A stretch of DNA of 64,000 nt from Butyrivibrio proteoclasticus B316. GTDB lineage: Bacteria > Bacillota > Clostridia > Lachnospirales > Lachnospiraceae. The stretch is from NCBI RefSeq assembly GCF_000145035.1, contig NC_014387.1, positions 1 through 64,000 on the forward strand. The letters run 5' to 3'. The notes under the pieces are model-generated. The model worked only from the letters and a program-made list of their open reading frames with translations, made no database searches and was not told where the DNA came from. A program made the position numbers and the translations under genes. Shown piece by piece: positions 1-64,000 of the stretch. Positions within the stretch are counted from its first letter, which is position 1. Each line of letters begins with the position of its first letter.

Positions 1-1401
1 ATGCAATCATCAATAGAAATCACAAAACAACTTAAATCAAATTGGGAAGAAATCAAAAAGAGTATAAGAATTGAGTCTGGAATCACAGATATTTCTTATA
101 GAACCTGGATCGATCCTCTTACTGTATACGGAGTTAAGGACAATACTGTTATGATCCTTATTCCACAGGATAACCCGGTGGCTCTTTCTTATATCAGTAA
201 GAACTACATTGATTTCTTCAAAGTATCTATCTCGGAATTCCTAGGAGAGATGGTCGATATTAATTTCATGTTGAACAAAGACATTATTAATAATGAAGAA
301 ACACATGAAGAAAAAAATGAAGTTAACGATCAATCCTCATATTTAGGCAATTCTAATGCAGAGCATTCAAATCTAAATCCTAAATATAGATTCGATACAT
401 TTGTAGTAGGTAGTAACAACAAATTTGCTCATTCAGCTTCACTTGCTGTAGCTGAATCACCCGGAATCTCTTATAATCCTCTTTTCCTATATGGAGGACC
501 AGGACTTGGTAAGACTCACCTTATGCATTCAATCGGCCACTTTGTAATGGAACATAATCGAAGAGCCAAGGTATTGTATGTAACATCTGAGCAGTTTACC
601 AATGAAGTTATTGAGTCTATCAGAAGTGGTAAGGCTGAGAGCATGTCCAAGCTGCGTGAGAAGTACAGAACAGTAGATGTACTCATGGTCGATGACGTTC
701 AGTTTATTATAGGTAAAGAGTCAACACAGGAAGAGTTTTTCCACACCTTCAACGAACTCCATCAGGCCGGTAAACAGATCATTCTTTCATCTGATAAACC
801 GCCTAAGGAAATGGAAACACTTGAAGAGAGATTCAGATCAAGATTCGAGATGGGTCTTATTGCAGATATACAGTCTCCTGACTATGAGACCAGAATGGCA
901 ATTCTGCAGAAGAATGCAGAGAACTATGGTAAACATATTGATGCAGAAGTAATTAATTATATTGCTACTAATATCAAATCAAACATTCGTGAGCTTGAGG
1001 GCGCATATAACAAGATCATCGCTTACTCAAGACTTAATAATGTTGATATTACTCTCGAGAACGCAATGGAAGCTCTTAAGGATATTATTTATCCTGATAA
1101 GTCCAAGGTTATTACTCCACAGCTTATTATCGACACAGTATGTGAGCAATATGGATCCAAGAAGGAAGATATTTTCTCCAAAAAGAGAAATTCCGAAATT
1201 GTTCTTCCACGACAGGTTATCATGTATCTTTGCAGAGAGCATACAGATGCTTCCTTGGAAGAAATAGGTAAGCTTCTTGGTAAAAAAGATCACACAACAG
1301 TTATGAGTGGAATCAACAAGATAAAAAAACAGATCAAGATTGATGAAGAACTCAACAAAAACCTGGATATAATAATGAAGAAACTAAATCCTTCATTATA
1401 A
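1..1401 (+). CDS. dnaA: Chromosomal replication initiator protein DnaA
   Basis: DnaA binds DnaA boxes in oriC and opens the duplex for replisome loading. The 466-residue protein has the usual length and order: an N-terminal interaction domain, a variable linker around residues 90-125, an AAA+ domain with Walker A GGPGLGKTH near 164-172 and Walker B VLMVDDVQ, and a C-terminal DNA-binding domain ending in the DHTTVMSGINKI signature. The window begins on its ATG, so its promoter and ribosome binding site lie outside. It is followed by a 318-bp gene-free oriC region and then dnaN, the standard Firmicute order. Identification is essentially certain. Confidence 0.98.
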   Translation: MQSSIEITKQLKSNWEEIKKSIRIESGITDISYRTWIDPLTVYGVKDNTVMILIPQDNPVALSYISKNYIDFFKVSISEFLGEMVDINFMLNKDIINNEETHEEKNEVNDQSSYLGNSNAEHSNLNPKYRFDTFVVGSNNKFAHSASLAVAESPGISYNPLFLYGGPGLGKTHLMHSIGHFVMEHNRRAKVLYVTSEQFTNEVIESIRSGKAESMSKLREKYRTVDVLMVDDVQFIIGKESTQEEFFHTFNELHQAGKQIILSSDKPPKEMETLEERFRSRFEMGLIADIQSPDYETRMAILQKNAENYGKHIDAEVINYIATNIKSNIRELEGAYNKIIAYSRLNNVDITLENAMEALKDIIYPDKSKVITPQLIIDTVCEQYGSKKEDIFSKKRNSEIVLPRQVIMYLCREHTDASLEEIGKLLGKKDHTTVMSGINKIKKQIKIDEELNKNLDIIMKKLNPSL

Positions 1402-1719
1402 TAAGTAATTCACAAAAAATAAAAAGTTATACACATTTGTGGATAACTATCTTGATAACTTGTGATTTAGTTGGGGATTAGCTGTGAATTAGGGTGGATT
1501 AACTTTTTTATATCTCATTTGTCAAAATTTGGCTTGTTTATAACTTTTTAATTTTCAACACTAATTTTTTTGTTTTCAACAACCAAAAATTTGTAAAAAA
1601 GCCGCATAAATTGTATAATAGAATAGGTTTTACACTTTTCAACAGCTATTATTAATTCTTTTATTATTTATTAATATTTATTTTATACATTTTGGCCAGT
1701 GAAGGGAGTATGTGGTTAA
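1402..1719. other. Probable oriC (dnaA-dnaN intergenic region)
   Basis: A 318-bp, very AT-rich gap between dnaA and dnaN, the usual place for a Firmicute origin. A consensus DnaA box lies on the minus strand at 1439-1447 (TGTGGATAA read on plus) and a one-mismatch box TTATACACA at 1427-1435. Weaker box-like 9-mers follow: TTTTCAACA occurs three times in the same orientation at 1552-1560, 1573-1581 and 1636-1644. The stretch from about 1500 to 1700 is almost all A/T and would suit duplex unwinding. Boxes upstream of dnaA, common in Firmicutes, would lie outside the window. Confidence 0.8.
1591..1619 (+). promoter_or_regulatory. Predicted sigma-A promoter for dnaN
   Basis: TTGTAA (1591-1596) and a perfect TATAAT (1614-1619) are separated by 17 bp, about 100 bp before the dnaN start. 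It lies inside the origin region, so dnaN transcription probably passes through part of oriC. Confidence 0.6.
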
Positions 1720-2829
1720 ATGAAATTTGTGTGCTCTAAATCAAATCTAGTAAGTGGTCTGCAGATTGTTTCAAAAGCAGTTCCTTCCAAAACAACAATG
1801 TCTATTCTTGAATGCATACTAGTAGATGCAACAGAGGGCATTATCAAATTTATTGCTAACGATATGGAACTTGGTATACAGACTGTAGTAGAAGGTAACA
1901 TTGTCGAGAGAGGTTATATAGCTTTAGATGCCAAGATATTTGTAGACATAGTAAGAAAACTCCCAGATAATGATGTAACTATTGAATCAGACAGCACTAA
2001 TAAAGTTACTATCAGTTGTGAGAGAGCTAAGTTCAATCTTATTGGCAGAAAAGGTGATGATTTTACCTATCTTCCATCAATTGAGAAAATCGATGGCGTA
2101 ACAGTATCACAGTATACTCTTAGAAATGTTATTCAGCAGACTATCTTTTCTATAGCAGAAAATGATGCTAACAAGATGATGGCAGGTGAACTCTTTGAAG
2201 TAGATGGAGAGAATTTAAAGCTTGTATCACTTGATGGTCATAGAATCTCTATTAGAAAAGTTAAGTTAAACGGTAGTTATCCTTACAAGAAAGTAATAGT
2301 TCCTGGTAAAACACTTGGTGAGATCAGTAAGATTCTCGGTGACAGTATCGAGAAAATGGTAAATATCTATTTTACAGATAAGCATGTTCTTTTTGAGTTC
2401 GATAAGACAACAGTTGTATCAAGACTCATTGAGGGTGAATACTTCAGTATTGATCAGATGCTTTCAAGCGATTATGAAACCAAGATCAGCATTAACAGAA
2501 AGGAATTCCTTGACTGTATAGACCGTGCTACTCTTCTGGTTAAAGAAGGCGACAAGAAGCCTGTTATCATCTCAGTTACAGATGGCAAGATAGAGCTTAA
2601 GATCAATTCTGCTATCGGTAGTATGGATGAAGAAATTGAAATAGATAAACAGGGTAAAGATCTTATGATTGGCTTCAATCCTAAGTTCCTCATTGATGCT
2701 CTTAGAGTTATTGATGATGAGCTGGTTGATATTTATATGGTCAATCCTAAGGCTCCGTGCTTTATCAGAGATAAGGAATCTACATACATTTATCTTGTAC
2801 TTCCTGTAAACTTCACAACAGTAGACTGA
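1720..2829 (+). CDS. dnaN: DNA polymerase III subunit beta (sliding clamp)
   Basis: The beta clamp is a ring-shaped dimer that tethers polymerase III to DNA and recruits other replication and repair enzymes. The 369-residue product has the typical length and the three-domain clamp pattern, starting MKFVCSKSNLVSGLQIVSKA and ending in the conserved VLPVNFT-type tail that shapes the peptide-binding pocket. The start is preceded by GAAGGGAG. It has its own predicted promoter in the origin region and heads the dnaN-S4-recF-gyrB-gyrA series. Confidence 0.97.
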   Translation: MKFVCSKSNLVSGLQIVSKAVPSKTTMSILECILVDATEGIIKFIANDMELGIQTVVEGNIVERGYIALDAKIFVDIVRKLPDNDVTIESDSTNKVTISCERAKFNLIGRKGDDFTYLPSIEKIDGVTVSQYTLRNVIQQTIFSIAENDANKMMAGELFEVDGENLKLVSLDGHRISIRKVKLNGSYPYKKVIVPGKTLGEISKILGDSIEKMVNIYFTDKHVLFEFDKTTVVSRLIEGEYFSIDQMLSSDYETKISINRKEFLDCIDRATLLVKEGDKKPVIISVTDGKIELKINSAIGSMDEEIEIDKQGKDLMIGFNPKFLIDALRVIDDELVDIYMVNPKAPCFIRDKESTYIYLVLPVNFTTVD

Positions 2830-2890
2830 TCATAGTTCTACTGTTATGAGTTTATTTTGGATAAAATATTAGTTATAGGATTTTAGCAAA

Positions 2891-3102
2891 ATGGAAACAA
2901 TCAGATTACGTGAAGGTGATGATTTTATAAAGCTTGGTCAGGCTCTTAAAAAGGCTGGGCTTGAAGGTTCTGGTGTGGATGCCAAGAATGACATCCAGGC
3001 CGGACTTGTTAAGGTTAACGGAGAAGTTGAGGAAAGACGTGGCCGTAAACTGTATGATGGTGACATTTTTGAATACGATGGCACACAGGTTAAGATTGAA
3101 AA

Positions 3103-3106
<4 letters not shown>
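2891..3106 (+). CDS. Small S4-domain RNA-binding protein (YaaA/RlbA type)
   Basis: This 71-residue protein is almost entirely an S4 RNA-binding fold: IRLREGDDFIKLGQALKKAG, then GLVKVNGEVEERRGRKLYDGD with the lysine/arginine loop typical of S4 domains. Homologues sit between dnaN and recF in most Firmicutes (B. subtilis yaaA, renamed rlbA) and are thought to act in large-subunit ribosome assembly. Its stop overlaps the recF start as ATGA, implying translational coupling. The family is clear; the molecular role is taken from homologues. Confidence 0.9.
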
Positions 3107-6178
<3,072 letters not shown>

Positions 6179-6269
6179 TGTTATCTCTTTCAAATGATCA
6201 GAATAAAAAAGAATTGAGTGTAAAAATCTGAGAAAGGTTTATATTTCTCAAGGAAAAGGATAAAAAGTA

Positions 6270-8852
6270 ATGGCAGATAATAATAACATCAACAATGAAA
6301 TGCCAGATGACGTTTTTGATAAGACAACCACTGACAGAATAAAAGAAGTTGATCTTCAGAAGACAATGGAATCTGACTATATCGACTATGCCATGAGCGT
6401 TATTGCATCTCGTGCTCTTCCAGATGTAAGAGATGGTCTTAAGCCGGTTCAGAGAAGAATTTTGTATTCTATGATAGAGCTTAATAACGGTCCGGATAAG
6501 CCACATCGTAAGTGTGCGCGTATCGTCGGTGATACTATGGGTAAGTATCATCCACATGGTGACAGTTCAATCTATGGTGCATTGGTTAATATGGCTCAGC
6601 CATGGTCAATGAGATACTGTCTTGTTGACGGACATGGTAACTTTGGTTCTGTTGACGGAGATGGTGCAGCTGCCATGCGATATACAGAGGCAAGACTCAC
6701 CAAGATATCAATGGAGATGATTGCTGACATCAATAAGGACACTGTAGATTTTGTTCCTAACTTTGATGAGACAGAAAAAGAGCCTGCAATTCTCCCAAGT
6801 AGATATCCTAACCTTCTGGTGAATGGTACTACAGGTATTGCGGTAGGTATGGCTACTAATATCCCACCTCATAACCTCAGAGAAGTAGTTAATGCTGTTG
6901 TTAAGATGATTGACAACAGAGTTCTTGAAGATAGAGAAACAGAGATTGAAGAAATTCTTGATATTATCAAGGCTCCTGATTTCCCTACAGGAGGAATAAT
7001 CCTAGGTACAAGAGGTGCTGAAGAGGCTTACAGAACCGGACGTGGTAAGGTTATAGTAAGAGCTGTTACAAACATTGAGCCTATGCAGAATGGCAAGAAC
7101 AGAATTGTTGTAACAGAACTTCCATATCTTGTTAATAAGGCTAATATGATAGCCAAGATTGCTGAGCTTGTTAAGCTCAAAAAACTTGATGGAATTACTG
7201 CTCTTAGAGATGAATCTGACCGTGAGGGTATGCGTGTAGTAATTGAGCTTCGTAATGATGTTAATCCTAATATCATGCTCAATAAGCTCTATAAACATAC
7301 TCAGATGCAGGATTCATTTGGTATTATCATGCTTGCGCTCGTTAATAATGAGCCGAAGGTTCTGTCTATAACTGAGATGCTCAAGCACTACATCAAGCAT
7401 CAGGAAGAAGTTGTAACAAGAAGAACCAAGTATGATCTCAATAAGGCTGAAGAGAGAAATCATATTTTAGAGGGATTACTCATAGCCCTTGATAACATTG
7501 ATGAAGTAATCAAGATCATCAGAGGTAGTGAAACAGTAGCTCTTGCCAAGGAACAGTTGATGGGCAGATTTGGCCTTACAGATGTTCAGGCTCAGGCTAT
7601 TGTAGATATGAGACTTCGTACTCTGACAGGTTTGGAAAGAGACAAGCTTGAACAGGAGCACGCTGATCTTCTCAAGAAAATCGAGGAATTGAAAGCTATT
7701 CTTGCAGATAGAAAAGTACTTTTAGGAGTAATCAGAACCGAAATATCTGAAATTGCCAATAAATATGGCGATGACAGAAAGTCACAGATTGGACAGGATG
7801 ATTCTGACATTGATACAGAGGATCTGATTCCTAACGTAAATACTGTTATAGCAATGACAAGTCTTGGATATATCAAGAGAATGTCAATTGATAACTTCAA
7901 GGCACAGAATCGTGGTGGCAAGGGAATTAAGGGTATCACAACAATAGATAACGATTATGTTGAAGATATCCTTATGACTACAACTCATAACTACGTAATG
8001 TTCTTTACAAATACTGGTCGAGTTTACAGACTTAAGGCTTATCAGATTCCTGAAGCTTCAAGAACATCACGTGGAATGGCAATTGTTAATCTCCTCCAGC
8101 TTGCACCAGGTGAGAAGATTTCTGCTATGATCCCTGTAAAGGGCTTTGAGGATGAAGAAAAGTGCCTGTTCATGGTTACCAAGAAAGGTACTGTCAAGAA
8201 GACTCCTATCACAGATTTCTCAAATGTGAGAAAGACAGGACTTGCTGCAATTACTCTTCGTGATGATGATGAGCTCATTGAAGTTAAGACAGTTACCAAG
8301 GATGCAGAAGTATTCCTTGTAACCAAGAATGGTATGTGTATCCACTTTGATGAAAGTGATGTTCGTATTACAAGCAGATCTTCTATCGGTGTTCGCGGTA
8401 TGATGCTGGATGATACAGATGAAATTGTAGGAATGCAGCTCAATACTCAGGGAGATTCACTTCTCATTGTTTCTGAAAAAGGATACGGTAAGAGAACAAC
8501 ACTTGATGAATTCCATAGCCAGTTCAGAGGCGGTAAGGGTGTTAAGTGTTATAAGATAACTGAGAAGACCGGTAATGTAATCGGTGTTAAGGCTGTTAAT
8601 GATGATAATGAGATCATGATGATCACTAATGCAGGAATCATTATTCAGCTGAGAATGGATGAAATAACAATCCATGGCAGAGTAACATCAGGTGTTAAGA
8701 TGATCAATCTTGATAAGGGTGTAACTGTTGCTAAGATTGCCAAGGTAAGAGAAAAGATTTCTGACGGAGATCACGATATTGATAATATCGATGACGTAAG
8801 TGAGGAAGTTGAGGAAGAAAATATTACAACTGCTGATGATGACGAGGAATAA
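6270..8852 (+). CDS. gyrA: DNA gyrase subunit A
   Basis: GyrA is the DNA-cleaving subunit of gyrase. The catalytic tyrosine is Y138 in AAMRYTEAR. The C-terminal wrapping domain carries the GyrA box QNRGGKG near residue 547 and a related QFRGGKG later, so this is gyrase rather than ParC. The 860-residue length is typical; the tail is very acidic. In the quinolone-pocket helix [10 protein letters not shown] the E. coli Ser83 equivalent is S99, while the Asp87 equivalent is G103, where most bacteria carry Asp or Glu. An AAGGATAAAAAGTA ribosome-binding region precedes the ATG. Confidence 0.97.
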
Positions 8853-8907
8853 TTTGTCATAAGTCAGTTTAACAGCAACAGGGATTCTTCAGAGGAATGA
8901 GGGGCCT

Positions 8908-10356
8908 ATGAACATCGGATTGTTGGTATCAGAACTTGAAGACAGAGACGTTAAGAAAATATGCATAGGTGCTAGCCAGGCTGCGAGGGATAAAGATGTT
9001 ACCCTCTGTGTTATGCCCGGCAAGTACCTGCAGACAGAAGCTGAAGATGATAATCCGTATGCATATCAGTACGCAGCACTTTTTGACTATGCAAGGGATT
9101 TTGGTTTTGATGCACTAATAATTGATATCGACAGAATAGGTAAAAAGGTACCGATCCTCAAAAAGGAATCACTGCTCAAAAAGTTTGAGGGTATACCTAT
9201 TTTAACCCTTTCCGAGGTTGAAGGTTTTGTTTGCGTCAATGAAATTACAAATGACAGGGATCAGCTTGAACAGCTTGGATATGAGGCTGTTTGTGATGTA
9301 ATTGGACTTAAAGAAAAAGGTAAATTACCTGTTCCTGAGCAGGCCAAAACATTTAACTTTGTAGAAAAAGATGCTGCAGAAGCTTTAAATGTGCTGTTTA
9401 GGATCAGTAGCCCTCTTCTCCACAGAAAGTATCCTGATGAAAAAGTATATGAAGTAATATCTAAAACTTTTGCTGCTGAAGGCATAAAGAATAGCGCTAT
9501 ACTTCTATACGATACGAAAATCAGAAATACTATTAAATACTGGTGGAATAAGCCTGAAACTATTCTTTGTAAGTCCAGACTTGTAAATGGAATAGTACCA
9601 GAAAACAATGAAAATGATATTATAAAAACCAGTGAAGTAATCGATAGTATTACACATGGCAAGGCTAAGGTGCTGATAGCAGGTTCTCTTTTTGTAGGAG
9701 AATATCAGCTTGGTCTTGTTATTACTGAGTTTACATCGGATTATTACATTGATCATTTTCAGGATAATCTCCTTAGCATAATTACAGGAACTTCAAGAGT
9801 ATCTTACCTGGAAAAAGAGCTTAAGAAGACAAATGAAGAACTCTATGAAGTTCAGGAAGAACTTGCAAGAGATGATTCAGTTCTTGACCATATCGGGGAT
9901 CAGGACTATCTTACAGGTGGCCTTAACAGACGAGGTTTTTTTGCCAAGGCCTATGATCTTCTTAAAGATAACTTCGGACCAGGAAAATGCGCAGTTGTTG
10001 CTTATATTCACATGGAGTCCCTCAAGGGAATAAACGATATGTATGGCCATGAGGAAGGCGACAGAGCTGTTAAAAAGGTTTCAGGAATTCTTGAAAAGGT
10101 TTTTGAGAATAGTATATACGGTAGAATAAGAGGCGATGAATTTGCTGTTATAGAGATATCTGACGAAGAAGGTAAGGCTGAGAGTTTCAGACAGGAAATG
10201 TCTACTCAGAACGCTAATCTCCTATCAGAGTCCAGTAGATACATCAATCATCTACAGTATTCTATTTGTGAATTTAGCTATGAAGAAAATCTGTCACTTC
10301 GTGAAATGTTAAAAGAGACAGATGATAATCTAAAAAGAATAAAACAGCTTAAATAA
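8908..10356 (+). CDS. GGDEF-domain protein with N-terminal periplasmic-binding-like domain (putative diguanylate cyclase)
   Basis: Residues about 1-300 begin NIGLLVSELEDRDVKKICIGA and resemble the cytoplasmic sugar-binding (LacI/PBP-like) sensor domains found on some Firmicute GGDEF proteins; no signal peptide or membrane segment is visible. A short coiled coil (about 300-330) joins it to a GGDEF domain starting DQDYLTGGLNRRGFF. The active-site motif is RGDEF (residues 408-412), a variant retained by active cyclases, and no RxxD product-inhibition site is visible just upstream. It would make cyclic di-GMP in response to a small cytoplasmic ligand. It stands alone between gyrA and the convergent trp operon. 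Confidence 0.85.
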   Translation: MNIGLLVSELEDRDVKKICIGASQAARDKDVTLCVMPGKYLQTEAEDDNPYAYQYAALFDYARDFGFDALIIDIDRIGKKVPILKKESLLKKFEGIPILTLSEVEGFVCVNEITNDRDQLEQLGYEAVCDVIGLKEKGKLPVPEQAKTFNFVEKDAAEALNVLFRISSPLLHRKYPDEKVYEVISKTFAAEGIKNSAILLYDTKIRNTIKYWWNKPETILCKSRLVNGIVPENNENDIIKTSEVIDSITHGKAKVLIAGSLFVGEYQLGLVITEFTSDYYIDHFQDNLLSIITGTSRVSYLEKELKKTNEELYEVQEELARDDSVLDHIGDQDYLTGGLNRRGFFAKAYDLLKDNFGPGKCAVVAYIHMESLKGINDMYGHEEGDRAVKKVSGILEKVFENSIYGRIRGDEFAVIEISDEEGKAESFRQEMSTQNANLLSESSRYINHLQYSICEFSYEENLSLREMLKETDDNLKRIKQLK

Positions 10357-10361
10357 TATAC

Positions 10362-10400
10362 AAAAAGATCATTTAGAGTAATTTCTAAATGATCTTTTTT
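10362..10400. terminator. Bidirectional terminator between GGDEF gene and trp operon
   Basis: A 16-bp inverted repeat (10362-10377 with 10384-10399) around a 6-nt loop, with A-tracts and T-tracts on both flanks, so it can end both the plus-strand GGDEF transcript and the minus-strand trp transcript. Confidence 0.9.
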
Positions 10401-10410
10401 ATATAACCTA

Positions 10411-11178
10411 TCACATAGCTGCTTTCATTTCATGTACATAATCTTCGATGTATTTTGGGGCGTTTTTACCATGTTTTTCTAACAGCTTGATAATAGCAGA
10501 GCCAACAATTGCGCCGTCTGAGATATTGGACATTTTAGCAGCCTGTTCAGGTGTAGAAATACCAAATCCGATAGCACATGGAATATCAGTGTTTTCGCGA
10601 ATTACTTTAACAATAGAATCAAGATCAGTAGTAATACTGCTTCTGGTACCTGTTACGCCAAGACTTGAAACTACATAGATAAAGCCTTTAGCTTCTCTGG
10701 CAATCATAGATATTCTTTTTTCTGAAGTTGGTGCTATTAACGAGACAAGGTCTATGTCATATTTATTGCAGGTATCTTCAAATTCCTCTTTCTCCTCAAA
10801 AGGAAGATCAGGTAAAATAAGTCCATCCATACCAATTTCACTGCATATTTTGATAAACTTTTCTGAATCGTAGGAATAAACTACATTTGCGTAAGTCATA
10901 AAAACCATAGGAACTGAAACGCTCTTTCGTAGATCTTTAACGAATTCAAAAATCTTATCTGTAGTGATGCCTCCGTTTAATGCGCGAAGATTAGCACCCT
11001 GAATAACGGGGCCTTCGGCTGTTGGATCAGAAAAAGGTATGCCAAGCTCTATAAGGTCAGCTCCTCCCTTTACTGCTGCAATGACAGCTTCCTTAGTTGT
11101 TTCAAGGTCTGGATCTCCGCATGTGATAAAGGCTATAAAAGCTTTGCCATTTTCAAAAGCTGTTTTTATTTTACTCAT
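10411..11178 (-). CDS. trpA: Tryptophan synthase alpha chain
   Basis: The alpha subunit cleaves indole-3-glycerol phosphate to indole, which is channelled to TrpB. The TIM-barrel motifs are clear: IAFITCGDPDLETT at the N terminus, ELGIPFSDP around residues 44-52, and the phosphate-binding GFGIS. The first catalytic acid (E. coli Glu49) is E44. The second (E. coli Asp60) is glutamate here, E55 in SDPTAEGP, an unusual but conservative change. It is the last gene of trpDCFBA, 22 bp after trpB, and ends at a bidirectional terminator. 255 residues is normal. Confidence 0.96.
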   Translation of the reverse strand: MSKIKTAFENGKAFIAFITCGDPDLETTKEAVIAAVKGGADLIELGIPFSDPTAEGPVIQGANLRALNGGITTDKIFEFVKDLRKSVSVPMVFMTYANVVYSYDSEKFIKICSEIGMDGLILPDLPFEEKEEFEDTCNKYDIDLVSLIAPTSEKRISMIAREAKGFIYVVSSLGVTGTRSSITTDLDSIVKVIRENTDIPCAIGFGISTPEQAAKMSNISDGAIVGSAIIKLLEKHGKNAPKYIEDYVHEMKAAM

Positions 11179-11200
11179 TATTTTTTACTCCTCTTCTATA

Positions 11201-12391
11201 TCAATCTGAAATATTTTCGTCTCTATAGCGTGCAATCGCAGCGCAGTCTTTATCTCCTCTTCCGGAAATAGTTACAACGATGATCTTGTCTTTATCCATT
11301 GTAGGAGCAAGTTTAATAGCGTATGCAAGAGCATGAGAAGATTCTATAGCAGGAATAATTCCTTCAGTTTTGGAGAGATATTCAAATGCATTTACTGCCT
11401 CATCATCTGTTATAGCAACGTATTTGGCTCTGTGAATATCATGAAGGTAGGCATGCTCCGGTCCGATTCCAGGGTAATCAAGCCCGGCTGAAATTGAATA
11501 AACAGGAGCAATCTGTCCATATTCATCCTGACAAAAATAAGATTTCATGCCGTGGAAAATACCAAGTCTTCCGGTGTTGATAGTTGCAGCAGTTTCAAAG
11601 GTATCAATGCCTCTTCCGGCCGCTTCACATCCGATTAACCGTACTGATTCATCGTCAATAAAATTGTAAAAGGATCCTATAGCATTAGAGCCGCCTCCAA
11701 CACAGGCAATAACAGCATCGGGGAGTCTACCCTCTTTTTCCAGCATTTGTTCTTTGATCTCTTTGGAGATTACTGCCTGAAAATCTCTGACTATAGTAGG
11801 AAATGGATGTGGTCCCATAACAGAGCCGAGGCAATAATGAGTATCATCAATCCTTGAAGTCCACTCTCTCATGGCTTCAGAAACTGCATCCTTAAGAGTA
11901 GCGGTTCCGGATGTTACAGGGATAACCTCAGCGCCAAGAAGCTTCATCTTGTAGACATTAAGCGCCTGTCTCTTAGTGTCCTCTTCACCCATGAAAACAA
12001 CACATTCCATTCCCATTAAGGCCGCAGCAGTTGCAGTAGCTACGCCGTGCTGACCTGCGCCGGTTTCAGCTATGAGTCTGGTCTTGCCCATTTTTTTGGC
12101 CAAAAGAGCCTGACCAAGGACATTGTTGATCTTGTGAGCTCCGGTATGGTTCAAATCTTCCCTTTTGAGATAAATCTTTGCTCCACCAAGGTCTCTTGTC
12201 ATTTTCTCAGCATAATATAATCTTGAAGGACGACCTGCATACTCGTTTAACAGCTCAGATAGTTCTCTGTTAAATTCAGGATCATTTTTGTAATGGTTGT
12301 AGGCTTCTTCAAGTTCTATCACAGCATTCATAAGAGTTTCAGGTATATACTGACCTCCGTGAACACCAAATCTTCCTCTGGACTTACTCAT
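11201..12391 (-). CDS. trpB: Tryptophan synthase beta chain
   Basis: TrpB is the PLP enzyme that condenses indole with serine to give tryptophan. The PLP lysine lies in [10 protein letters not shown], and the phosphate-cradling [10 protein letters not shown] is present. An upstream in-frame GTG at 12400 overlaps the AGGAG, so the ATG at 12391 with 7-bp spacing is the better start (396 residues). That start overlaps the end of trpF by 8 bp, indicating coupled translation. This is the TrpB1 type that pairs with TrpA, consistent with trpA directly downstream. Confidence 0.96.
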
Positions 12392-13031
12392 TTCTTTCAC
12401 TCCTATTTTCTTTTACCAATGAGATGAATTTTTTCATCTTATCAAAATCTTTTATTCTGTCTGTTTCAATTCCTGAGCTTACATCCACAGCAAATGGCTT
12501 AACTGTAGAAAGTGCTTTGGCAATATTTTCAGTATTCAGGCCTCCTGCCAGAAATATCTTCCCGTTATGCTCTTTTAATAAATCCCAGTTAAAAGAGCTT
12601 CCACTTCCCATTCCGGAATCCACTAGATAATAATCAGCAGAGAATTCATTATCTATGAAATCATTTTGAGGAAGCCTTAATATATCAGCCTCGTTTTTTA
12701 TAACTATTGCCTGGATTATGGAAATATCGGGATTATCAATACTTTTTCTAAGTTCATGTATATAATTACTGTCCTCATGCCCATGAAGCTGAACTATATC
12801 GATTATATTCTTAGCTACAAGCTCTTTGATAAAAGAGATGTCACTATCGACAAATACTCCAACAGCCTTTATTTCGGGATCAAGCCTTGCTTTAAGGCTT
12901 TGAGCTTTTTCAATGCTTACGTATCTGTGGCTTTTGGGGTAAAAGACAAAACCTATATAGTCAGGTTTTACTTCATTTGCATAGGAAATATCTTCATCTC
13001 TGAATAGACCGCACATTTTAACCCTGGTCAC
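12384..13031 (-). CDS. trpF: Phosphoribosylanthranilate isomerase
   Basis: TrpF catalyses the Amadori rearrangement of phosphoribosylanthranilate. The catalytic cysteine is in the N-terminal [12 protein letters not shown] motif and the catalytic aspartate in [20 protein letters not shown] is the phosphate-binding loop. The start is a GTG at 13031, placed by homology to the usual MxxVKxCG beginning and by a GAGG 6 bp upstream. At 215 residues it is standard. It is a separate protein from TrpC, 8 bp downstream of it, and its end overlaps trpB. Confidence 0.95.
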
Positions 13032-13039
13032 AACATACC

Positions 13040-13828
13040 TCAGACTTTCTTAAACTCAGTTAATAGAGCTTTTTTATCTTCAGCTCTCATGAGCACTTCA
13101 CCGACAAGAACTGCATCTGCTCCAAAATCTTTGATTTCCCTGATATCTTCTACTGACCTGATGCCACTCTCTGAAACAAATATGCGATCACTTGGAACGA
13201 GATTTCGCAGATTCCTGCTATTTGCAGTATCAACCTTAAAATCCTTAAGATTCCTGTTGTTAACACCAATCACTCTTGCTGATGAATCTAAAGCTGTTTC
13301 TATCTCTTTTTCATCGTGAGCTTCAACAAGTGCAGATAATCCAAGAGCATCACATATGTTGATATATTCGCGTAGCTGACCTTTATCAAGGATAGAGCAG
13401 ATTAAAAGAACAGCCTTGGCGCCCAGAAGCTTCGCTTCATAGATCATGTATTCATCTACCGTGAAATCTTTTCTGATACATGGAATACTCACAGCCCTAG
13501 CTATTTCTTTTAAGTAGGAATCTGCTCCAAGAAACCACTTTGGTTCAGTCAGCACAGATATACAGTCTGCTCCGGCTTCTTCGTACTCTTTTGCTATATC
13601 AAGATACGGAAAATCTCTTGATATGATTCCCTTGGAAGGGGAAGCCTTTTTACATTCACAGATAAAGGAAAGACCTGGCTTTTTAAGGGCGTTTTCAAAT
13701 TCGAATAACCCCTTTGGAAGAGATTCTGCTTCTCTCCTTAAGTCGGTAAGCGGCATTTGCTTAATGGATTCTGAAACTCTGTATTTGGCAAAAGAGGCAA
13801 GCTCATCAAGTATTGTTTTATCTGACAT
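13040..13828 (-). CDS. trpC: Indole-3-glycerol phosphate synthase
   Basis: TrpC closes the indole ring to form indole-3-glycerol phosphate. Typical motifs are FICECKKASPSKGII, where the KKASPSKG lysines bind substrate, then SVLTEPKWFLGA, IRKDFTVDEYMIYEAKLLGA and VSESGIRS. Two ATGs are adjacent; the GGAG is 6 bp from the second one (13828), which is used here (262 residues). It lies between trpD and trpF on the same strand with short gaps. Confidence 0.95.
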   Translation of the reverse strand: MSDKTILDELASFAKYRVSESIKQMPLTDLRREAESLPKGLFEFENALKKPGLSFICECKKASPSKGIISRDFPYLDIAKEYEEAGADCISVLTEPKWFLGADSYLKEIARAVSIPCIRKDFTVDEYMIYEAKLLGAKAVLLICSILDKGQLREYINICDALGLSALVEAHDEKEIETALDSSARVIGVNNRNLKDFKVDTANSRNLRNLVPSDRIFVSESGIRSVEDIREIKDFGADAVLVGEVLMRAEDKKALLTEFKKV

Positions 13829-13847
13829 CATTTTCTCCGGTTAAATA

Positions 13848-14867
13848 TTACTTATTGCTAAGTTCAATAAGTTTGTTTAGCGTTTCTGTTGCTTTTCCTG
13901 AATCAATTATCTCTTTAGCAAGTTTAATTCCATCGGCCAATGAATCTGCCTTACCACCGATGTAAAGAGAAGCACCGGCATTCATAAGGACTGCATCACG
14001 CTTAGGTCCTCGCTCTTTTCCTGAGAGGATATCCCTTGTGATCTGAGCATTTTCTGAAGGCGTTCCTCCTACAAGCTCAGCCTTTGAACAAGTCTTAAAG
14101 CCAAAGTCCTCAGGACGTATTGTATATGACTTATACCATCCATCCTTGATCTCACATACAGAAGTTGGTGAACTCATTGAAATTTCATCAAGTTTATCCT
14201 GGCCATATACAACCATTCCTCTTTTTATTCCAAGGTTTATCAGAACCTGTGCAAGAGGAATTATGAGATAATCATCATAAACTCCAAGAAGCTGCATTGA
14301 AGGCTTTCCGGGATTTGTCAGTGGTCCAAGGATATTAAAAACTGTTCTGAAACCAAGCTCTTTTCTGATTGCACCTACGTACTTCATGGAAGTGTGATAT
14401 TTCTGTGCAAAGAAGAAGCACATTCCGACTTCATTTAGTAGCTCTACGCATTTTTCAGGACTCTGGTCAATATTTACTCCAAGAGCTTCGAGACAGTCTG
14501 CAGTTCCACATTTGGAAGAAGCTGCTCTGTTACCATGTTTGGCGACCTTCATTCCACCAGCTGCAGCGACAAGTGCTGAAGTAGTTGAAATATTAAAGCT
14601 CTGGGCATTATCTCCGCCTGTTCCAACAATCTCGAAAACATCCATGCCTGTTTCAACCTGAGTAGCGTGCTCTCTCATGGCTGTTGCGCAGCCTGCAATC
14701 TCATCTGTTGTCTCTGCTCTCGCACTCTTGGTAGAAAGTGCAGATAAAAAAGCTGCATTCTGAGTAGGAGTAGTTTCTCCACTCATGATCTCGTTCATTA
14801 CTGAGTAGGCTTCATCATAAGTGAGGTCTTCTTTGTTTACGATTTTTACAATAGCTTCTTTGATCAT
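13848..14867 (-). CDS. trpD: Anthranilate phosphoribosyltransferase
   Basis: TrpD transfers phosphoribosyl from PRPP to anthranilate. The PRPP-binding signature [18 protein letters not shown] and the [15 protein letters not shown] segment are present, with no fused TrpG glutaminase domain. The in-frame ATG at 14873 is only 3 bp from the AGGAG, whereas the ATG at 14867 has 9-bp spacing and matches the usual family start MIKEAI; 14867 is used (339 residues). It is the first gene after the tryptophan T-box. Neither trpE nor trpG is adjacent, so anthranilate must come from genes elsewhere. Confidence 0.95.
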
Positions 14868-14905
14868 GTTCATTCTCTCCTTTTGACTAATTGATTTGTA
14901 ATAAA

Positions 14906-14937
14906 AAAGCGTTCCGACTCATCTGTCAGAACGCTTT
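14906..14937 (-). terminator. Second hairpin terminator between the T-box terminator and trpD
   Basis: Read on the minus strand, a 9-bp stem AAAGCGTTC/GAACGCTTT is followed by a T-run. It lies 3' of the T-box terminator and about 38 bp before trpD. The loop holds TGACAGA, the exact complement of TCTGTCA in the 3' arm of the T-box terminator, so the two hairpins may compete. Confidence 0.7.
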
Positions 14938-14944
14938 ATGAAAT

Positions 14945-15258
14945 AAAAAAGTCCCTGACAGAAGTCTGTTCTGTCAAGGACGAATGTACAATTATACTAT
15001 CCGCGGTGCCACCTTGAATTCGTAGTAAACTACGCGCTTATGTGAGATACCGTTTCTATAAGAATCTTATAGACTTCATCATATCTCTGACTACTAACGG
15101 GAGTCTTCCGTTGCAGAATACTCTGTGCAAAAACACATTTGACTGCACCCTCGGCGGTCCATTTGAATATGTGTATCTTACCTGTTCTCAGCTGATCAGG
15201 CTCTCTGTGAAGGCATCATAGACGTTATCTCCGCTTCATTGGTTTAAAGTATTAAGTT
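14945..15258 (-). promoter_or_regulatory. Tryptophan T-box riboswitch (leader of trpDCFBA)
   Basis: Read on the minus strand, the conserved T-box AAGGTGGCACCGCGG lies at 15015-15001, with the UGGCACC bulge that pairs with the uncharged tRNA acceptor end. Stem I begins with GAAGCGGAGA, closed by CCGC, with TGG at 15161-15159 just before the closing arm. That is where a specifier codon belongs, so the leader should read tRNA-Trp. The antiterminator would pair CAAGG with CCTTG at the 5' arm of the terminator, a 12-bp stem (14951-14962 with 14970-14981) followed by six T. Low tryptophan should turn the operon on. Confidence 0.93.
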
Positions 15259-15265
15259 AGTAAAA

Positions 15266-15294
15266 ATAATACTGCTATAAAATTAGATTGTCAA
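15266..15294 (-). promoter_or_regulatory. Sigma-A promoter of the trp operon
   Basis: On the minus strand a perfect TTGACA (15294-15289), 17-bp spacer and TATTAT (15271-15266) place transcription start near 15259, just upstream of T-box stem I. Confidence 0.8.
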
Positions 15295-15428
15295 CAATAA
15301 ATTATTAATTACTCTCAGAATTTCATGATAATAATATAAAATATCTGAAAATAATGTTGACAATGAAATTTTATTGTGCAATCATCAACATATCAACTTT
15401 GCTACAGGTTGATAAATATTAAAGAAAG

Positions 15429-15602
15429 CGAGGTAAGGAATATGTTTAATCTTGTGGCGAGAAGAATTAAAGCGAATCATTTTTCAAAGACTTTACCTCG
15501 GGATATTATGTTCGGATAAGGCTATTTAATACTGCATCTGAATATATATTGTGACATGGTTTCCCCAGGTAAGTTTGTTGATAATTTACCTGGGGTTTTT
15601 TT
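15429..15602 (+). promoter_or_regulatory. Putative translation-dependent attenuator of the ABC exporter operon
   Basis: Four segments can pair in alternative ways. Segment 1 (15429-15438, containing the leader ribosome binding site) pairs with segment 2 (15491-15500) over 10 bp with one wobble. Segment 3 (15563-15572, CCCCAGGTAA) pairs perfectly with segment 4 (15586-15595), and seven T follow: an intrinsic terminator. Segment 2 extended to 15502 can instead pair with segment 3 (9 of 10 positions), forming an antiterminator. This is the classic attenuator layout, with a 25-codon ORF spanning segments 1 to 2. It resembles in principle the BmrB leader of Bacillus bmrCD. Confidence 0.7.
15442..15519 (+). 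CDS. Putative 25-residue leader peptide of the ABC exporter operon
   Basis: ATG at 15442 follows AGGTAAGGA and opens 25 codons ending TAA at 15519; the peptide begins MFNLVARRIKANH and is basic. It lies inside the attenuator: its ribosome binding site is in segment 1, and codons 17-20 lie in segment 2. It resembles no enzyme, and its value would be positional: a ribosome stalled early should free segment 2 to form the antiterminator. Inferred from layout; expression is not proven. Confidence 0.55.
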   Translation: MFNLVARRIKANHFSKTLPRDIMFG

Positions 15603-15703
15603 ATGCCTAATTAGGAAACCGGGCCCGTTTCTTAATTGCACAATACCCGAGGCTTGAGGAGTAACCAGAAACGAATCAATCTATTTCAAAAAATGGAGGA
15701 ACA

Positions 15704-17437
15704 ATGAATACACTTGGAAGTTATGTGCGAAAGCACTGGGCAACATATACAATGGCAACTGTTTTCATGCTGATTGCGATTGCCCTTGACATGATGTTCC
15801 CAAAAGTTACAGAACGAATAGTTAATGAAGTACTTGTAGGCAACGATTACACTTATTTTCCATATTTGCTCCTGGCGATAATACTGATAGGTATAGGCAG
15901 AAGTGTATTTGGATATTACAAGGAATTTACATTTGATAAAAACTGCATCACCATCGGAACCGAGATGAGAAAGGATCTCTTTGATCACATTCAGAGCCTG
16001 TCTCTAGATTATTTCGATGATTCCAGTACCGGTGAGCTTATGGCCAGGGTAAAAGATGACATCGACAAGATTTATCAGCTTGTTGGAATGGTGGCTATGC
16101 GAGGCATGGAGGTAACACTAAACTCTGTACTCATCATCTATTTCATGTTTTCTATAAACGTGCCACTTACTTTTTTACCTCTTACATTTATGATAATCTG
16201 CGGAGCAACAGCTATCATAATGGAGAAAAAGCTTGATAAGGTCTATGATGCGATCAGCGAAGAGAATGCAGAGATGACTACAACGGCTGAGGAAAATCTG
16301 GCCGGAGTCAGAACGGTTAAAGCTTTTGCCAGAGAAAACTATGAGATAAAGAAATTTTTTAAGCACAATAAAAAATACTATGATCTCAACATGGAGGAAG
16401 CAAGAGCTCTCATAAAATTCTATCCTGTATTTATGCTCGCAGGAACTCTTCTTCCTGTAGCTGTTGCAGTACTTGGAGGAATAGCTGTAATTAACGGCCA
16501 TATGAACCTTGGTAGTTTAACAGCGTTTATTATTTACACCAGAAACTGCACATGGCCTATGGAGGAACTTGGATGGATCACCAACGAGTTCTCAAGCTCT
16601 CTTGCATCTATGAAGAAGATTAAAAAGATATATGCAGAGCATTCGACACTTTCAGTAAATCCTGCTCCTGTTCATGTCAATGACGTTAAGGGAGAGATTG
16701 AATTTGAAAATGTTAGCCTCGAACTTGGAGGAAAAGAGGTTCTGTCAGATATAAGCTTTTCTTTAAAAGCAGGAAAAACGCTTGGAATCATGGGACAGAC
16801 AGGTTCAGGAAAGTCAACTATCATAAATCTGATACAGCGTTTCTATGATCCTACAGGCGGAAGCATCAAGCTTGATGGTACAGAAATAAGGGATATGGAG
16901 CTTGAGCAGGTAAGAAGTGCGACAGCTGTTGTTATGCAGGATGTATTTCTTTTCTCTGACACAATTGAAGAAAATATCCGTATGGGCAGAAAAGATGATA
17001 TGACGATGGATGAAATAAAGAGTGCAGCCAAGATGGCAAAGGCATCTGATTTCATTGAAAAGCTGGAAGATTCCTACGAAACCGTAATAGGTGAAAGAGG
17101 TGTAGGTTTATCCGGTGGTCAGAAGCAGAGAATCAGCATTGCAAGGGCTATATCTAAGAATGCACCTATACTTATTCTTGATGATTCTACATCTGCACTT
17201 GATATGGAAACTGAATCTGAGATTCAGAAGACACTTGATGAAATAAAGAGTACAACTCGTGTTATCGTCGCTCACAGAATTTCTGCAGTTAGGAATGCAG
17301 ATGAGATCATCTATCTGCAGGATGGAAAAATTGCGGAGCGCGGTACACATGAGCAGCTCCTTAAGAAAAAGGGACTATACTATGAGACTTATATAGCTCA
17401 GTACGGAGTCCCAATGGAAATGGAGGTGAGTGCGTAA
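15704..17437 (+). CDS. Heterodimeric multidrug-type ABC exporter, subunit with degenerate ATP site
   Basis: A 577-residue half-transporter: six membrane segments (about residues 15-310) fused to an ATP-binding domain. Walker A GQTGSGKST is near 365, the signature LSGGQKQR near 469, and Walker B ILILDDSTSALD near 490. The residue after the Walker B aspartate is Asp instead of the catalytic Glu, as in BmrC and TM287, the degenerate-site partners of heterodimeric exporters. Its stop overlaps the next gene's start as TAATG, so the two subunits are coupled. The substrate cannot be told from sequence; drug or lipid export is likely. The upstream attenuator suggests induction by translation inhibitors. 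Confidence 0.9.
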   Translation: MNTLGSYVRKHWATYTMATVFMLIAIALDMMFPKVTERIVNEVLVGNDYTYFPYLLLAIILIGIGRSVFGYYKEFTFDKNCITIGTEMRKDLFDHIQSLSLDYFDDSSTGELMARVKDDIDKIYQLVGMVAMRGMEVTLNSVLIIYFMFSINVPLTFLPLTFMIICGATAIIMEKKLDKVYDAISEENAEMTTTAEENLAGVRTVKAFARENYEIKKFFKHNKKYYDLNMEEARALIKFYPVFMLAGTLLPVAVAVLGGIAVINGHMNLGSLTAFIIYTRNCTWPMEELGWITNEFSSSLASMKKIKKIYAEHSTLSVNPAPVHVNDVKGEIEFENVSLELGGKEVLSDISFSLKAGKTLGIMGQTGSGKSTIINLIQRFYDPTGGSIKLDGTEIRDMELEQVRSATAVVMQDVFLFSDTIEENIRMGRKDDMTMDEIKSAAKMAKASDFIEKLEDSYETVIGERGVGLSGGQKQRISIARAISKNAPILILDDSTSALDMETESEIQKTLDEIKSTTRVIVAHRISAVRNADEIIYLQDGKIAERGTHEQLLKKKGLYYETYIAQYGVPMEMEVSA

Positions 17438-19218
17438 TGGCAGCTAACTCATTTCGTGAAGATGAGCAAATGTCCAATACGGACCGAAAAAAGATATTTG
17501 TCAGAATGATCAGATATCTGAGACCTCATATTGCAGAAATAATCCCGGTTTTTATCTCTTTGATAGTTACCGTAGGAATAAGCCTTATAAGCCCGCTTCT
17601 CATAGAATATGCTATAGACGTACATGTGGCTAATAAGAATATCCGAGGTCTTATAACAATCGCTACTATCATAGTAGCACTTGGCGTTATATACATTCTT
17701 TTTGTTAAGCTCAGAATGTATATGATGAACAAGGTTGCAAATAAAGTCCTGCTAGATATCAGGCAGGAGCTGTATGAGCACATCCAGACTTTGTCATTTA
17801 CATTTTTTGACAACAGGCCGACAGGTAAGATCCTGGCCCGCATAATAGGTGATGTTAACTCCATGAAAGATGTAATGGCCAATACTATTACAAACCTTAT
17901 TCCGAACTTTATTACGGTATTTGGTGTAGTTATCATTATGTTGATAAAAGACTGGAAGCTTGCTCTTGGATGCTTTGCTTCGCTGCCAATTATGGTTGTC
18001 AGCATATTCTGGATCCGTAATGTCAATCATAAGAGATGGCAGGATGTTCGTAAAAAAGCATCAAACATGAATGCCTATGTTCATGAGGATATTGCTGGAA
18101 TATCGGTAGTTCAGAGTTTTCATGCGGAAAAAGAGACCAAGACAACCTTTAGAGAACTTGCTAATGCTCATAGGGATGCCTATATTTCAGCCTGTAGAGC
18201 AGCTGATCTTTTTGGTCCTTCAATAGACATGAGCTGGGCTATCAGCAGTATGATCCTGTATCTTGTTGCCATAAGACTACTTGGTTATACAGCAGCATCT
18301 GTTGGTCTTATTACTGCTTTTGCAAGCTATTCGAGTATGTTCTGGAGTCCTATAATGGGACTTTCCAACTACTATAACCAGCTGATAACCAATATTACTG
18401 CTGCAGAAAGAGTCTTTGATATCCTTGATACAGAGGCTGAGATTGTAGATAAAGAAGGTGCTAAGGAACTTCCTGAAATAAGTGGAAGTGTTTCTTTTGA
18501 AAATGTAGGATTCACCTACGATGAGGGAACCGAAACTCAGACAAGAGTTCTTGAGAATGTTAACTTTGATGTTAAACCGGGTGAGACAATTGCCCTTGTT
18601 GGTCCAACTGGAGCTGGCAAGACAACAATTGTTAATCTCATCAGCAGATTCTATGATATCCAGAAAGGTAAGATACTGGTTGATGGCTATGACCTGACTG
18701 ACGTCACAATAAACAGTCTTCGTAAGCAGATGGGTATCATGACTCAGGATAACTTTATTTTCCACGGAACTGTCCGTGAGAACATAATGTACGGAAATCT
18801 TGATGCTACTGAAGAAGAGATGATCGCAGCTGCCAAGGCAGTTAACGCCCATGATTTCATTATGAATCTGGAGAACGGCTATGATACTGAGTTAAAAGAG
18901 AGAGGCGCAGGCCTTTCTATTGGTCAGAGACAGCTCCTTGCCTTTGCGAGAACTATGATTTCAATGCCCAAGATACTCATTCTTGATGAGGCTACAAGTA
19001 GCATAGATACACACACAGAGATGCTGGTTCAGAAAGGAATTCAGGCACTTTTAAAGGGAAGAACAAGCTTTGTTATAGCTCATCGTCTGTCTACAATCAA
19101 GAATGCTGACCGTATATTTGTTATTAACGGTGGCGGTATAATGGAAGCAGGCAATCACGACCAGCTTATGGCCAGAAGAGGTGCTTATTATCAGCTTTAT
19201 CAGGCACAATTTGCATAA
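17437..19218 (+). CDS. Heterodimeric multidrug-type ABC exporter, catalytic subunit
   Basis: A 593-residue half-transporter with six membrane segments (about 35-330) and an ATP-binding domain: Walker A GPTGAGKTT near 389, Walker B ILILDEATSSID with the canonical catalytic Glu, and H-loop VIAHRLST. Its signature is LSIGQ rather than LSGGQ. In heterodimers the degenerate site is built from the partner's Walker motifs plus this subunit's altered signature, so the two deviations fall in the same composite site. This is the BmrD/TM288-like partner. A hairpin terminator follows. Confidence 0.92.
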   Translation: MAANSFREDEQMSNTDRKKIFVRMIRYLRPHIAEIIPVFISLIVTVGISLISPLLIEYAIDVHVANKNIRGLITIATIIVALGVIYILFVKLRMYMMNKVANKVLLDIRQELYEHIQTLSFTFFDNRPTGKILARIIGDVNSMKDVMANTITNLIPNFITVFGVVIIMLIKDWKLALGCFASLPIMVVSIFWIRNVNHKRWQDVRKKASNMNAYVHEDIAGISVVQSFHAEKETKTTFRELANAHRDAYISACRAADLFGPSIDMSWAISSMILYLVAIRLLGYTAASVGLITAFASYSSMFWSPIMGLSNYYNQLITNITAAERVFDILDTEAEIVDKEGAKELPEISGSVSFENVGFTYDEGTETQTRVLENVNFDVKPGETIALVGPTGAGKTTIVNLISRFYDIQKGKILVDGYDLTDVTINSLRKQMGIMTQDNFIFHGTVRENIMYGNLDATEEEMIAAAKAVNAHDFIMNLENGYDTELKERGAGLSIGQRQLLAFARTMISMPKILILDEATSSIDTHTEMLVQKGIQALLKGRTSFVIAHRLSTIKNADRIFVINGGGIMEAGNHDQLMARRGAYYQLYQAQFA

Positions 19219-19260
19219 AATCAATATGGTCCGGGAGGCAATGATCCCGGACCTTGATTT
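19218..19260 (+). terminator. Terminator after the ABC exporter
   Basis: GGTCCGGGA (19228-19236) pairs perfectly with TCCCGGACC (19245-19253); flanking AAATCAA and TTGATTT extend the stem past a 3-nt bulge. The T-rich tail is weak. Confidence 0.65.
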
Positions 19261-19296
19261 GAGCAATTAAAGTGAGAACAATGGGGATTTGAAATA

Positions 19297-20289
19297 ATGG
19301 ATAATCTGATATTTAGTCTTAATGCGACGTTACCGATTTTTCTTTTGATGGTGCTTGGATATATCTTTAATAAAATTCATATAATAGACGAAAAAGCAGC
19401 AACATGGATGAATAAGTTTGTCTTTAAGATTGCGCTACCGGTTCTTTTGTTTGAAGATCTTGCGAAGCAGGATTTTGCAGGGAGCTGGAATGGCAGATTT
19501 GTCATATTCTGCTTTTGCGTAACGCTTTGCAGTATTCTGCTGATAACAGCAATATCAAGACTTATCATTAGTAACAAAGTTGAAAGAGGTGAATTCATTC
19601 AGGGTTCATACCGCAGTAGTGCAGCTCTTTTGGGAATAGCTTTTATCCATAACATATACGGAAGCGGAAGCAGTGGAATGGCACCACTTATGATAATTGG
19701 AAGCGTTCCTCTTTATAACATTTTTGCAGTGATCATTTTGATGACTACAGCACCCAAGTCTGTAGTTATGGGAAGATACACCAGTGAGAGCGATAACTCT
19801 GACCAGGTAAGAAAAGAGCTGATAATAAAGACACTTATCGGAATAGTCAAAAATCCCATTCTTATTGGAATATTCATAGGGCTTTTCTGGTCTTTGTTTA
19901 AGATACCGATGCCAAAGATACTTGGATCAATGGTGTCAAGTATTGGAGGACTATCAACTCCCCTTGGGCTTATGGCTATGGGAGCAACCTTTGATTATTC
20001 CAAGGCGATAAATAAAATTAAGCCCACATTACTTGCAAGTTTCATAAAACTCTTTGCGCTTGTAGGACTGTTTATGCCATTTGCAGTTCTTATGGGCTTT
20101 AGAAATGAGCAGATCATAGCTCTACTTGTAATGCTTGGATCAGCGACCACTGTTTCAAGCTTTGTAATGGCCAAAAACATGGGACATGAAGGAACTCTCA
20201 GTAGCAGTATTGTAATGATGACGACTTTTGGATGTTCCTTCTCTTTAACACTATGGCTATTTGTATTAAAAACACTGTCACTAATCTGA
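19297..20289 (+). CDS. AEC-family permease (auxin efflux carrier / malate permease type)
   Basis: A 330-residue integral membrane protein with about ten hydrophobic segments in two halves, starting DNLIFSLNATLPIFLLMVLGYIFNK, the usual N terminus of bacterial AEC proteins. The second half has the family's GLSTPLGLMAMGATFDYSKA and the late LLVMLGSATTVSSFVMAKNMG segment. Family members export or import organic acids such as malate; substrate unknown here. It stands alone between terminators, and the last codons form part of its own terminator stem. Confidence 0.87.
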   Translation: MDNLIFSLNATLPIFLLMVLGYIFNKIHIIDEKAATWMNKFVFKIALPVLLFEDLAKQDFAGSWNGRFVIFCFCVTLCSILLITAISRLIISNKVERGEFIQGSYRSSAALLGIAFIHNIYGSGSSGMAPLMIIGSVPLYNIFAVIILMTTAPKSVVMGRYTSESDNSDQVRKELIIKTLIGIVKNPILIGIFIGLFWSLFKIPMPKILGSMVSSIGGLSTPLGLMAMGATFDYSKAINKIKPTLLASFIKLFALVGLFMPFAVLMGFRNEQIIALLVMLGSATTVSSFVMAKNMGHEGTLSSSIVMMTTFGCSFSLTLWLFVLKTLSLI

Positions 20290-20312
20290 AGAGGATTAGC
20301 GGCAGTGTTTTT
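20268..20312 (+). terminator. Terminator overlapping the end of the AEC permease gene
   Basis: AAAAACACTGTCACTAATC pairs with GATTAGCGGCAGTGTTTTT with one mismatch and one wobble; the stop codon lies in the loop. A- and T-runs on the two sides make it usable on either strand. Confidence 0.8.
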
Positions 20313-20336
20313 GTACTTGATATAAGATTATTCTGA

Positions 20337-21269
20337 TCAGAATTCAAGCTGAGATAAAAAGCTATCTATCTTTGCCCAATAATTTACCGGGTCTCTTACA
20401 ACTCCCTCAATATGACCTGCACCGAGGATCATACAGTACTGCTTGGGACATTTGGCAGCCTCGTATAATCTTGAGCACATATGAGGATCTATGAAAGTAT
20501 CATCATCTCCATGCATGAAAAGAGTTGGAGTAGATGAATTCTTAACTGCTTCAATAGGATTAACCTCGTTAATATCATATCCTGCTCTTAAATATATCAT
20601 CACTCTTGCCAGGAAAAGAGCTATCGGAACAGGAACAAAAGAGCCTTTGAAGGACTTATAGGTGTGAGCAAACTGTTCGCGAAGTGTAGCATAAGCACTG
20701 TCTGCTATTGCTGCCTTAACGTTTCTTGGAAGATGCTCTCCTGTTGTCATAAGAGTTGTTGCTGATCCCATGGACATGCCATGAAGGATTATGCGGGCCT
20801 CGGGATCTTTTTTGATGATATAGTTGATCCATTCAATAATATCAAGTCTGTCATCATATCCATATCCGATATAATCACCTTCGCTCTTACCAAATCCTCT
20901 AAGGTCAGGAAGAAGGCAGTTTATACCTTTTTCGAGGTAATGTCTGGCATAGATGCCGTTAGATTCGTGATTGTCCCAGATACCATGGATTATTATTGCA
21001 TATCTGTGACTGGATTCCTTACATGGGATATAAGAAGCGTGAAGCTTTAACTTGTCTATGGAATCTATGAACAAGTCCTGTCTGTCAGGATGATTTCTGA
21101 CAAATTTTCTGCCTTCTGTTATAGCAGGATCAAAATCCCTGTTATCGTCTGCGTCTGTGTGCTGCTTGGGAACAGTAGAAATCTTGTAGATATAATTGCT
21201 AAAGGCAAATATTCCTCCAAAAACTGAAGAAAAAATACCAAGTTTAACCAGTGTATTGTTTTTACTCAT
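20337..21269 (-). CDS. Membrane-anchored alpha/beta hydrolase
   Basis: A 310-residue protein with one N-terminal membrane segment (about residues 8-27) followed by an alpha/beta-hydrolase domain. The oxyanion region HGIWDNHESN, nucleophile elbow GMSMG, acidic HGDDDTFIDP and final histidine GAGHIEGV give the Ser-Asp-His triad in order. The PDLRGFGKSEGD segment is typical of the BAAT/acyl-CoA-thioesterase-like and YqkD-like hydrolases. The ATG at 21269, 6 bp after GGAG, is preferred to an in-frame TTG at 21281. Substrate unknown; the domain probably faces outward. Confidence 0.85.
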   Translation of the reverse strand: MSKNNTLVKLGIFSSVFGGIFAFSNYIYKISTVPKQHTDADDNRDFDPAITEGRKFVRNHPDRQDLFIDSIDKLKLHASYIPCKESSHRYAIIIHGIWDNHESNGIYARHYLEKGINCLLPDLRGFGKSEGDYIGYGYDDRLDIIEWINYIIKKDPEARIILHGMSMGSATTLMTTGEHLPRNVKAAIADSAYATLREQFAHTYKSFKGSFVPVPIALFLARVMIYLRAGYDINEVNPIEAVKNSSTPTLFMHGDDDTFIDPHMCSRLYEAAKCPKQYCMILGAGHIEGVVRDPVNYWAKIDSFLSQLEF

Positions 21270-21410
21270 CAATAACTCCAATCCATATATTGTGCATTAG
21301 TAAAAATGCCATTTCTAATAATACCATCTTATCATTATTTTTTATAAATAAATGAGTTTTTTCCATTTCATTTTTATTAAGAATGTATTATATTATTCAT
21401 GTGACTGTAA

Positions 21411-22949
<1,539 letters not shown>

Positions 22950-22970
22950 TCAGGTATAATTAAGATAATA

Positions 22971-23006
22971 AAAAGGTCTTGAGGGCTATGCTCTCAAGAC
23001 CTTTTT
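22971..23006. terminator. Terminator between GH51 and the convergent DUF4234 gene
   Basis: AAAAGGTCTTGAG (22971-22983) pairs with CTCAAGACCTTTTT (22993-23006). A-run and T-run on both sides suit termination in both directions. Confidence 0.85.
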
Positions 23007-23025
23007 GAGTGATTATAATTTGTAA

Positions 23026-23610
23026 TTACTGGCAAGAAGCAACGAAATTGTTGATAGCATCCTGAGCGATGATGTAGTTTACAAAGCCAAGACCAAAGAT
23101 GCTGAGGATAAGGAACAAAATGGATGAACTTCCGTTAGGTGTTCCCTTGATCATATCAACCTTCTCTCCCATCTTGTATGACCAGTAGAAGTAGTAAATA
23201 CCGCATGTAATAATAGAGAACAGGAATGCAAGACCACCTGATGTTGCCTCTGTCTGGTTTGTAATGTGGTTAGTCTCATCTGTAAGAACTACGAACCAGT
23301 AAATTCCGTAAATACCGCAAGTAACGATTGTTAAAATGATTGCGATTGCAAGATCTCTTTTCTGAATACCGCCTGCGTTTAAGCAATAAGGTGCGCCCTG
23401 CTGAGGATTACCCTGCTGATAAGTGTTCTGCTGATAAGCGTTGTAATCAAAACCTGTAGGCTGAGCCTGTGGCTGTACATCGTTTACGTTAGCGTTTACA
23501 TTCTGATCAACTGTTTCACTCTGATTCTTGGCTGCGCTTAAATCTGCACCGCAGTTTGGACAAAACAATACGTCTTCTTTGATTTCTGTTCCACAATTTG
23601 GACAAAACAT
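23026..23610 (-). CDS. Zinc-ribbon and DUF4234 membrane protein
   Basis: The 194-residue protein starts with a zinc ribbon, two CPNCG knuckles in the first 21 residues, followed by a Gln/Asn-rich linker (about 28-75) and then a DUF4234-type membrane domain with three to four hydrophobic segments containing the repeated ILTIVTCGIYGIYWF and FSIITCGIYYFYW motifs. Such proteins are common in gut and rumen Clostridia; function unknown. It has a good AGGAGGAG ribosome binding site and appears to be a single-gene unit. Confidence 0.85.
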   Translation of the reverse strand: MFCPNCGTEIKEDVLFCPNCGADLSAAKNQSETVDQNVNANVNDVQPQAQPTGFDYNAYQQNTYQQGNPQQGAPYCLNAGGIQKRDLAIAIILTIVTCGIYGIYWFVVLTDETNHITNQTEATSGGLAFLFSIITCGIYYFYWSYKMGEKVDMIKGTPNGSSSILFLILSIFGLGFVNYIIAQDAINNFVASCQ

Positions 23611-23818
23611 AATTAATCTCCTCCTAAAAACCCATTATTATTAGACTATTAACAATTCTAACACATGAATGTTTGTTTACAACTATATAACAACAGAATA
23701 TAGATAAATGTTGCAATTAGTTTCTAATTTGGTAACATGATAGAATTGAATTAGAAAAAGTTGTACACTATCGGTTGTGCTTTCATACCGTAAATATGTG
23801 GAAACTAAAGGAGTTTTT

Positions 23819-25168
23819 GTGGAAAAAGCAATAGATAACAAAGTGTTTTATAGAAATCTTACGAGAATAGCTCTCCCTATAGCATTGCAGAGTCTGATGC
23901 TTGCGATGGTTGCGGCTGCAGATGCACTGATGCTTGGAAGAGTGACTCAGGAGCAGATGACAGCAGTCTCTCTGGCAACACAGATACAATTTGTTCAGAA
24001 TATGTTCCTCTTCTCTTCTACTACGGCAGGAGCAATACTTGGAGCACAGTACTGGGGTAAGGGCGATAAAAAGGCACTTGAGAATATATTTAATCTGATG
24101 CTCATTTCAAGTGAAGTTGTAGCCATTATCTTTTTTGCCATGTGCGAGCTTATTCCAGGGCAGCTCATGCATATATTTGCTTCTGATCCGCAGCTTATTG
24201 CAATTGGAACCAGTTATCTCAGAATTGCCGGCTGGTCTTATCTTATTACCGGTATTTCCCAGAGCTATCTGTCAATAATGAAGGTAACAGAAAATGTTAA
24301 AGCGGGTGCTCTTATAAGCACAAGTGCAGTCCTTATGAACATAGGGCTGAATGCTGTTTTTATCTTTGGTTTATTGGGAGCGCCAAGAATGGAGGCAAGA
24401 GGAGCGGCTCTTGCTACAACAATTTCCAGAATCATAGAGCTTATCTTGTGCATTACAATTTCTTTTAAGCCAAAATATGTAAGACCTGCACTTGAAAGAC
24501 TTTTTTCCATACCTATCCAGTTGTACAAGGATTTCATGAGGCAGTATCTGCCACTTCTTGGTGGGTCACTCTGCTGGGGAATCGGATTTACTTCCTATAC
24601 AGCTATCATGGGACATCTTGGCGTAGATGCTGCCGCAGCCAACTCGATTGCTGCTGTGGTGAGGGATTTGATCTGCTGTCTATGTAACGGAATTGGAAGC
24701 GCTGCGGGAATTATTGTTGGAAACGAGCTGGGCGCAGGGAGACTTGAGCTTGGTAAGCAATATGGAATAAAGCTCAAGAACATATCATACGTAATAGGTT
24801 TTGTTTCTACAGCGCTGGTTCTTTTGGCTACTCCAATTGTTGTAAACGGCGTAATTCTCACAGATACAGCAAGACACTATCTTGTAGGTATGATGATCAT
24901 AATGTCTGTATACATGATAGGAAGGGCGGTCAATACAGTAACGATCAACGGAGTTCTTGATGGCGGCGGAGACACGCTTTTTGACATGTACAGTCTTATT
25001 GTCACAATGTGGTGTATTGCGATTCCGCTGGCACTTGCCGGAGCTTTTGTATTCCACTGGTCTCCTCTTCTGGTTTATGCCTGCACCTGCCTTGATGAAG
25101 TAGGTAAGATTCCGTGGGTAATGTACAGATTCAGGAAATATAAGTGGGTTCAGGACCTTACAAGATAA
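23819..25168 (+). CDS. MATE-family efflux transporter
   Basis: A 449-residue transporter with 12 predicted membrane segments in two related halves, beginning RNLTRIALPIALQSLMLAMVAAADALMLGRV, the typical first two helices of MATE proteins. Family members export cationic drugs or other metabolites using Na+ or H+ gradients. The start is a GTG at 23819, 5 bp after GGAG; an upstream in-frame GTG at 23777 lacks a ribosome binding site. It stands alone. The substrate is unknown. Confidence 0.93.
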   Translation: MEKAIDNKVFYRNLTRIALPIALQSLMLAMVAAADALMLGRVTQEQMTAVSLATQIQFVQNMFLFSSTTAGAILGAQYWGKGDKKALENIFNLMLISSEVVAIIFFAMCELIPGQLMHIFASDPQLIAIGTSYLRIAGWSYLITGISQSYLSIMKVTENVKAGALISTSAVLMNIGLNAVFIFGLLGAPRMEARGAALATTISRIIELILCITISFKPKYVRPALERLFSIPIQLYKDFMRQYLPLLGGSLCWGIGFTSYTAIMGHLGVDAAAANSIAAVVRDLICCLCNGIGSAAGIIVGNELGAGRLELGKQYGIKLKNISYVIGFVSTALVLLATPIVVNGVILTDTARHYLVGMMIIMSVYMIGRAVNTVTINGVLDGGGDTLFDMYSLIVTMWCIAIPLALAGAFVFHWSPLLVYACTCLDEVGKIPWVMYRFRKYKWVQDLTR

Positions 25169-25267
25169 CCTGTAATTTTAAGCGTGTAAAATATAATTTT
25201 ACAAAATAAATATTTGATAATATAATTTCCTTATAACAATTGTTGTTTTTATGGTAAGGAGATAATT

Positions 25268-26449
25268 ATGGAGTACAGGCAGAATAGAAACGGGGAACCG
25301 ATATCAATCCTTGGCTATGGATGTATGCGTTTTACTACAAATGGCCTTGGTATAGACATTGATAAGACAGAAAAAGAGATAATGAAAGCCTATGAGATGG
25401 GCGTTAATTATTTTGATACTGCTTATGTTTACTCAGGTAGTGAAGCAGCTCTTGGAGAAATCCTTGAACGAAATGGCATCAGAGAAAAGGTAAATATAGC
25501 AACCAAGCTTCCTCAGTATCTTGTTGGTAGCAGAGCTGCTCTTGATAAGTATTTTGATGAAGAATTAAAGAGACTTCGTACAACATATGTAGATTATTAT
25601 CTTATGCACCATATGACAGCCCTGAATCAGTGGGACAAGCTCGAAAGAGTCGGAATCAGAGAATGGGTTGAGGAAAAGAAAAAGAGCGGACAGATCAGGA
25701 ATATCGGTTTTTCCTATCATGGAAACACAGAGGACTTCATAGGTATCCTTGATTCATACGACTGGGATTTCTGTCAGATTCAGTATAATTACATGGATGA
25801 GCATTCTCAGGCAGGTCGTAAGGGACTTGAATATGCAGCCAAGAAGGGAATTCCTGTAGTCATCATGGAGCCTCTTCGCGGAGGTAAGCTTGTTAACCTT
25901 CTTCCCAATAAGGCAAAAGAGCTGATAAGAGCGCAGGATACAGGCTATACTCCTGCAGAGTACGGCCTTAGATGGTTATGGAATCAGCCGGAAGTCACAT
26001 GCGTTTTGTCAGGAATGAACTCAATTGAAATGGTTGAGGAGAATTGCAGGATTGCATCTGATGCAAAGGCAGGCTCTTTTACCCAGGCAGATTTTGAGCT
26101 AATAGATCAGGTCAAGAAAATAATATCTGAATCAGAGCTTGTAGGATGTACTGGCTGCAGATATTGTATGCCTTGCCCTAAGGGAGTTGATATTCCTGCA
26201 TTATTTAGAGTTTACAATATGACTGCCCTTGAGAGTAAATCGGCAGCCAGATTTGAATATGCCCAGACTGTCGGACTTAAGAAAGAGCCGGCATTTGCAA
26301 CTCAGTGTATAGAATGTGGAAAGTGTGAACAGCATTGTCCTCAGAGCATACCGATCAGGAAGATGATCAAAGAGGCAGACAAGGTCGTACGCCCTCTTCC
26401 TTACAAGATTGGAATAGATATAGTCAGAAAGTTCATGCTAAGAGGATAA
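25268..26449 (+). CDS. Aldo/keto reductase with C-terminal 4Fe-4S cluster domain
   Basis: Residues about 1-280 form an AKR barrel: GYGCMRFTTNGLGID, the catalytic FDTAYVYSGSEAALGEIL with the AKR tyrosine, and YLMHHM. Residues about 290-360 carry cysteine clusters, GCTGCRYCMPCPKGVDIP and CIECGKCEQHCPQSIPI, of the ferredoxin type. This fusion is widespread in anaerobes, often annotated as 4Fe-4S-containing aldo/keto reductase; the cluster probably passes electrons from ferredoxin. Physiological substrate unknown. AAGGAG precedes the ATG. It converges on the YolD gene with a 2-bp gap. Confidence 0.92.
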   Translation: MEYRQNRNGEPISILGYGCMRFTTNGLGIDIDKTEKEIMKAYEMGVNYFDTAYVYSGSEAALGEILERNGIREKVNIATKLPQYLVGSRAALDKYFDEELKRLRTTYVDYYLMHHMTALNQWDKLERVGIREWVEEKKKSGQIRNIGFSYHGNTEDFIGILDSYDWDFCQIQYNYMDEHSQAGRKGLEYAAKKGIPVVIMEPLRGGKLVNLLPNKAKELIRAQDTGYTPAEYGLRWLWNQPEVTCVLSGMNSIEMVEENCRIASDAKAGSFTQADFELIDQVKKIISESELVGCTGCRYCMPCPKGVDIPALFRVYNMTALESKSAARFEYAQTVGLKKEPAFATQCIECGKCEQHCPQSIPIRKMIKEADKVVRPLPYKIGIDIVRKFMLRG

Positions 26450-26451
26450 TA

Positions 26452-26871
26452 TCAGACGTCGCCATCCTCAGGTTCGATGCTGATAATATCATCGATAGCA
26501 ATGACAGACCTGTCCATCAGAATTATAGTGCGGCTTACGGAATCTATTTTCCTGATACTGGCATTTACTGTAACGTAATCACCTCCGGCTTTAAGTGAGT
26601 CCGGAACAAAGTAAGTGATCGAAGCTTTTGGATTGGTTGTAATAACTGAATTAAGATTTGACAGTGTTAAGTCGAGCTCAGCCTTTTTTTCTTCGCTGAG
26701 CTCGATTTTGTTAACAGTAAGACGGGAAGTTTCATTGACAGCATCGTCATATCCAGTTAGGGCGGCAAAAGGTGCAAACTGCGCAGCCCTGTTTTCAAGA
26801 GGCATTGGCGTATGCTTTTTGGAAATTGGCCTGTCCATATATATCATATCTTTGTATTTATCTATACTCAT
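26452..26871 (-). CDS. YolD-like family protein
   Basis: A 139-residue protein with the YolD-like signature: DMIYMDRPISKKHTPMPLENRAAQFAPFAALTGYDDAV in the first half and the ITYFVPD...V.A.IRKID beta-rich half afterwards. YolD-like genes in Firmicutes pair with UmuC-type Y-family polymerases (for example yqjX-yqjW in B. subtilis) and are thought to be UmuD-like accessories. Here it is the second gene of such a pair: its ATG overlaps the polymerase stop by 4 bp. Confidence 0.88.
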   Translation of the reverse strand: MSIDKYKDMIYMDRPISKKHTPMPLENRAAQFAPFAALTGYDDAVNETSRLTVNKIELSEEKKAELDLTLSNLNSVITTNPKASITYFVPDSLKAGGDYVTVNASIRKIDSVSRTIILMDRSVIAIDDIISIEPEDGDV

Positions 26872-28415
26872 GCCTTGTGTCCACCAATCTGTTTAGCTCT
26901 GTCTAGTCCTGTGGCGCCTTCTTCATAGGCAGTTCCACGAACGATCGCAGTCTTTCCGAATTTCTTTTGTATTTCCATAGTAGCCTTCTGAAGCGCCTTG
27001 GCCTTGGCATCCTTGGACTCTTTCTCCTTCCTCTCCTGTTCCTTTTTATCATAATCTACAAAAAGAGACAGCTGCTCATAAGAGGATTCTTTTTCCCTGG
27101 CTGCATCTGCTTCACTTAGAACATGTGCCGCGACAATATTAATACGTCTTATAAGGAGAGCTTCATTAACCTGTATGTCATAGATCCTAAGAGCACTCTC
27201 AATAATGTGACTACTAAGATTTGTAAATTCTTCAAGATTATCACTTCCGTGGGCGTGTACAGGAACAAGACGGCCATAGTAGTCTTTGGCAATTTCTCCG
27301 TGATATTTTTTCCTGATCTCAGGGTCATTTAGACTTTCAATGTCATAACCAACAGACAGAACGATCTGGTCTGTAACCTTCTCCTCTTCCATCAGCTGCA
27401 TTGCAAGGGCTTCAGCCATTTCTTTAACTATTATCCTGCCCTTATCAAAGGTATACGGGCAGTGAAGAACCTGCCCCTGACTGACACTGTTGTTATCGGG
27501 TTTGTAGGCCTTGACCATCTCCATTGTGCATGGTTCATAGCCCCAGGCATGGTCAATTAAAAGCTCGGCATTAATACCAAACTGTTTGTAGAGAATATCT
27601 TCGTTAAAAAAATCTCTCTCTCCTCCAAGGCTGCATCTAGCGATATCTCCCATGGTTCTGATCCCGAGAGCATTGAGTTTTTTGGTATAACCACGGCCAA
27701 CTCTCCAAAAGTCAGTAAGAGGTTCATGATCCCACAAAAGCTTTCTGTAGCTGATTTCGTCAAGTTCAGCCATACGCACACCATTTTCATCGGGCATAGT
27801 GTGTTTGGCAACAATATCCATAGCTACCTTGGCAAGGTACATATTTGTTCCTATTCCGGCAGTCGCAGTTATCCCGGTTTCTTTCATTACATTTTTGATC
27901 ATCTCCTGCGCAAGCTCTCTGGGAGTCTTGTTATATATCCCAAGATACTTGGTAACATCCATAAATACTTCGTCAATAGAATAGACATGGATATCCTCAG
28001 GAGAAATGTATCTAAGGTAAATTTGATAAATCTGAGTGCTGAGCTCGATATACCTAGACATTCTTGGAACTGCGGCAATGAAGGAAAGCTTAAGAGATGG
28101 GTCTTTATCCAGGGCTTCTTCATCATCGGATTCGCCTGTGAACTTATGCCCCGGGGCTTTGCGCAGCCTTTCTGCATTTATCTCTTTAACTCTTTGAGTA
28201 ACTTCAAATAGCCTTGCTCTTCCGGGAATTCCAAACTTTTTAAGAGATGGAGAAACTGCAAGACAAATAGTCTTTTCAGTTCTGCTCCTGTCAGCAACCA
28301 CAAGGTTTGTGGTGAGCGGATTGCGGTCTAAATCCTGACATTCAACAGATGCATAAAAAGACTTAAGATCTATTGCAATATAATAATTTTGACGAACATT
28401 AGTTTTGTTTTGCAT
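26868..28415 (-). CDS. Y-family DNA polymerase (UmuC/YqjW type)
   Basis: Translesion DNA polymerase of the UmuC/DinB superfamily. It has the N-terminal palm motif YYIAIDLKSFYASVECQDLD with the first metal aspartate, the second acidic motif VYSIDEVFMDVT, and the helix-hairpin-helix LNALGIRTMGDIA. At 515 residues it is longer than DinB and matches the YqjW/UvrX group, which travels with YolD-like partners. The C-terminal segment after about residue 440 is charged. An imperfect LexA-like half-site (GTTCG on the minus strand) lies within the first codons, too weak to claim SOS control. Confidence 0.9.
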   Translation of the reverse strand: MQNKTNVRQNYYIAIDLKSFYASVECQDLDRNPLTTNLVVADRSRTEKTICLAVSPSLKKFGIPGRARLFEVTQRVKEINAERLRKAPGHKFTGESDDEEALDKDPSLKLSFIAAVPRMSRYIELSTQIYQIYLRYISPEDIHVYSIDEVFMDVTKYLGIYNKTPRELAQEMIKNVMKETGITATAGIGTNMYLAKVAMDIVAKHTMPDENGVRMAELDEISYRKLLWDHEPLTDFWRVGRGYTKKLNALGIRTMGDIARCSLGGERDFFNEDILYKQFGINAELLIDHAWGYEPCTMEMVKAYKPDNNSVSQGQVLHCPYTFDKGRIIVKEMAEALAMQLMEEEKVTDQIVLSVGYDIESLNDPEIRKKYHGEIAKDYYGRLVPVHAHGSDNLEEFTNLSSHIIESALRIYDIQVNEALLIRRINIVAAHVLSEADAAREKESSYEQLSLFVDYDKKEQERKEKESKDAKAKALQKATMEIQKKFGKTAIVRGTAYEEGATGLDRAKQIGGHKA

Positions 28416-28517
28416 AATTCTATTTTACAACAAGAGGGCTAAAAATTGCATTTCTTTGCGACTTTTTTGATAAAAGAGTATTATTAAGAGGACTGTTAAC
28501 ATATTTGGAGATGAAAA

Positions 28518-29234
28518 ATGAGAAAAATACTAATTACTAATGACGACGGAATTGAGTCAGATGGCATCAGAAGACTGGCAGAGGCGGCCAAAGAGTTTGG
28601 TGAAGTCTGGGTTATAGCACCTGAGAGTCAGAGGAGCGCTGCATCACACAGTATTACACTGCGTCATCCGATAGATGTCCATCCTTATAATTTTTCTGTC
28701 GCTGGAGTTCATGCTTATTCATGTACAGGAACACCGGCCGATTGTGTAAGAGTCGGACTTTTAAATATTCTTCCGGAGAGACCTGACGTGATAATGTCCG
28801 GAATAAATTTTGGCTATAACGTTGCATGTGATATTCAGTATTCAGCAACCGCAGGAGCAGCCTTTGAGGGAGAGTTTCAGGGAGTGCTTTCTATAGCTTT
28901 TTCTGAAGGAGCATCATCTGAGCATGGGGCAACAGATAAGTATCTGAGAGATATCATGGCGGAATTAATTGATAAGCCCTATGTTCAGGGACAGATCTGG
29001 AATGTGAATTTCCCCAATTGTAATGGAGATGAGTGTAAAGGAATACTCAGAGACAGAAAGGTTTCCAGAAAGTCCTTTTTTACAGACAGATACAGAGAAG
29101 TTGAGGAATTTGCAAATGGCGGTGTGAGCCTCGTTGTGGATGGTGTGTTTAATCCACAGAAAGAAGAGGAAACAGATTACGGCGCAGTTCTTGACCAGTA
29201 TGTATCTATAGGAATTGTCAGAAATGTTGGATAA
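28518..29234 (+). CDS. surE: 5'/3'-nucleotidase SurE
   Basis: SurE is a metal-dependent nucleoside monophosphate phosphatase. The metal-binding ITNDDGIES motif opens the protein, followed by VIAPESQRSAASHSIT, CTGTPADCVRVGL and MSGINFGYN, all core SurE signatures. At 238 residues it is of usual length. GGAG lies 7 bp before the ATG. It is divergent from the polymerase-YolD pair and probably monocistronic. Confidence 0.95.
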   Translation: MRKILITNDDGIESDGIRRLAEAAKEFGEVWVIAPESQRSAASHSITLRHPIDVHPYNFSVAGVHAYSCTGTPADCVRVGLLNILPERPDVIMSGINFGYNVACDIQYSATAGAAFEGEFQGVLSIAFSEGASSEHGATDKYLRDIMAELIDKPYVQGQIWNVNFPNCNGDECKGILRDRKVSRKSFFTDRYREVEEFANGGVSLVVDGVFNPQKEEETDYGAVLDQYVSIGIVRNVG

Positions 29235-29345
29235 CACGTAACAAAAGATTTGGCTGTTCGTATATATATGATATAGGTGTCAAAAGTTATGAATGTGAAA
29301 ATGACTTTGGTAATTATATAGATATTGCTATATGAGGAGGGTATT

Positions 29346-31589
29346 ATGAAGAAAAAAGTATTGGCTGTACTTCTGATTGCTGCAATGCTCACAGGTTGTG
29401 GAAATGCTGCAAGTGTAGACACTAATTCATCTGAAAGCACATCAGATCAGGAGGCGGAAACAGTTCAGAATGAGAATAAGACTGATTCTGCAAATTCAGG
29501 AACAGACATTGTTCCTATTTCTACTAATGAGTCACTTCTTGGAAGTGAAGAAACGATCTATTATGACCAGGGACTTGTTCCGTCAATTCCAGAATATAAG
29601 GTAGAGCAAGGACTTACTAATGTTGTGATACATCCGAGTCTCAGGTACAGGCTCGATATATCAGAAGAGAGTGAATATAATCATCCACAGGCTCTTATTG
29701 ATAAACTGTCAGAGAATAGTTTTGCTATTATTCCCGGGTATGCTGAAGAATTCTTTGATGTTTATGAAGGAAACAGATACGGTCAGATTCCTAACTTTAT
29801 CACAGTTGATTCTCTGATGCATACATATCACTTATATTTTGCGCATCTCATGAAGACCTCAGAAAAGACATATCTTGCTGATGAGCTGAAGAGCCTTGGA
29901 GCAGATATGCTCAGGCTTTCAGAGGAGCAGTTTGAAGCCCTTAAGGGAACTGAATGGGAGAATGCAGCTCGCAGAAATGTAGCATTTTTCTATATTGGAA
30001 GTCTTCTTCAGGATGAGGCAACAGAGATTCCAACAGCAGCTTTAGATGATGAGAGTATCTGCAGGGATGAATATGACAAAATAATGGCAGCTGCAGGAAT
30101 TGATGATTGTGCGCTTACAGGACTTGTCGAGGACTATAGTCAGTACAAGGTACGCGGATATTACGAGGGAGATGAGCAGCTTGAGAAGTATTTCAGAGCC
30201 ATGATGTGGTATGGCAGGATCGGATTTGCCCTTGATAATGAAGATATGGTAAAGAGCGCGATTCTCCAGACCTGTGCTCTTAGTACGGTTCAGAATAAAT
30301 GGGATGGAATATATAAGATCACAAGCTTTTTTGCCGGAGCTTCAGATGATCCGGGCTTTATAGAGTTTAATCAGATACTAACAGACGTTTACGGACAGAT
30401 TTCTGATGTACAAGGTCTGTCAGCTGATAGTGCTTCGTTAAATGAAGTGATGAATAAAGTCAAAGACCTCAAAATGCCTCAGATCAACTCAGTTCCAGTA
30501 GAAGATGGAGACAATCCTGTTATTCCAACCTATAGATTTATGGGACAGAGATTTACAGTAGATGCAGCTATCATGCAAAGGCTTGTATACAGCTCGGTAA
30601 AAGAAAATTCGAATGGAGAAAAGAGATATCTTCCTGATGTACTCGATACTCCTGCTGCACTTGGCTCAGATGAAGCGCTGAAAATCCTTGAAGAAAAGGG
30701 CGCTACAGACTATGAAGGATACACAGATAATCTGACGATCATGTCTGAGCACTTTAACAATGACGATGCGACGCTTTGGAATGCAAGTCTTTATTCAGGA
30801 TGGCTCAACACCCTTAGACCACTTTTGGAAGAAAAAGGTCAGGGATATCCTTCATATATGCATAGCAGTGAGTGGAACAAAAAGAATCTCGAAACCTTTG
30901 CAGGGTCTTACACAGAGCTCAAACATGACACAGTTCTTTATGCTAAACAGATAATGGCAGAAATGGGTGGTGGCGATGAAGAAGTGCTGGATGACAGAGG
31001 ATATGTTGACCCACAGCCTGTTGTTTACAGCAGATTCAAATTCCTGTCAGAAAAGACCAAAGAAGGTCTTGATGGTTATGGGATGTTAAGTGATTCATCC
31101 AGAGAAAATCTCGATAAGCTTTCGGAAATAGCAGGAACTCTTTTGGCAATATCAGAAAAAGAGCTTAAAAATGAAGAACTTAGCGATGACGACTACGAAT
31201 TTATCAGAAGCTACGGCGGATATATAGAGCATTTCTGGAGAGAAGCTAATCAGGATAACCTTGATGAAGAGCTCTATGACAGTAATCAGGCGCCATGTGA
31301 AGTAGTCACAGATATAGCAACTGATCCAAATGGAACAGTTCTGGAAATTGGTACGGGAAGAGTTGACACTATCTACGTAGTATTTCCTATTGATGGGGAG
31401 CTCCATGTTGCAGTGGGTGGTGCATACAGCTTCTATCAGTTTGAAGAGAGCATTGACAATCGTCTTACAGATTCCCAGTGGAGAAATATGATGAAGGGCG
31501 GATATCTGGATGACAACTGGGATTGGATTACTGTAGAGAACAAATATGAAAGAGCTGACTGGACAAAGAGCTACAGAGTTGGTGAATGA
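29346..31589 (+). CDS. DUF3160-family lipoprotein
   Basis: A 747-residue secreted lipoprotein. The signal peptide KKKVLAVLLIAAMLTGC ends in an LTGC lipobox; a Ser/Glu/Thr-rich linker follows, then a long alpha-helical domain matching DUF3160, including FAIIPGYAEEFFDVYEGNRYG and VDSLMHTYHLYF near residues 120-165. No enzymatic residues can be assigned. The ATG at 29346 behind GAGGAGG is used; an in-frame upstream ATG at 29325 would spoil the signal peptide. Its TGA overlaps the start of the CapA-like gene (ATGA), so the two are translationally coupled and probably work together at the cell surface. Confidence 0.87.
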   Translation: MKKKVLAVLLIAAMLTGCGNAASVDTNSSESTSDQEAETVQNENKTDSANSGTDIVPISTNESLLGSEETIYYDQGLVPSIPEYKVEQGLTNVVIHPSLRYRLDISEESEYNHPQALIDKLSENSFAIIPGYAEEFFDVYEGNRYGQIPNFITVDSLMHTYHLYFAHLMKTSEKTYLADELKSLGADMLRLSEEQFEALKGTEWENAARRNVAFFYIGSLLQDEATEIPTAALDDESICRDEYDKIMAAAGIDDCALTGLVEDYSQYKVRGYYEGDEQLEKYFRAMMWYGRIGFALDNEDMVKSAILQTCALSTVQNKWDGIYKITSFFAGASDDPGFIEFNQILTDVYGQISDVQGLSADSASLNEVMNKVKDLKMPQINSVPVEDGDNPVIPTYRFMGQRFTVDAAIMQRLVYSSVKENSNGEKRYLPDVLDTPAALGSDEALKILEEKGATDYEGYTDNLTIMSEHFNNDDATLWNASLYSGWLNTLRPLLEEKGQGYPSYMHSSEWNKKNLETFAGSYTELKHDTVLYAKQIMAEMGGGDEEVLDDRGYVDPQPVVYSRFKFLSEKTKEGLDGYGMLSDSSRENLDKLSEIAGTLLAISEKELKNEELSDDDYEFIRSYGGYIEHFWREANQDNLDEELYDSNQAPCEVVTDIATDPNGTVLEIGTGRVDTIYVVFPIDGELHVAVGGAYSFYQFEESIDNRLTDSQWRNMMKGGYLDDNWDWITVENKYERADWTKSYRVGE

Positions 31590-33070
31590 TGAAGAGCTTT
31601 TTATTTAAAAAAGTTAACTTTAAGAAGCTACTGCTATCCTTTGGGATAGTAGTAGCTTCTTGCGTTGCAATAAGCGCAGTTTTGGGGTGGGAAAGAAACT
31701 TTATTCCGAATTGGGTTAGATGGCAGGAAAAAAGCATTGAACTAAAGTTTGATGAAGATAAGGCAAGATATACAACGGAAATAAAGTCAAAACGTCTGGA
31801 AGTAAGAAGCGACAAAGGTGAAAGAACTTTTTTAACAGATGAAAAGCTTAAGATCCAGGACGCTTTAACTACGGATATTGACAGTGATGGAAAGCCTGAA
31901 ATCATTGCAGTTGTCTGGAAGAAGGGACTATTTGGCAGACACAGACCCTTTTGGATACAGTCTGATGAAAAGACATATTCGCAGCATGTATTTATATATG
32001 GAGTTGATGAGAAGGGTACAGTAACTCAGAAATGGTTTGCCTCTGAAACCGGAATCCTTATAAACAGAATGAAACTTATGGAAAAGAATAACAGGATTCT
32101 TTTATTTGAGGATATCGATGGTAACTGTACCCTCTGGAAATGGGAGAGTTTTGGGCTTAAGAATATAGAGAATAAGGTCAGTTTTGTAGCCTTTGGAGAC
32201 AATCTGATACACACTCCGATTTATGAATATGCAAACAGAGCCGAAAAGGGAAAATTTGATTTTCTCTATAAGCCTTTTTTAGATGACATAAAAAGCGCTG
32301 ATATTGCTGCATTTAATGCAGAGTCTGCTTTAGTAGATGATGCCAGAATGATATCAGGATACCCTTCTTTTGGAGCTCCGACCGCCGTTGGTGATGCTAT
32401 TGTAAATGCCGGCTTTGACATCGCTGTATGTGCCAATAACCATATTCTTGATAAAGGAATAGGAGAACTTGAATATACCAAAAGGTTCTATGAATCAGAA
32501 AATCTAATATGTCCGGGAATTCAGGATAGGAAAGATGTTTCTCTTAGGCCCTATGAACTTATTAGTAGAAACGGTATTTCTTTTGCCATATTTTCATATA
32601 CCTACGGAACAAATGCAGGGGATATATCAGAGAAATTCCCATATGTAGTTCATTATCTTCCAAAGAGTGATGAAGAACGAAATGAGCTACTCTGGAATTT
32701 ACAAAGAGCACGAGAAGAAGCAGATATTGTAATGGTTTTTGCTCATTGGGGAGATGAATACCAAGAAGCGGCAAATTCCGGACAGAGAGAAATGGCGGCT
32801 CTTTTTGCCAAGGGCGGAGCTGATATAGTCATAGGAAGTCATCCGCATGTAATTCAGGAAGTTGAAGAAATCGAAAGACCTGATGGAGAAAAATGCCTTG
32901 TATATTACTCGCTGGGCAATTTTGTAGCGGACCAGGGAATGGAAGCCGGCACAAAGGCTGGAGGAGAGGCAGTCATAAGCTTTGAACATACCTATGATGG
33001 GGTAAAAGTTACAGGACATGAGCTAAGAGAAATAACGTCATATTGGAAAGATCTGATAAAAACTAAATAA
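31586..33070 (+). CDS. CapA-family (PGA_cap) metallophosphatase-like membrane protein
   Basis: A 494-residue protein with one N-terminal membrane anchor (about 14-32), a roughly 150-residue N-terminal extracellular domain and then a CapA/PGA_cap domain of calcineurin-like fold: FVAFGDNLIHTP, FNAESALV, CANNHILDKG, VFAHWGDEY and IGSHPHVIQEVE, the last two holding metal-binding histidines. CapA proteins act in poly-gamma-glutamate capsule formation or its release; no capBC genes are nearby. It overlaps the DUF3160 lipoprotein gene by 4 bp. A very stable 16-bp hairpin lies in codons 13-25. Confidence 0.88.
   Translation: MMKSFLFKKVNFKKLLLSFGIVVASCVAISAVLGWERNFIPNWVRWQEKSIELKFDEDKARYTTEIKSKRLEVRSDKGERTFLTDEKLKIQDALTTDIDSDGKPEIIAVVWKKGLFGRHRPFWIQSDEKTYSQHVFIYGVDEKGTVTQKWFASETGILINRMKLMEKNNRILLFEDIDGNCTLWKWESFGLKNIENKVSFVAFGDNLIHTPIYEYANRAEKGKFDFLYKPFLDDIKSADIAAFNAESALVDDARMISGYPSFGAPTAVGDAIVNAGFDIAVCANNHILDKGIGELEYTKRFYESENLICPGIQDRKDVSLRPYELISRNGISFAIFSYTYGTNAGDISEKFPYVVHYLPKSDEERNELLWNLQRAREEADIVMVFAHWGDEYQEAANSGQREMAALFAKGGADIVIGSHPHVIQEVEEIERPDGEKCLVYYSLGNFVADQGMEAGTKAGGEAVISFEHTYDGVKVTGHELREITSYWKDLIKTK
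31624..31659 (+). other. Stable intragenic hairpin at the start of the CapA-like gene
   Basis: GAAGCTACTGCTATCC (31624-31639) pairs with 31644-31659 over 16 positions with a single G-U wobble and a 4-nt loop. No T-run follows. It begins 39 nt into the coding region. Confidence 0.7.
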
Positions 33071-33145
33071 AATCTAAAAACTTTATTAAAAATTGCAAAA
33101 TGTAACCAGTGAATAGCACTTTTTGGTAAGCATACTATACGAAAA

Positions 33146-33167
33146 TACTAAATAATTATATTTAGTA
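33146..33167 (+). promoter_or_regulatory. Candidate operator/promoter of the xylanase gene
   Basis: An inverted repeat TACTAAAT/ATTTAGTA with a 6-bp centre, about 60 bp before the xylanase start. TTGGTA at 33124-33129 and TACTAA at 33146-33151 could serve as -35 and -10 with a 16-bp spacer, which would put the repeat over the -10 and start site. No regulator gene is adjacent. Confidence 0.4.
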
Positions 33168-33227
33168 CAATTGTGTTTAGGGGATTTGCACAAAACAAAC
33201 TAGTAAAACAGGAGGAAAAGTATAGGT

Positions 33228-36200
33228 ATGCACAAAAGATGGTTGGGGATATCATCGTTTGTTATGGCAGGTCTTTTAACTGTAACAAATGTTGGTACCG
33301 GTGTAACACAGGTATTTGCTGCAGAAGCAGCAACTGGTAGCTCACTGGTTGCTGAAGTGGAAGAAGCAGCAGTAGAAGAAAGTTCAGCTGAGACAAGTGT
33401 AGAAGATGCTGCTGATGAGGCTTCTTCTGAGGCTTCAGTGGCTGAAGAAGCTACAGAGGAGTCTTCAGATGAATCTGCAAAGGAAGCAACAGATGAGGCT
33501 TCAGCTGAAACATCAGCAGAGCCAGCTGAAGAAGAAAATAGTCTTGTTTTCTTTAACAGATGGAATCAGAGTGCCAAGACTTCAGGAAAGCTCGTTTTTT
33601 CCAAGCAGTATGAGGAGTATTGCTATGATCTTGGAGAGACAGTTCCAGTAGCTAATGTTAAGGCACTTACTGTAAAAGTTTCTAAACAGGATAAGAACGT
33701 TGCAATCAAGCTCTATGACGCAGACATGACTGAGAAGTATGCAAATTATGGCTGTGATAAGAATTGTGAATATGTATTTAATCCTACATATGATGGCAAT
33801 GTTAGATATATTGGTGTTATGTCAATGGCATCAGGAGAAGCTGAGTACCCATATGGCATCACTATTGACGAGGTTGTTGTTGATAAGCAGGAGACAGAAG
33901 CTCCTAAGAACGAGGAGACAATTGTTCTTGAGGGAGATGCGCTTAAGTTTACTGAGGCATGGGAAGGTACTGAAGTAGACGGAGCAACTCTTGAGTTTGA
34001 CAAAGAGTGGCGTGAGTACAGAGTTTCTCTTGGAAAGACACTTCCGGGACCTGATGTTAAGTCAGTAAAGGTTACATTTGCAGAAGCTAATAAGCAGAGC
34101 ATCTGCATTAAGACATATGGAGGCGGTACAGAGCTCAAGGCTGACTATGGTAAAAATGGCAGCAAGAGCTACACAACATATCCTAATGTTACAGCTGATG
34201 TTGATGCAATTGCTATCATGGCAATGAATGAACAGACATATCCATTTAGCGTAACAGTAGAAAAGATTGAAGTTGTTGTAGATACAACTCCTGCAGAGGA
34301 CAGACCTCAGGCTGGCGTTGAGTATGATATCGTCGACCTCAGAAAGCCTGTAGCAGAGCTTATGGGTGATGATTTCATCATCGGAACAGCAGCAAGCTAC
34401 GATGAGTTTGGCGATCCACTTGATATGGAGCTTGTTTACAAGCACTTCAATGGAGTAACTCTTGGTAACGAGCTTAAGCCTGATTCAATGCTCAGAAAAG
34501 ATGCTGAGATAGTTGATTATGAGCTCAATGGTGAGATGGTTCCATTCCCTGTTCTTGATTTCTCAAGACCTGAGGATCGTCTTGACAGATTCGTTAAGTG
34601 GAATGAAGAACATCCTGAAAAGAAAATCCAGGTAAGAGGCCATGTTCTTGTTTGGCATTCACAGACTCCTTCATTCTTCTTCCATGAAGATTATGACACA
34701 TCCAAGCCTTATGTAACTCCTGACGTAATGAATAAGCGTCTTGAGATCTACATCAGAGAAGTTGCTAAGCACTTCACAGCAGAAGACAGCAAGTACAAAG
34801 ATCTCTTCTATGGATGGGATGTTGTTAACGAAGCAGTAAGTGATGGAACAGGTACTTACAGAAATGCATCTGAGAGATCAGAGTGGTGGGGAGTTTACGG
34901 CTCACAGGAGTTCATCACAAACGCATTCGTATATGCTAACAGATATATGCCTGCTGATATCGCTCTTTTCTATAACGATTATAACGAGACAGTAAGCAGC
35001 AAGATGGGTGGTATCTGCCAGCTTCTTAGAGATGTTAAGGCAACACCTGGTGCAAGAATTGATGGTATGGGTATGCAGGCTCACTACCAGATTGCATCCA
35101 ACAATCCTTCAATGGAGCAGTTCAAGACAGCAGCCAAGGCTTATGCAGCTATCGTTGACCAGGTTCAGGTAACTGAGCTTGACTTCAAGGGTGCTACAAG
35201 TGCCAAGGATGACAGACTTGCGGAGAGATACAAAGCAGTTTATGACACAATCAGAAGACTTAGAGAAGACGGCGTAAACTTCACAGGTATGACAATCTGG
35301 GGAGTAACAGATAAGCATTCATGGCTCCAGTCATCAAACAATAACGGTGGCGGCGCAGACGGAAGCGCAAGACAGTATCCACTTCTCTTTGATGATTACT
35401 ACAAGGCTAAGGATTGCTTCTGGGCAATTGCAAATGCCGGAGAACTTGAGCCTGAAGTAAAGTCAATAACACTTGTACAGAATGTAAATAATGATTTCTC
35501 AGCTGGTAATGTATATGAGTTTGTTGCTGGCAAGTTTATCCCTATGTGGAGTGAGAATGGCATCGACGTTAAAGTTGTAATAAAAGATACAACAACTGGC
35601 CAGGATGATTTCTTTACAGTTTATGCAGATGACGGAACAGGAATCAAATCAGTAGTAGTAAAGAGAGAAGAAGCAACAGAAAATGAAAATGGATACGAGG
35701 CAGTAGTAAATGTTCCTGTTGACTTTGAAGCTCTTACAGCTAACAAGGTTAAGTTTGATATTGTAGTTAATGACGGTGATTTCCTTGCTGTATTTAACGA
35801 CACAACATTTAAGCATGCTCAGTCCAGCAAGTTCTTTGCTGAAACAGTAATTAAGCCACTTGCAGTAGTTAAGAAGGGCACACCTGTTATTGATGGTGAG
35901 TTTGATGATGAAGCCTGGAAGACAGCAGATGAGCTTCCTGTAGCTATCAAAGTTGGTGCTAAGGCATCTGCAAGCGCCAAGATCCTTTGGGATGATGAAT
36001 ACCTCTATGTACTTGCTGATGTTAAAGATTCAGTTCTCAACAAGGCATCTTCAGATGCATGGGAGCAGGATTCAGTTGAAATCTTTGTAGATGAGAATAA
36101 CAACAAGACAAGTACTTATGAAGCAGATGACAAGCAGTACAGAATCAACTTCGAGAATACACACAGCTTTAATGGTACAAAGTGTGTAGAAGAAAACATC

Positions 36201-36929
36201 AAGTCTGAAGTAGTTGTTACAGAAGATGGCTACAAGATTGAAGCAGCACTTAAGTGGACAGACATAGCTCCTGTAGAAGGTGCTAAGGTAGGCCTTGATA
36301 TTCAGGTTAACGATGCAGACAACTCAGGCAAGAGAGTAGGAACACTTAACTGGGCTGACAAGACTGGTAATGGCTGGTCATCAACAGAAGTATTTGGAAC
36401 AATTCTTCTTGCAGATGGATCAGATGTTCCTACACCAGAAGTTCCTACACCAGAGACACCAGAAGAACCTGAAGGAACACTTGTTACCAAGTATGGCAAG
36501 ACATATGTAGTTACAGCAAATGGCGAGAAACTGACAGGTCTTCAGAAAGTAGATGGCAACATGTACTATTGCAAGGCTGATGGTAAGGTTTCAAAGAATG
36601 CATTATTTACATTTGAGGGTGCAGTTTACTGCGCAGGTGCTGATGGTGTTCTTGCAAGAAATGTTAAGCTTGAGAAATATCATAACGAATATTTCTTCGG
36701 CGATGATTGCAAGGCGAAGACTGGCTTTGTGACATATGATGGACAGGATTACTTCTGTAAGGACAATGGAAGAGTTGCCAAGGACTATATGATCACAGTT
36801 GGTGACAAAAAGTACTACGCAAAGAAAGACGGAACACTTGCTAAGAATGAGCAGATTGTTAAACTGTTCCGCAGATACACATTTGACGAGAACGGTGTTC
36901 TTATCAAGACAGAAAAAGGTATTTTCTAA
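33228..36929 (+). CDS. Modular cell-wall-bound endo-1,4-beta-xylanase, GH10 with CBM9 and wall-binding repeats
   Basis: A 1233-residue secreted enzyme. Order: signal peptide (about 1-32), a Glu/Ala/Ser-rich acidic linker (33-104), two related beta-sandwich modules (about 105-225 and 230-350) that look like carbohydrate-binding modules, a GH10 barrel (about 365-745), a divergent beta module (745-880), a CBM9 (about 880-1062), a PTPEVPTPETPEEP linker, and aromatic cell-wall-binding repeats (about 1084-1233). Catalytic residues are acid/base E535 in DVVNEAVSD and nucleophile E650 in VTELDFK. The repeats resemble choline/glucan-binding repeats and should hold the enzyme at the cell surface without sortase. 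AGGAGG precedes the ATG. Confidence 0.93.
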   Translation: MHKRWLGISSFVMAGLLTVTNVGTGVTQVFAAEAATGSSLVAEVEEAAVEESSAETSVEDAADEASSEASVAEEATEESSDESAKEATDEASAETSAEPAEEENSLVFFNRWNQSAKTSGKLVFSKQYEEYCYDLGETVPVANVKALTVKVSKQDKNVAIKLYDADMTEKYANYGCDKNCEYVFNPTYDGNVRYIGVMSMASGEAEYPYGITIDEVVVDKQETEAPKNEETIVLEGDALKFTEAWEGTEVDGATLEFDKEWREYRVSLGKTLPGPDVKSVKVTFAEANKQSICIKTYGGGTELKADYGKNGSKSYTTYPNVTADVDAIAIMAMNEQTYPFSVTVEKIEVVVDTTPAEDRPQAGVEYDIVDLRKPVAELMGDDFIIGTAASYDEFGDPLDMELVYKHFNGVTLGNELKPDSMLRKDAEIVDYELNGEMVPFPVLDFSRPEDRLDRFVKWNEEHPEKKIQVRGHVLVWHSQTPSFFFHEDYDTSKPYVTPDVMNKRLEIYIREVAKHFTAEDSKYKDLFYGWDVVNEAVSDGTGTYRNASERSEWWGVYGSQEFITNAFVYANRYMPADIALFYNDYNETVSSKMGGICQLLRDVKATPGARIDGMGMQAHYQIASNNPSMEQFKTAAKAYAAIVDQVQVTELDFKGATSAKDDRLAERYKAVYDTIRRLREDGVNFTGMTIWGVTDKHSWLQSSNNNGGGADGSARQYPLLFDDYYKAKDCFWAIANAGELEPEVKSITLVQNVNNDFSAGNVYEFVAGKFIPMWSENGIDVKVVIKDTTTGQDDFFTVYADDGTGIKSVVVKREEATENENGYEAVVNVPVDFEALTANKVKFDIVVNDGDFLAVFNDTTFKHAQSSKFFAETVIKPLAVVKKGTPVIDGEFDDEAWKTADELPVAIKVGAKASASAKILWDDEYLYVLADVKDSVLNKASSDAWEQDSVEIFVDENNNKTSTYEADDKQYRINFENTHSFNGTKCVEENIKSEVVVTEDGYKIEAALKWTDIAPVEGAKVGLDIQVNDADNSGKRVGTLNWADKTGNGWSSTEVFGTILLADGSDVPTPEVPTPETPEEPEGTLVTKYGKTYVVTANGEKLTGLQKVDGNMYYCKADGKVSKNALFTFEGAVYCAGADGVLARNVKLEKYHNEYFFGDDCKAKTGFVTYDGQDYFCKDNGRVAKDYMITVGDKKYYAKKDGTLAKNEQIVKLFRRYTFDENGVLIKTEKGIF

Positions 36930-36960
36930 TCGTTTTATTTATAGTAAAAATTAATCCCCA

Positions 36961-36992
36961 GAGGGAGGCAGAGCTTCTGCCTTCCTCTTTTT
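36961..36992 (+). terminator. Terminator after the xylanase gene
   Basis: GAGGGAGGCAGA pairs with TCTGCCTTCCTC around a 3-nt loop and is followed by TTTTT. Confidence 0.88.
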
Positions 36993-37003
36993 AAGTCTGT
37001 GGT

Positions 37004-37032
37004 TTTACACTAAACAACGAATTTGTTATACT
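37004..37032 (+). promoter_or_regulatory. Predicted sigma-A promoter of the MBOAT operon
   Basis: TTTACA (37004-37009), 17-bp spacer, TATACT (37027-37032), about 30 bp before the MBOAT start. Confidence 0.6.
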
Positions 37033-37062
37033 CTTCATGATGTTTATTAGATGGAGAAATAT

Positions 37063-38601
37063 ATGGGCTTTAATTCCTTTACGTTTTTACTTATATTCCT
37101 TCCGATTCTTCTTATTGGATGGAACATTTTAAATAAGATAGAGAAATATGCAGTGGCAGATGTATTCCTTATTGGTATGTCACTGTATTTCTATTACACT
37201 TTTGGAGCAGGATTTTTACTGGTCCTACTGATCAGCACTTCGGTTAATTACCTGTTAAGCGGCATTTTGGCTTGGAAAGAGCAAAAAGAAATAGCGCCTT
37301 ACTTTAGAACAGTAATAAAAGTCATTGGAGTTTTGTTTAACCTTGCGCTTTTGTTTTACCTTAAGTATCTCGGCTTTTTTGTTGAGAATCTCGATGCACT
37401 TACAGGAGCAACTTTTACGGCAAAAGAAATTCTTATGCCGATAGGAATCAGCTTTTTTACCTTCGGGCAGATATCTTTTATTGTAGACAGGGCAAATGGC
37501 AAGGCTCCGCATTACAATATTATTGAGTATCTGATGTACACTACATATTTTCCCAAGCTAATTCAGGGACCTATTGCTTTCCACAAGGAAATGACAGATC
37601 AGTTCAGGGACAAGAGCCTTAGAAAGACAGATCCTGATAAATTGGCCAGAGGAATAATGTCTTTTATCATAGGACTATCCAAGAAGGTTCTCCTTGCAGA
37701 CAATCTTGCCAAGGCGGTAAACTACGGCTTTCACTATACATATTATCTGGATACCATAACTGTAATTCTGGTTATGCTCGCTTACACTTTCGAAATCTAT
37801 CTAGATTTTTCGGGATATTGTGACATGGCAAACGGTGTGAGTCTGATGCTGGGATTTGAACTTCCGGATAACTTTAATTCGCCTTATAAGGCAGCAACTT
37901 CAAGAGAGCTTTGGCAGCGCTGGCATATGACTCTTTCAAGGTTCTTTATCAAATATGTTTATATCCCACTTGGAGGAAGCAGGAAAGGCAAGCTTCGCAC
38001 AGTAATAAATGTACTTATAGTATTTGTACTAAGTGGCCTATGGCACGGCGCAGGCTGGACATACGTGTGCTGGGGACTCATGCAGGGACTTTTGGTTGTA
38101 TGGGATAACCTTGGAATAACAGGAGTTACAGAGCCGGAAAAAGCTAATAAGAAAACACGCTATCTTTTGAGAGAAAAGCCACTTTTTGTGGTTCCGAGAG
38201 CAGTTGGAAATGCTGTAACATTTACGATGTTTGTTATTTCCCTCATATTCTTTGGATCTCAGAATCTTGAATATGTTGGTGCCATGTTTAGAAGACTCTT
38301 TGTGTGGACATATCCGGGATTTTTATACAAGACTGCAGAAAATCTGGCTATTCCGGAGAACTATATTTTCAGACAGCTCTTTACACAGATGGGTAAGCCT
38401 GAAATGGTGAATATTGTATATGTTGCAACTTTTGTGCTCCTGATAGTTATAAGTGCATTTGTCATGACGAGGAAGAACACAAAAGAAATCGTTACGGAAA
38501 CCAGATTTGATAAAAAGACAATTGCTGGACTTGTAGTGTTATTTATATGGTCCTTCATTTCACTGTCAAATGTCAGCACTTTTATTTACTTCCAGTTCTA
38601 G
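37063..38601 (+). CDS. MBOAT-family O-acyltransferase (AlgI/DltB-like)
   Basis: A 512-residue polytopic membrane protein with about 11-12 hydrophobic segments. The MBOAT hallmarks are visible: LKYLGFFVENLDAL, LMPIGISFFTFGQISFIVD, FPKLIQGPI, the LYLDFSGYCDMANG segment, RELWQRWHMTLSRFF and the catalytic histidine in LSGLWHGAGWTYV. These proteins pass acyl groups (usually acetyl) across the membrane to modify exopolysaccharides or teichoic acids. The ATG at 37063 lies 6 bp after GGAG; the ATG at 37051 overlaps that ribosome binding site. No dltA, dltC or alginate genes are near; the next gene is the likely extracellular partner. Confidence 0.93.
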   Translation: MGFNSFTFLLIFLPILLIGWNILNKIEKYAVADVFLIGMSLYFYYTFGAGFLLVLLISTSVNYLLSGILAWKEQKEIAPYFRTVIKVIGVLFNLALLFYLKYLGFFVENLDALTGATFTAKEILMPIGISFFTFGQISFIVDRANGKAPHYNIIEYLMYTTYFPKLIQGPIAFHKEMTDQFRDKSLRKTDPDKLARGIMSFIIGLSKKVLLADNLAKAVNYGFHYTYYLDTITVILVMLAYTFEIYLDFSGYCDMANGVSLMLGFELPDNFNSPYKAATSRELWQRWHMTLSRFFIKYVYIPLGGSRKGKLRTVINVLIVFVLSGLWHGAGWTYVCWGLMQGLLVVWDNLGITGVTEPEKANKKTRYLLREKPLFVVPRAVGNAVTFTMFVISLIFFGSQNLEYVGAMFRRLFVWTYPGFLYKTAENLAIPENYIFRQLFTQMGKPEMVNIVYVATFVLLIVISAFVMTRKNTKEIVTETRFDKKTIAGLVVLFIWSFISLSNVSTFIYFQF

Positions 38602-38625
38602 TAATAATTAGAAAGAAACAGTTTT

Positions 38626-39726
38626 ATGAACCAAAATAATAATTCAGTTAAATTCATAAAAAGACTTATAGTATCTATCCTGGCAGTAGCTTTACTGGTT
38701 GGTGGTATGGTTTATGTTTTTGATCCTTTTTACCACTATCATAAGCCATGGTTTGGGCTTAAGGCGGTTCTGAGTGATAAAGAATATCAGTGTATCGGAA
38801 CACTTAGGAATTTTGATTATGATGCGCTTCTGGTCGGGTCATCAGTTATGGAGAATAATGACAATGCCTGGTATGACAGTGCTTATGGCGTAAAATCCAT
38901 TAAGGCTATCAGAAGTTATGGAGCAACAGCAGACTTGTGTTATCTGATGGATGAGGCATTTGCAGATCACGATATCAAAATGGTTTTTTATAATATTGAT
39001 CCGTCAGCTCTTTCCGGTTCAACTGAGACAACTTATGAATCCACCGGTTGTCCAATGTATTTATATGACAGAAATCCATTTAATGATGTGAGATATCTTT
39101 TTAATAAAGATGTATTGTTTGAGAAGATTCCTTATGAAATTGCCAATTCTTTTATCGGCGATTACGATGAAGGATTATCCTATAACTGGGCTAAATGGAA
39201 GAGCTTTAATTCTGATATGGCGCTTGGCCTTTATCACAGATCAAACGAAGTGGTGCCTATGATGGATGAGACTGTATATAGCAGTGAACTTGCCGGAAAC
39301 ATAGCTCTTTTGACAAGTCAGGTTAAGGCACATCCTGAGACAGAATTTATATTCTTTTATCCTGTATACTCTATGCTCTGGTGGGATGGAGTTGTAAGGT
39401 CTGGTGAAAGAGATGCATATATTTATAATGAAATCCAGATGACAGGTGAGCTTTTAAAATATAACAATGTTAAAGTGTTCTGTTTCCAGGCTCAGGAAGA
39501 GGTTGCAACTAACCTTGAGCTGTACATGGATTCAATACATTTTGCACCTGAGATCAATAAGCTTATGCTTGATGAGATAATAGCAGGTGATTATGAGCTG
39601 ACACCTGAAAACTATGAGGATAAACTCATGGAAGTGAAAGCTTTTTCTGACAGAGTAGTTAACGACTACATTCTGGAATACGAAGAAAAGGGGCTTTTGA
39701 CCTATCAAACTGTTGCGGAACAGTAA
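38626..39726 (+). CDS. SGNH-hydrolase-like extracellular protein, partner of the MBOAT protein
   Basis: A 366-residue protein with one N-terminal membrane segment (about 12-32) and an extracellular domain. LLVGSSVMENN (near residue 68) and the late MDSIHFAPEIN (near 305) are placed like the Ser and Asp-x-x-His of SGNH/GDSL folds as in DltD and AlgX/AlgJ, although the overall match is distant. It starts 24 bp after the MBOAT gene, so a joint role in acetylating a surface polymer is likely. It could instead be a non-catalytic partner. It ends before a terminator. Confidence 0.7.
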   Translation: MNQNNNSVKFIKRLIVSILAVALLVGGMVYVFDPFYHYHKPWFGLKAVLSDKEYQCIGTLRNFDYDALLVGSSVMENNDNAWYDSAYGVKSIKAIRSYGATADLCYLMDEAFADHDIKMVFYNIDPSALSGSTETTYESTGCPMYLYDRNPFNDVRYLFNKDVLFEKIPYEIANSFIGDYDEGLSYNWAKWKSFNSDMALGLYHRSNEVVPMMDETVYSSELAGNIALLTSQVKAHPETEFIFFYPVYSMLWWDGVVRSGERDAYIYNEIQMTGELLKYNNVKVFCFQAQEEVATNLELYMDSIHFAPEINKLMLDEIIAGDYELTPENYEDKLMEVKAFSDRVVNDYILEYEEKGLLTYQTVAEQ

Positions 39727-39736
39727 GATGTGATAT

Positions 39737-39783
39737 ACTATACTCCGAATTACACGTAAGTGAGTTAGGAGTATAGTTTTTTT
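39737..39783 (+). terminator. Terminator directly before the TSCPD gene
   Basis: ACTATACTCC (39737-39746) pairs with GGAGTATAGT (39768-39777), followed by a run of seven T. The ATG of the next gene begins right after the T-run, and the only GGAG is inside the 3' arm, 12 bp from the ATG. Confidence 0.8.
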
Positions 39784-40026
39784 ATGGTATATAAGACAAA
39801 AGGAACCTGCTCAACACAGATAGATATAGAAGTTGAGGAAGGAATAATCAGACACGTAGAATTTACAAATGGATGCAATGGCAATCTTCAGGGTATATCC
39901 AAACTTGTTGAAGGTATGAAGTGTGAGGATGCTATTGGCAAGCTTCGTGGCATCAAGTGCGGCTTTAAGAATACATCATGCCCGGATCAGTTATCATATG
40001 CAATTGAGCAGGCTATGCAGGCTTGA
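39784..40026 (+). CDS. TSCPD-domain protein (TIGR03905-like)
   Basis: An 80-residue protein matching the TSCPD domain: YKTKGTCSTQIDIEVEEG, FTNGCNGNLQGISKLVEGM and FKNTSCPDQLSYAIEQA, with four conserved cysteines. The domain is named for its TSCPD motif and also occurs at the C terminus of class II ribonucleotide reductase NrdJ; stand-alone versions have no known function and may bind metal. It is followed 28 bp later by murG. Its start is odd because it immediately follows a terminator. Confidence 0.88.
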   Translation: MVYKTKGTCSTQIDIEVEEGIIRHVEFTNGCNGNLQGISKLVEGMKCEDAIGKLRGIKCGFKNTSCPDQLSYAIEQAMQA

Positions 40027-40054
40027 TATAGCAATCTGAAAGAAGGTTATAGAA

Positions 40055-41134
40055 TTGAGCGAAAATGCTAATAAGAGAATCGTCCTTACAGGAGGCGGAA
40101 GTGCAGGTCATGTAACACCTAATATTGCACTTATTCCTGCACTTAAGAAAGCTGGATATGAAATATTCTATATCGGCTCATATGAAGGAATTGAGAAAAA
40201 GCTTATCGAAGACTATAACATTCCATATTTCGGAATAGCTACAGGTAAGCTTAGGAGATATTTTGATCCCAAGAATTTTTCAGATCCGTTCAGGGTTATG
40301 AAGGGATTCACTGAATCAATTACACTTCTTAAGAGGATCAACCCCGATATTATCTTTTCGAAGGGCGGATTTGTAAGCGTTCCTGTTGTCAGGGCAGCTA
40401 AAGTTCTGGGAATACCATACATTGTTCACGAATCTGATATCACACCGGGACTTGCCAATAAGCTCAGTATGAAGGGAGCAAGGAAGATTTGTTGCAATTT
40501 CCCTGAGACAATGAGACTTTTACCAGCGGATAAAGCTATTTTAACCGGAACACCTATAAGAGAAGAACTCGGAAATGGATCAAGGGAAGAAGGCAGAAAG
40601 ATTTGCGGCTTTACAGATGATAAGCCTGTTCTTATGGTAATCGGCGGAAGCCTTGGTGCTCAGTCAGTCAATGAGACAGTAAGATTTGCACTTCCAAGAC
40701 TACTTCCACAGTTCAATGTAGTTCATATCTGTGGCAAAGAGAAGATGGACAATCTTAAACTCTCTGTTCCAGGCTACAAGCAGTTTGAGTATGTTAAGAA
40801 TGAGTTAAAAGACTTGTTCGCCATGGCAGACATAGTTGTTTCAAGAGCGGGAGCAAACTCAATATGTGAGCTTCTTGCACTCAAGAAACCCAATATTCTT
40901 ATTCCTCTTTCTACCAAGTCCAGCAGAGGAGATCAGATGCTCAATGCCAAATCATTTGAGCAGCAGGGATTCTCACTTGTGATTGATAATGATGAACTTG
41001 ATGAGGATATTCTAGTAGAAACAATTGAGGACCTTTATGAGAATAGAGATAAATTCCTCGCTAATATGAATAAGAGCAGTCTTCAGTCAGCAACAGATGC
41101 TATTGTGAAGATTCTTAATGAAGAAATCCAGTAA
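40055..41134 (+). CDS. murG: UDP-GlcNAc:undecaprenyl-pyrophosphoryl-MurNAc-pentapeptide transferase MurG
   Basis: MurG adds GlcNAc to lipid I to make lipid II, the last cytoplasmic step of peptidoglycan synthesis. The glycine-rich GGGSAGHVTPN loop, HESDITPGLANK, GGSLGAQSVN and the UDP-binding VSRAGANSICELLALKKPNILIPL are all present in the right order over 359 residues. The start is a TTG at 40055, with AGAAGG 8 bp upstream. It lies outside a dcw cluster, so it may be one of two murG-like copies in the genome; this cannot be judged here. Confidence 0.95.
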   Translation: MSENANKRIVLTGGGSAGHVTPNIALIPALKKAGYEIFYIGSYEGIEKKLIEDYNIPYFGIATGKLRRYFDPKNFSDPFRVMKGFTESITLLKRINPDIIFSKGGFVSVPVVRAAKVLGIPYIVHESDITPGLANKLSMKGARKICCNFPETMRLLPADKAILTGTPIREELGNGSREEGRKICGFTDDKPVLMVIGGSLGAQSVNETVRFALPRLLPQFNVVHICGKEKMDNLKLSVPGYKQFEYVKNELKDLFAMADIVVSRAGANSICELLALKKPNILIPLSTKSSRGDQMLNAKSFEQQGFSLVIDNDELDEDILVETIEDLYENRDKFLANMNKSSLQSATDAIVKILNEEIQ

Positions 41135-41143
41135 TTATACAAA

Positions 41144-41187
41144 AAAAGAGCTCTACTCCCGGTTGTTGATATGAGTAGAGCTTAATT
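41144..41187. terminator. Bidirectional terminator between murG and rubrerythrin
   Basis: GCTCTACTC (41150-41158) pairs with GAGTAGAGC (41173-41181). The A-run on the left gives a strong T-run for the minus-strand gene; on the plus strand the tail TTAATTT is weaker. Confidence 0.8.
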
Positions 41188-41198
41188 TATCTTATGGA

Positions 41199-41738
41199 TT
41201 AACCAAAGTATCTCTTAAGAAGACCTGCAAAAGCTTTACCATGTCTTGCTTCATCTCTTCCAATCTCATGAACAGCATCATGAATAGCGTCAAGGTCAAG
41301 CTGTTTAGCCTTCTTGGCAAGATCAGCGCGTCCCTGAGTTGCGCCATATTCAGCGTCAGCACGGAGTTCAAGATTCTTCTTAGTAGAATCTGTAATTACT
41401 TCTCCAAGGAGCTCTGCGAAATGAGCTGCGTGCTCTGCCTCTTCCCATGCTGCTTTTTCAAAGAAAGCACCGATTTCAGGATAACCTTCGCGGATAGCTA
41501 CTCTACCCATAGCAAGGTACATACCAACCTCAGTACATTCTCCATTAAACATTTCACGTAATCCATTTTTGATTTCATCAGGAGCAGATGAAGCTACACC
41601 CACAACATGCTCGCAAGCCCAAACTTTGTCGCCTTCCTGCTTGGTGAATTTCTCAGCAGGTGCCTTACATACAGGACAAGCCTCCGGTGGCTGATCTCCT
41701 TCATGAACATAACCACATACCTGACATACCCATTTCAT
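41199..41738 (-). CDS. Reverse rubrerythrin (N-terminal rubredoxin domain)
   Basis: Rubrerythrins reduce hydrogen peroxide with a di-iron centre. Here the rubredoxin iron-binding knuckles, CQVCGYVHEG and CPVCKAP, are at the N terminus (residues 5-25), followed by a small linker and the ferritin-like di-iron domain with GECTEVGMY, EEAEHAAHFAE and DEARHGKAF. That order is the reverse of classical rubrerythrin, known from clostridial revRbr (C. acetobutylicum Rbr3A/B). 179 residues is typical. The leader has two small hairpins before an AAAGGAG. It marks an anaerobe's peroxide defence. Confidence 0.93.
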   Translation of the reverse strand: MKWVCQVCGYVHEGDQPPEACPVCKAPAEKFTKQEGDKVWACEHVVGVASSAPDEIKNGLREMFNGECTEVGMYLAMGRVAIREGYPEIGAFFEKAAWEEAEHAAHFAELLGEVITDSTKKNLELRADAEYGATQGRADLAKKAKQLDLDAIHDAVHEIGRDEARHGKAFAGLLKRYFG

Positions 41739-42006
41739 AATCTAGTCTCCTTTCTTGCGCCTCCGCAAAAGTGCATGTTTGCACTATTATTTCTAAAAAT
41801 CCCTACCTCTAAAGCATAGCACAAAAGGGAATTAAATTGTGCACTATTTATAAAGATTTTATAGATACTTTTCAAAACTTTGAAAATTTATTTCGTTATT
41901 GAAATAATTATTAATGTATACTAAATATGTGAAGTTTTGAACATTGTTTGACGGTTTAATAATTGTTTTTGATCCGCCATTGTAGATGAAATACAGGAGA
42001 ATACTC

Positions 42007-42873
42007 ATGAATATTGTCAGTGAAAAAATCAAGAGTTGCTATGATACTTTACCGGCAGCGGAGAAGATGGTTGCAGACTTTGTCCTTGAGAGGAAGGATG
42101 ATCTTTTCCAATACCCGATAAAAGAACTGGCAAGGTTATCAGGAACTACGCAGGCCGCATGGACCAGATTTGCACAGGCAATCGGTTATAGCGGACTTAA
42201 AGACCTGAAAAACGCCTATTATTCTGAAGCAAATGTTTCTCTTAAGCAGGCAGACAAGGGACCTAAGATTGCATTTAAGGACGTTAACGAGTATACTTCA
42301 TTACAGTCGATTGCTGATAATATTTGTGCAACCAGCGTGCAGGCTATTCAGACAACCTACAGATTGTTTGACACTGGCAGCTTTAGCGAGGTTGTAAATA
42401 AGATTGTTACAGCCAAACAGATACAGGTATTCGGCGTAGGTACTGCAAGTGTCGCTGCCTATGACCTTTACTGTAAGCTTCTTAGAATCCACTACAACGT
42501 TATTTTCAATCAGGATCACCACATGAATCTGATGACTGTATCTCAGATATCTCCTGAAGATGTTGCAATTTTCTTCGTGGACAATCCTAAGAACAAAGAA
42601 GTAATGCAGCTCTATAACATTGCAACCCAGAAGGGTGCTATTACAATAGCCATTACAAAACTTGGCAATAACACTCTTACAACCGGTTGTAACCATGTTC
42701 TTTTTACAACTTCTCCTGAAATTGATAAAAAGAGTGGTATAACAAGCTCCAGATTTGCACAGCTCTTTATGGTTGATACACTGTATACAGCAATCTGTAA
42801 TCGCGACTATAATAATATTCGTGAGTACCTGATCGATTCTTACGAGGTATTCAACGAACCGCCTAAGGAGTAA
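42007..42873 (+). CDS. MurR/RpiR-family transcriptional regulator
   Basis: A 288-residue regulator with an N-terminal RpiR helix-turn-helix (residues about 1-75: KMVADFVLE, ELARLSGTTQAAWTRFAQAIGYSGLKDLK) and a C-terminal SIS domain that normally binds a sugar phosphate (about 120-260, IQVFGVGTASVAAYDLYCKL). The ATG at 42007 follows AGGAG by 7 bp and is preferred to the ATG at 41986. It is 9 bp upstream of luxS and reads the same way, so it is probably cotranscribed with luxS and mtnN. Confidence 0.92.
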   Translation: MNIVSEKIKSCYDTLPAAEKMVADFVLERKDDLFQYPIKELARLSGTTQAAWTRFAQAIGYSGLKDLKNAYYSEANVSLKQADKGPKIAFKDVNEYTSLQSIADNICATSVQAIQTTYRLFDTGSFSEVVNKIVTAKQIQVFGVGTASVAAYDLYCKLLRIHYNVIFNQDHHMNLMTVSQISPEDVAIFFVDNPKNKEVMQLYNIATQKGAITIAITKLGNNTLTTGCNHVLFTTSPEIDKKSGITSSRFAQLFMVDTLYTAICNRDYNNIREYLIDSYEVFNEPPKE

Positions 42874-42882
42874 ATAATCACT

Positions 42883-43362
42883 ATGGAAAAAATAGCAAGC
42901 TTTACCGTCAATCATCTTGACCTTGAGCCTGGAATCTATGTATCCAGAAAAGATAAGGTTGGCCAGGAAACTATTACTACATTTGACCTCAGAATGACAG
43001 CCCCTAACAAGGAGCCTGTTATGAACACTGCAGAAGTTCACACAATGGAGCATCTTGGCGCTACATTCCTTCGAAATGATCCAGAATATAAGGATAGAAC
43101 AATCTACTTTGGACCTATGGGATGCAGAACAGGATTCTATGTTGTCCTTGCAGGAGACCTTTCTTCAAAAGAGATTGTTCCTCTTATCACAAGAATGTAT
43201 GAATTCATGAGAGATTTCGAGGGCGAGGTGCCTGGAGCAAGCGCAAGAGATTGCGGAAACTATCTCGATATGAATCTTGGAATGGCCAAATTCCTTGCCA
43301 AAAGATATCTTGATAACACTCTTTATAACATTGATGACAAACACCTTGTTTACCCAGAATAA
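42883..43362 (+). CDS. luxS: S-ribosylhomocysteine lyase LuxS
   Basis: LuxS cleaves S-ribosylhomocysteine to homocysteine and DPD, the precursor of autoinducer-2. The metal-binding HTMEH motif is H53 and H57, the third ligand is C124 in RDCGNYLDM, and the catalytic cysteine is C81 in GPMGCRTGFY. 159 residues is normal. The next gene, mtnN, supplies its substrate, giving the complete two-step recycling route from S-adenosylhomocysteine. Confidence 0.97.
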   Translation: MEKIASFTVNHLDLEPGIYVSRKDKVGQETITTFDLRMTAPNKEPVMNTAEVHTMEHLGATFLRNDPEYKDRTIYFGPMGCRTGFYVVLAGDLSSKEIVPLITRMYEFMRDFEGEVPGASARDCGNYLDMNLGMAKFLAKRYLDNTLYNIDDKHLVYPE

Positions 43363-43380
43363 TCGAAAGAGAGAATCAAC

Positions 43381-44076
43381 ATGAAAATAGGAATAATCGG
43401 TGCTATGGAAGTTGAGGTAGAAACCCTCAAGAGTAAGATGACAGTTAAGAATACTGTTACAAAAGCTTCTATGGAGTTTTATGAGGGAAGCCTCGGAAAT
43501 ACAGAAGTTGTTGTAGTCAGAAGTGGTATCTGCAAGGTAAATGCAGGTATTTGCGTTCAGATTCTTGTAGATACATTTGGAGTAACCCATGTGATAAATA
43601 CAGGAGCAGCAGGTTCACTTGATGCGCGTATCAATATTGGTGACATAGTTCTTTCAACAGATGCTTGTTACCACGATGTAGATGCAACAGTGTTCGGATA
43701 TCAGAAGGGAGAAATCCCTCAGCTTGACACAGCTACATTTACAGCTGATGCTACTCTTAGAGAAAAAGCTAAGGCAGCGATCAAGGTTGCAGCGCCTGAC
43801 CTTGGAATCTTCGAAGGAAGAATTTGCAGTGGTGATCAGTTTATCTGCGATAAAGAGGTCAAGGATGCCATTGTAAGAGATTTTGGTGGTATCTGTTGTG
43901 AGATGGAAGGCTGCGGAATTGCTCAGGCCTGCTATCTAAACAATGTTCCTTTCCTTATCATCCGCGCTATTTCTGATAAAGCTGATGGAAGCGAGATCAT
44001 GGATTATCCAGAATTTGAAGCTAAGGCAGCAAGAGACTGCGCAGCAGCGACATTAGAGTTATTACAGACACTTTAA
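43381..44076 (+). CDS. mtnN: 5'-methylthioadenosine/S-adenosylhomocysteine nucleosidase
   Basis: MtnN (Pfs) hydrolyses S-adenosylhomocysteine to adenine and S-ribosylhomocysteine, the LuxS substrate, and also acts on methylthioadenosine. It has GIIGAMEVEVE at the start with the catalytic Glu, INTGAAGSLD, CEMEGCGIAQACY and the catalytic Asp in AISDKADG. The 231-residue length is typical. It starts 18 bp after luxS and ends before a strong bidirectional terminator. Confidence 0.97.
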   Translation: MKIGIIGAMEVEVETLKSKMTVKNTVTKASMEFYEGSLGNTEVVVVRSGICKVNAGICVQILVDTFGVTHVINTGAAGSLDARINIGDIVLSTDACYHDVDATVFGYQKGEIPQLDTATFTADATLREKAKAAIKVAAPDLGIFEGRICSGDQFICDKEVKDAIVRDFGGICCEMEGCGIAQACYLNNVPFLIIRAISDKADGSEIMDYPEFEAKAARDCAAATLELLQTL

Positions 44077-44096
44077 TCTATAATAATAAATGATAA

Positions 44097-44130
44097 AGAG
44101 CCCCATTCCTGTTAATAGGAGTGGGGCTCT
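44097..44130. terminator. Bidirectional terminator between mtnN and pgi
   Basis: A 14-bp stem (44097-44110 with 44117-44130, one G-U wobble) around a GTTAAT loop, built from GAGCCCC and GGGGCTC. Confidence 0.88.
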
Positions 44131-44153
44131 ATTTCTTGTCATTAAAAGATATA

Positions 44154-45734
44154 TCAGATATTCAGAAGTTTGCTGTACTCAGCAAGTGCTCCATCTGTCT
44201 CATGTGCAAGAACCTTCTTGGCAAGAACCTTACCAAGCTGAACACCTTCCTGGTCGAAGGAGTTGATGTTCCATACAAAGCCCTGGAACATTACTTTATT
44301 CTCGAAGTGAGCAAGGAGTGCACCTAGAGACTTAGGATTAAGCTCATCACCAATTATAATGCTTGATGGACGTCCGCCTTCGAAGTTCTTGTTGGCATTG
44401 TCATCCTTTTTACCACATGCGAAAGCAACAATCTGAGCTGCTACATTTGCGCAGAGCTTCTGCTGGCTTGTGCTGTCCTGAATGTTAACGTCGTTCTGAA
44501 GCTGGCTGTTCTTAAAGCCAATGAACTGAAGTGGAATGATGTCTGTTCCCTGGTGAAGGAGCTGATAGAATGAATGCTGTCCATTAGTTCCAGGCTCACC
44601 AAAGATAACAGGACCTGTTACATAGTTGATTGGTTCGCCGAAACGGTTAACACTCTTACCATTTGACTCCATATCGAGCTGCTGAAGATGTGCAGGGAAA
44701 CGGCTAAGGCCCTGTGAGTAAGGAAGTACAGCTGTGCTGTCATAGCCAAGGATGTTTCTCTCATATACACCAATCATAGCATCAAGCATTGCAGGATTCT
44801 TAAGGAAATCCTTGTTAGTTGCAAGCTTGTCTTCTTCTGCAGCGCCATCAAGGAACTGAGCAAATACATCAGGACCAAAAGCAAGAGAAAGAACTGCTCC
44901 GCCAACACCTGATGTTGAAGAATAACGGCCGCCAATATAATCGTCCATGAAGAAAGCTTCAAGGTAGTTATCACTCTTAGCAAGAGGAGATGTCTCAGAT
45001 GTAACAGCAATCATATGCTTGCTTGCATCAAGACCTGCCTTCTTAAGTGCATCTGTAACGAATGATTCGTTAGTAAGTGTCTCAAGTGTTGTACCTGACT
45101 TGGAAACAAGGATAAAGATTGAATGAGCAACATCTACAGAATTAAGTACTGCGCTAGCATCATCAGGATCTACGTTGCTGATGAATTTAGCTTCCATCTT
45201 GAAGTTGCCTGTTCTCTTAGCCCAGTTCTCAAGAGCAAGATACATAGCTCTAGGACCAAGGTCTGATCCGCCGATACCAATCTGAACTACTGTTGTGAAC
45301 TTCTCGCCCTTTGCATTTGCAATTTCACCTGAGTGAACCTTGTTTGCAAAATCAGCGATTCTCTTCTGCTCTTTAACATAGAATTCACGCTTGTTAACAC
45401 CGTCAGCTACTACATCTTTACCAAGCTGACCACGAGTAAGCTGATGAAGAACCATCCTCTTCTCACCGGTATTTATAACTTCACCATTATAGAGAGCTTC
45501 GTATTTGTCGGTAAGCTGAGCCTCATCAGCAAGAGCAGCAAGAGCAGATAAGATATTGTCATCAACCTCTTTTGCTGCGTAGTTGTAATTAAGGCCTGCA
45601 GCCATGGGAACAGAATACTTTTTGACTCTCTCGGCGCCATTTGCACCTGTCATAGCTTCTACAAGATTAACAGAAGCTGCATTCTTAAGCTCGTTGTAAG
45701 ATTTAAGTGTATCAAGATTATTCCAATTGATCAT
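44154..45734 (-). CDS. pgi: Glucose-6-phosphate isomerase
   Basis: Pgi interconverts glucose 6-phosphate and fructose 6-phosphate. The SIS-type sugar-phosphate sites are visible in QIGIGGSDLGPRA, FILVSKSGTTLET, GGRYSSTSGVGG and GEPGTNGQHSFYQLLHQG. At 526 residues it belongs to the longer bacterial type. GGAGGG precedes the ATG. It is monocistronic, with a predicted promoter and a LacI/CcpA-like palindrome in its leader. Confidence 0.96.
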   Translation of the reverse strand: MINWNNLDTLKSYNELKNAASVNLVEAMTGANGAERVKKYSVPMAAGLNYNYAAKEVDDNILSALAALADEAQLTDKYEALYNGEVINTGEKRMVLHQLTRGQLGKDVVADGVNKREFYVKEQKRIADFANKVHSGEIANAKGEKFTTVVQIGIGGSDLGPRAMYLALENWAKRTGNFKMEAKFISNVDPDDASAVLNSVDVAHSIFILVSKSGTTLETLTNESFVTDALKKAGLDASKHMIAVTSETSPLAKSDNYLEAFFMDDYIGGRYSSTSGVGGAVLSLAFGPDVFAQFLDGAAEEDKLATNKDFLKNPAMLDAMIGVYERNILGYDSTAVLPYSQGLSRFPAHLQQLDMESNGKSVNRFGEPINYVTGPVIFGEPGTNGQHSFYQLLHQGTDIIPLQFIGFKNSQLQNDVNIQDSTSQQKLCANVAAQIVAFACGKKDDNANKNFEGGRPSSIIIGDELNPKSLGALLAHFENKVMFQGFVWNINSFDQEGVQLGKVLAKKVLAHETDGALAEYSKLLNI

Positions 45735-45766
45735 TGTAAAAATCCCTCCTATAGGAATACGTAAGG

Positions 45767-45776
45767 AAAACGTTTT
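45767..45776. promoter_or_regulatory. LacI/CcpA-like palindrome in the pgi leader
   Basis: AAAACGTTTT, a perfect 10-bp palindrome centred on CG in the context GGAAAACGTTTTTG, lies between the predicted pgi promoter and its ribosome binding site. It matches the core of catabolite-response elements but deviates at the outer bases. Confidence 0.35.
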
Positions 45777-45791
45777 TGTTATCCGTCTAAA

Positions 45792-45820
45792 AGTGTAACA
45801 GAGAAAAATTAGCTAATCAA
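45792..45820 (-). promoter_or_regulatory. Predicted promoter of pgi
   Basis: On the minus strand TTGATT (45820-45815), a 17-bp spacer and TACACT (45797-45792), about 58 bp before the pgi start. Confidence 0.45.
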
Positions 45821-45945
45821 TAATCAAGCTGTAAAATATTAGTGAACTTTACTTGATTATAGTTATGCATTATAAATTCTTGATTTTTTTAAGCTGAAAA
45901 TATAATATTTTAGATAAAGCTAAAAATATGATCATTGGAGGATTT

Positions 45946-46878
45946 ATGGGAGCTTTTTTATTTGTACATTTTAAAGAAAAGTTCACACCTGATGGGGAAC
46001 AGGTATACTTTGGAGTATCAAAAGACGGCTTTAACTGGGAACAGGTTAATGGCGGAAATCCAATTTTAGAGAGTAAGCTTGGTGAAAAGGGCGTAAGAGA
46101 TTTTACAATTACAAGGAAAAAAGACAATACATTTGTAATTCTCGCAACAGATCTTTCACTTGCCAATAATTTTGCTACCAAGTATAAGAGTAACTGGAAT
46201 ATTGTTAACAGAGAAGGCAGCAAGTATCTGTCTAAATGGGAATCAGAGGATCTTGTTCACTGGTCTGAGCAGGAGCTTGTCAGAGTAGTTGATGATAATT
46301 ATGGCTGTGCATGGGCTCCGGATATTATTTATGATGAAGAAGCCGGCGATTATATGGTTCACTGGTCATCAAGATATCCAGCCCAGTCTGACAATGAGAT
46401 GGCAATTTACTATGCCAAGACCGCAGATTTTATAAATTTTACAGCCCCAGTAATGCTGTGCAAGAAATCAGATACAGGGATTATTGATTCCAATATTGTT
46501 TATGAGGACGGATACTACTACAGATTTGTAAAGAGTGATTTCAATCCGGAACATATCATACTTGAAAGAGGCAAAACTCTTACAGGAACTTACGAGAGAA
46601 TGCCTGCATTTGACGAGGAAATGGATAAGCTTGAGGCAGGACAGTATGAAGCGCCTACATGCTACAAGCTTCCTGATGGCAGTTGGTGCCTGATGCTTGA
46701 TTTCTACGGATGCGAGAAATCCAAACAGGGATATGTTCCATTTGTGGCAAAAGATATTTCGACAGGCAGATTTGTTCGCTCAGATAAGGAGTTTAGCTTC
46801 CCTTATGGCTTTAAACACGGTACAGTTCTTCCTATAACCGATGAAGAATATGATAGGATCATTAAAGCTTATAAATGA
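45946..46878 (+). CDS. GH43-like beta-propeller glycosidase (atypical)
   Basis: A 310-residue protein without signal peptide, built from repeated propeller blades. It has GH43 features: CAWAPDIIYDEEAGDYMVHWSS, GIIDSNIVYEDGYYYRF with an aspartate where the GH43 transition-state modulator sits, and YEAPTCYKLPDG with the glutamate of the catalytic acid region. The usual N-terminal ADP aspartate is not evident, so activity is uncertain; it may belong to a related clan. The ATG at 45946 follows GGAGG, so the in-frame ATG at 45928 is rejected. A cytoplasmic role in arabino- or xylo-oligosaccharide breakdown is plausible. Confidence 0.75.
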   Translation: MGAFLFVHFKEKFTPDGEQVYFGVSKDGFNWEQVNGGNPILESKLGEKGVRDFTITRKKDNTFVILATDLSLANNFATKYKSNWNIVNREGSKYLSKWESEDLVHWSEQELVRVVDDNYGCAWAPDIIYDEEAGDYMVHWSSRYPAQSDNEMAIYYAKTADFINFTAPVMLCKKSDTGIIDSNIVYEDGYYYRFVKSDFNPEHIILERGKTLTGTYERMPAFDEEMDKLEAGQYEAPTCYKLPDGSWCLMLDFYGCEKSKQGYVPFVAKDISTGRFVRSDKEFSFPYGFKHGTVLPITDEEYDRIIKAYK

Positions 46879-46925
46879 AATTTTCATAAAGATAAATAAT
46901 ATATTACTAAATAGGGAATAGGATG

Positions 46926-46956
46926 TTAACAATCATAAACGTTTTTATGATATAAT
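46926..46956 (+). promoter_or_regulatory. Promoter with dyad-filled 19-bp spacer upstream of the two-component operon
   Basis: TTAACA (46926-46931) and a perfect TATAAT (46951-46956) are 19 bp apart. The spacer is filled by an inverted repeat ATCATAAA/TTTATGAT (46932-46939 and 46944-46951). This geometry resembles MerR-type promoters, but no MerR gene is adjacent. Confidence 0.5.
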
Positions 46957-46995
46957 TTTGGTAGGTGCATAGATATAGGTTGCCGGGGGTGCAGG

Positions 46996-48510
46996 ATGCG
47001 TTTTCGAACAAAACTCTTAATCACGTCAGTGGCGATAGTTATTATACCTATAATCTTGGCAATCGGTACATTTTTTGCAATAGGCAGATATCTTGTTTAT
47101 GAACAGAAGCTTGACGATATTACGAACGGATTTGATTACAGCATGGTATCTGATCCAAGTGAAGCCTTTTCTGACATGACAGATGAAGTTACACATGATA
47201 TAGCGCTTGCACTAATTGTTAACCCATTTATTCTGGAAGACAAATCTTTTCTTGAGAGTGTAGATAGCAAGATTGCATCTAAATATTCTTTTCTACTGGT
47301 TAAGCGGGATGAGGATATCTATTATGTGGCAAATATGGATCGTGCCAAGGATGTAGTAGATGAGCTGCCGGGTTATGGAACAGATGTAAAGGGCATTTAT
47401 TACACTGCTTCCAAGCATTTAGTTAAACAGATAGATTTCAGGTTTTCTACAGGGGATCAGGGAAGTCTTTATATTATCTCAGGTATCAGAACTGCGTTGA
47501 CAGCGTCATTACTTATTTATATGGGCATAGCAATCATTCTGATACTGCTTCTCACAAGTGTTCTTCTAACAATGTGGATAGGCAATAGCTTCTTCAAGCC
47601 TATTGATGAGCTCAATGTTGCGATGCAGCATATTCAGGACGGTAATTTCGATTACATTCTTCCTACTGATATTAAGGAAAAAGGCGAGATTGGCGCCATG
47701 TACCGTAACTATGAGGACATGCGACTAAGGCTCAAGGAGTCTGCAGAGGAGAAGATACTAAGAGAGAAACAGAATAAAGAGTTGATCAGTAATATTTCCC
47801 ATGACCTCAAGACACCTATCACAGCAATTAAGGGCTATTCACAGGGACTATTGGAAGGCGTAGCCGACAACCCTGAGAAGCAGATGAAATACATAAGGAT
47901 CATCAACAATAAGGCGAATGACATGAATAACCTTATTAACGAGCTGACCTTGTATTCCAGTATTGATAATAACAGGATTCCATATAATTTCATCAGGCTT
48001 AATGTAGGTGAATATTTTGGAGACTGTATTGAGGAAATCGGAGCTGATCTTGAGAGTAAGTCAATCAAACTTAATTACTCCAATCTCACAACTCCTGATA
48101 CTCAGATAGTAGCTGATCCTGAGCAGATAAAGCGAGTGATCAATAATGTAGTCAGCAACAGTGTCAAATATCTCGACAGGGATGATGGCACGGGACAGAT
48201 TGACATAAGGATTCTTGATGAAATTGATTCCATCAGGGTAGAGCTTGAGGATAATGGTAAGGGAATTGCTCAGAGAGATATTCCTAATATTTTCGACAGG
48301 TTCTACAGAACAGATGCTTCCAGAAACTCCAAACAGGGTGGAAGCGGAATTGGATTATCAATAGTTAAAAAAATCATTGAAGATCATGGCGGCTATATAT
48401 GGGCCACAAGCCATGAAGGAGAAGGAACCTGCATGCATTTTGTACTGCGTAAATACGTAGAGTATGCAGACAATCAGGAAACAGTTACAGTAGATCATGA
48501 AACACAATAA
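46996..48510 (+). CDS. Sensor histidine kinase (HAMP, HisKA, HATPase)
   Basis: A 504-residue membrane sensor kinase: membrane segment 1 (about 7-28), a roughly 135-residue extracellular domain, membrane segment 2 (about 172-195), HAMP, then HisKA with phospho-acceptor H269 in NISHDLKTPITA, and an ATPase domain with N box VVSNSVKYLDRD, EDNGKGI and GGSGIGLSIVKKI. The signal sensed is unknown. It precedes its response regulator by 21 bp. The adjacent GH43-like gene is separated by the dyad promoter. Confidence 0.93.
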   Translation: MRFRTKLLITSVAIVIIPIILAIGTFFAIGRYLVYEQKLDDITNGFDYSMVSDPSEAFSDMTDEVTHDIALALIVNPFILEDKSFLESVDSKIASKYSFLLVKRDEDIYYVANMDRAKDVVDELPGYGTDVKGIYYTASKHLVKQIDFRFSTGDQGSLYIISGIRTALTASLLIYMGIAIILILLLTSVLLTMWIGNSFFKPIDELNVAMQHIQDGNFDYILPTDIKEKGEIGAMYRNYEDMRLRLKESAEEKILREKQNKELISNISHDLKTPITAIKGYSQGLLEGVADNPEKQMKYIRIINNKANDMNNLINELTLYSSIDNNRIPYNFIRLNVGEYFGDCIEEIGADLESKSIKLNYSNLTTPDTQIVADPEQIKRVINNVVSNSVKYLDRDDGTGQIDIRILDEIDSIRVELEDNGKGIAQRDIPNIFDRFYRTDASRNSKQGGSGIGLSIVKKIIEDHGGYIWATSHEGEGTCMHFVLRKYVEYADNQETVTVDHETQ

Positions 48511-48531
48511 AAAGAAAGGCGAGATAAGTGT

Positions 48532-49221
48532 ATGAGTAGAATTCTTATTGTTGAGGATGAAGAGGCCATTGCTGATCTTGAGAAAGATTATCTTGAGCTT
48601 AGTGATTTTGAAGTAAAAATTGAGAATACGGGGGATGCTGGTCTTGAGACCGCTCTTGCAGAAGAGTTTGATCTGATAATCCTTGATCTTATGCTTCCGG
48701 GAATGGATGGATTTGAGGTTTGTAAGCACATCAGGGAAAAGAAAGATGTGCCGATCCTCATGGTTTCAGCCAAGAAGGATGATATCGATAAAATCAGAGG
48801 TTTGGGACTTGGTGCGGACGACTATATTACCAAACCATTCAGCCCTTCAGAGCTTGTTGCCCGTGTTAAGGCGCATATGGCAAGATATTCAAGACTTGTG
48901 GGATCCGGTCATGAGAACAACGATTTCGTTGAAATCAGAGGTCTCAAGATTGACAAGACTGCCAGAAGAGTATATGTAGATGATGAAGAGAAGAGCTTCA
49001 CAACCAAGGAATTTGATCTTCTTACATTCCTTGCAGAAAATCCTAATCATGTATTTACCAAGGAAGAGCTCTTTAGAAAGATCTGGAATATGGATTCTAT
49101 CGGAGATATCGCAACTGTTACAGTTCATATCAAGAAAATCCGTGAAAAGATTGAGTATGATACCTCTAATCCACAGTACATCGAAACTATTTGGGGCGTA
49201 GGTTACAGATTTAAGGTATAA
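48532..49221 (+). CDS. OmpR/PhoB-family response regulator
   Basis: A 229-residue regulator with a receiver domain (acidic pocket VEDEE, phosphorylation site D52 in LILDLMLPGMDG, conserved K in YITKPFSP) and a C-terminal winged helix (TTKEFDLLTFLAENP, TVTVHIKKIREKIE, IWGVGYRF). It is the partner of the kinase just upstream and is followed by a terminator. Targets cannot be read from the sequence. Confidence 0.95.
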   Translation: MSRILIVEDEEAIADLEKDYLELSDFEVKIENTGDAGLETALAEEFDLIILDLMLPGMDGFEVCKHIREKKDVPILMVSAKKDDIDKIRGLGLGADDYITKPFSPSELVARVKAHMARYSRLVGSGHENNDFVEIRGLKIDKTARRVYVDDEEKSFTTKEFDLLTFLAENPNHVFTKEELFRKIWNMDSIGDIATVTVHIKKIREKIEYDTSNPQYIETIWGVGYRFKV

Positions 49222-49226
49222 TAATA

Positions 49227-49260
49227 ACTCCTATCTGGTTTATCCGGATAGGAGTATTTT
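49227..49260 (+). terminator. Terminator after the response regulator
   Basis: ACTCCTATC (49227-49235) pairs with GATAGGAGT (49247-49255), followed by ATTTTTA. Confidence 0.8.
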
Positions 49261-49291
49261 TAAGTTTGCGCACTTGCGCGATAGGAATTAT

Positions 49292-50065
49292 ATGAAGGAT
49301 ATTAAGTATATTTACGAAGACAATGATATTCTGGTATGCCACAAGCCATCAGGAGTAGCTACAGAGGGTGCAAGAACCTATAACATGGATGTTGTGAGCG
49401 CCGCCAGAAATTATATAGGCCGACAGAACAGAGAAAAGACTTCAGACAGAAAGCCTCCATATGTGGCAACAGTCCACAGACTGGATCAGCCCGTTGAAGG
49501 TGTGCTGATCCTTGCCAAGACAAAAAAGGCAGCAACAAAGCTTGCTGCGCAGATTAAGGACAGAACTACAGAGAAGTATTATTATGCCCTTTGCAAGGGA
49601 AACTTCGCTGATAAAAAAGGCAGACTTGAGAACTACCTTGTCAGGAAAGAAGATGGCTTGGCTGCTGTAGTAACTGAAGAAGAGAGCAAAAAAATAAATG
49701 ATAATGTTATTACACGTAGTAATGGCGAGACTATAAGGATAATTGGTGGAGAGGCCAAAAAAGCTATTCTTGAGTACGAAGTTATAGCAGAAAACGAAGA
49801 AACCACGCTTGTCAGAGTTAAGCTGCTAACAGGACGTTTCCATCAGATACGTGTGCAGATGGCAAATGTTGACCATCCGATAATTGGAGATCAGAAATAC
49901 GGGACGGAAGAATCAAGGACACTTACAGACAAGATAGGCGCCAGAGATGTTTGCCTTGTCAGCTATAAATATATAATCAAACATCCATCAACAGGAAAGA
50001 AGATGGAATTTGAAATTAAGCCTGATAATCCACAGATAAGAGAAATGCTTGAAAAATCTTTATGA
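49292..50065 (+). CDS. RluA-family pseudouridine synthase
   Basis: A 257-residue RNA pseudouridine synthase of the RluA family. The catalytic aspartate is in VHRLDQPVEGVLILAKT; other family marks are IYEDNDILVCHKPSGV at the start, YYYALCKG and GRFHQIRVQMA. No S4 domain precedes the catalytic domain, so it matches the short RluA type; HRLDQPVEG replaces the more common HRLDRxTSG. Its substrate site in rRNA or tRNA is unknown. AGGA 5 bp before ATG 49292 decides the start over an in-frame TTG at 49274. Confidence 0.9.
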   Translation: MKDIKYIYEDNDILVCHKPSGVATEGARTYNMDVVSAARNYIGRQNREKTSDRKPPYVATVHRLDQPVEGVLILAKTKKAATKLAAQIKDRTTEKYYYALCKGNFADKKGRLENYLVRKEDGLAAVVTEEESKKINDNVITRSNGETIRIIGGEAKKAILEYEVIAENEETTLVRVKLLTGRFHQIRVQMANVDHPIIGDQKYGTEESRTLTDKIGARDVCLVSYKYIIKHPSTGKKMEFEIKPDNPQIREMLEKSL

Positions 50066-50080
50066 CAGGGACATAAACAG

Positions 50081-51550
50081 ATGCAGATTCTTTATACAAT
50101 ATATCTGATACTCCTGTGCGGAGTTTTACCTATATATATGAAGGATGGTTATTACGAACTTGGGGAAGCCAAGTCTCTTTGCTATCTTTTGATCAGTGCA
50201 CCATTTGCTGCGCTTATACTTTTTAATATACTTTTTGCAAAAAGGGGTCAATCCGACATTGCGGTAGATGAAGAACTTCATGCTAAAAGTAAGGTCTTGG
50301 CTTCAGAGTTTTTTCTTTATGGAAACGCTTTTTCTGTTCTGATAACATTTATCTTTTCTTCATTTAAAAGAACAGCATTTTTTGGTATAGAAGGCTGGCG
50401 AAACGGTGTTCTTACTTTAAGTATAGCTATCGCATTCTGCATTATATTTAGCTTAAACAAGTATAAAACAGGTGAAAAGATACTTGTCATACTTATGATA
50501 GTTCCTTTTTTGGAAATGATCCTTTCTATATTGAACAGATTTTCCATTTATCCTATTGATATAAATGGACAGAATACATCTTTCCTTTCAACAGTTGGAA
50601 ATATTAACTGGTTTTCAGGGTACCTGGCTATATGGGTTCCGCTTGGAATAAGCTTAATGTTTCTATCCAAAGCTTTTTCAAAAAGATTTATGTTTAGCGG
50701 ATTATATACGGTTGTAGGACTGATAGCACTTTTTTTACAGGGAAGTGATGGTGCGACGCTGATATTGATAGCATGTTATGTTTTCATGTTATTCTGGTCG
50801 CTTTCAGACAGAAATCTATTCAGAAAATTTCTGATACAGGCTGTAGTTCTGGGAATATCGATGACAATCGTAGATATGCTAATAGCATTTTGGGGAAGTT
50901 ATTATAATTACGAGCAGACAATTCTTTTGACCATATGTAAGTCTCATATTGGGATAATCCTTGTAGCAGCCGCATTCTTTTTATATAGACTTGGAAGGCT
51001 CTTTGAAGAGATCAATATGCCCTTTAGAGTAAATGTGTATAAGTGGGTATGCGGTGTATGCTTGTCAGTGCTTGCTATCTGCTGCGCAGCCTGGCTGATT
51101 TCATCTTTTGATGACAGCTTTGGAAACGGACGTGGAATTATCTATCGTATGTGCCTTGATATGTTTATGGGCCTGTCTTCATGGCAAAAGCTTGTGGGGA
51201 TTGGGCAGGACTGCATATATCCATACGCTATGGCAGATAGTATGTGGAGCAGCTCTTTTAGAAATGTGTTCGGTGATCTGGTATTAACTAATGCACATTG
51301 TGAGTTTATGACAACACTCATAGAGAGAGGACTGTTAGGAGCCTTTCTTTACATAGGTTTGTTTATTTCTGTAATTTATCAGCTGATAAAGATAAAAGAA
51401 AAGGAGCCCCAAGCCTTAGCTTTTGGACTCCCTATAATTTCATATTTAGTTTATGAACAGATTTCTTTTTCCCAGGTAATGTCAATGCCCTACGCCTACA
51501 TTCTGGTAGGTATGGGAATTGGATTATGTAAGGTCGGGAATAGGGATTGA
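50081..51550 (+). CDS. O-antigen-ligase-like membrane protein (Wzy_C type)
   Basis: A 489-residue polytopic membrane protein with about 12 hydrophobic segments. It has the late signature of the O-antigen ligase/polymerase family, NAHCEFMTTLIERGLLGAFLYIGLF, preceded by a large outer loop (about 345-410). Such proteins polymerise or ligate surface glycans. No glycosyltransferase cluster is adjacent, so its glycan is unknown. It starts 15 bp after the pseudouridine synthase and its 3' end overlaps the next, convergent gene by 27 bp. Confidence 0.8.
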   Translation: MQILYTIYLILLCGVLPIYMKDGYYELGEAKSLCYLLISAPFAALILFNILFAKRGQSDIAVDEELHAKSKVLASEFFLYGNAFSVLITFIFSSFKRTAFFGIEGWRNGVLTLSIAIAFCIIFSLNKYKTGEKILVILMIVPFLEMILSILNRFSIYPIDINGQNTSFLSTVGNINWFSGYLAIWVPLGISLMFLSKAFSKRFMFSGLYTVVGLIALFLQGSDGATLILIACYVFMLFWSLSDRNLFRKFLIQAVVLGISMTIVDMLIAFWGSYYNYEQTILLTICKSHIGIILVAAAFFLYRLGRLFEEINMPFRVNVYKWVCGVCLSVLAICCAAWLISSFDDSFGNGRGIIYRMCLDMFMGLSSWQKLVGIGQDCIYPYAMADSMWSSSFRNVFGDLVLTNAHCEFMTTLIERGLLGAFLYIGLFISVIYQLIKIKEKEPQALAFGLPIISYLVYEQISFSQVMSMPYAYILVGMGIGLCKVGNRD

Positions 51551-52009
51551 GTCATCGAGCTCGTGGAAAAAGGTCCTTGTTTCAACTATTCCATAGAGAG
51601 CTTCCTTATATTCCCATAGAAATCTTTCATTAATATTTTCTTTTCCATACATCATAACTCGGCCGGTGTAGGCGTTTAAGATCGAAACATAGCGCTTATC
51701 CTGGTCGAATTTTTTGAGGATTTCGTCTTTTCTGCGCCTATGGTGCTTGGCTGCAAACTTCCTGATGTCAATTTGCAGATCTACAGGCAGCGGCTTTTCT
51801 CTTTCCTGAACGGCGTGCAGATACTTATCATATGTCTCATCATCTATCTTTTCAAAATGATCAACAAATTCAAGACAACATGCCCCATCCGGTAATAATA
51901 ACCTTACCCTGTCTTCTCCGTAAACGTCTTCTACTTCGGCAACGACCTGGGGAACTAGTGGCTTGCCATTGTAGTCTAAAATGATAACTTTGTCACCTTT
52001 TTTGTACAT
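51524..52009 (-). CDS. Hypothetical protein with N-terminal KOW/SH3-like fold
   Basis: A 161-residue soluble, highly charged protein that I do not recognise. The first 50 residues (YKKGDKVIILDYNGKP, VEDVYGEDRVRLLLPDG) look like a small beta-barrel of the KOW/SH3 kind; the middle is basic (KFAAKHHRRRKDEILKKFD) and the end is acidic. A strong GGGAGG ribosome binding site supports expression. Its last 27 bp overlap the convergent membrane-protein gene. Confidence 0.75.
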   Translation of the reverse strand: MYKKGDKVIILDYNGKPLVPQVVAEVEDVYGEDRVRLLLPDGACCLEFVDHFEKIDDETYDKYLHAVQEREKPLPVDLQIDIRKFAAKHHRRRKDEILKKFDQDKRYVSILNAYTGRVMMYGKENINERFLWEYKEALYGIVETRTFFHELDDSIPIPDLT

Positions 52010-52159
52010 GTGTAACCTCCCCTATGTTGATGTCTAGTAATACATTAATTATATCATGAATAGTTTATTTTCGTTTTAAGTTATTTTTAGGTTGCCCTTC
52101 TAGAATGACCTCATAAGATAACAAAACCGAGCAGAAAAATATAAGAAAGAGGACAGGCA

Positions 52160-52912
52160 ATGGGCGGATTTAAAGATGTATTTGAAAGAATAGAGACTAA
52201 ATTTCTGTTGGATGATATGCAGTACACCGAGCTTATGAAGAGACTGGAAAATATGGCAGCCATCGACAGCTATGGGAAAACATCCATCTTAAACATATAT
52301 TTTGACACACCGGATTATAAGCTTATAGAGAGATCGTTGGAAAAACCCGTGTATAAAGAAAAGTTAAGACTTCGAACATATGGAATTGCAAATGATGAGA
52401 CCAACGCTTTTATCGAGATCAAGAAAAAATATAAAGGCGTCGTATACAAAAGAAGAATTTCAATGCCATATGCCAAGGCGGTCGATTATCTGGTAAATGG
52501 TAAAGAAATAGAAAAAAGATCACAGATTTCGGACGAGATAGATTATTTTCTGCAGTTCTATAAAGGAATAAGACCTGCAATGGCAATATCCTATGACAGA
52601 ATTGCAATGGCAGGAATCCATGATCCGGAGCTTAGGATCACCTTTGATACTAATATCAGGTGGAGAACAGATAAGCTCTCTTTGACTGAAGGAAACGTAG
52701 GAAAAGATATTCTTTTACCGGGTCAGCACCTGATGGAGCTAAAAATTGCAGGTGCTATGTCAGTAGAAATGGCGAGAATCCTCGATGAGCTTAATATAAG
52801 ACAGACCTCTTTTTCCAAATATGGAAGAGGCTATCAGGACTTGATGAGTGAAAAATACATGGAATCGCAGGAAAAAGAGTCAAATATTGCCTTGTTTCGT
52901 AAGGCAGTGTAA
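52160..52912 (+). CDS. Polyphosphate polymerase (VTC domain)
   Basis: A 250-residue protein consisting of a VTC catalytic domain, the triphosphate-tunnel fold of yeast Vtc4, without an SPX domain. The tunnel lines are visible: ERIETKFLLDD, YFDTPDYKLIERSL, KLRLRTYG, FIEIKKKYKGVVYKRR, AISYDRIAM and LMELKI, with the expected basic residues and glutamates. It should make inorganic polyphosphate from ATP. It is followed by a DUF4956 membrane protein, its usual neighbour in Clostridia, which may form the membrane part. Confidence 0.9.
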   Translation: MGGFKDVFERIETKFLLDDMQYTELMKRLENMAAIDSYGKTSILNIYFDTPDYKLIERSLEKPVYKEKLRLRTYGIANDETNAFIEIKKKYKGVVYKRRISMPYAKAVDYLVNGKEIEKRSQISDEIDYFLQFYKGIRPAMAISYDRIAMAGIHDPELRITFDTNIRWRTDKLSLTEGNVGKDILLPGQHLMELKIAGAMSVEMARILDELNIRQTSFSKYGRGYQDLMSEKYMESQEKESNIALFRKAV

Positions 52913-52962
52913 AAGCATTTGATTTCAAAATACAGATTTAGAAGAAAAAGGAGAAAACGAAA

Positions 52963-53649
52963 ATGACTACAGATATGATCTTTGGAAGCATTATGGCAAA
53001 TGGAACAATTACAGGAGCAACATTTCTGATCGCAACACTTTGCTCACTTGCTATTGGCGTATTTATCGCATTTATGTACACAATCAAAAATAACTATTCT
53101 AAGAGCTATATTGTTACGCTGGCTCTTCTCCCTGCGATAGTTCAGGTTGTTATCATGCTGGTAAATGGCAATATCGGAGCGGGTGTTGCGGTAGCAGGAG
53201 CATTTTCACTTGTAAGATTCCGTTCAGCACCCGGTACAGGTAAAGAAATCACAAGTATCTTCCTTGCTATGGCAGTAGGACTTGCAACAGGTATGGGATA
53301 CATCGGAATAGCAGCACTTTTTGCAATAATCATTACACTTGCTAACCTTATTCTTTCTAATTGTGGATTTGGCGATGCTCTTGCAGAAGAAAAGACCCTT
53401 AAAGTAACAGTTCCCGAAGGCCTTGATTTTGAAGGAATTTTTGATGATATCTTTGGAAGGTATACAACAAAGGCAGAACTTGAAGAAGTAAAGACATCAG
53501 GAATGGGCAGCTTATATAAGCTGACATACAAGATTGTTCTTAGACAGAAAGCATCTACAAAGGGTATGATGGATGAGATGAGACAGAGAAATGGAAATCT
53601 TGAGATCAGCTGTTCAAGACCTGTTATGGTAAAGAGTGAAGAACTTTAA
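52963..53649 (+). CDS. DUF4956 membrane protein linked to VTC polymerase
   Basis: A 228-residue protein with four predicted membrane segments in the first 145 residues, including GNIGAGVAVAGAFSLVRFRSAPGTGKEITS, the DUF4956 core, and a soluble C-terminal domain (about 150-228). DUF4956 genes sit beside VTC-domain genes in many Firmicutes; a role as membrane anchor or channel for polyphosphate synthesis is inferred from that. A good AAGGAG precedes the ATG. A terminator follows. Confidence 0.88.
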   Translation: MTTDMIFGSIMANGTITGATFLIATLCSLAIGVFIAFMYTIKNNYSKSYIVTLALLPAIVQVVIMLVNGNIGAGVAVAGAFSLVRFRSAPGTGKEITSIFLAMAVGLATGMGYIGIAALFAIIITLANLILSNCGFGDALAEEKTLKVTVPEGLDFEGIFDDIFGRYTTKAELEEVKTSGMGSLYKLTYKIVLRQKASTKGMMDEMRQRNGNLEISCSRPVMVKSEEL

Positions 53650-53669
53650 TATAGAGTTATATAATAAGA

Positions 53670-53713
53670 GACCGTTATCAGAGACAATAATACTTCTGAT
53701 AACGGCCTTTTTT
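53670..53713. terminator. Terminator between DUF4956 and the convergent histidine kinase
   Basis: CCGTTATCAGA (53672-53682) pairs perfectly with TCTGATAACGG (53695-53705), followed by CCTTTTTT on the plus strand. Confidence 0.85.
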
Positions 53714-53718
53714 CTGGC

Positions 53719-55065
53719 TTATTTTTTATTTTTGGGAAGCTGCCCGGGGAGGGTGACGATAAATCTGATTATTTTATCACCATCTCTTACAGCCTCTATG
53801 TTTCCTCCATGCGAGACTGAAATGGCTCTTGCAACAGATAGTCCTATTCCGTAGCCGCCACTTTCACGGCTTCTTGATGAATCAGCGCGATAGAACCTGT
53901 CAAAGAGTCTGTCCAGATTGCCGCTTGGAATATTATCGCATGTATTTGCTACTTCAAAAACTATATTTTTGTTTTTGGACAGAATGACATGAATGCTTCC
54001 ACTCTCAGAGGAATACTTGATCGCGTTATCAAGAAGGAGCGATGCAAGCTGATTTATAGCATTCTTATCGCCTGTAATATGTATTCCGTCTGCGATATCA
54101 ATCTGATACTTTTTGCCCTTGGACTCTGCCACGGTCTGAAAAGAAGTGGCTGCTTCGCGTATTGTCTGACTGAGATCAAAATCTGAAAATACAACGTTTA
54201 TCCGCTCTTCGTCCATTCTGGAGAGAGTCAGCATATTTTTAACAAGGCTGTTCATTCTCTTGGTCTGGTTGCGAATACTGCTGGTCCACTCGCTCTTTCC
54301 TGCTTCAAGTTCCAGAACATCAACGTTCGCCGAGATAATGGCAAGAGGGGTTTTGAGCTCGTGACCAGCATCTGTTATAAATCTCTTTTGCTTATCAAGT
54401 GATTCAACAACAGGAGCTACAGCCTGACTTGAAAATATGAAAACGAGAATGAACATGGCGACTAGGGCAAGTGCTCCAATAATAAGTGACTGGATCAGGA
54501 GCTTGAATGAATTGAAAAGAGAAGCGCTTAGGTCGATGAAAACAATGAGTGATGAACCATCATCATTTTCTTTCTTTTTATATCTGTAGGAATGGTACAT
54601 TCCTTTACTCTTACCTGAAGAGTTAATGCTTGCAGCTATCTCTTTGGCATCATCCTCCGTAATTGCGGCGATGTGGAGAAGATCAGTCTCTGTTACATTC
54701 CCCGATGAGTCATATTTGACTACAAAATATCTGGACTGATAAGGCATTTCAGCGGATCGCGTGATGTTAAGCCTGGCAAAAGAAAAAGGCGCATCCGGAG
54801 CAAAGCGCTCATTAGGAGGAACAGGCGTCTCTAGGGATGACGAAGATGAGGAAGAATTATCCTGTTCGAAGTGTTTTTTGAAGGCTTCGTTATTCATACC
54901 AGGGAAACGTCCATCGTTAGTTGTCAGAATAGAGAGCAGATTGTCTGCATCCTGATACACGCTGTAGAGATTTACAGCATTTATGACGCCAATCATAACA
55001 ACAAGGATCAGTAAAAGAGATAACATAGCCGTTATCACAAATTTTTTCCTAAGCTTTTTAACCAT
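53719..55065 (-). CDS. Sensor histidine kinase
   Basis: A 448-residue membrane kinase: membrane segment 1 (about 10-32), an extracellular domain with a Ser-rich stretch (71-77), membrane segment 2 (about 190-212), HisKA with H235 in DAGHELKTPLAI, and an ATPase domain with LLDNAIKYSSESG, FDRFYRADSSRSRESGGYGIGLSVA. No clear HAMP lies between segment 2 and HisKA. It is the second gene of a pair with the response regulator upstream (about 50 bp gap). Confidence 0.92.
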   Translation of the reverse strand: MVKKLRKKFVITAMLSLLLILVVMIGVINAVNLYSVYQDADNLLSILTTNDGRFPGMNNEAFKKHFEQDNSSSSSSSLETPVPPNERFAPDAPFSFARLNITRSAEMPYQSRYFVVKYDSSGNVTETDLLHIAAITEDDAKEIAASINSSGKSKGMYHSYRYKKKENDDGSSLIVFIDLSASLFNSFKLLIQSLIIGALALVAMFILVFIFSSQAVAPVVESLDKQKRFITDAGHELKTPLAIISANVDVLELEAGKSEWTSSIRNQTKRMNSLVKNMLTLSRMDEERINVVFSDFDLSQTIREAATSFQTVAESKGKKYQIDIADGIHITGDKNAINQLASLLLDNAIKYSSESGSIHVILSKNKNIVFEVANTCDNIPSGNLDRLFDRFYRADSSRSRESGGYGIGLSVARAISVSHGGNIEAVRDGDKIIRFIVTLPGQLPKNKK

Positions 55066-55116
55066 TGTTAAGCCTCATGATCAGAAAATAGAGAAAATGG
55101 AAGAATAAGTTACAGA

Positions 55117-55788
55117 TCAGGTTTCGCTTATAGAGTAGCCAAGACCACGTGAGGCCTTGATTTCGCATGTTGCATCAAGAGAAGCCAGTTTCTTGCGAAG
55201 ATTTGATACATAGACCCAGACAACATTAACGTCAGCTTCTCCGTCAGCCCATATGCGGTCCATAAAGTTATCAACTGAAATAATTCTTCCGGGAGATGTC
55301 ATGAGAAGTTCCATCATCTGGAATTCCCTGCCTGAGAGACGGATCTTGTCATGCCCGGGAGTAGATAATTCATAACCTGCCCTGTCAAGAGTAAGGTTAC
55401 CACAGGTGAGATTTGGCTGAGAAAAATCTGCTTTGCGCCTTAGCATTGCGCGCACTCTGGCCAGAAGCTCTCCCATGTCAAAGGGCTTGGGAAGATAGTC
55501 ATCAGCACCAAGGTCAAGACCTCGAATTCTGTCGTCGACTTCCGTTTTGGCAGTAAGGAATAAAACCGGAGTAGAGAGGCCTTTTTCACGAATTTTCTTG
55601 AGAACCTCAGTTCCGTCCATTCCGGGCATCATGATATCAAGAATGATGCCGTCATAGTCACCCGCTAGGGCATAATCCAAAGCATCTGTTCCATTATATA
55701 CAGCATCAACTGTGTAATTACTGTGTTTGAGAATGGCAACCAAAGCATTTACCAGCTCGGTTTCATCATCTGCGATTAATAATTTCAT
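55117..55788 (-). CDS. OmpR/PhoB-family response regulator
   Basis: A 223-residue regulator with receiver domain (IADDE, phosphorylation site D51 in GIILDIMMPGMDG, KPFDMGELLARV) and a winged-helix C terminus (LSGREFQMMELL, VNVVWVYVSNLRKKLA, SRGLGYSI). An in-frame ATG 12 bp earlier (55800) is possible, but MKLLIADDE is the usual beginning. It is first in the operon with the kinase. QseB/CzcR-like in length; target unknown. Confidence 0.94.
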   Translation of the reverse strand: MKLLIADDETELVNALVAILKHSNYTVDAVYNGTDALDYALAGDYDGIILDIMMPGMDGTEVLKKIREKGLSTPVLFLTAKTEVDDRIRGLDLGADDYLPKPFDMGELLARVRAMLRRKADFSQPNLTCGNLTLDRAGYELSTPGHDKIRLSGREFQMMELLMTSPGRIISVDNFMDRIWADGEADVNVVWVYVSNLRKKLASLDATCEIKASRGLGYSISET

Positions 55789-55966
55789 GTGTCCATCCAT
55801 TTCTACAAAATATTTAGCTACTCATTAATTCTATCAAATTGGTTTTGTGATTTCTACTTTTGAAATATATGTATAAAGTATGAACAGATTTGAGCGTTTT
55901 TGTCATTTGGAGTACATATTTGAATAGTAAAATAAAACATACCAAAATAATTCGGGAGGGGTTTCA

Positions 55967-57142
55967 ATGAAGAAAGGGAGAAGTTCTTTTTCTTTACCTA
56001 TTATCATAGTTATTTTGTTATGCGTACTCTTTAATTTGGCTGCATGGAAAAGTGCGGCTTTTTCTGACTTCTATGTCACATATGTTTTTCCGGTAATTAC
56101 AAGTGCATATGGCAGGATTACAAGTCTGGTGGGATTTTCTGTTGGAGAAAAAATGCTTGTGGCGGTAGTTCTGTATCTGGCTGTAGTGGTGGTATTTATT
56201 GTTTTTCACACAATCCTTATGGCTATTGGCAAGCTTAGGAATAATAATGGAAAAAGATATCTCTTAATTAGAAAAAAGAGCGATGCATTTTCTAATATTC
56301 TATACAGAGTTACACCTGTTCTTCTTGCAATTACCACTGTGGTGATGAGTCTTAACTGCTTTGTTCTGTATCATTGCTCCAAGCTTGAGGTTGCTGGATT
56401 ACCAAGAGAAGACGAATATAATCTGGCTGAACTGACTGAGCTAAGGGACTTTATAGTGCGCAAGTGTAATGAATTATCCAAACAGGTTCCCCATGATGAG
56501 AATGGCAATGTGAAGTTTGAAGGGGATATGGCTCAGACAGCAATCGACGCCATGCAGAACATTTCGGGCGATTATCCCAGACTTTCAGGGTATTACGTTA
56601 AGCCCAAAGCACTTTTCTTTTCTGACTTCATGTGTCAGCAGTTTATGCAGGGGTATTACTTCCCGTTTTCAATGGAAGCTAATTACAATGACACGATGAA
56701 TATGCTCAACAAGCCATTTACTATGTGCCATGAGCTTGCCCATACTCACGGATATATATATGAAGATGAAGCAAACTTCTTTGGATTCCTGGCTTGTATA
56801 AGTTCAGATAACATTGTATTCCAGTACAGCGGATACCTTGGAGTACTCAATTACGTTAATAATGATTTCTATAAGGCTGTCAGTGAAAAAGAGTATAAGT
56901 CCCATGTGAAGATATCTGACAGGGTTAAATATGACAATCAGTTTTTGTCTCAGGAAGGCTGGCAGGAAGTAGAGAAAAAGGCTGTGATAAAGACAGCTAC
57001 TGTAAAAAAGGCAGCAGATGCATTTATTGATACTAACCTTAAAGTAAATGGAGTAGAGTCGGGAAAAGTAAGCTACGCGCATGTTGTTGGCCTTATCATG
57101 GATTACTACTACGATAATTCTGTTTTGGCATCAGCGGGTTAA
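55967..57142 (+). CDS. DUF3810 membrane protein with HExxH-type metallopeptidase motif
   Basis: A 391-residue protein with three N-terminal membrane segments (about 8-28, 55-80, 112-135) followed by an extracellular domain. It contains CHELAHTHGYIYEDEANF near residue 254: an HExxH zinc site with a downstream glutamate (EDEANF), the DUF3810 signature. An outward-facing zinc peptidase is the natural inference; substrate unknown. GGGAGGG precedes the ATG. The following lipoprotein gene begins about 45 bp later, so the two may be cotranscribed. Confidence 0.87.
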   Translation: MKKGRSSFSLPIIIVILLCVLFNLAAWKSAAFSDFYVTYVFPVITSAYGRITSLVGFSVGEKMLVAVVLYLAVVVVFIVFHTILMAIGKLRNNNGKRYLLIRKKSDAFSNILYRVTPVLLAITTVVMSLNCFVLYHCSKLEVAGLPREDEYNLAELTELRDFIVRKCNELSKQVPHDENGNVKFEGDMAQTAIDAMQNISGDYPRLSGYYVKPKALFFSDFMCQQFMQGYYFPFSMEANYNDTMNMLNKPFTMCHELAHTHGYIYEDEANFFGFLACISSDNIVFQYSGYLGVLNYVNNDFYKAVSEKEYKSHVKISDRVKYDNQFLSQEGWQEVEKKAVIKTATVKKAADAFIDTNLKVNGVESGKVSYAHVVGLIMDYYYDNSVLASAG

Positions 57143-57186
57143 GGGTTATAATAGGACTATCTGATTTTTATGAAATGGAGATTAAT

Positions 57187-57879
57187 ATGAGTAAAAGAAG
57201 ATCGGTTCTATTAACTACGATACTTATGTGTTTTCTTTTGGTGGGGTGCAAGCCATCTGAGGATAAACTTACAGAAGCAGAAGGAGCAAGAGATCAGCTT
57301 CTTGCGGCAAGAGATGCTGCGGAGGAGACCTACCTTGATATTGCTGATACATCGATGAGATCAGAGCTTGATGAGCTTGGTGTACAGGTAGCAGAGATAG
57401 AGGCAATTGACTTCACTAATATGAGTGATAAAAAAATAAATGAAGTATTGCCAACAATTACAGAACTATCTGAGAAGTATACAACAGTTCAGTCCAAACT
57501 GACAGGAACATATCAGGAAGAAACAGCTGTAAAAGAGGAGCTCGCCAAGAATGTTCAGATAGACTCGTATATCATCAATAAAATGGGAGCAGATCTTTCG
57601 AGCATTGTACTTCATGATATTACGGCAGATTCTTATTCTGATAATCTTATTGCCGGGGATGAGCAGTCACTTATTTCCGGATATACACTTATGGGTGTCA
57701 AGCTTGAAGTATATAAGGACAGCTCTGAGTGGGAGTTTGTTGTAACGGATACAGCCGGCAATAGTTACAATATTCCGTGTGAAGACCTTAGAAATGTTTC
57801 GGAAAAAGGTGTCTCTTTAACATTTGAGTATGATAAAGAAACCGATTCAGCGACAGTTTCTTGCGGTGGATACTTCTAA
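57187..57879 (+). CDS. Hypothetical lipoprotein with coiled-coil segment
   Basis: A 230-residue secreted lipoprotein: signal peptide to the lipobox LLVGC (residues about 16-20), a charged helical segment (about 22-110) likely to form a coiled coil, then a beta-rich C-terminal domain (about 115-230) ending in CGGYF. I do not recognise the family. The ATG at 57187 lies 6 bp after GGAG; the in-frame ATG at 57175 overlaps that site. It follows the DUF3810 gene. Confidence 0.8.
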   Translation: MSKRRSVLLTTILMCFLLVGCKPSEDKLTEAEGARDQLLAARDAAEETYLDIADTSMRSELDELGVQVAEIEAIDFTNMSDKKINEVLPTITELSEKYTTVQSKLTGTYQEETAVKEELAKNVQIDSYIINKMGADLSSIVLHDITADSYSDNLIAGDEQSLISGYTLMGVKLEVYKDSSEWEFVVTDTAGNSYNIPCEDLRNVSEKGVSLTFEYDKETDSATVSCGGYF

Positions 57880-57891
57880 AAACTTGATTTA

Positions 57892-57941
57892 TTTTAAGAT
57901 TTTTGTTAAATATGAACAAAATCTTAAAAGAATCTTAAGAT
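57892..57941 (+). promoter_or_regulatory. Inverted and direct repeats upstream of the repeat lipoprotein
   Basis: TTTTAAGATTTT (from 57892) and AAAATCTTAAAA (to 57929) form an inverted repeat that could end the upstream transcript, though no T-run follows. AATCTTAA is also repeated directly at 57920 and 57931, an 11-bp period typical of OmpR-family regulator sites, about 20 bp upstream of the -35 element. Confidence 0.45.
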
Positions 57942-57960
57942 ATTATGCACATGTTTATTC

Positions 57961-57989
57961 GTGACAATATTTTTTTTCGAGTATATAAT
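57961..57989 (+). promoter_or_regulatory. Strong predicted promoter of the repeat lipoprotein
   Basis: GTGACA (57961-57966), 17-bp spacer and a perfect TATAAT (57984-57989), giving a leader of about 65 nt. Confidence 0.7.
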
Positions 57990-58062
57990 CATATTTCGTA
58001 CTGAAGCAATTGGCTTGCAATGTAATTGCAAAGTATAAGGTAAGAAGAGGAGATTATATATT

Positions 58063-58371
58063 ATGAAGAAGAATATCGTAACATTACTTTCAGCATTAAC
58101 ACTTTCTGCAGCAGTACTTGCTGGTTGTGGAGAGGCTACAGTAGAGACAGCTGTTGAGGAGACATCTGTAGAGGCTTCTGTTGAGGCTACTTCAGTTGTT
58201 GAAGAGGCTGTTGAGGCTGCATCAGAGGCATCTTCAGTAGAAGAGGCTGTTGAGGCTGCATCAGATGCTTCATCAGTAGAAGAGGCAGTTGAGGCTGCAT
58301 CAGACGCTTCATCAGTAGAAGAGGCAGTTGAGGCTGCTTCAGAAGCTACATCAGAGGCATCAAACAACTAA
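58063..58371 (+). CDS. Small lipoprotein made of acidic 13-residue repeats
   Basis: A 102-residue lipoprotein: signal peptide and LAGC lipobox (Cys near residue 21), then a mature part made almost only of Glu, Ala, Ser, Val and Thr. Four copies of a 13-residue unit VEEAVEAASxASS run from 58198 to 58353 as 39-bp repeats, preceded by shorter degenerate VE(E/A)xSVEA units. No enzyme domain exists; it may be an acidic wall or membrane-surface spacer. Its composition resembles the acidic linker of the GH10 xylanase. A strong promoter and terminator make it a one-gene unit. Confidence 0.85.
   Translation: MKKNIVTLLSALTLSAAVLAGCGEATVETAVEETSVEASVEATSVVEEAVEAASEASSVEEAVEAASDASSVEEAVEAASDASSVEEAVEAASEATSEASNN
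58198..58353 (+). repeat. Four tandem 39-bp repeats in the small lipoprotein gene
   Basis: In-frame units at 58198, 58237, 58276 and 58315, nearly identical in DNA (GAAGAGGC(T/A)GTTGAGGCTG core), each encoding 13 residues. Copy number could vary between strains. Confidence 0.9.
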
Positions 58372-58442
58372 TTCAATTAGATTTTTTACACCAGGTATTA
58401 TAACTAGTTAATAATCAATTGCTTTAGCCAGTACATGGAAGA

Positions 58443-58480
58443 AGAGCCATCACATTCATTTGAGTGTGATGGCTCTTTTT
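58443..58480. terminator. Terminator between the repeat lipoprotein and the Fur-family gene
   Basis: AGAGCCATCACATTC pairs with GAGTGTGATGGCTCT (one wobble), followed by TTTTT; the AAGAG on the left also allows use from the other strand. Confidence 0.85.
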
Positions 58481-58514
58481 CAGTGCACATAACGGCGTAC
58501 GTTTCTAATATTTT

Positions 58515-58964
58515 TTACTTACAATCATTACAATAGCCGTATACTTCAAGGTTATGTCCGGTTATCTCAAAGCCGGGAATAGAATGCTCTATTTCGTGGC
58601 TGATCTCATGGAGCGGACAAGTGCCAAGAGGTATTTTTTTGTGACATTTGAGACAGACTGCGTAATGTCTGTGCTTACCATTATTGAGTTCATAAACAGC
58701 ATTTTCTTCAGTAGATAAAATGGTTTTGGATATTACTCCTGCTTTTTCAAAGGCTATGAGATTCCTATAAATAGTTGAAAAAGCATACATCTCCTTGGGA
58801 TGTTCATTATTGAGAAGAGAGTATATCTCCGCTGCTGAAAGAGGTTCGTGATTTGAGTATAGTATCTTGTAGATATCTATTCTCTGCTTGGTCTTCTTAA
58901 ATCCTTCAGGCCAGTTTCTCTCTATTATCTCATCGTACGATTCGGGGTGTATCTTACAGCTCAT
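58515..58964 (-). CDS. Fur-family metal-responsive regulator
   Basis: A 149-residue Fur-family repressor. The winged helix (KKTKQRIDIYKILYSNHEPLSAAEIY, YAFSTIYRNLIAFEKAGVI) is followed by HRHYAVCLKCHKK and a terminal GYCNDC, giving two CxxC pairs for a structural zinc. Which of Fur, Zur or PerR it is cannot be settled. It lies 27 bp downstream of a heavy-metal permease gene on the same strand, and a perfect palindrome precedes that operon, so it probably controls both genes in response to a metal such as zinc or manganese. Confidence 0.9.
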   Translation of the reverse strand: MSCKIHPESYDEIIERNWPEGFKKTKQRIDIYKILYSNHEPLSAAEIYSLLNNEHPKEMYAFSTIYRNLIAFEKAGVISKTILSTEENAVYELNNGKHRHYAVCLKCHKKIPLGTCPLHEISHEIEHSIPGFEITGHNLEVYGYCNDCK

Positions 58965-58991
58965 AAGTGACCTCTTTTACCATATCATTGA

Positions 58992-59888
58992 TCAAATTGT
59001 GATTCCCAGTAAATCAATGAGAAGTCCAACAACAGTTCCTATAGCAAATAGCAAAATAGCAATGTTAATGTTCTCTTTTTTGTCATCATTAACTCTAAAT
59101 AAAACCAAAAGACCGATACCGGCGCCAACAAGGAGACCTGACATCATGGTTCCGAGAGTGATCATCTGATCAAGGTACAGCTCAGTTATGATAACAGAAG
59201 CTGCGCAATTAGGAATAAGTCCAACAATTCCGGCAAGGATATGGCTGATAACAGGGCTGGTCTTGAGAAGAAGCGCTACATTATCTGATCCTATGAGTTC
59301 AATCACAAGATTGAGAATAAGTGAAAGAGCAAGCACAAATAAGAATATGTGGATAGTGTGAACTAAAGCTGACTTTGCAATGCCAAGAAATCCGGTGTCC
59401 TCCTCATCATCGCAGTGGCAATGCTCTTTCTCGCAGAGAGCTTCTATACGTACAGGATCATTTGCAGATTTGCTGTGAGCTTTGTGATATGCGTGAACAA
59501 TAAAATCAATTATGAATCCTGCAATTATACCGATGAGAGCCTTGATAGCCAAAATCTTGATCATAGTAGGAATTGGCACCTGCTCGGAAATAAAAAGAGG
59601 AACCATCTCATCTGAAGTAGATAGATATATTGCTATCAGAGTGCCAAGTGTAATGACTCTTCCTGCATAAAGGTTTGAAGCTGCAGCAGAGAATCCACAC
59701 TGAGGGAAGACTCCAATAAGTCCGCCCCAAAGAGGGCCAAAGTACTCAGTCTTCTCTACAATACCTGAAGTAAACTCGGCAGTCTTGTGCTCAAGATATT
59801 CCATAATAAGATATGTAATAAATAAGAAAGGAAGGATCTTGAGTGAATCTATAAGTGCATCTAGTACTACGTCTAAAATAAGTTCCAT
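58992..59888 (-). CDS. Putative heavy-metal exporter (ArsP_2/DUF2899-like permease)
   Basis: A 298-residue membrane protein with about nine to ten hydrophobic segments in two halves. Each half has a GGLIGVFPQCGFSAA or VGLIPNCAASVIITELYL type motif with a cysteine in a membrane segment, the mark of the putative 10-TM metal exporter family annotated as arsenic efflux or manganese transporter. The central loop is His/Cys-rich (CEKEHCHCDDEED), a likely metal-binding site. The ATG at 59888 follows AAAGGAG; an upstream in-frame start at 59933 would read through the operator. Confidence 0.83.
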   Translation of the reverse strand: MELILDVVLDALIDSLKILPFLFITYLIMEYLEHKTAEFTSGIVEKTEYFGPLWGGLIGVFPQCGFSAAASNLYAGRVITLGTLIAIYLSTSDEMVPLFISEQVPIPTMIKILAIKALIGIIAGFIIDFIVHAYHKAHSKSANDPVRIEALCEKEHCHCDDEEDTGFLGIAKSALVHTIHIFLFVLALSLILNLVIELIGSDNVALLLKTSPVISHILAGIVGLIPNCAASVIITELYLDQMITLGTMMSGLLVGAGIGLLVLFRVNDDKKENINIAILLFAIGTVVGLLIDLLGITI

Positions 59889-59925
59889 TTTGTCTCCTTT
59901 ACTAAATGTGAATCGACGTTGATGC

Positions 59926-59946
59926 AAATGCAAACCATTTGCATTT
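59926..59946. promoter_or_regulatory. Perfect 9-3-9 palindrome, candidate Fur-family operator
   Basis: AAATGCAAA, CCA, TTTGCATTT: a perfect 21-bp inverted repeat 38 bp before the permease start, followed downstream by the Fur-family gene. An extra ATGCAAA repeat overlaps its left arm (59922-59928). Size and symmetry fit Fur/Zur/PerR-type binding. Confidence 0.75.
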
Positions 59947-59973
59947 TGAAAAATTGCAAAAAAAAGAGCAAGA

Positions 59974-60044
59974 AGCGGGTGATGGGAATCGAACCCACGT
60001 ATCCAGCTTGGAAGGCTGGTGTTCTACCATTGAACTACACCCGC
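59974..60044 (-). tRNA. tRNA-Gly (anticodon TCC)
   Basis: Read on the minus strand the 71-nt gene folds as a cloverleaf: acceptor GCGGGTG/CACCCGC, D arm GTTC/GAAC with AATGGTA loop, anticodon arm CCAGC-CTTCCAA-GCTGG with TCC, T arm GTGGG-TTCGATT-CCCAT, discriminator T as usual for glycine. CCA is not encoded. A T-run follows within 15 bp on the minus strand. Confidence 0.97.
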
Positions 60045-60125
60045 AAGGTGCTGACAAGAATGTATTGTACTAACTTTTATATAGTGTGTCAAGTTTTTTT
60101 GTGATAAACTATCTTTGTTTGTCAT

Positions 60126-60154
60126 TTGACATAGTGTTTTGCTGGTGTTAATAT
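60126..60154 (+). promoter_or_regulatory. Sigma-A promoter of the suf operon
   Basis: A perfect TTGACA (60126-60131), 17-bp spacer, TAATAT (60149-60154). Transcription should start near 60161, inside the palindrome that follows. Confidence 0.75.
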
Positions 60155-60157
60155 AAA

Positions 60158-60176
60158 TCCTACTAAGTTAGTAGGA
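60158..60176. promoter_or_regulatory. Perfect 9-1-9 palindrome at the suf start site, candidate Rrf2/IscR operator
   Basis: TCCTACTAA, G, TTAGTAGGA: a 19-bp perfect inverted repeat covering the predicted transcription start. The CTACTAA/TTAGTAG core resembles type 1 IscR sites of the Rrf2 family, the usual regulator of Fe-S assembly genes. No iscR gene lies in the window. Confidence 0.65.
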
Positions 60177-60211
60177 AATGGTTTTGCGTATAAACGAAAG
60201 GAACTATTGTT

Positions 60212-60958
60212 ATGTCAGAACAGTCTTTATTACAGGTCAAGGATTTATCAGTATCAATAGATAATGAACTTCCTATACTTCATAATATCAACCTGGATAT
60301 CAAGCCGGGCGAGACTCACGTGCTCATGGGACCAAACGGAGCAGGTAAGTCAACTCTTGGATTTACTCTAATGGGTAACCCACATTATAACGTAACTAAT
60401 GGTAGCATCACATTTGAGGGACAGGACATCACAGATGCTTCTTCTGATAAGAGAGCCAAGGCTGGAATGTTCCTTTCATTCCAGAATCCATATGAGGTTC
60501 CCGGAATATCTCTTAGCAGCTTTATCAGAAATGCATATCATGCTCAGACAGGTGCTCCTGTTAAGCTTCTTGCATTCCAGAAATCACTTAAGGCAGCCAT
60601 GGAGATACTTTCTATGGATGAATCTTATGCAGACAGAGATCTTAATGTAGGATTTTCAGGTGGTGAGAAAAAGAAGGCTGAGATTCTGCAGCTTCTTATG
60701 CTCAACCCTAAGTTTGCAATACTTGATGAGACTGATTCAGGTCTTGATGTAGATGCTGTTCGTACAGTATCCAAGGGTATTGAAGAATATCAGAAAAAGA
60801 AGGATGGAGCTCTTCTTATAATTACACACAGTACTAAGATTTTGGAATCTCTCCATGTTGATTATACACATGTACTCGTTAAGGGTAACATTGTTCATAC
60901 CGGCGACGGTTCACTTGTTGATGAGATCAATGCAAACGGATTTGAGAGATTTGTATAA
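60212..60958 (+). CDS. sufC: Fe-S cluster assembly ATPase SufC
   Basis: SufC is the ABC-type ATPase that works with SufB and SufD as the scaffold for Fe-S cluster assembly. The 248-residue protein has Walker A GPNGAGKST near residue 39, the SufC signature FSGGEKKKAEILQ, Walker B ILDETDSGLDVDA and an H-loop ITHSTKILE. It has no membrane partner, consistent with the soluble SufBCD complex. It is the first gene of the suf operon behind a strong promoter and palindrome. Confidence 0.97.
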   Translation: MSEQSLLQVKDLSVSIDNELPILHNINLDIKPGETHVLMGPNGAGKSTLGFTLMGNPHYNVTNGSITFEGQDITDASSDKRAKAGMFLSFQNPYEVPGISLSSFIRNAYHAQTGAPVKLLAFQKSLKAAMEILSMDESYADRDLNVGFSGGEKKKAEILQLLMLNPKFAILDETDSGLDVDAVRTVSKGIEEYQKKKDGALLIITHSTKILESLHVDYTHVLVKGNIVHTGDGSLVDEINANGFERFV

Positions 60959-60969
60959 AGAGGTTTGAT

Positions 60970-62379
60970 ATGAGCGATAACAAACAGATTGTGGCCGATA
61001 TCGACCGCAGTTTATATGATTTTAAGGATGTGGAGTCAGAAAAAGACTTCTATCGTATGGCAGAAGGTCTCACAAAAGAAACAGTTCTCAAGGTATCTGA
61101 GGAGAAGAACGATCCTGAATGGATGCGCGATTTCAGACTTAAATGTCTTGAGCTGTATGAACAGATCAAGATGCCAAATTGGGGCCCTAGCATAGAGGGA
61201 CTTGATATGGACAGAATATCTTCTTATGTACGACATAAGTCAGACATGAAGGGTAAGTGGGAAGATGTTCCTGAGGATATCAAGAACACATTTGAGAAAC
61301 TTGGAATTCCACAGGCAGAGAGAGAATCTCTTGCAGGTGTTGGTGCTCAGTATGACTCAGAGCTTGTTTATCACAATGTCAAAGATGAAGTAGCTGCTCA
61401 GGGCGTTATTTATACTGACCTTGAGAGCGCCATTCACGGCGAATATGCTGACATGATCAAGGAACACTTCATGAAACTTGTGCCTCCTACAGATCACAAG
61501 TTTGCAGCACTTCATGGAGCTGTTTGGTCAGGCGGATCTTTTGTTTATGTTCCTAAGGGAGTTAAGGTAGAAATACCACTTCAGTCATATTTTAGACTGA
61601 ATGCTGCCGGAGCAGGACAGTTTGAGCACACACTTATTATAGTTGATGAGGGAGCTGATCTTCACTTTATCGAAGGTTGTTCAGCACCTAAGTATAATGT
61701 AGCCAATCTCCATGCCGGCTGTGTAGAGCTTTTTGTCGGCAAGGGGGCGAGACTTCGTTACTCAACAATTGAGAACTGGTCCAAAAATATGTATAACCTT
61801 AATACCAAGAGAGCTGTTGTTGAGGAAAACGGAATAATGGAGTGGGTATCAGGATCCTTTGGTTCTCACACATCTTACCTGTATCCTATGACTATCCTCA
61901 AAGGAAATGGTTCCAAGATGGAATTTACAGGTATCACTTTTGCAGGTAAGGGACAGAATCTTGATACAGGAGCCAAGGTTGTTCATGTAGGAGAGAGAAC
62001 TTCTTCTGTTATTTCTACCAAGTCAATTTCCAAGGACGGTGGAATTGGTACTTACAGGAGTAGCGTAACTATCCAGAAGACAGCCAAGAAAGCGAAGGCA
62101 TCAGTATCATGTGATTCCCTGATGCTTGATAGTATTTCACGAGCAGATACAGTCCCTGCAATGGATATTCGTACTAATGACGCTGATGTAGGACACGAGG
62201 CCAAGATAGGAAGAATCAGTGATGAAGCGATTTTCTATCTTATGTCACGAGGAATCAGTGAGGAGGATGCCAAGGCTATGATCGTAAGCGGCTTTGCTAA
62301 TCCGGTTTCCAAAGAGCTGCCTCTTGAATATGCTGTTGAGATGAACAATCTGATCAAGCTTGAAATGAGCGGTCACTGA
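60970..62379 (+). CDS. sufB: Fe-S cluster assembly scaffold SufB
   Basis: SufB is the main scaffold protein on which the nascent Fe-S cluster forms. The 469-residue sequence matches SufB throughout, including AALHGAVWSGGSFVYVPKGV, FEHTLIIVDEGADLHFIEGCSAP, NWSKNMYNLNTKRA, and the C-terminal GHEAKIGRISDEAIFYLMSRGISEEDAKAMIVSGF. It starts 11 bp after sufC and precedes sufD, so the three subunits come from one transcript. Confidence 0.97.
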   Translation: MSDNKQIVADIDRSLYDFKDVESEKDFYRMAEGLTKETVLKVSEEKNDPEWMRDFRLKCLELYEQIKMPNWGPSIEGLDMDRISSYVRHKSDMKGKWEDVPEDIKNTFEKLGIPQAERESLAGVGAQYDSELVYHNVKDEVAAQGVIYTDLESAIHGEYADMIKEHFMKLVPPTDHKFAALHGAVWSGGSFVYVPKGVKVEIPLQSYFRLNAAGAGQFEHTLIIVDEGADLHFIEGCSAPKYNVANLHAGCVELFVGKGARLRYSTIENWSKNMYNLNTKRAVVEENGIMEWVSGSFGSHTSYLYPMTILKGNGSKMEFTGITFAGKGQNLDTGAKVVHVGERTSSVISTKSISKDGGIGTYRSSVTIQKTAKKAKASVSCDSLMLDSISRADTVPAMDIRTNDADVGHEAKIGRISDEAIFYLMSRGISEEDAKAMIVSGFANPVSKELPLEYAVEMNNLIKLEMSGH

Positions 62380-62427
62380 TCAGACATGATAGAGGTTGTT
62401 TCTTAGTTTAAGATTTGGGAGCATAAC

Positions 62428-63597
62428 ATGAATACAGATTTGAATATGAAGGTTAATGTACTTCCGGTTTATACCTACAATTTTCTCAAGGTTAACGATA
62501 GTACAATTGATGCTTCAGACATAAAAATAGATACAGTAGATTGCCCTAAGCCGGACGCAGTTCCTCAGGGCGTTACACTTAATAGCGGCGTCGCATTTGA
62601 GGAGGCAGGCGAAATCTTTAGGGCTAATAAAGACAAGATCCTTGTTTCTACAGGAGTTCCCGGAGAGCCAAATGGTGATACTTCTGCTAGAGATTCCGAG
62701 CAGGTTATCAGAACAGGAATGGGAGTAGATGTTGATAAGCTCTTTATTTCAGCTGGAGCTACATGTGATGTCTACACAGTAGATGAAGGTGCTATTGTTG
62801 AGCAGCCTGTAGTTATTCGTTTTGATATGAAAGATGGACAGGGATGCCTTGCATCTAATGTCATACATGCCAGAAAGAATTCTGAAGTAACAGTTATTAT
62901 GGACTATGCTTCAGGAGAAGATAAAGAAGCGTCCGGATTCCTTGGCGTTAGCACCAGAGTTTTGGTAGAAGAGGGGGCAAGAGTTAATCTTGTTAAGACT
63001 CAGATGCTTGGAAATGGATACCTTCATTTTGATGATCTTGGCGGTGTGTGTTTTGAGAAGGGTGCTATCAGACTTGTAGGATTAGAGCTTGGAGCCAAGA
63101 AGGTTTGGAATGGGAGCTACATTAACCTGGCAACAAAAGAGTCAGATTTTACCAGTGATATAGGATTTCTTGGAAGAGATGATCATCAGATCGACATAAA
63201 TTATGTTGCTGATCACAGGGGAAAAAAGACCAATGCTCTTATGCAGTTTAAGGGTGTGTTGATGGATGAAGCCCAGAAAACTCTGAGATTTACTATTGAT
63301 TTTAAAAATGGAAGTGCCGGCTCTGTAGGTGATGAGCAGGAAGATGTACTTCTTTTGGGAGAAGATGTAATTAACCGTACAATGCCAATTATTCTCTGTC
63401 AGGAAGAAGATGTTGACGGAAGACATGGAGCTACGATTGGTCAGCTTGGCGAAGATCTTTTGTTCTATATGCAGTCAAGAGGTATAGATGAAGAAGAGGC
63501 TAAGAGGATCATGATCAGGCAAGACTTGACAGTGTTGCAAGGCTTATCCCGGATGCGGCTCTTATGCAGAGAGTTCAGTATTATATTCAGGAAATAA
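62428..63597 (+). CDS. sufD: Fe-S cluster assembly protein SufD, C terminus frameshifted
   Basis: SufD forms the scaffold complex with SufB and SufC. Residues up to about 364 match the family: a beta-helix core and HGATIGQLGEDLLFYMQSRGIDEEEAKRIMIR. After ATGATCAGG at 63511-63519 the reading frame stops resembling SufD. Adding one G there restores the family ending: ARLDSVARLIPDAALMQRV, then a TGA at 63600-63602. So one base is missing near 63518-63519, replacing the last residues and stopping at 63597. It may be a sequencing or assembly error in a G-run or a real mutation. Confidence 0.9.
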   Translation: MNTDLNMKVNVLPVYTYNFLKVNDSTIDASDIKIDTVDCPKPDAVPQGVTLNSGVAFEEAGEIFRANKDKILVSTGVPGEPNGDTSARDSEQVIRTGMGVDVDKLFISAGATCDVYTVDEGAIVEQPVVIRFDMKDGQGCLASNVIHARKNSEVTVIMDYASGEDKEASGFLGVSTRVLVEEGARVNLVKTQMLGNGYLHFDDLGGVCFEKGAIRLVGLELGAKKVWNGSYINLATKESDFTSDIGFLGRDDHQIDINYVADHRGKKTNALMQFKGVLMDEAQKTLRFTIDFKNGSAGSVGDEQEDVLLLGEDVINRTMPIILCQEEDVDGRHGATIGQLGEDLLFYMQSRGIDEEEAKRIMIRQDLTVLQGLSRMRLLCREFSIIFRK

Positions 63598-63611
63598 TAT
63601 GATCATAAGAA

Positions 63612-63639
63612 TTGCTCCATGACTTTATTCATGGAGCAA
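63612..63639. other. Perfect hairpin between sufD and sufS
   Basis: TTGCTCCATGA (63612-63622) pairs perfectly with TCATGGAGCAA (63629-63639) around a 6-nt loop. No T-run follows on the plus strand, so it is not a classical terminator; it may stabilise or process the upstream part of the suf mRNA. Confidence 0.7.
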
Positions 63640-63678
63640 AAATACTATATTCTAATAGATTATCGAGGAGAAATACCC

Positions 63679-64000
63679 ATGGGTAGTTTGCAGGATTATC
63701 GCAAGGACTTTGATATTTTGAATTCCGGCGATTACGTATATTTTGATAACGCAGCAACATCTCAGAGACCAAGACAGGTACTAGATGCTGTCACTAATTT
63801 CTATAAGACAGCTAATGCCAATCCTCTCAGAGGATTATATGATTGGAGCGTTGCAGCTACAGATGCATACGAAAATGCCAGATGCACAGTTGCTGATTTT
63901 ATCGGTGCCAAAAGAGCGGAAGAAATTATTTTTACAAGAAATACTACAGAGTCACTTAATCTTGTGGCCTACAGTTATGGACTTGAAAATGTTCATGAAG
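63679..64000 (+). CDS. sufS: Cysteine desulfurase SufS, N-terminal part (runs off the window)
   Basis: SufS is the PLP enzyme that takes sulfur from cysteine for Fe-S assembly. Only the first 107 codons are present. They show the group II desulfurase start: YVYFDNAATSQRPRQVLDAV, ANPLRGLYDWSVAATDAYENAR (where many SufS have NVHRG) and EIIFTRNTTESLNLVAYSYG. A GAGGAG lies 8 bp before the ATG. It follows sufD after a perfect hairpin; a sufU gene may follow outside the window. Confidence 0.92.
   Translation, partial: MGSLQDYRKDFDILNSGDYVYFDNAATSQRPRQVLDAVTNFYKTANANPLRGLYDWSVAATDAYENARCTVADFIGAKRAEEIIFTRNTTESLNLVAYSYGLENVHE

Follow-up and report, generated by a model that had tools for sequence, protein, structure and literature searches.

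The closest described systems are leaders in which a small upstream ORF (uORF) precedes the controlled gene; the comparisons made here draw on passages of the papers cited. They include: the bmrB leader of the BmrC/BmrD exporter in B. subtilis, with a leader ORF and alternative hairpins ahead of an ABC exporter pair, in which translation is required and lincomycin induces (PMC4191407); the vmlR leader of an ABC-F gene in B. subtilis, which combines a tiny ORF with an anti-antiterminator, an antiterminator and a terminator, and in which cognate drugs stall initiating ribosomes and a hairpin after the terminator hides the Shine-Dalgarno (SD) sequence (PMC9226507); the cplR leader of Clostridioides difficile, with a short uORF and premature termination, which couples transcription attenuation with translation attenuation (PMC10201436); the hflXr/rli80 leader of Listeria, with a small ORF and an alternative terminator before a ribosome-acting HflX homologue (PMC6310831); and the toiL uORF of E. 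coli, in which a single uORF senses several drug classes and tetracycline stalls ribosomes at the start codon (PMC12121999). Start codons are also the likely sites of ribosome arrest by the drugs that the cplR, vmlR and vga(A) uORFs sense (PMC12121999).

Here we report a leader in the window (the whole 64,000-nucleotide stretch of DNA analysed; its source genome comprises 4.40 Mb in 4 contigs, and the named relatives nearest to it in exporter sequence are Butyrivibrio). It is probably a ribosome-mediated transcription attenuator that is turned on when ribosomes arrest early in the leader. An earlier note on this DNA had proposed an antibiotic-sensing attenuator before a heterodimeric ABC exporter, and, as far as anatomy, conservation and context go, that interpretation is supported by the sequence comparisons given below.

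Anatomy of the leader and the exporter operon

The leader lies between the ABC operon and a divergent trp operon on the minus strand, of which trpD, trpC and trpA were identified. The trp operon is preceded by a T-box leader (window 14973-15248, minus strand; 83.3 bits, E 2e-18, Rfam gathering score 93). A weak match to the trpB ncRNA motif (14897-14977, minus strand; 29.6 bits, cut-off 59) covers two hairpins resembling terminators, situated between the T-box and trpD. The features of the ABC side are:

15357..15385, plus strand: probable promoter, TTGACA-17 nt-AATCAT, 10/12 matches, with TG ahead of the second hexamer
15392..15413, plus strand: 5' hairpin, ATCAAC-(TTTGCTACAG)-GTTGAT, by the expected transcript start; from covariation and partner swaps
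15429..15438, plus strand: strand 1 (CGAGGTAAGG), SD of the leader ORF and 5' strand of the anti-antiterminator; from sequence, pairing and covariation
15442..15519, plus strand: leader ORF of 25 aa, ATG at 15442, stop codon TAA at 15517-15519, peptide MFNLVARRIKANHFSKTLPRDIMFG
15454..15460, plus strand: codons 5-7, GTGGCGA, complement of the 5' hairpin loop 15399-15405 (possible pseudoknot); from pairing in the alignment
15491..15502, plus strand: strand 2, partner of strand 1 (off) or strand 3 (on); from pairing, covariation, swaps and folding
15511..15542, plus strand: hairpin between strands 2 and 3, TTCGGAT/ATCTGAA; from paired cells in the alignment
15563..15602, plus strand: intrinsic terminator, with strand 3 at 15563-15575, strand 4 at 15583-15595 and a T tract at 15596-15602; from a terminator scan and covariation
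15646..15652, plus strand: post-terminator CCCGAGG, perfect complement of 15496-15502 in strand 2; from a shuffle test
15704..17437, plus strand: ABC exporter subunit 1, LSGGQ, Walker B LILDD (degenerate catalytic position)
17437..19218, plus strand: ABC exporter subunit 2, LSIGQ, Walker B LILDE

The earlier note had placed a 25-codon leader ORF with its SD in strand 1 at 15442-15519, and direct reading finds these coordinates exact. The pairing that it described between the SD segment and the first part of strand 2 (1:2) joins 15429-15438 to 15491-15500 (CTTTACCTCG) with 10/10 pairs, one of them G-U. Its alternative, in which the segment extended to 15502 pairs with the 5' arm of the terminator (2:3), joins 15493-15502 to 15563-15572 with 9/10 pairs and one C-C mismatch. 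The terminator (3:4) has the 10 perfect pairs and the seven T (15596-15602) that had been reported, and 13 pairs when the loop-side pairs are counted. The 5' hairpin, the loop complement in codons 5-7, the hairpin between strands 2 and 3 and the post-terminator strand are additional to that description.

The fold of 15395-15605 is more stable than its shuffles (z = -3.3; none of 200 equally stable), and 11 terminator-like sites occur in 14000-20500 as against 3.5 expected from shuffles. In 20/20 Butyrivibrio-type leaders TTGACA lies 72-75 nt 5' of the GAGG of strand 1; hence, with this spacing fixed, the 5' hairpin is likely to begin approximately at the transcript start.

The exporter consists of two adjacent half-transporters, and subunit 1 has an aspartate in place of the expected catalytic glutamate in its Walker B motif. 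One degenerate ATP site is the pattern of heterodimeric exporters; these motifs, including the LSIGQ of subunit 2, confirm that the exporter is of this type, as had been claimed. Among solved structures, the best 60 of 590 matches of subunit 1 and the best 60 of 575 of subunit 2 are led by P-glycoprotein types, followed by TM287/288. YheH (BmrD) scores under TM288, Sav1866 and 5mkk/6raf for subunit 2 among the matches listed, and BmrC does not appear among the best 60 of 590 for subunit 1. Judged by sequence score, without a tree, the closest solved relatives are not BmrC and BmrD, which is how orthology with BmrCD would have been recognized.

Conservation and covariation of the strands

With subunit 1 as query, 29 loci were recovered from the genome contigs. 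Thirteen of these are close (L018-L030, 73-95% identity), and the other 16 (L031-L046, at most 30% identity) were left out. The SD, the ORF, strand 2 and the terminator are present in the same order in all 13 close loci, evidence that weighs more than the shuffle comparisons above; the competing 1:2, 2:3 and 3:4 series of the earlier note is thus a conserved device, and the comparison with relatives that it had proposed finds the leader ORF kept and covariation present. Strand 2 is read as LPR in 11/13, and in L025 and L026 the same stretch is translated as FTSG. Since the peptides differ, and these two loci use another frame over strand 2, it is the RNA rather than the peptide that is kept. 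Consistent with this, the entropies of codon positions 1-3 on the 5' side of strand 2 give no sign of selection on the peptide in either 18 Butyrivibrio-type leaders (1.38, 1.37, 1.16) or 33 class-2 leaders (0.90, 1.05, 0.86). The class-2 peptides share a C-terminal pattern, EY..M.TSV..F. ACCTC and the stop codon are separated by exactly 18 nt in 28/33 class-2 leaders and by 22 nt in 14/20 Butyrivibrio-type leaders; at these spacings a terminating ribosome would occupy strand 2 or reach its edge.

Compensatory change was assessed in three alignments: A1, of 14 sequences; A2, of 31 leaders, whose 17 members beyond the window and its 13 orthologues were found either by an inverted-repeat script and inspection or by a pattern on GAGGTAA/TACCTC; and A3, of 28 more diverse leaders. 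With shuffle tests that do not remove relatedness, the terminator has two-sided changes in 7/10 pairs and 13 cells in A1 (shuffles as high 0/500). The 1:2 pairing has 17 two-sided cells in A2 (0/500), and these fall on 3 pairs, which is no excess over shuffles (442/500). The invariant 1:2 core of A2 is partly an artefact of selection, because members were found through GAGGTAA/TACCTC; the varying end pairs are exempt from it. In A3, 1:2 has 18 two-sided cells (0/500) across 5/10 pairs (5/500), and leader L134 replaces a U-A pair of the core with C-G.

The 2:3 pairing is formed in 96.0% of the cells of A1, as against 18-73% for slid versions. In these 14 close sequences it is nearly invariant, with 1 two-sided cell (34/500 shuffles as high); its support hence lies in complementarity and partner swaps and not in compensatory changes. 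The swaps were made over 79 leaders collected by script, which are distinct in sequence but not independent, so that the tests do not remove relatedness: own partners pair better than swapped ones both for 2:3 (-9.6 versus -8.3 kcal/mol) and for 1:2 (-10.9 versus -10.2 kcal/mol), with 0/200 swaps as good in each case. In the window, strand 2 has a better partner in its own terminator than in any arm of a control set of 63 other terminators from the collected loci, from which leader arms were removed by string match, perhaps incompletely. Across the 79 leaders the same test leaves 5% or fewer of the arms pairing equally well in 28, with a median of 9.5%; in the 12 worst leaders 22-71% of the arms are as good, and at least L014, L076 and L143 among these have miscalled terminators.

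Two of the additional features were also assessed. The hairpin between strands 2 and 3 is paired in 92.9% of cells versus 16-60% when slid, and its covariation is not above that of shuffles (57/500). The post-terminator CCCGAGG beats 95% of shuffles in 15 of the 19 assessable Butyrivibrio-type leaders (L020, the twentieth, could not be assessed); perhaps it keeps strand 2 from other partners in the readthrough RNA.

Recurrence of the device in Lachnospiraceae

Relatives of subunit 1 at E up to 1e-150 occur in 71 of the 397 family genomes. Leaving the window aside, we took the 29 best of these loci: at E up to 0.01, model R1 places the device upstream of the gene, on its coding strand, in 22, comprising 10 independent loci and 12 that either belong to the training set or coincide with a member of it; at that threshold model R2 detects it in 18 of the same 29. 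The seven loci lacking an R1 match at E up to 0.01 are L058, L059, L063, L065, L066, L077 and L081; L065 stops at a contig edge, and L066 has the device by inspection and script. A pattern search returned 15 places in 14/397 genomes, with none for the reversed-pattern control. One of the 15 (L093), the start of a longer coding frame, was dropped as a chance hit.

At E up to 0.05, R1 matches 48/397 family genomes, or 38 after removal of ten chance single matches. These ten (L140, L151, L152 and L154-L160, all with E of at least 0.001, out of 30 loci opened) are ordinary gene starts without the device. In the genus, R1 at E up to 0.01 matches 51/79 genomes at 63 places, of which 30 (including the window) as well as G003:C13, G065:C18, G067:C10 and G027:C13 were inspected and 29 were not. 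R2 matches 29/255 family genomes and, across the class, 11/391, with all strong matches within Lachnospiraceae. Four R2 matches outside the family (L204-L207, 32-34 bits), none of them reported by the leader script, are likely chance and were discarded. The genome of the window has one device place by R1/R2, under strict filters that may lose weak places.

The genes downstream of the 79 leaders, as labelled from sequence, are: ABC exporters in 37 and, by inspection, in a further 3 (L020, L072, L074); the ribosome GTPase RsgA in 16; GNAT-RsgA in 11; unassigned genes in 3; and others in 9 (L095, L096, L132, L145, L185, L188, L189, L208 and L226), of which L145 has a small ORF followed by an RsgA gene. 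The GNAT-RsgA label rests on a shared motif, with Pfam confirmation in L139; the probable fusions, all behind class-2 leaders, are those of L123, L139, L142, L144, L187, L190, L192, L193, L195, L199 and L212.

Pfam searches with nine proteins recovered RsgA in L186 and L221, GNAT plus RsgA in L139, GNAT in L185, a P-loop AAA domain in L188, an ABC ATPase in L189 and L132, a hydrolase-like N-domain in L208, and no match in L095. By NCBIfam, L186 is RsgA and L189 is a ribosomal protection-like ABC-F protein (NF000355, 414.5 bits, cut-off 380), whose ORF runs past the end of the locus; L188 and L185 have no NCBIfam match. Both genomes tested for it (G003 and G120) have two strong RsgA genes each, one of them with a leader, and the window genome has a single RsgA gene above cut-off (L161), with no leader in the 900 nt read. 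This recurrence strengthens the antibiotic link, since an ABC-F ribosomal-protection gene and genes for RsgA-type ribosome GTPases stand behind the same device.

A few further observations concern these loci. Class-2 loci (e.g. L185-L187, L190, L193, L194) have a GGTCTCCATAC-like element 3' of the terminator that is complementary to the SD of the main gene. The pairing of this GGTCTCC element with the main-gene SD beats 95% of shuffles in 13/30 loci, which suggests an added translational control of the main gene; we note this without claiming it. A THF riboswitch lies downstream of the leader-linked RsgA gene at L130:1822-1924. At 560 nt past the terminator, the RqcH-like gene that follows L096/L129 was not taken as a target.

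Proposed mechanism and competing explanations

We propose that transcription starts near 15392 and that translation of the leader ORF begins from strand 1. With the ribosome absent or already past, strand 1 would pair with strand 2, and a ribosome finishing at the stop codon would cover part of strand 2; in both cases strand 3 would be free to pair with strand 4, leading to termination at about 15602. If instead a ribosome were arrested on the start codon or within the first few codons, it would cover strand 1 and leave strand 2 free to capture strand 3 during transcription, whereupon the terminator would fail and the heterodimeric exporter would be made. The decision would be kinetic, in that 1:2 would form ahead of the synthesis of strand 3 unless strand 1 is occupied.

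This order of events was compared with folds of the window leader in which ribosome footprints, with sizes from general knowledge, were masked. In the complete free RNA the model forms 1:2 (0.89-0.99) and 3:4 (0.95-1.0). With the start region masked and strand 4 absent, seven of nine 2:3 pairs reach 0.97-1.0 and the other two 0.67 and 0.35. Masking the stop region excludes the outer three 2:3 pairs and leaves the rest at 0.24-0.68, with 1:2 at about 0.3. In the presence of all four strands, masking the start region still lets 3:4 win (0.98-1.0), and with strand 1 left out 3:4 is better than 2:3 by 9.2 kcal/mol; hence, the on state must be kinetic, since 3:4 beats 2:3 once strand 4 is present. 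As long as strand 4 is absent, 2:3 also prevails when the ribosome stands at codon 5 or 8 and when no ribosome is present (1:2 only 0.03), so that the off default would depend on 1:2 forming first. The fold model alone does not single out early arrest. Given that the peptide is not conserved, the likely inducers would be inhibitors that act with little sequence preference and arrest ribosomes at initiation or very soon after.

A different signal could act through the same attenuator: a general slow-down of translation, from shortage of charged tRNA, poor ribosome supply or cold, with the exporter belonging to a ribosome-stress set. The non-conserved peptide, the device ahead of RsgA ribosome GTPases and the acceptance by the fold model of 2:3 with the ribosome at codon 5 or 8 would all suit such a signal. 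However, the device also precedes the ABC-F ribosomal-protection gene and a multidrug-type heterodimeric pump, and covering strand 1 so as to free strand 2 needs arrest near the start codon; we regard this alternative as possible but rather unlikely.

A riboswitch, in which the 5' hairpin and its loop pairing form a ligand-binding aptamer and the ORF is incidental, would account for the covariation of the hairpin and the conservation of its loop. There are 16 distinct 5' arms in 20 leaders, and arm pairs are formed at 98% versus 53% when swapped (0/500), in a comparison where arms were picked by best pairing, a bias toward own pairs; in L182 just 4/6 pairs form. All sightings of the hairpin, however, come from Butyrivibrio/Agathobacter-type leaders, the group in which a systematic scan was made, whereas the SD, the ORF and strands 1-4 persist elsewhere. 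Furthermore, Rfam gives no match at gathering score on any leader, in the window or at the 13 loci; at E up to 1 the window leader matches only NsiR1, on the terminator, with 19.3 bits (cut-off 39). A riboswitch is accordingly an improbable account of the leader.

Still less probable is an attenuator in which scarcity of one particular amino acid stalls the leader ribosome, as the divergent trp operon with its T-box might hint. No run of three identical residues occurs in the window leader or in the 13 orthologous leaders, and the one conspicuous feature ahead of strand 2 is V-A (12 each of up to 18; T is next to strand 2), which fits pairing with the 5' loop. The pairing of this loop with codons 5-7 is formed in 90.8% of cells with 3 two-sided cells (shuffles as high 1/500); of the slid controls, that at +3 likewise has 3 two-sided cells and that at -3 is 78.5% paired. 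Support for the loop pairing is moderate; it could explain the kept V-A codons.

Finally, simple inverted repeats are frequent in AT-rich intergenic DNA, but coincidental complementarity within an otherwise ordinary upstream terminator and small gene is a negligible prospect given the device in 13/13 orthologous loci, the distant family members found by profile, the covariation and the reversed-pattern control of 0 in 397 genomes.

Comparison with known systems

Returning to the early-arrest attenuator, we tentatively suggest, with somewhat less than even confidence, that it belongs to an undescribed translation-stress module found throughout Lachnospiraceae: a peptide-independent sensor of early arrest, using its own SD as the anti-antiterminator strand, which would control an exporter, an ABC-F protein and a second, inducible RsgA, either alone or fused to GNAT. 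If so, one reusable RNA sensor of ribosome arrest would be common to gut and rumen Lachnospiraceae and would span export, ribosome protection and a paralogous ribosome GTPase. The paralogous RsgA would then be an unrecognized factor against drug-blocked ribosomes, with a testable reason for the second RsgA of some Lachnospiraceae genomes, and the inducible ribosome-stress genes of the family could be listed from sequence. We found no prior description of the device in the literature searched (among the matches listed, with subscription journals mostly outside its reach), nor in PMC8632094 and PMC2965389.

The known leaders differ from that of the window in several respects, as far as the passages covered describe them. 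In vmlR the uORF has three codons and lies in a bulge with its SD single-stranded, whereas here the SD is itself the anti-antiterminator strand and the ORF has 25 codons with strand 2 within its 3' part (PMC9226507). The bmrB ORF encodes 53 aa and contains the terminator (PMC4191407), which in the window lies 43 nt past the stop codon. In cplR the uORF encodes MR[I/M] and the controlled gene is an ABC-F gene; a four-strand series was not found in the passages covered (PMC10201436). In hflXr/rli80 the 14-aa peptide has an RLR motif (PMC6310831), whereas this Arg-Leu-Arg macrolide arrest motif is absent from the window leader peptide and from the 13 orthologous peptides. The toiL uORF acts on translation and Rho termination (PMC12121999), in contrast to the intrinsic terminator here. 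The geometry of the window strands suggests start-codon arrest of the kind attributed to cplR, vmlR and vga(A). By analogy, the logic of the window leader is that of vmlR, bmrB and cplR; what is distinct is the use of its own SD as strand 1, the placement of strand 2 in the last leader codons, a terminator past the stop codon, and the service of unrelated genes by the same device.
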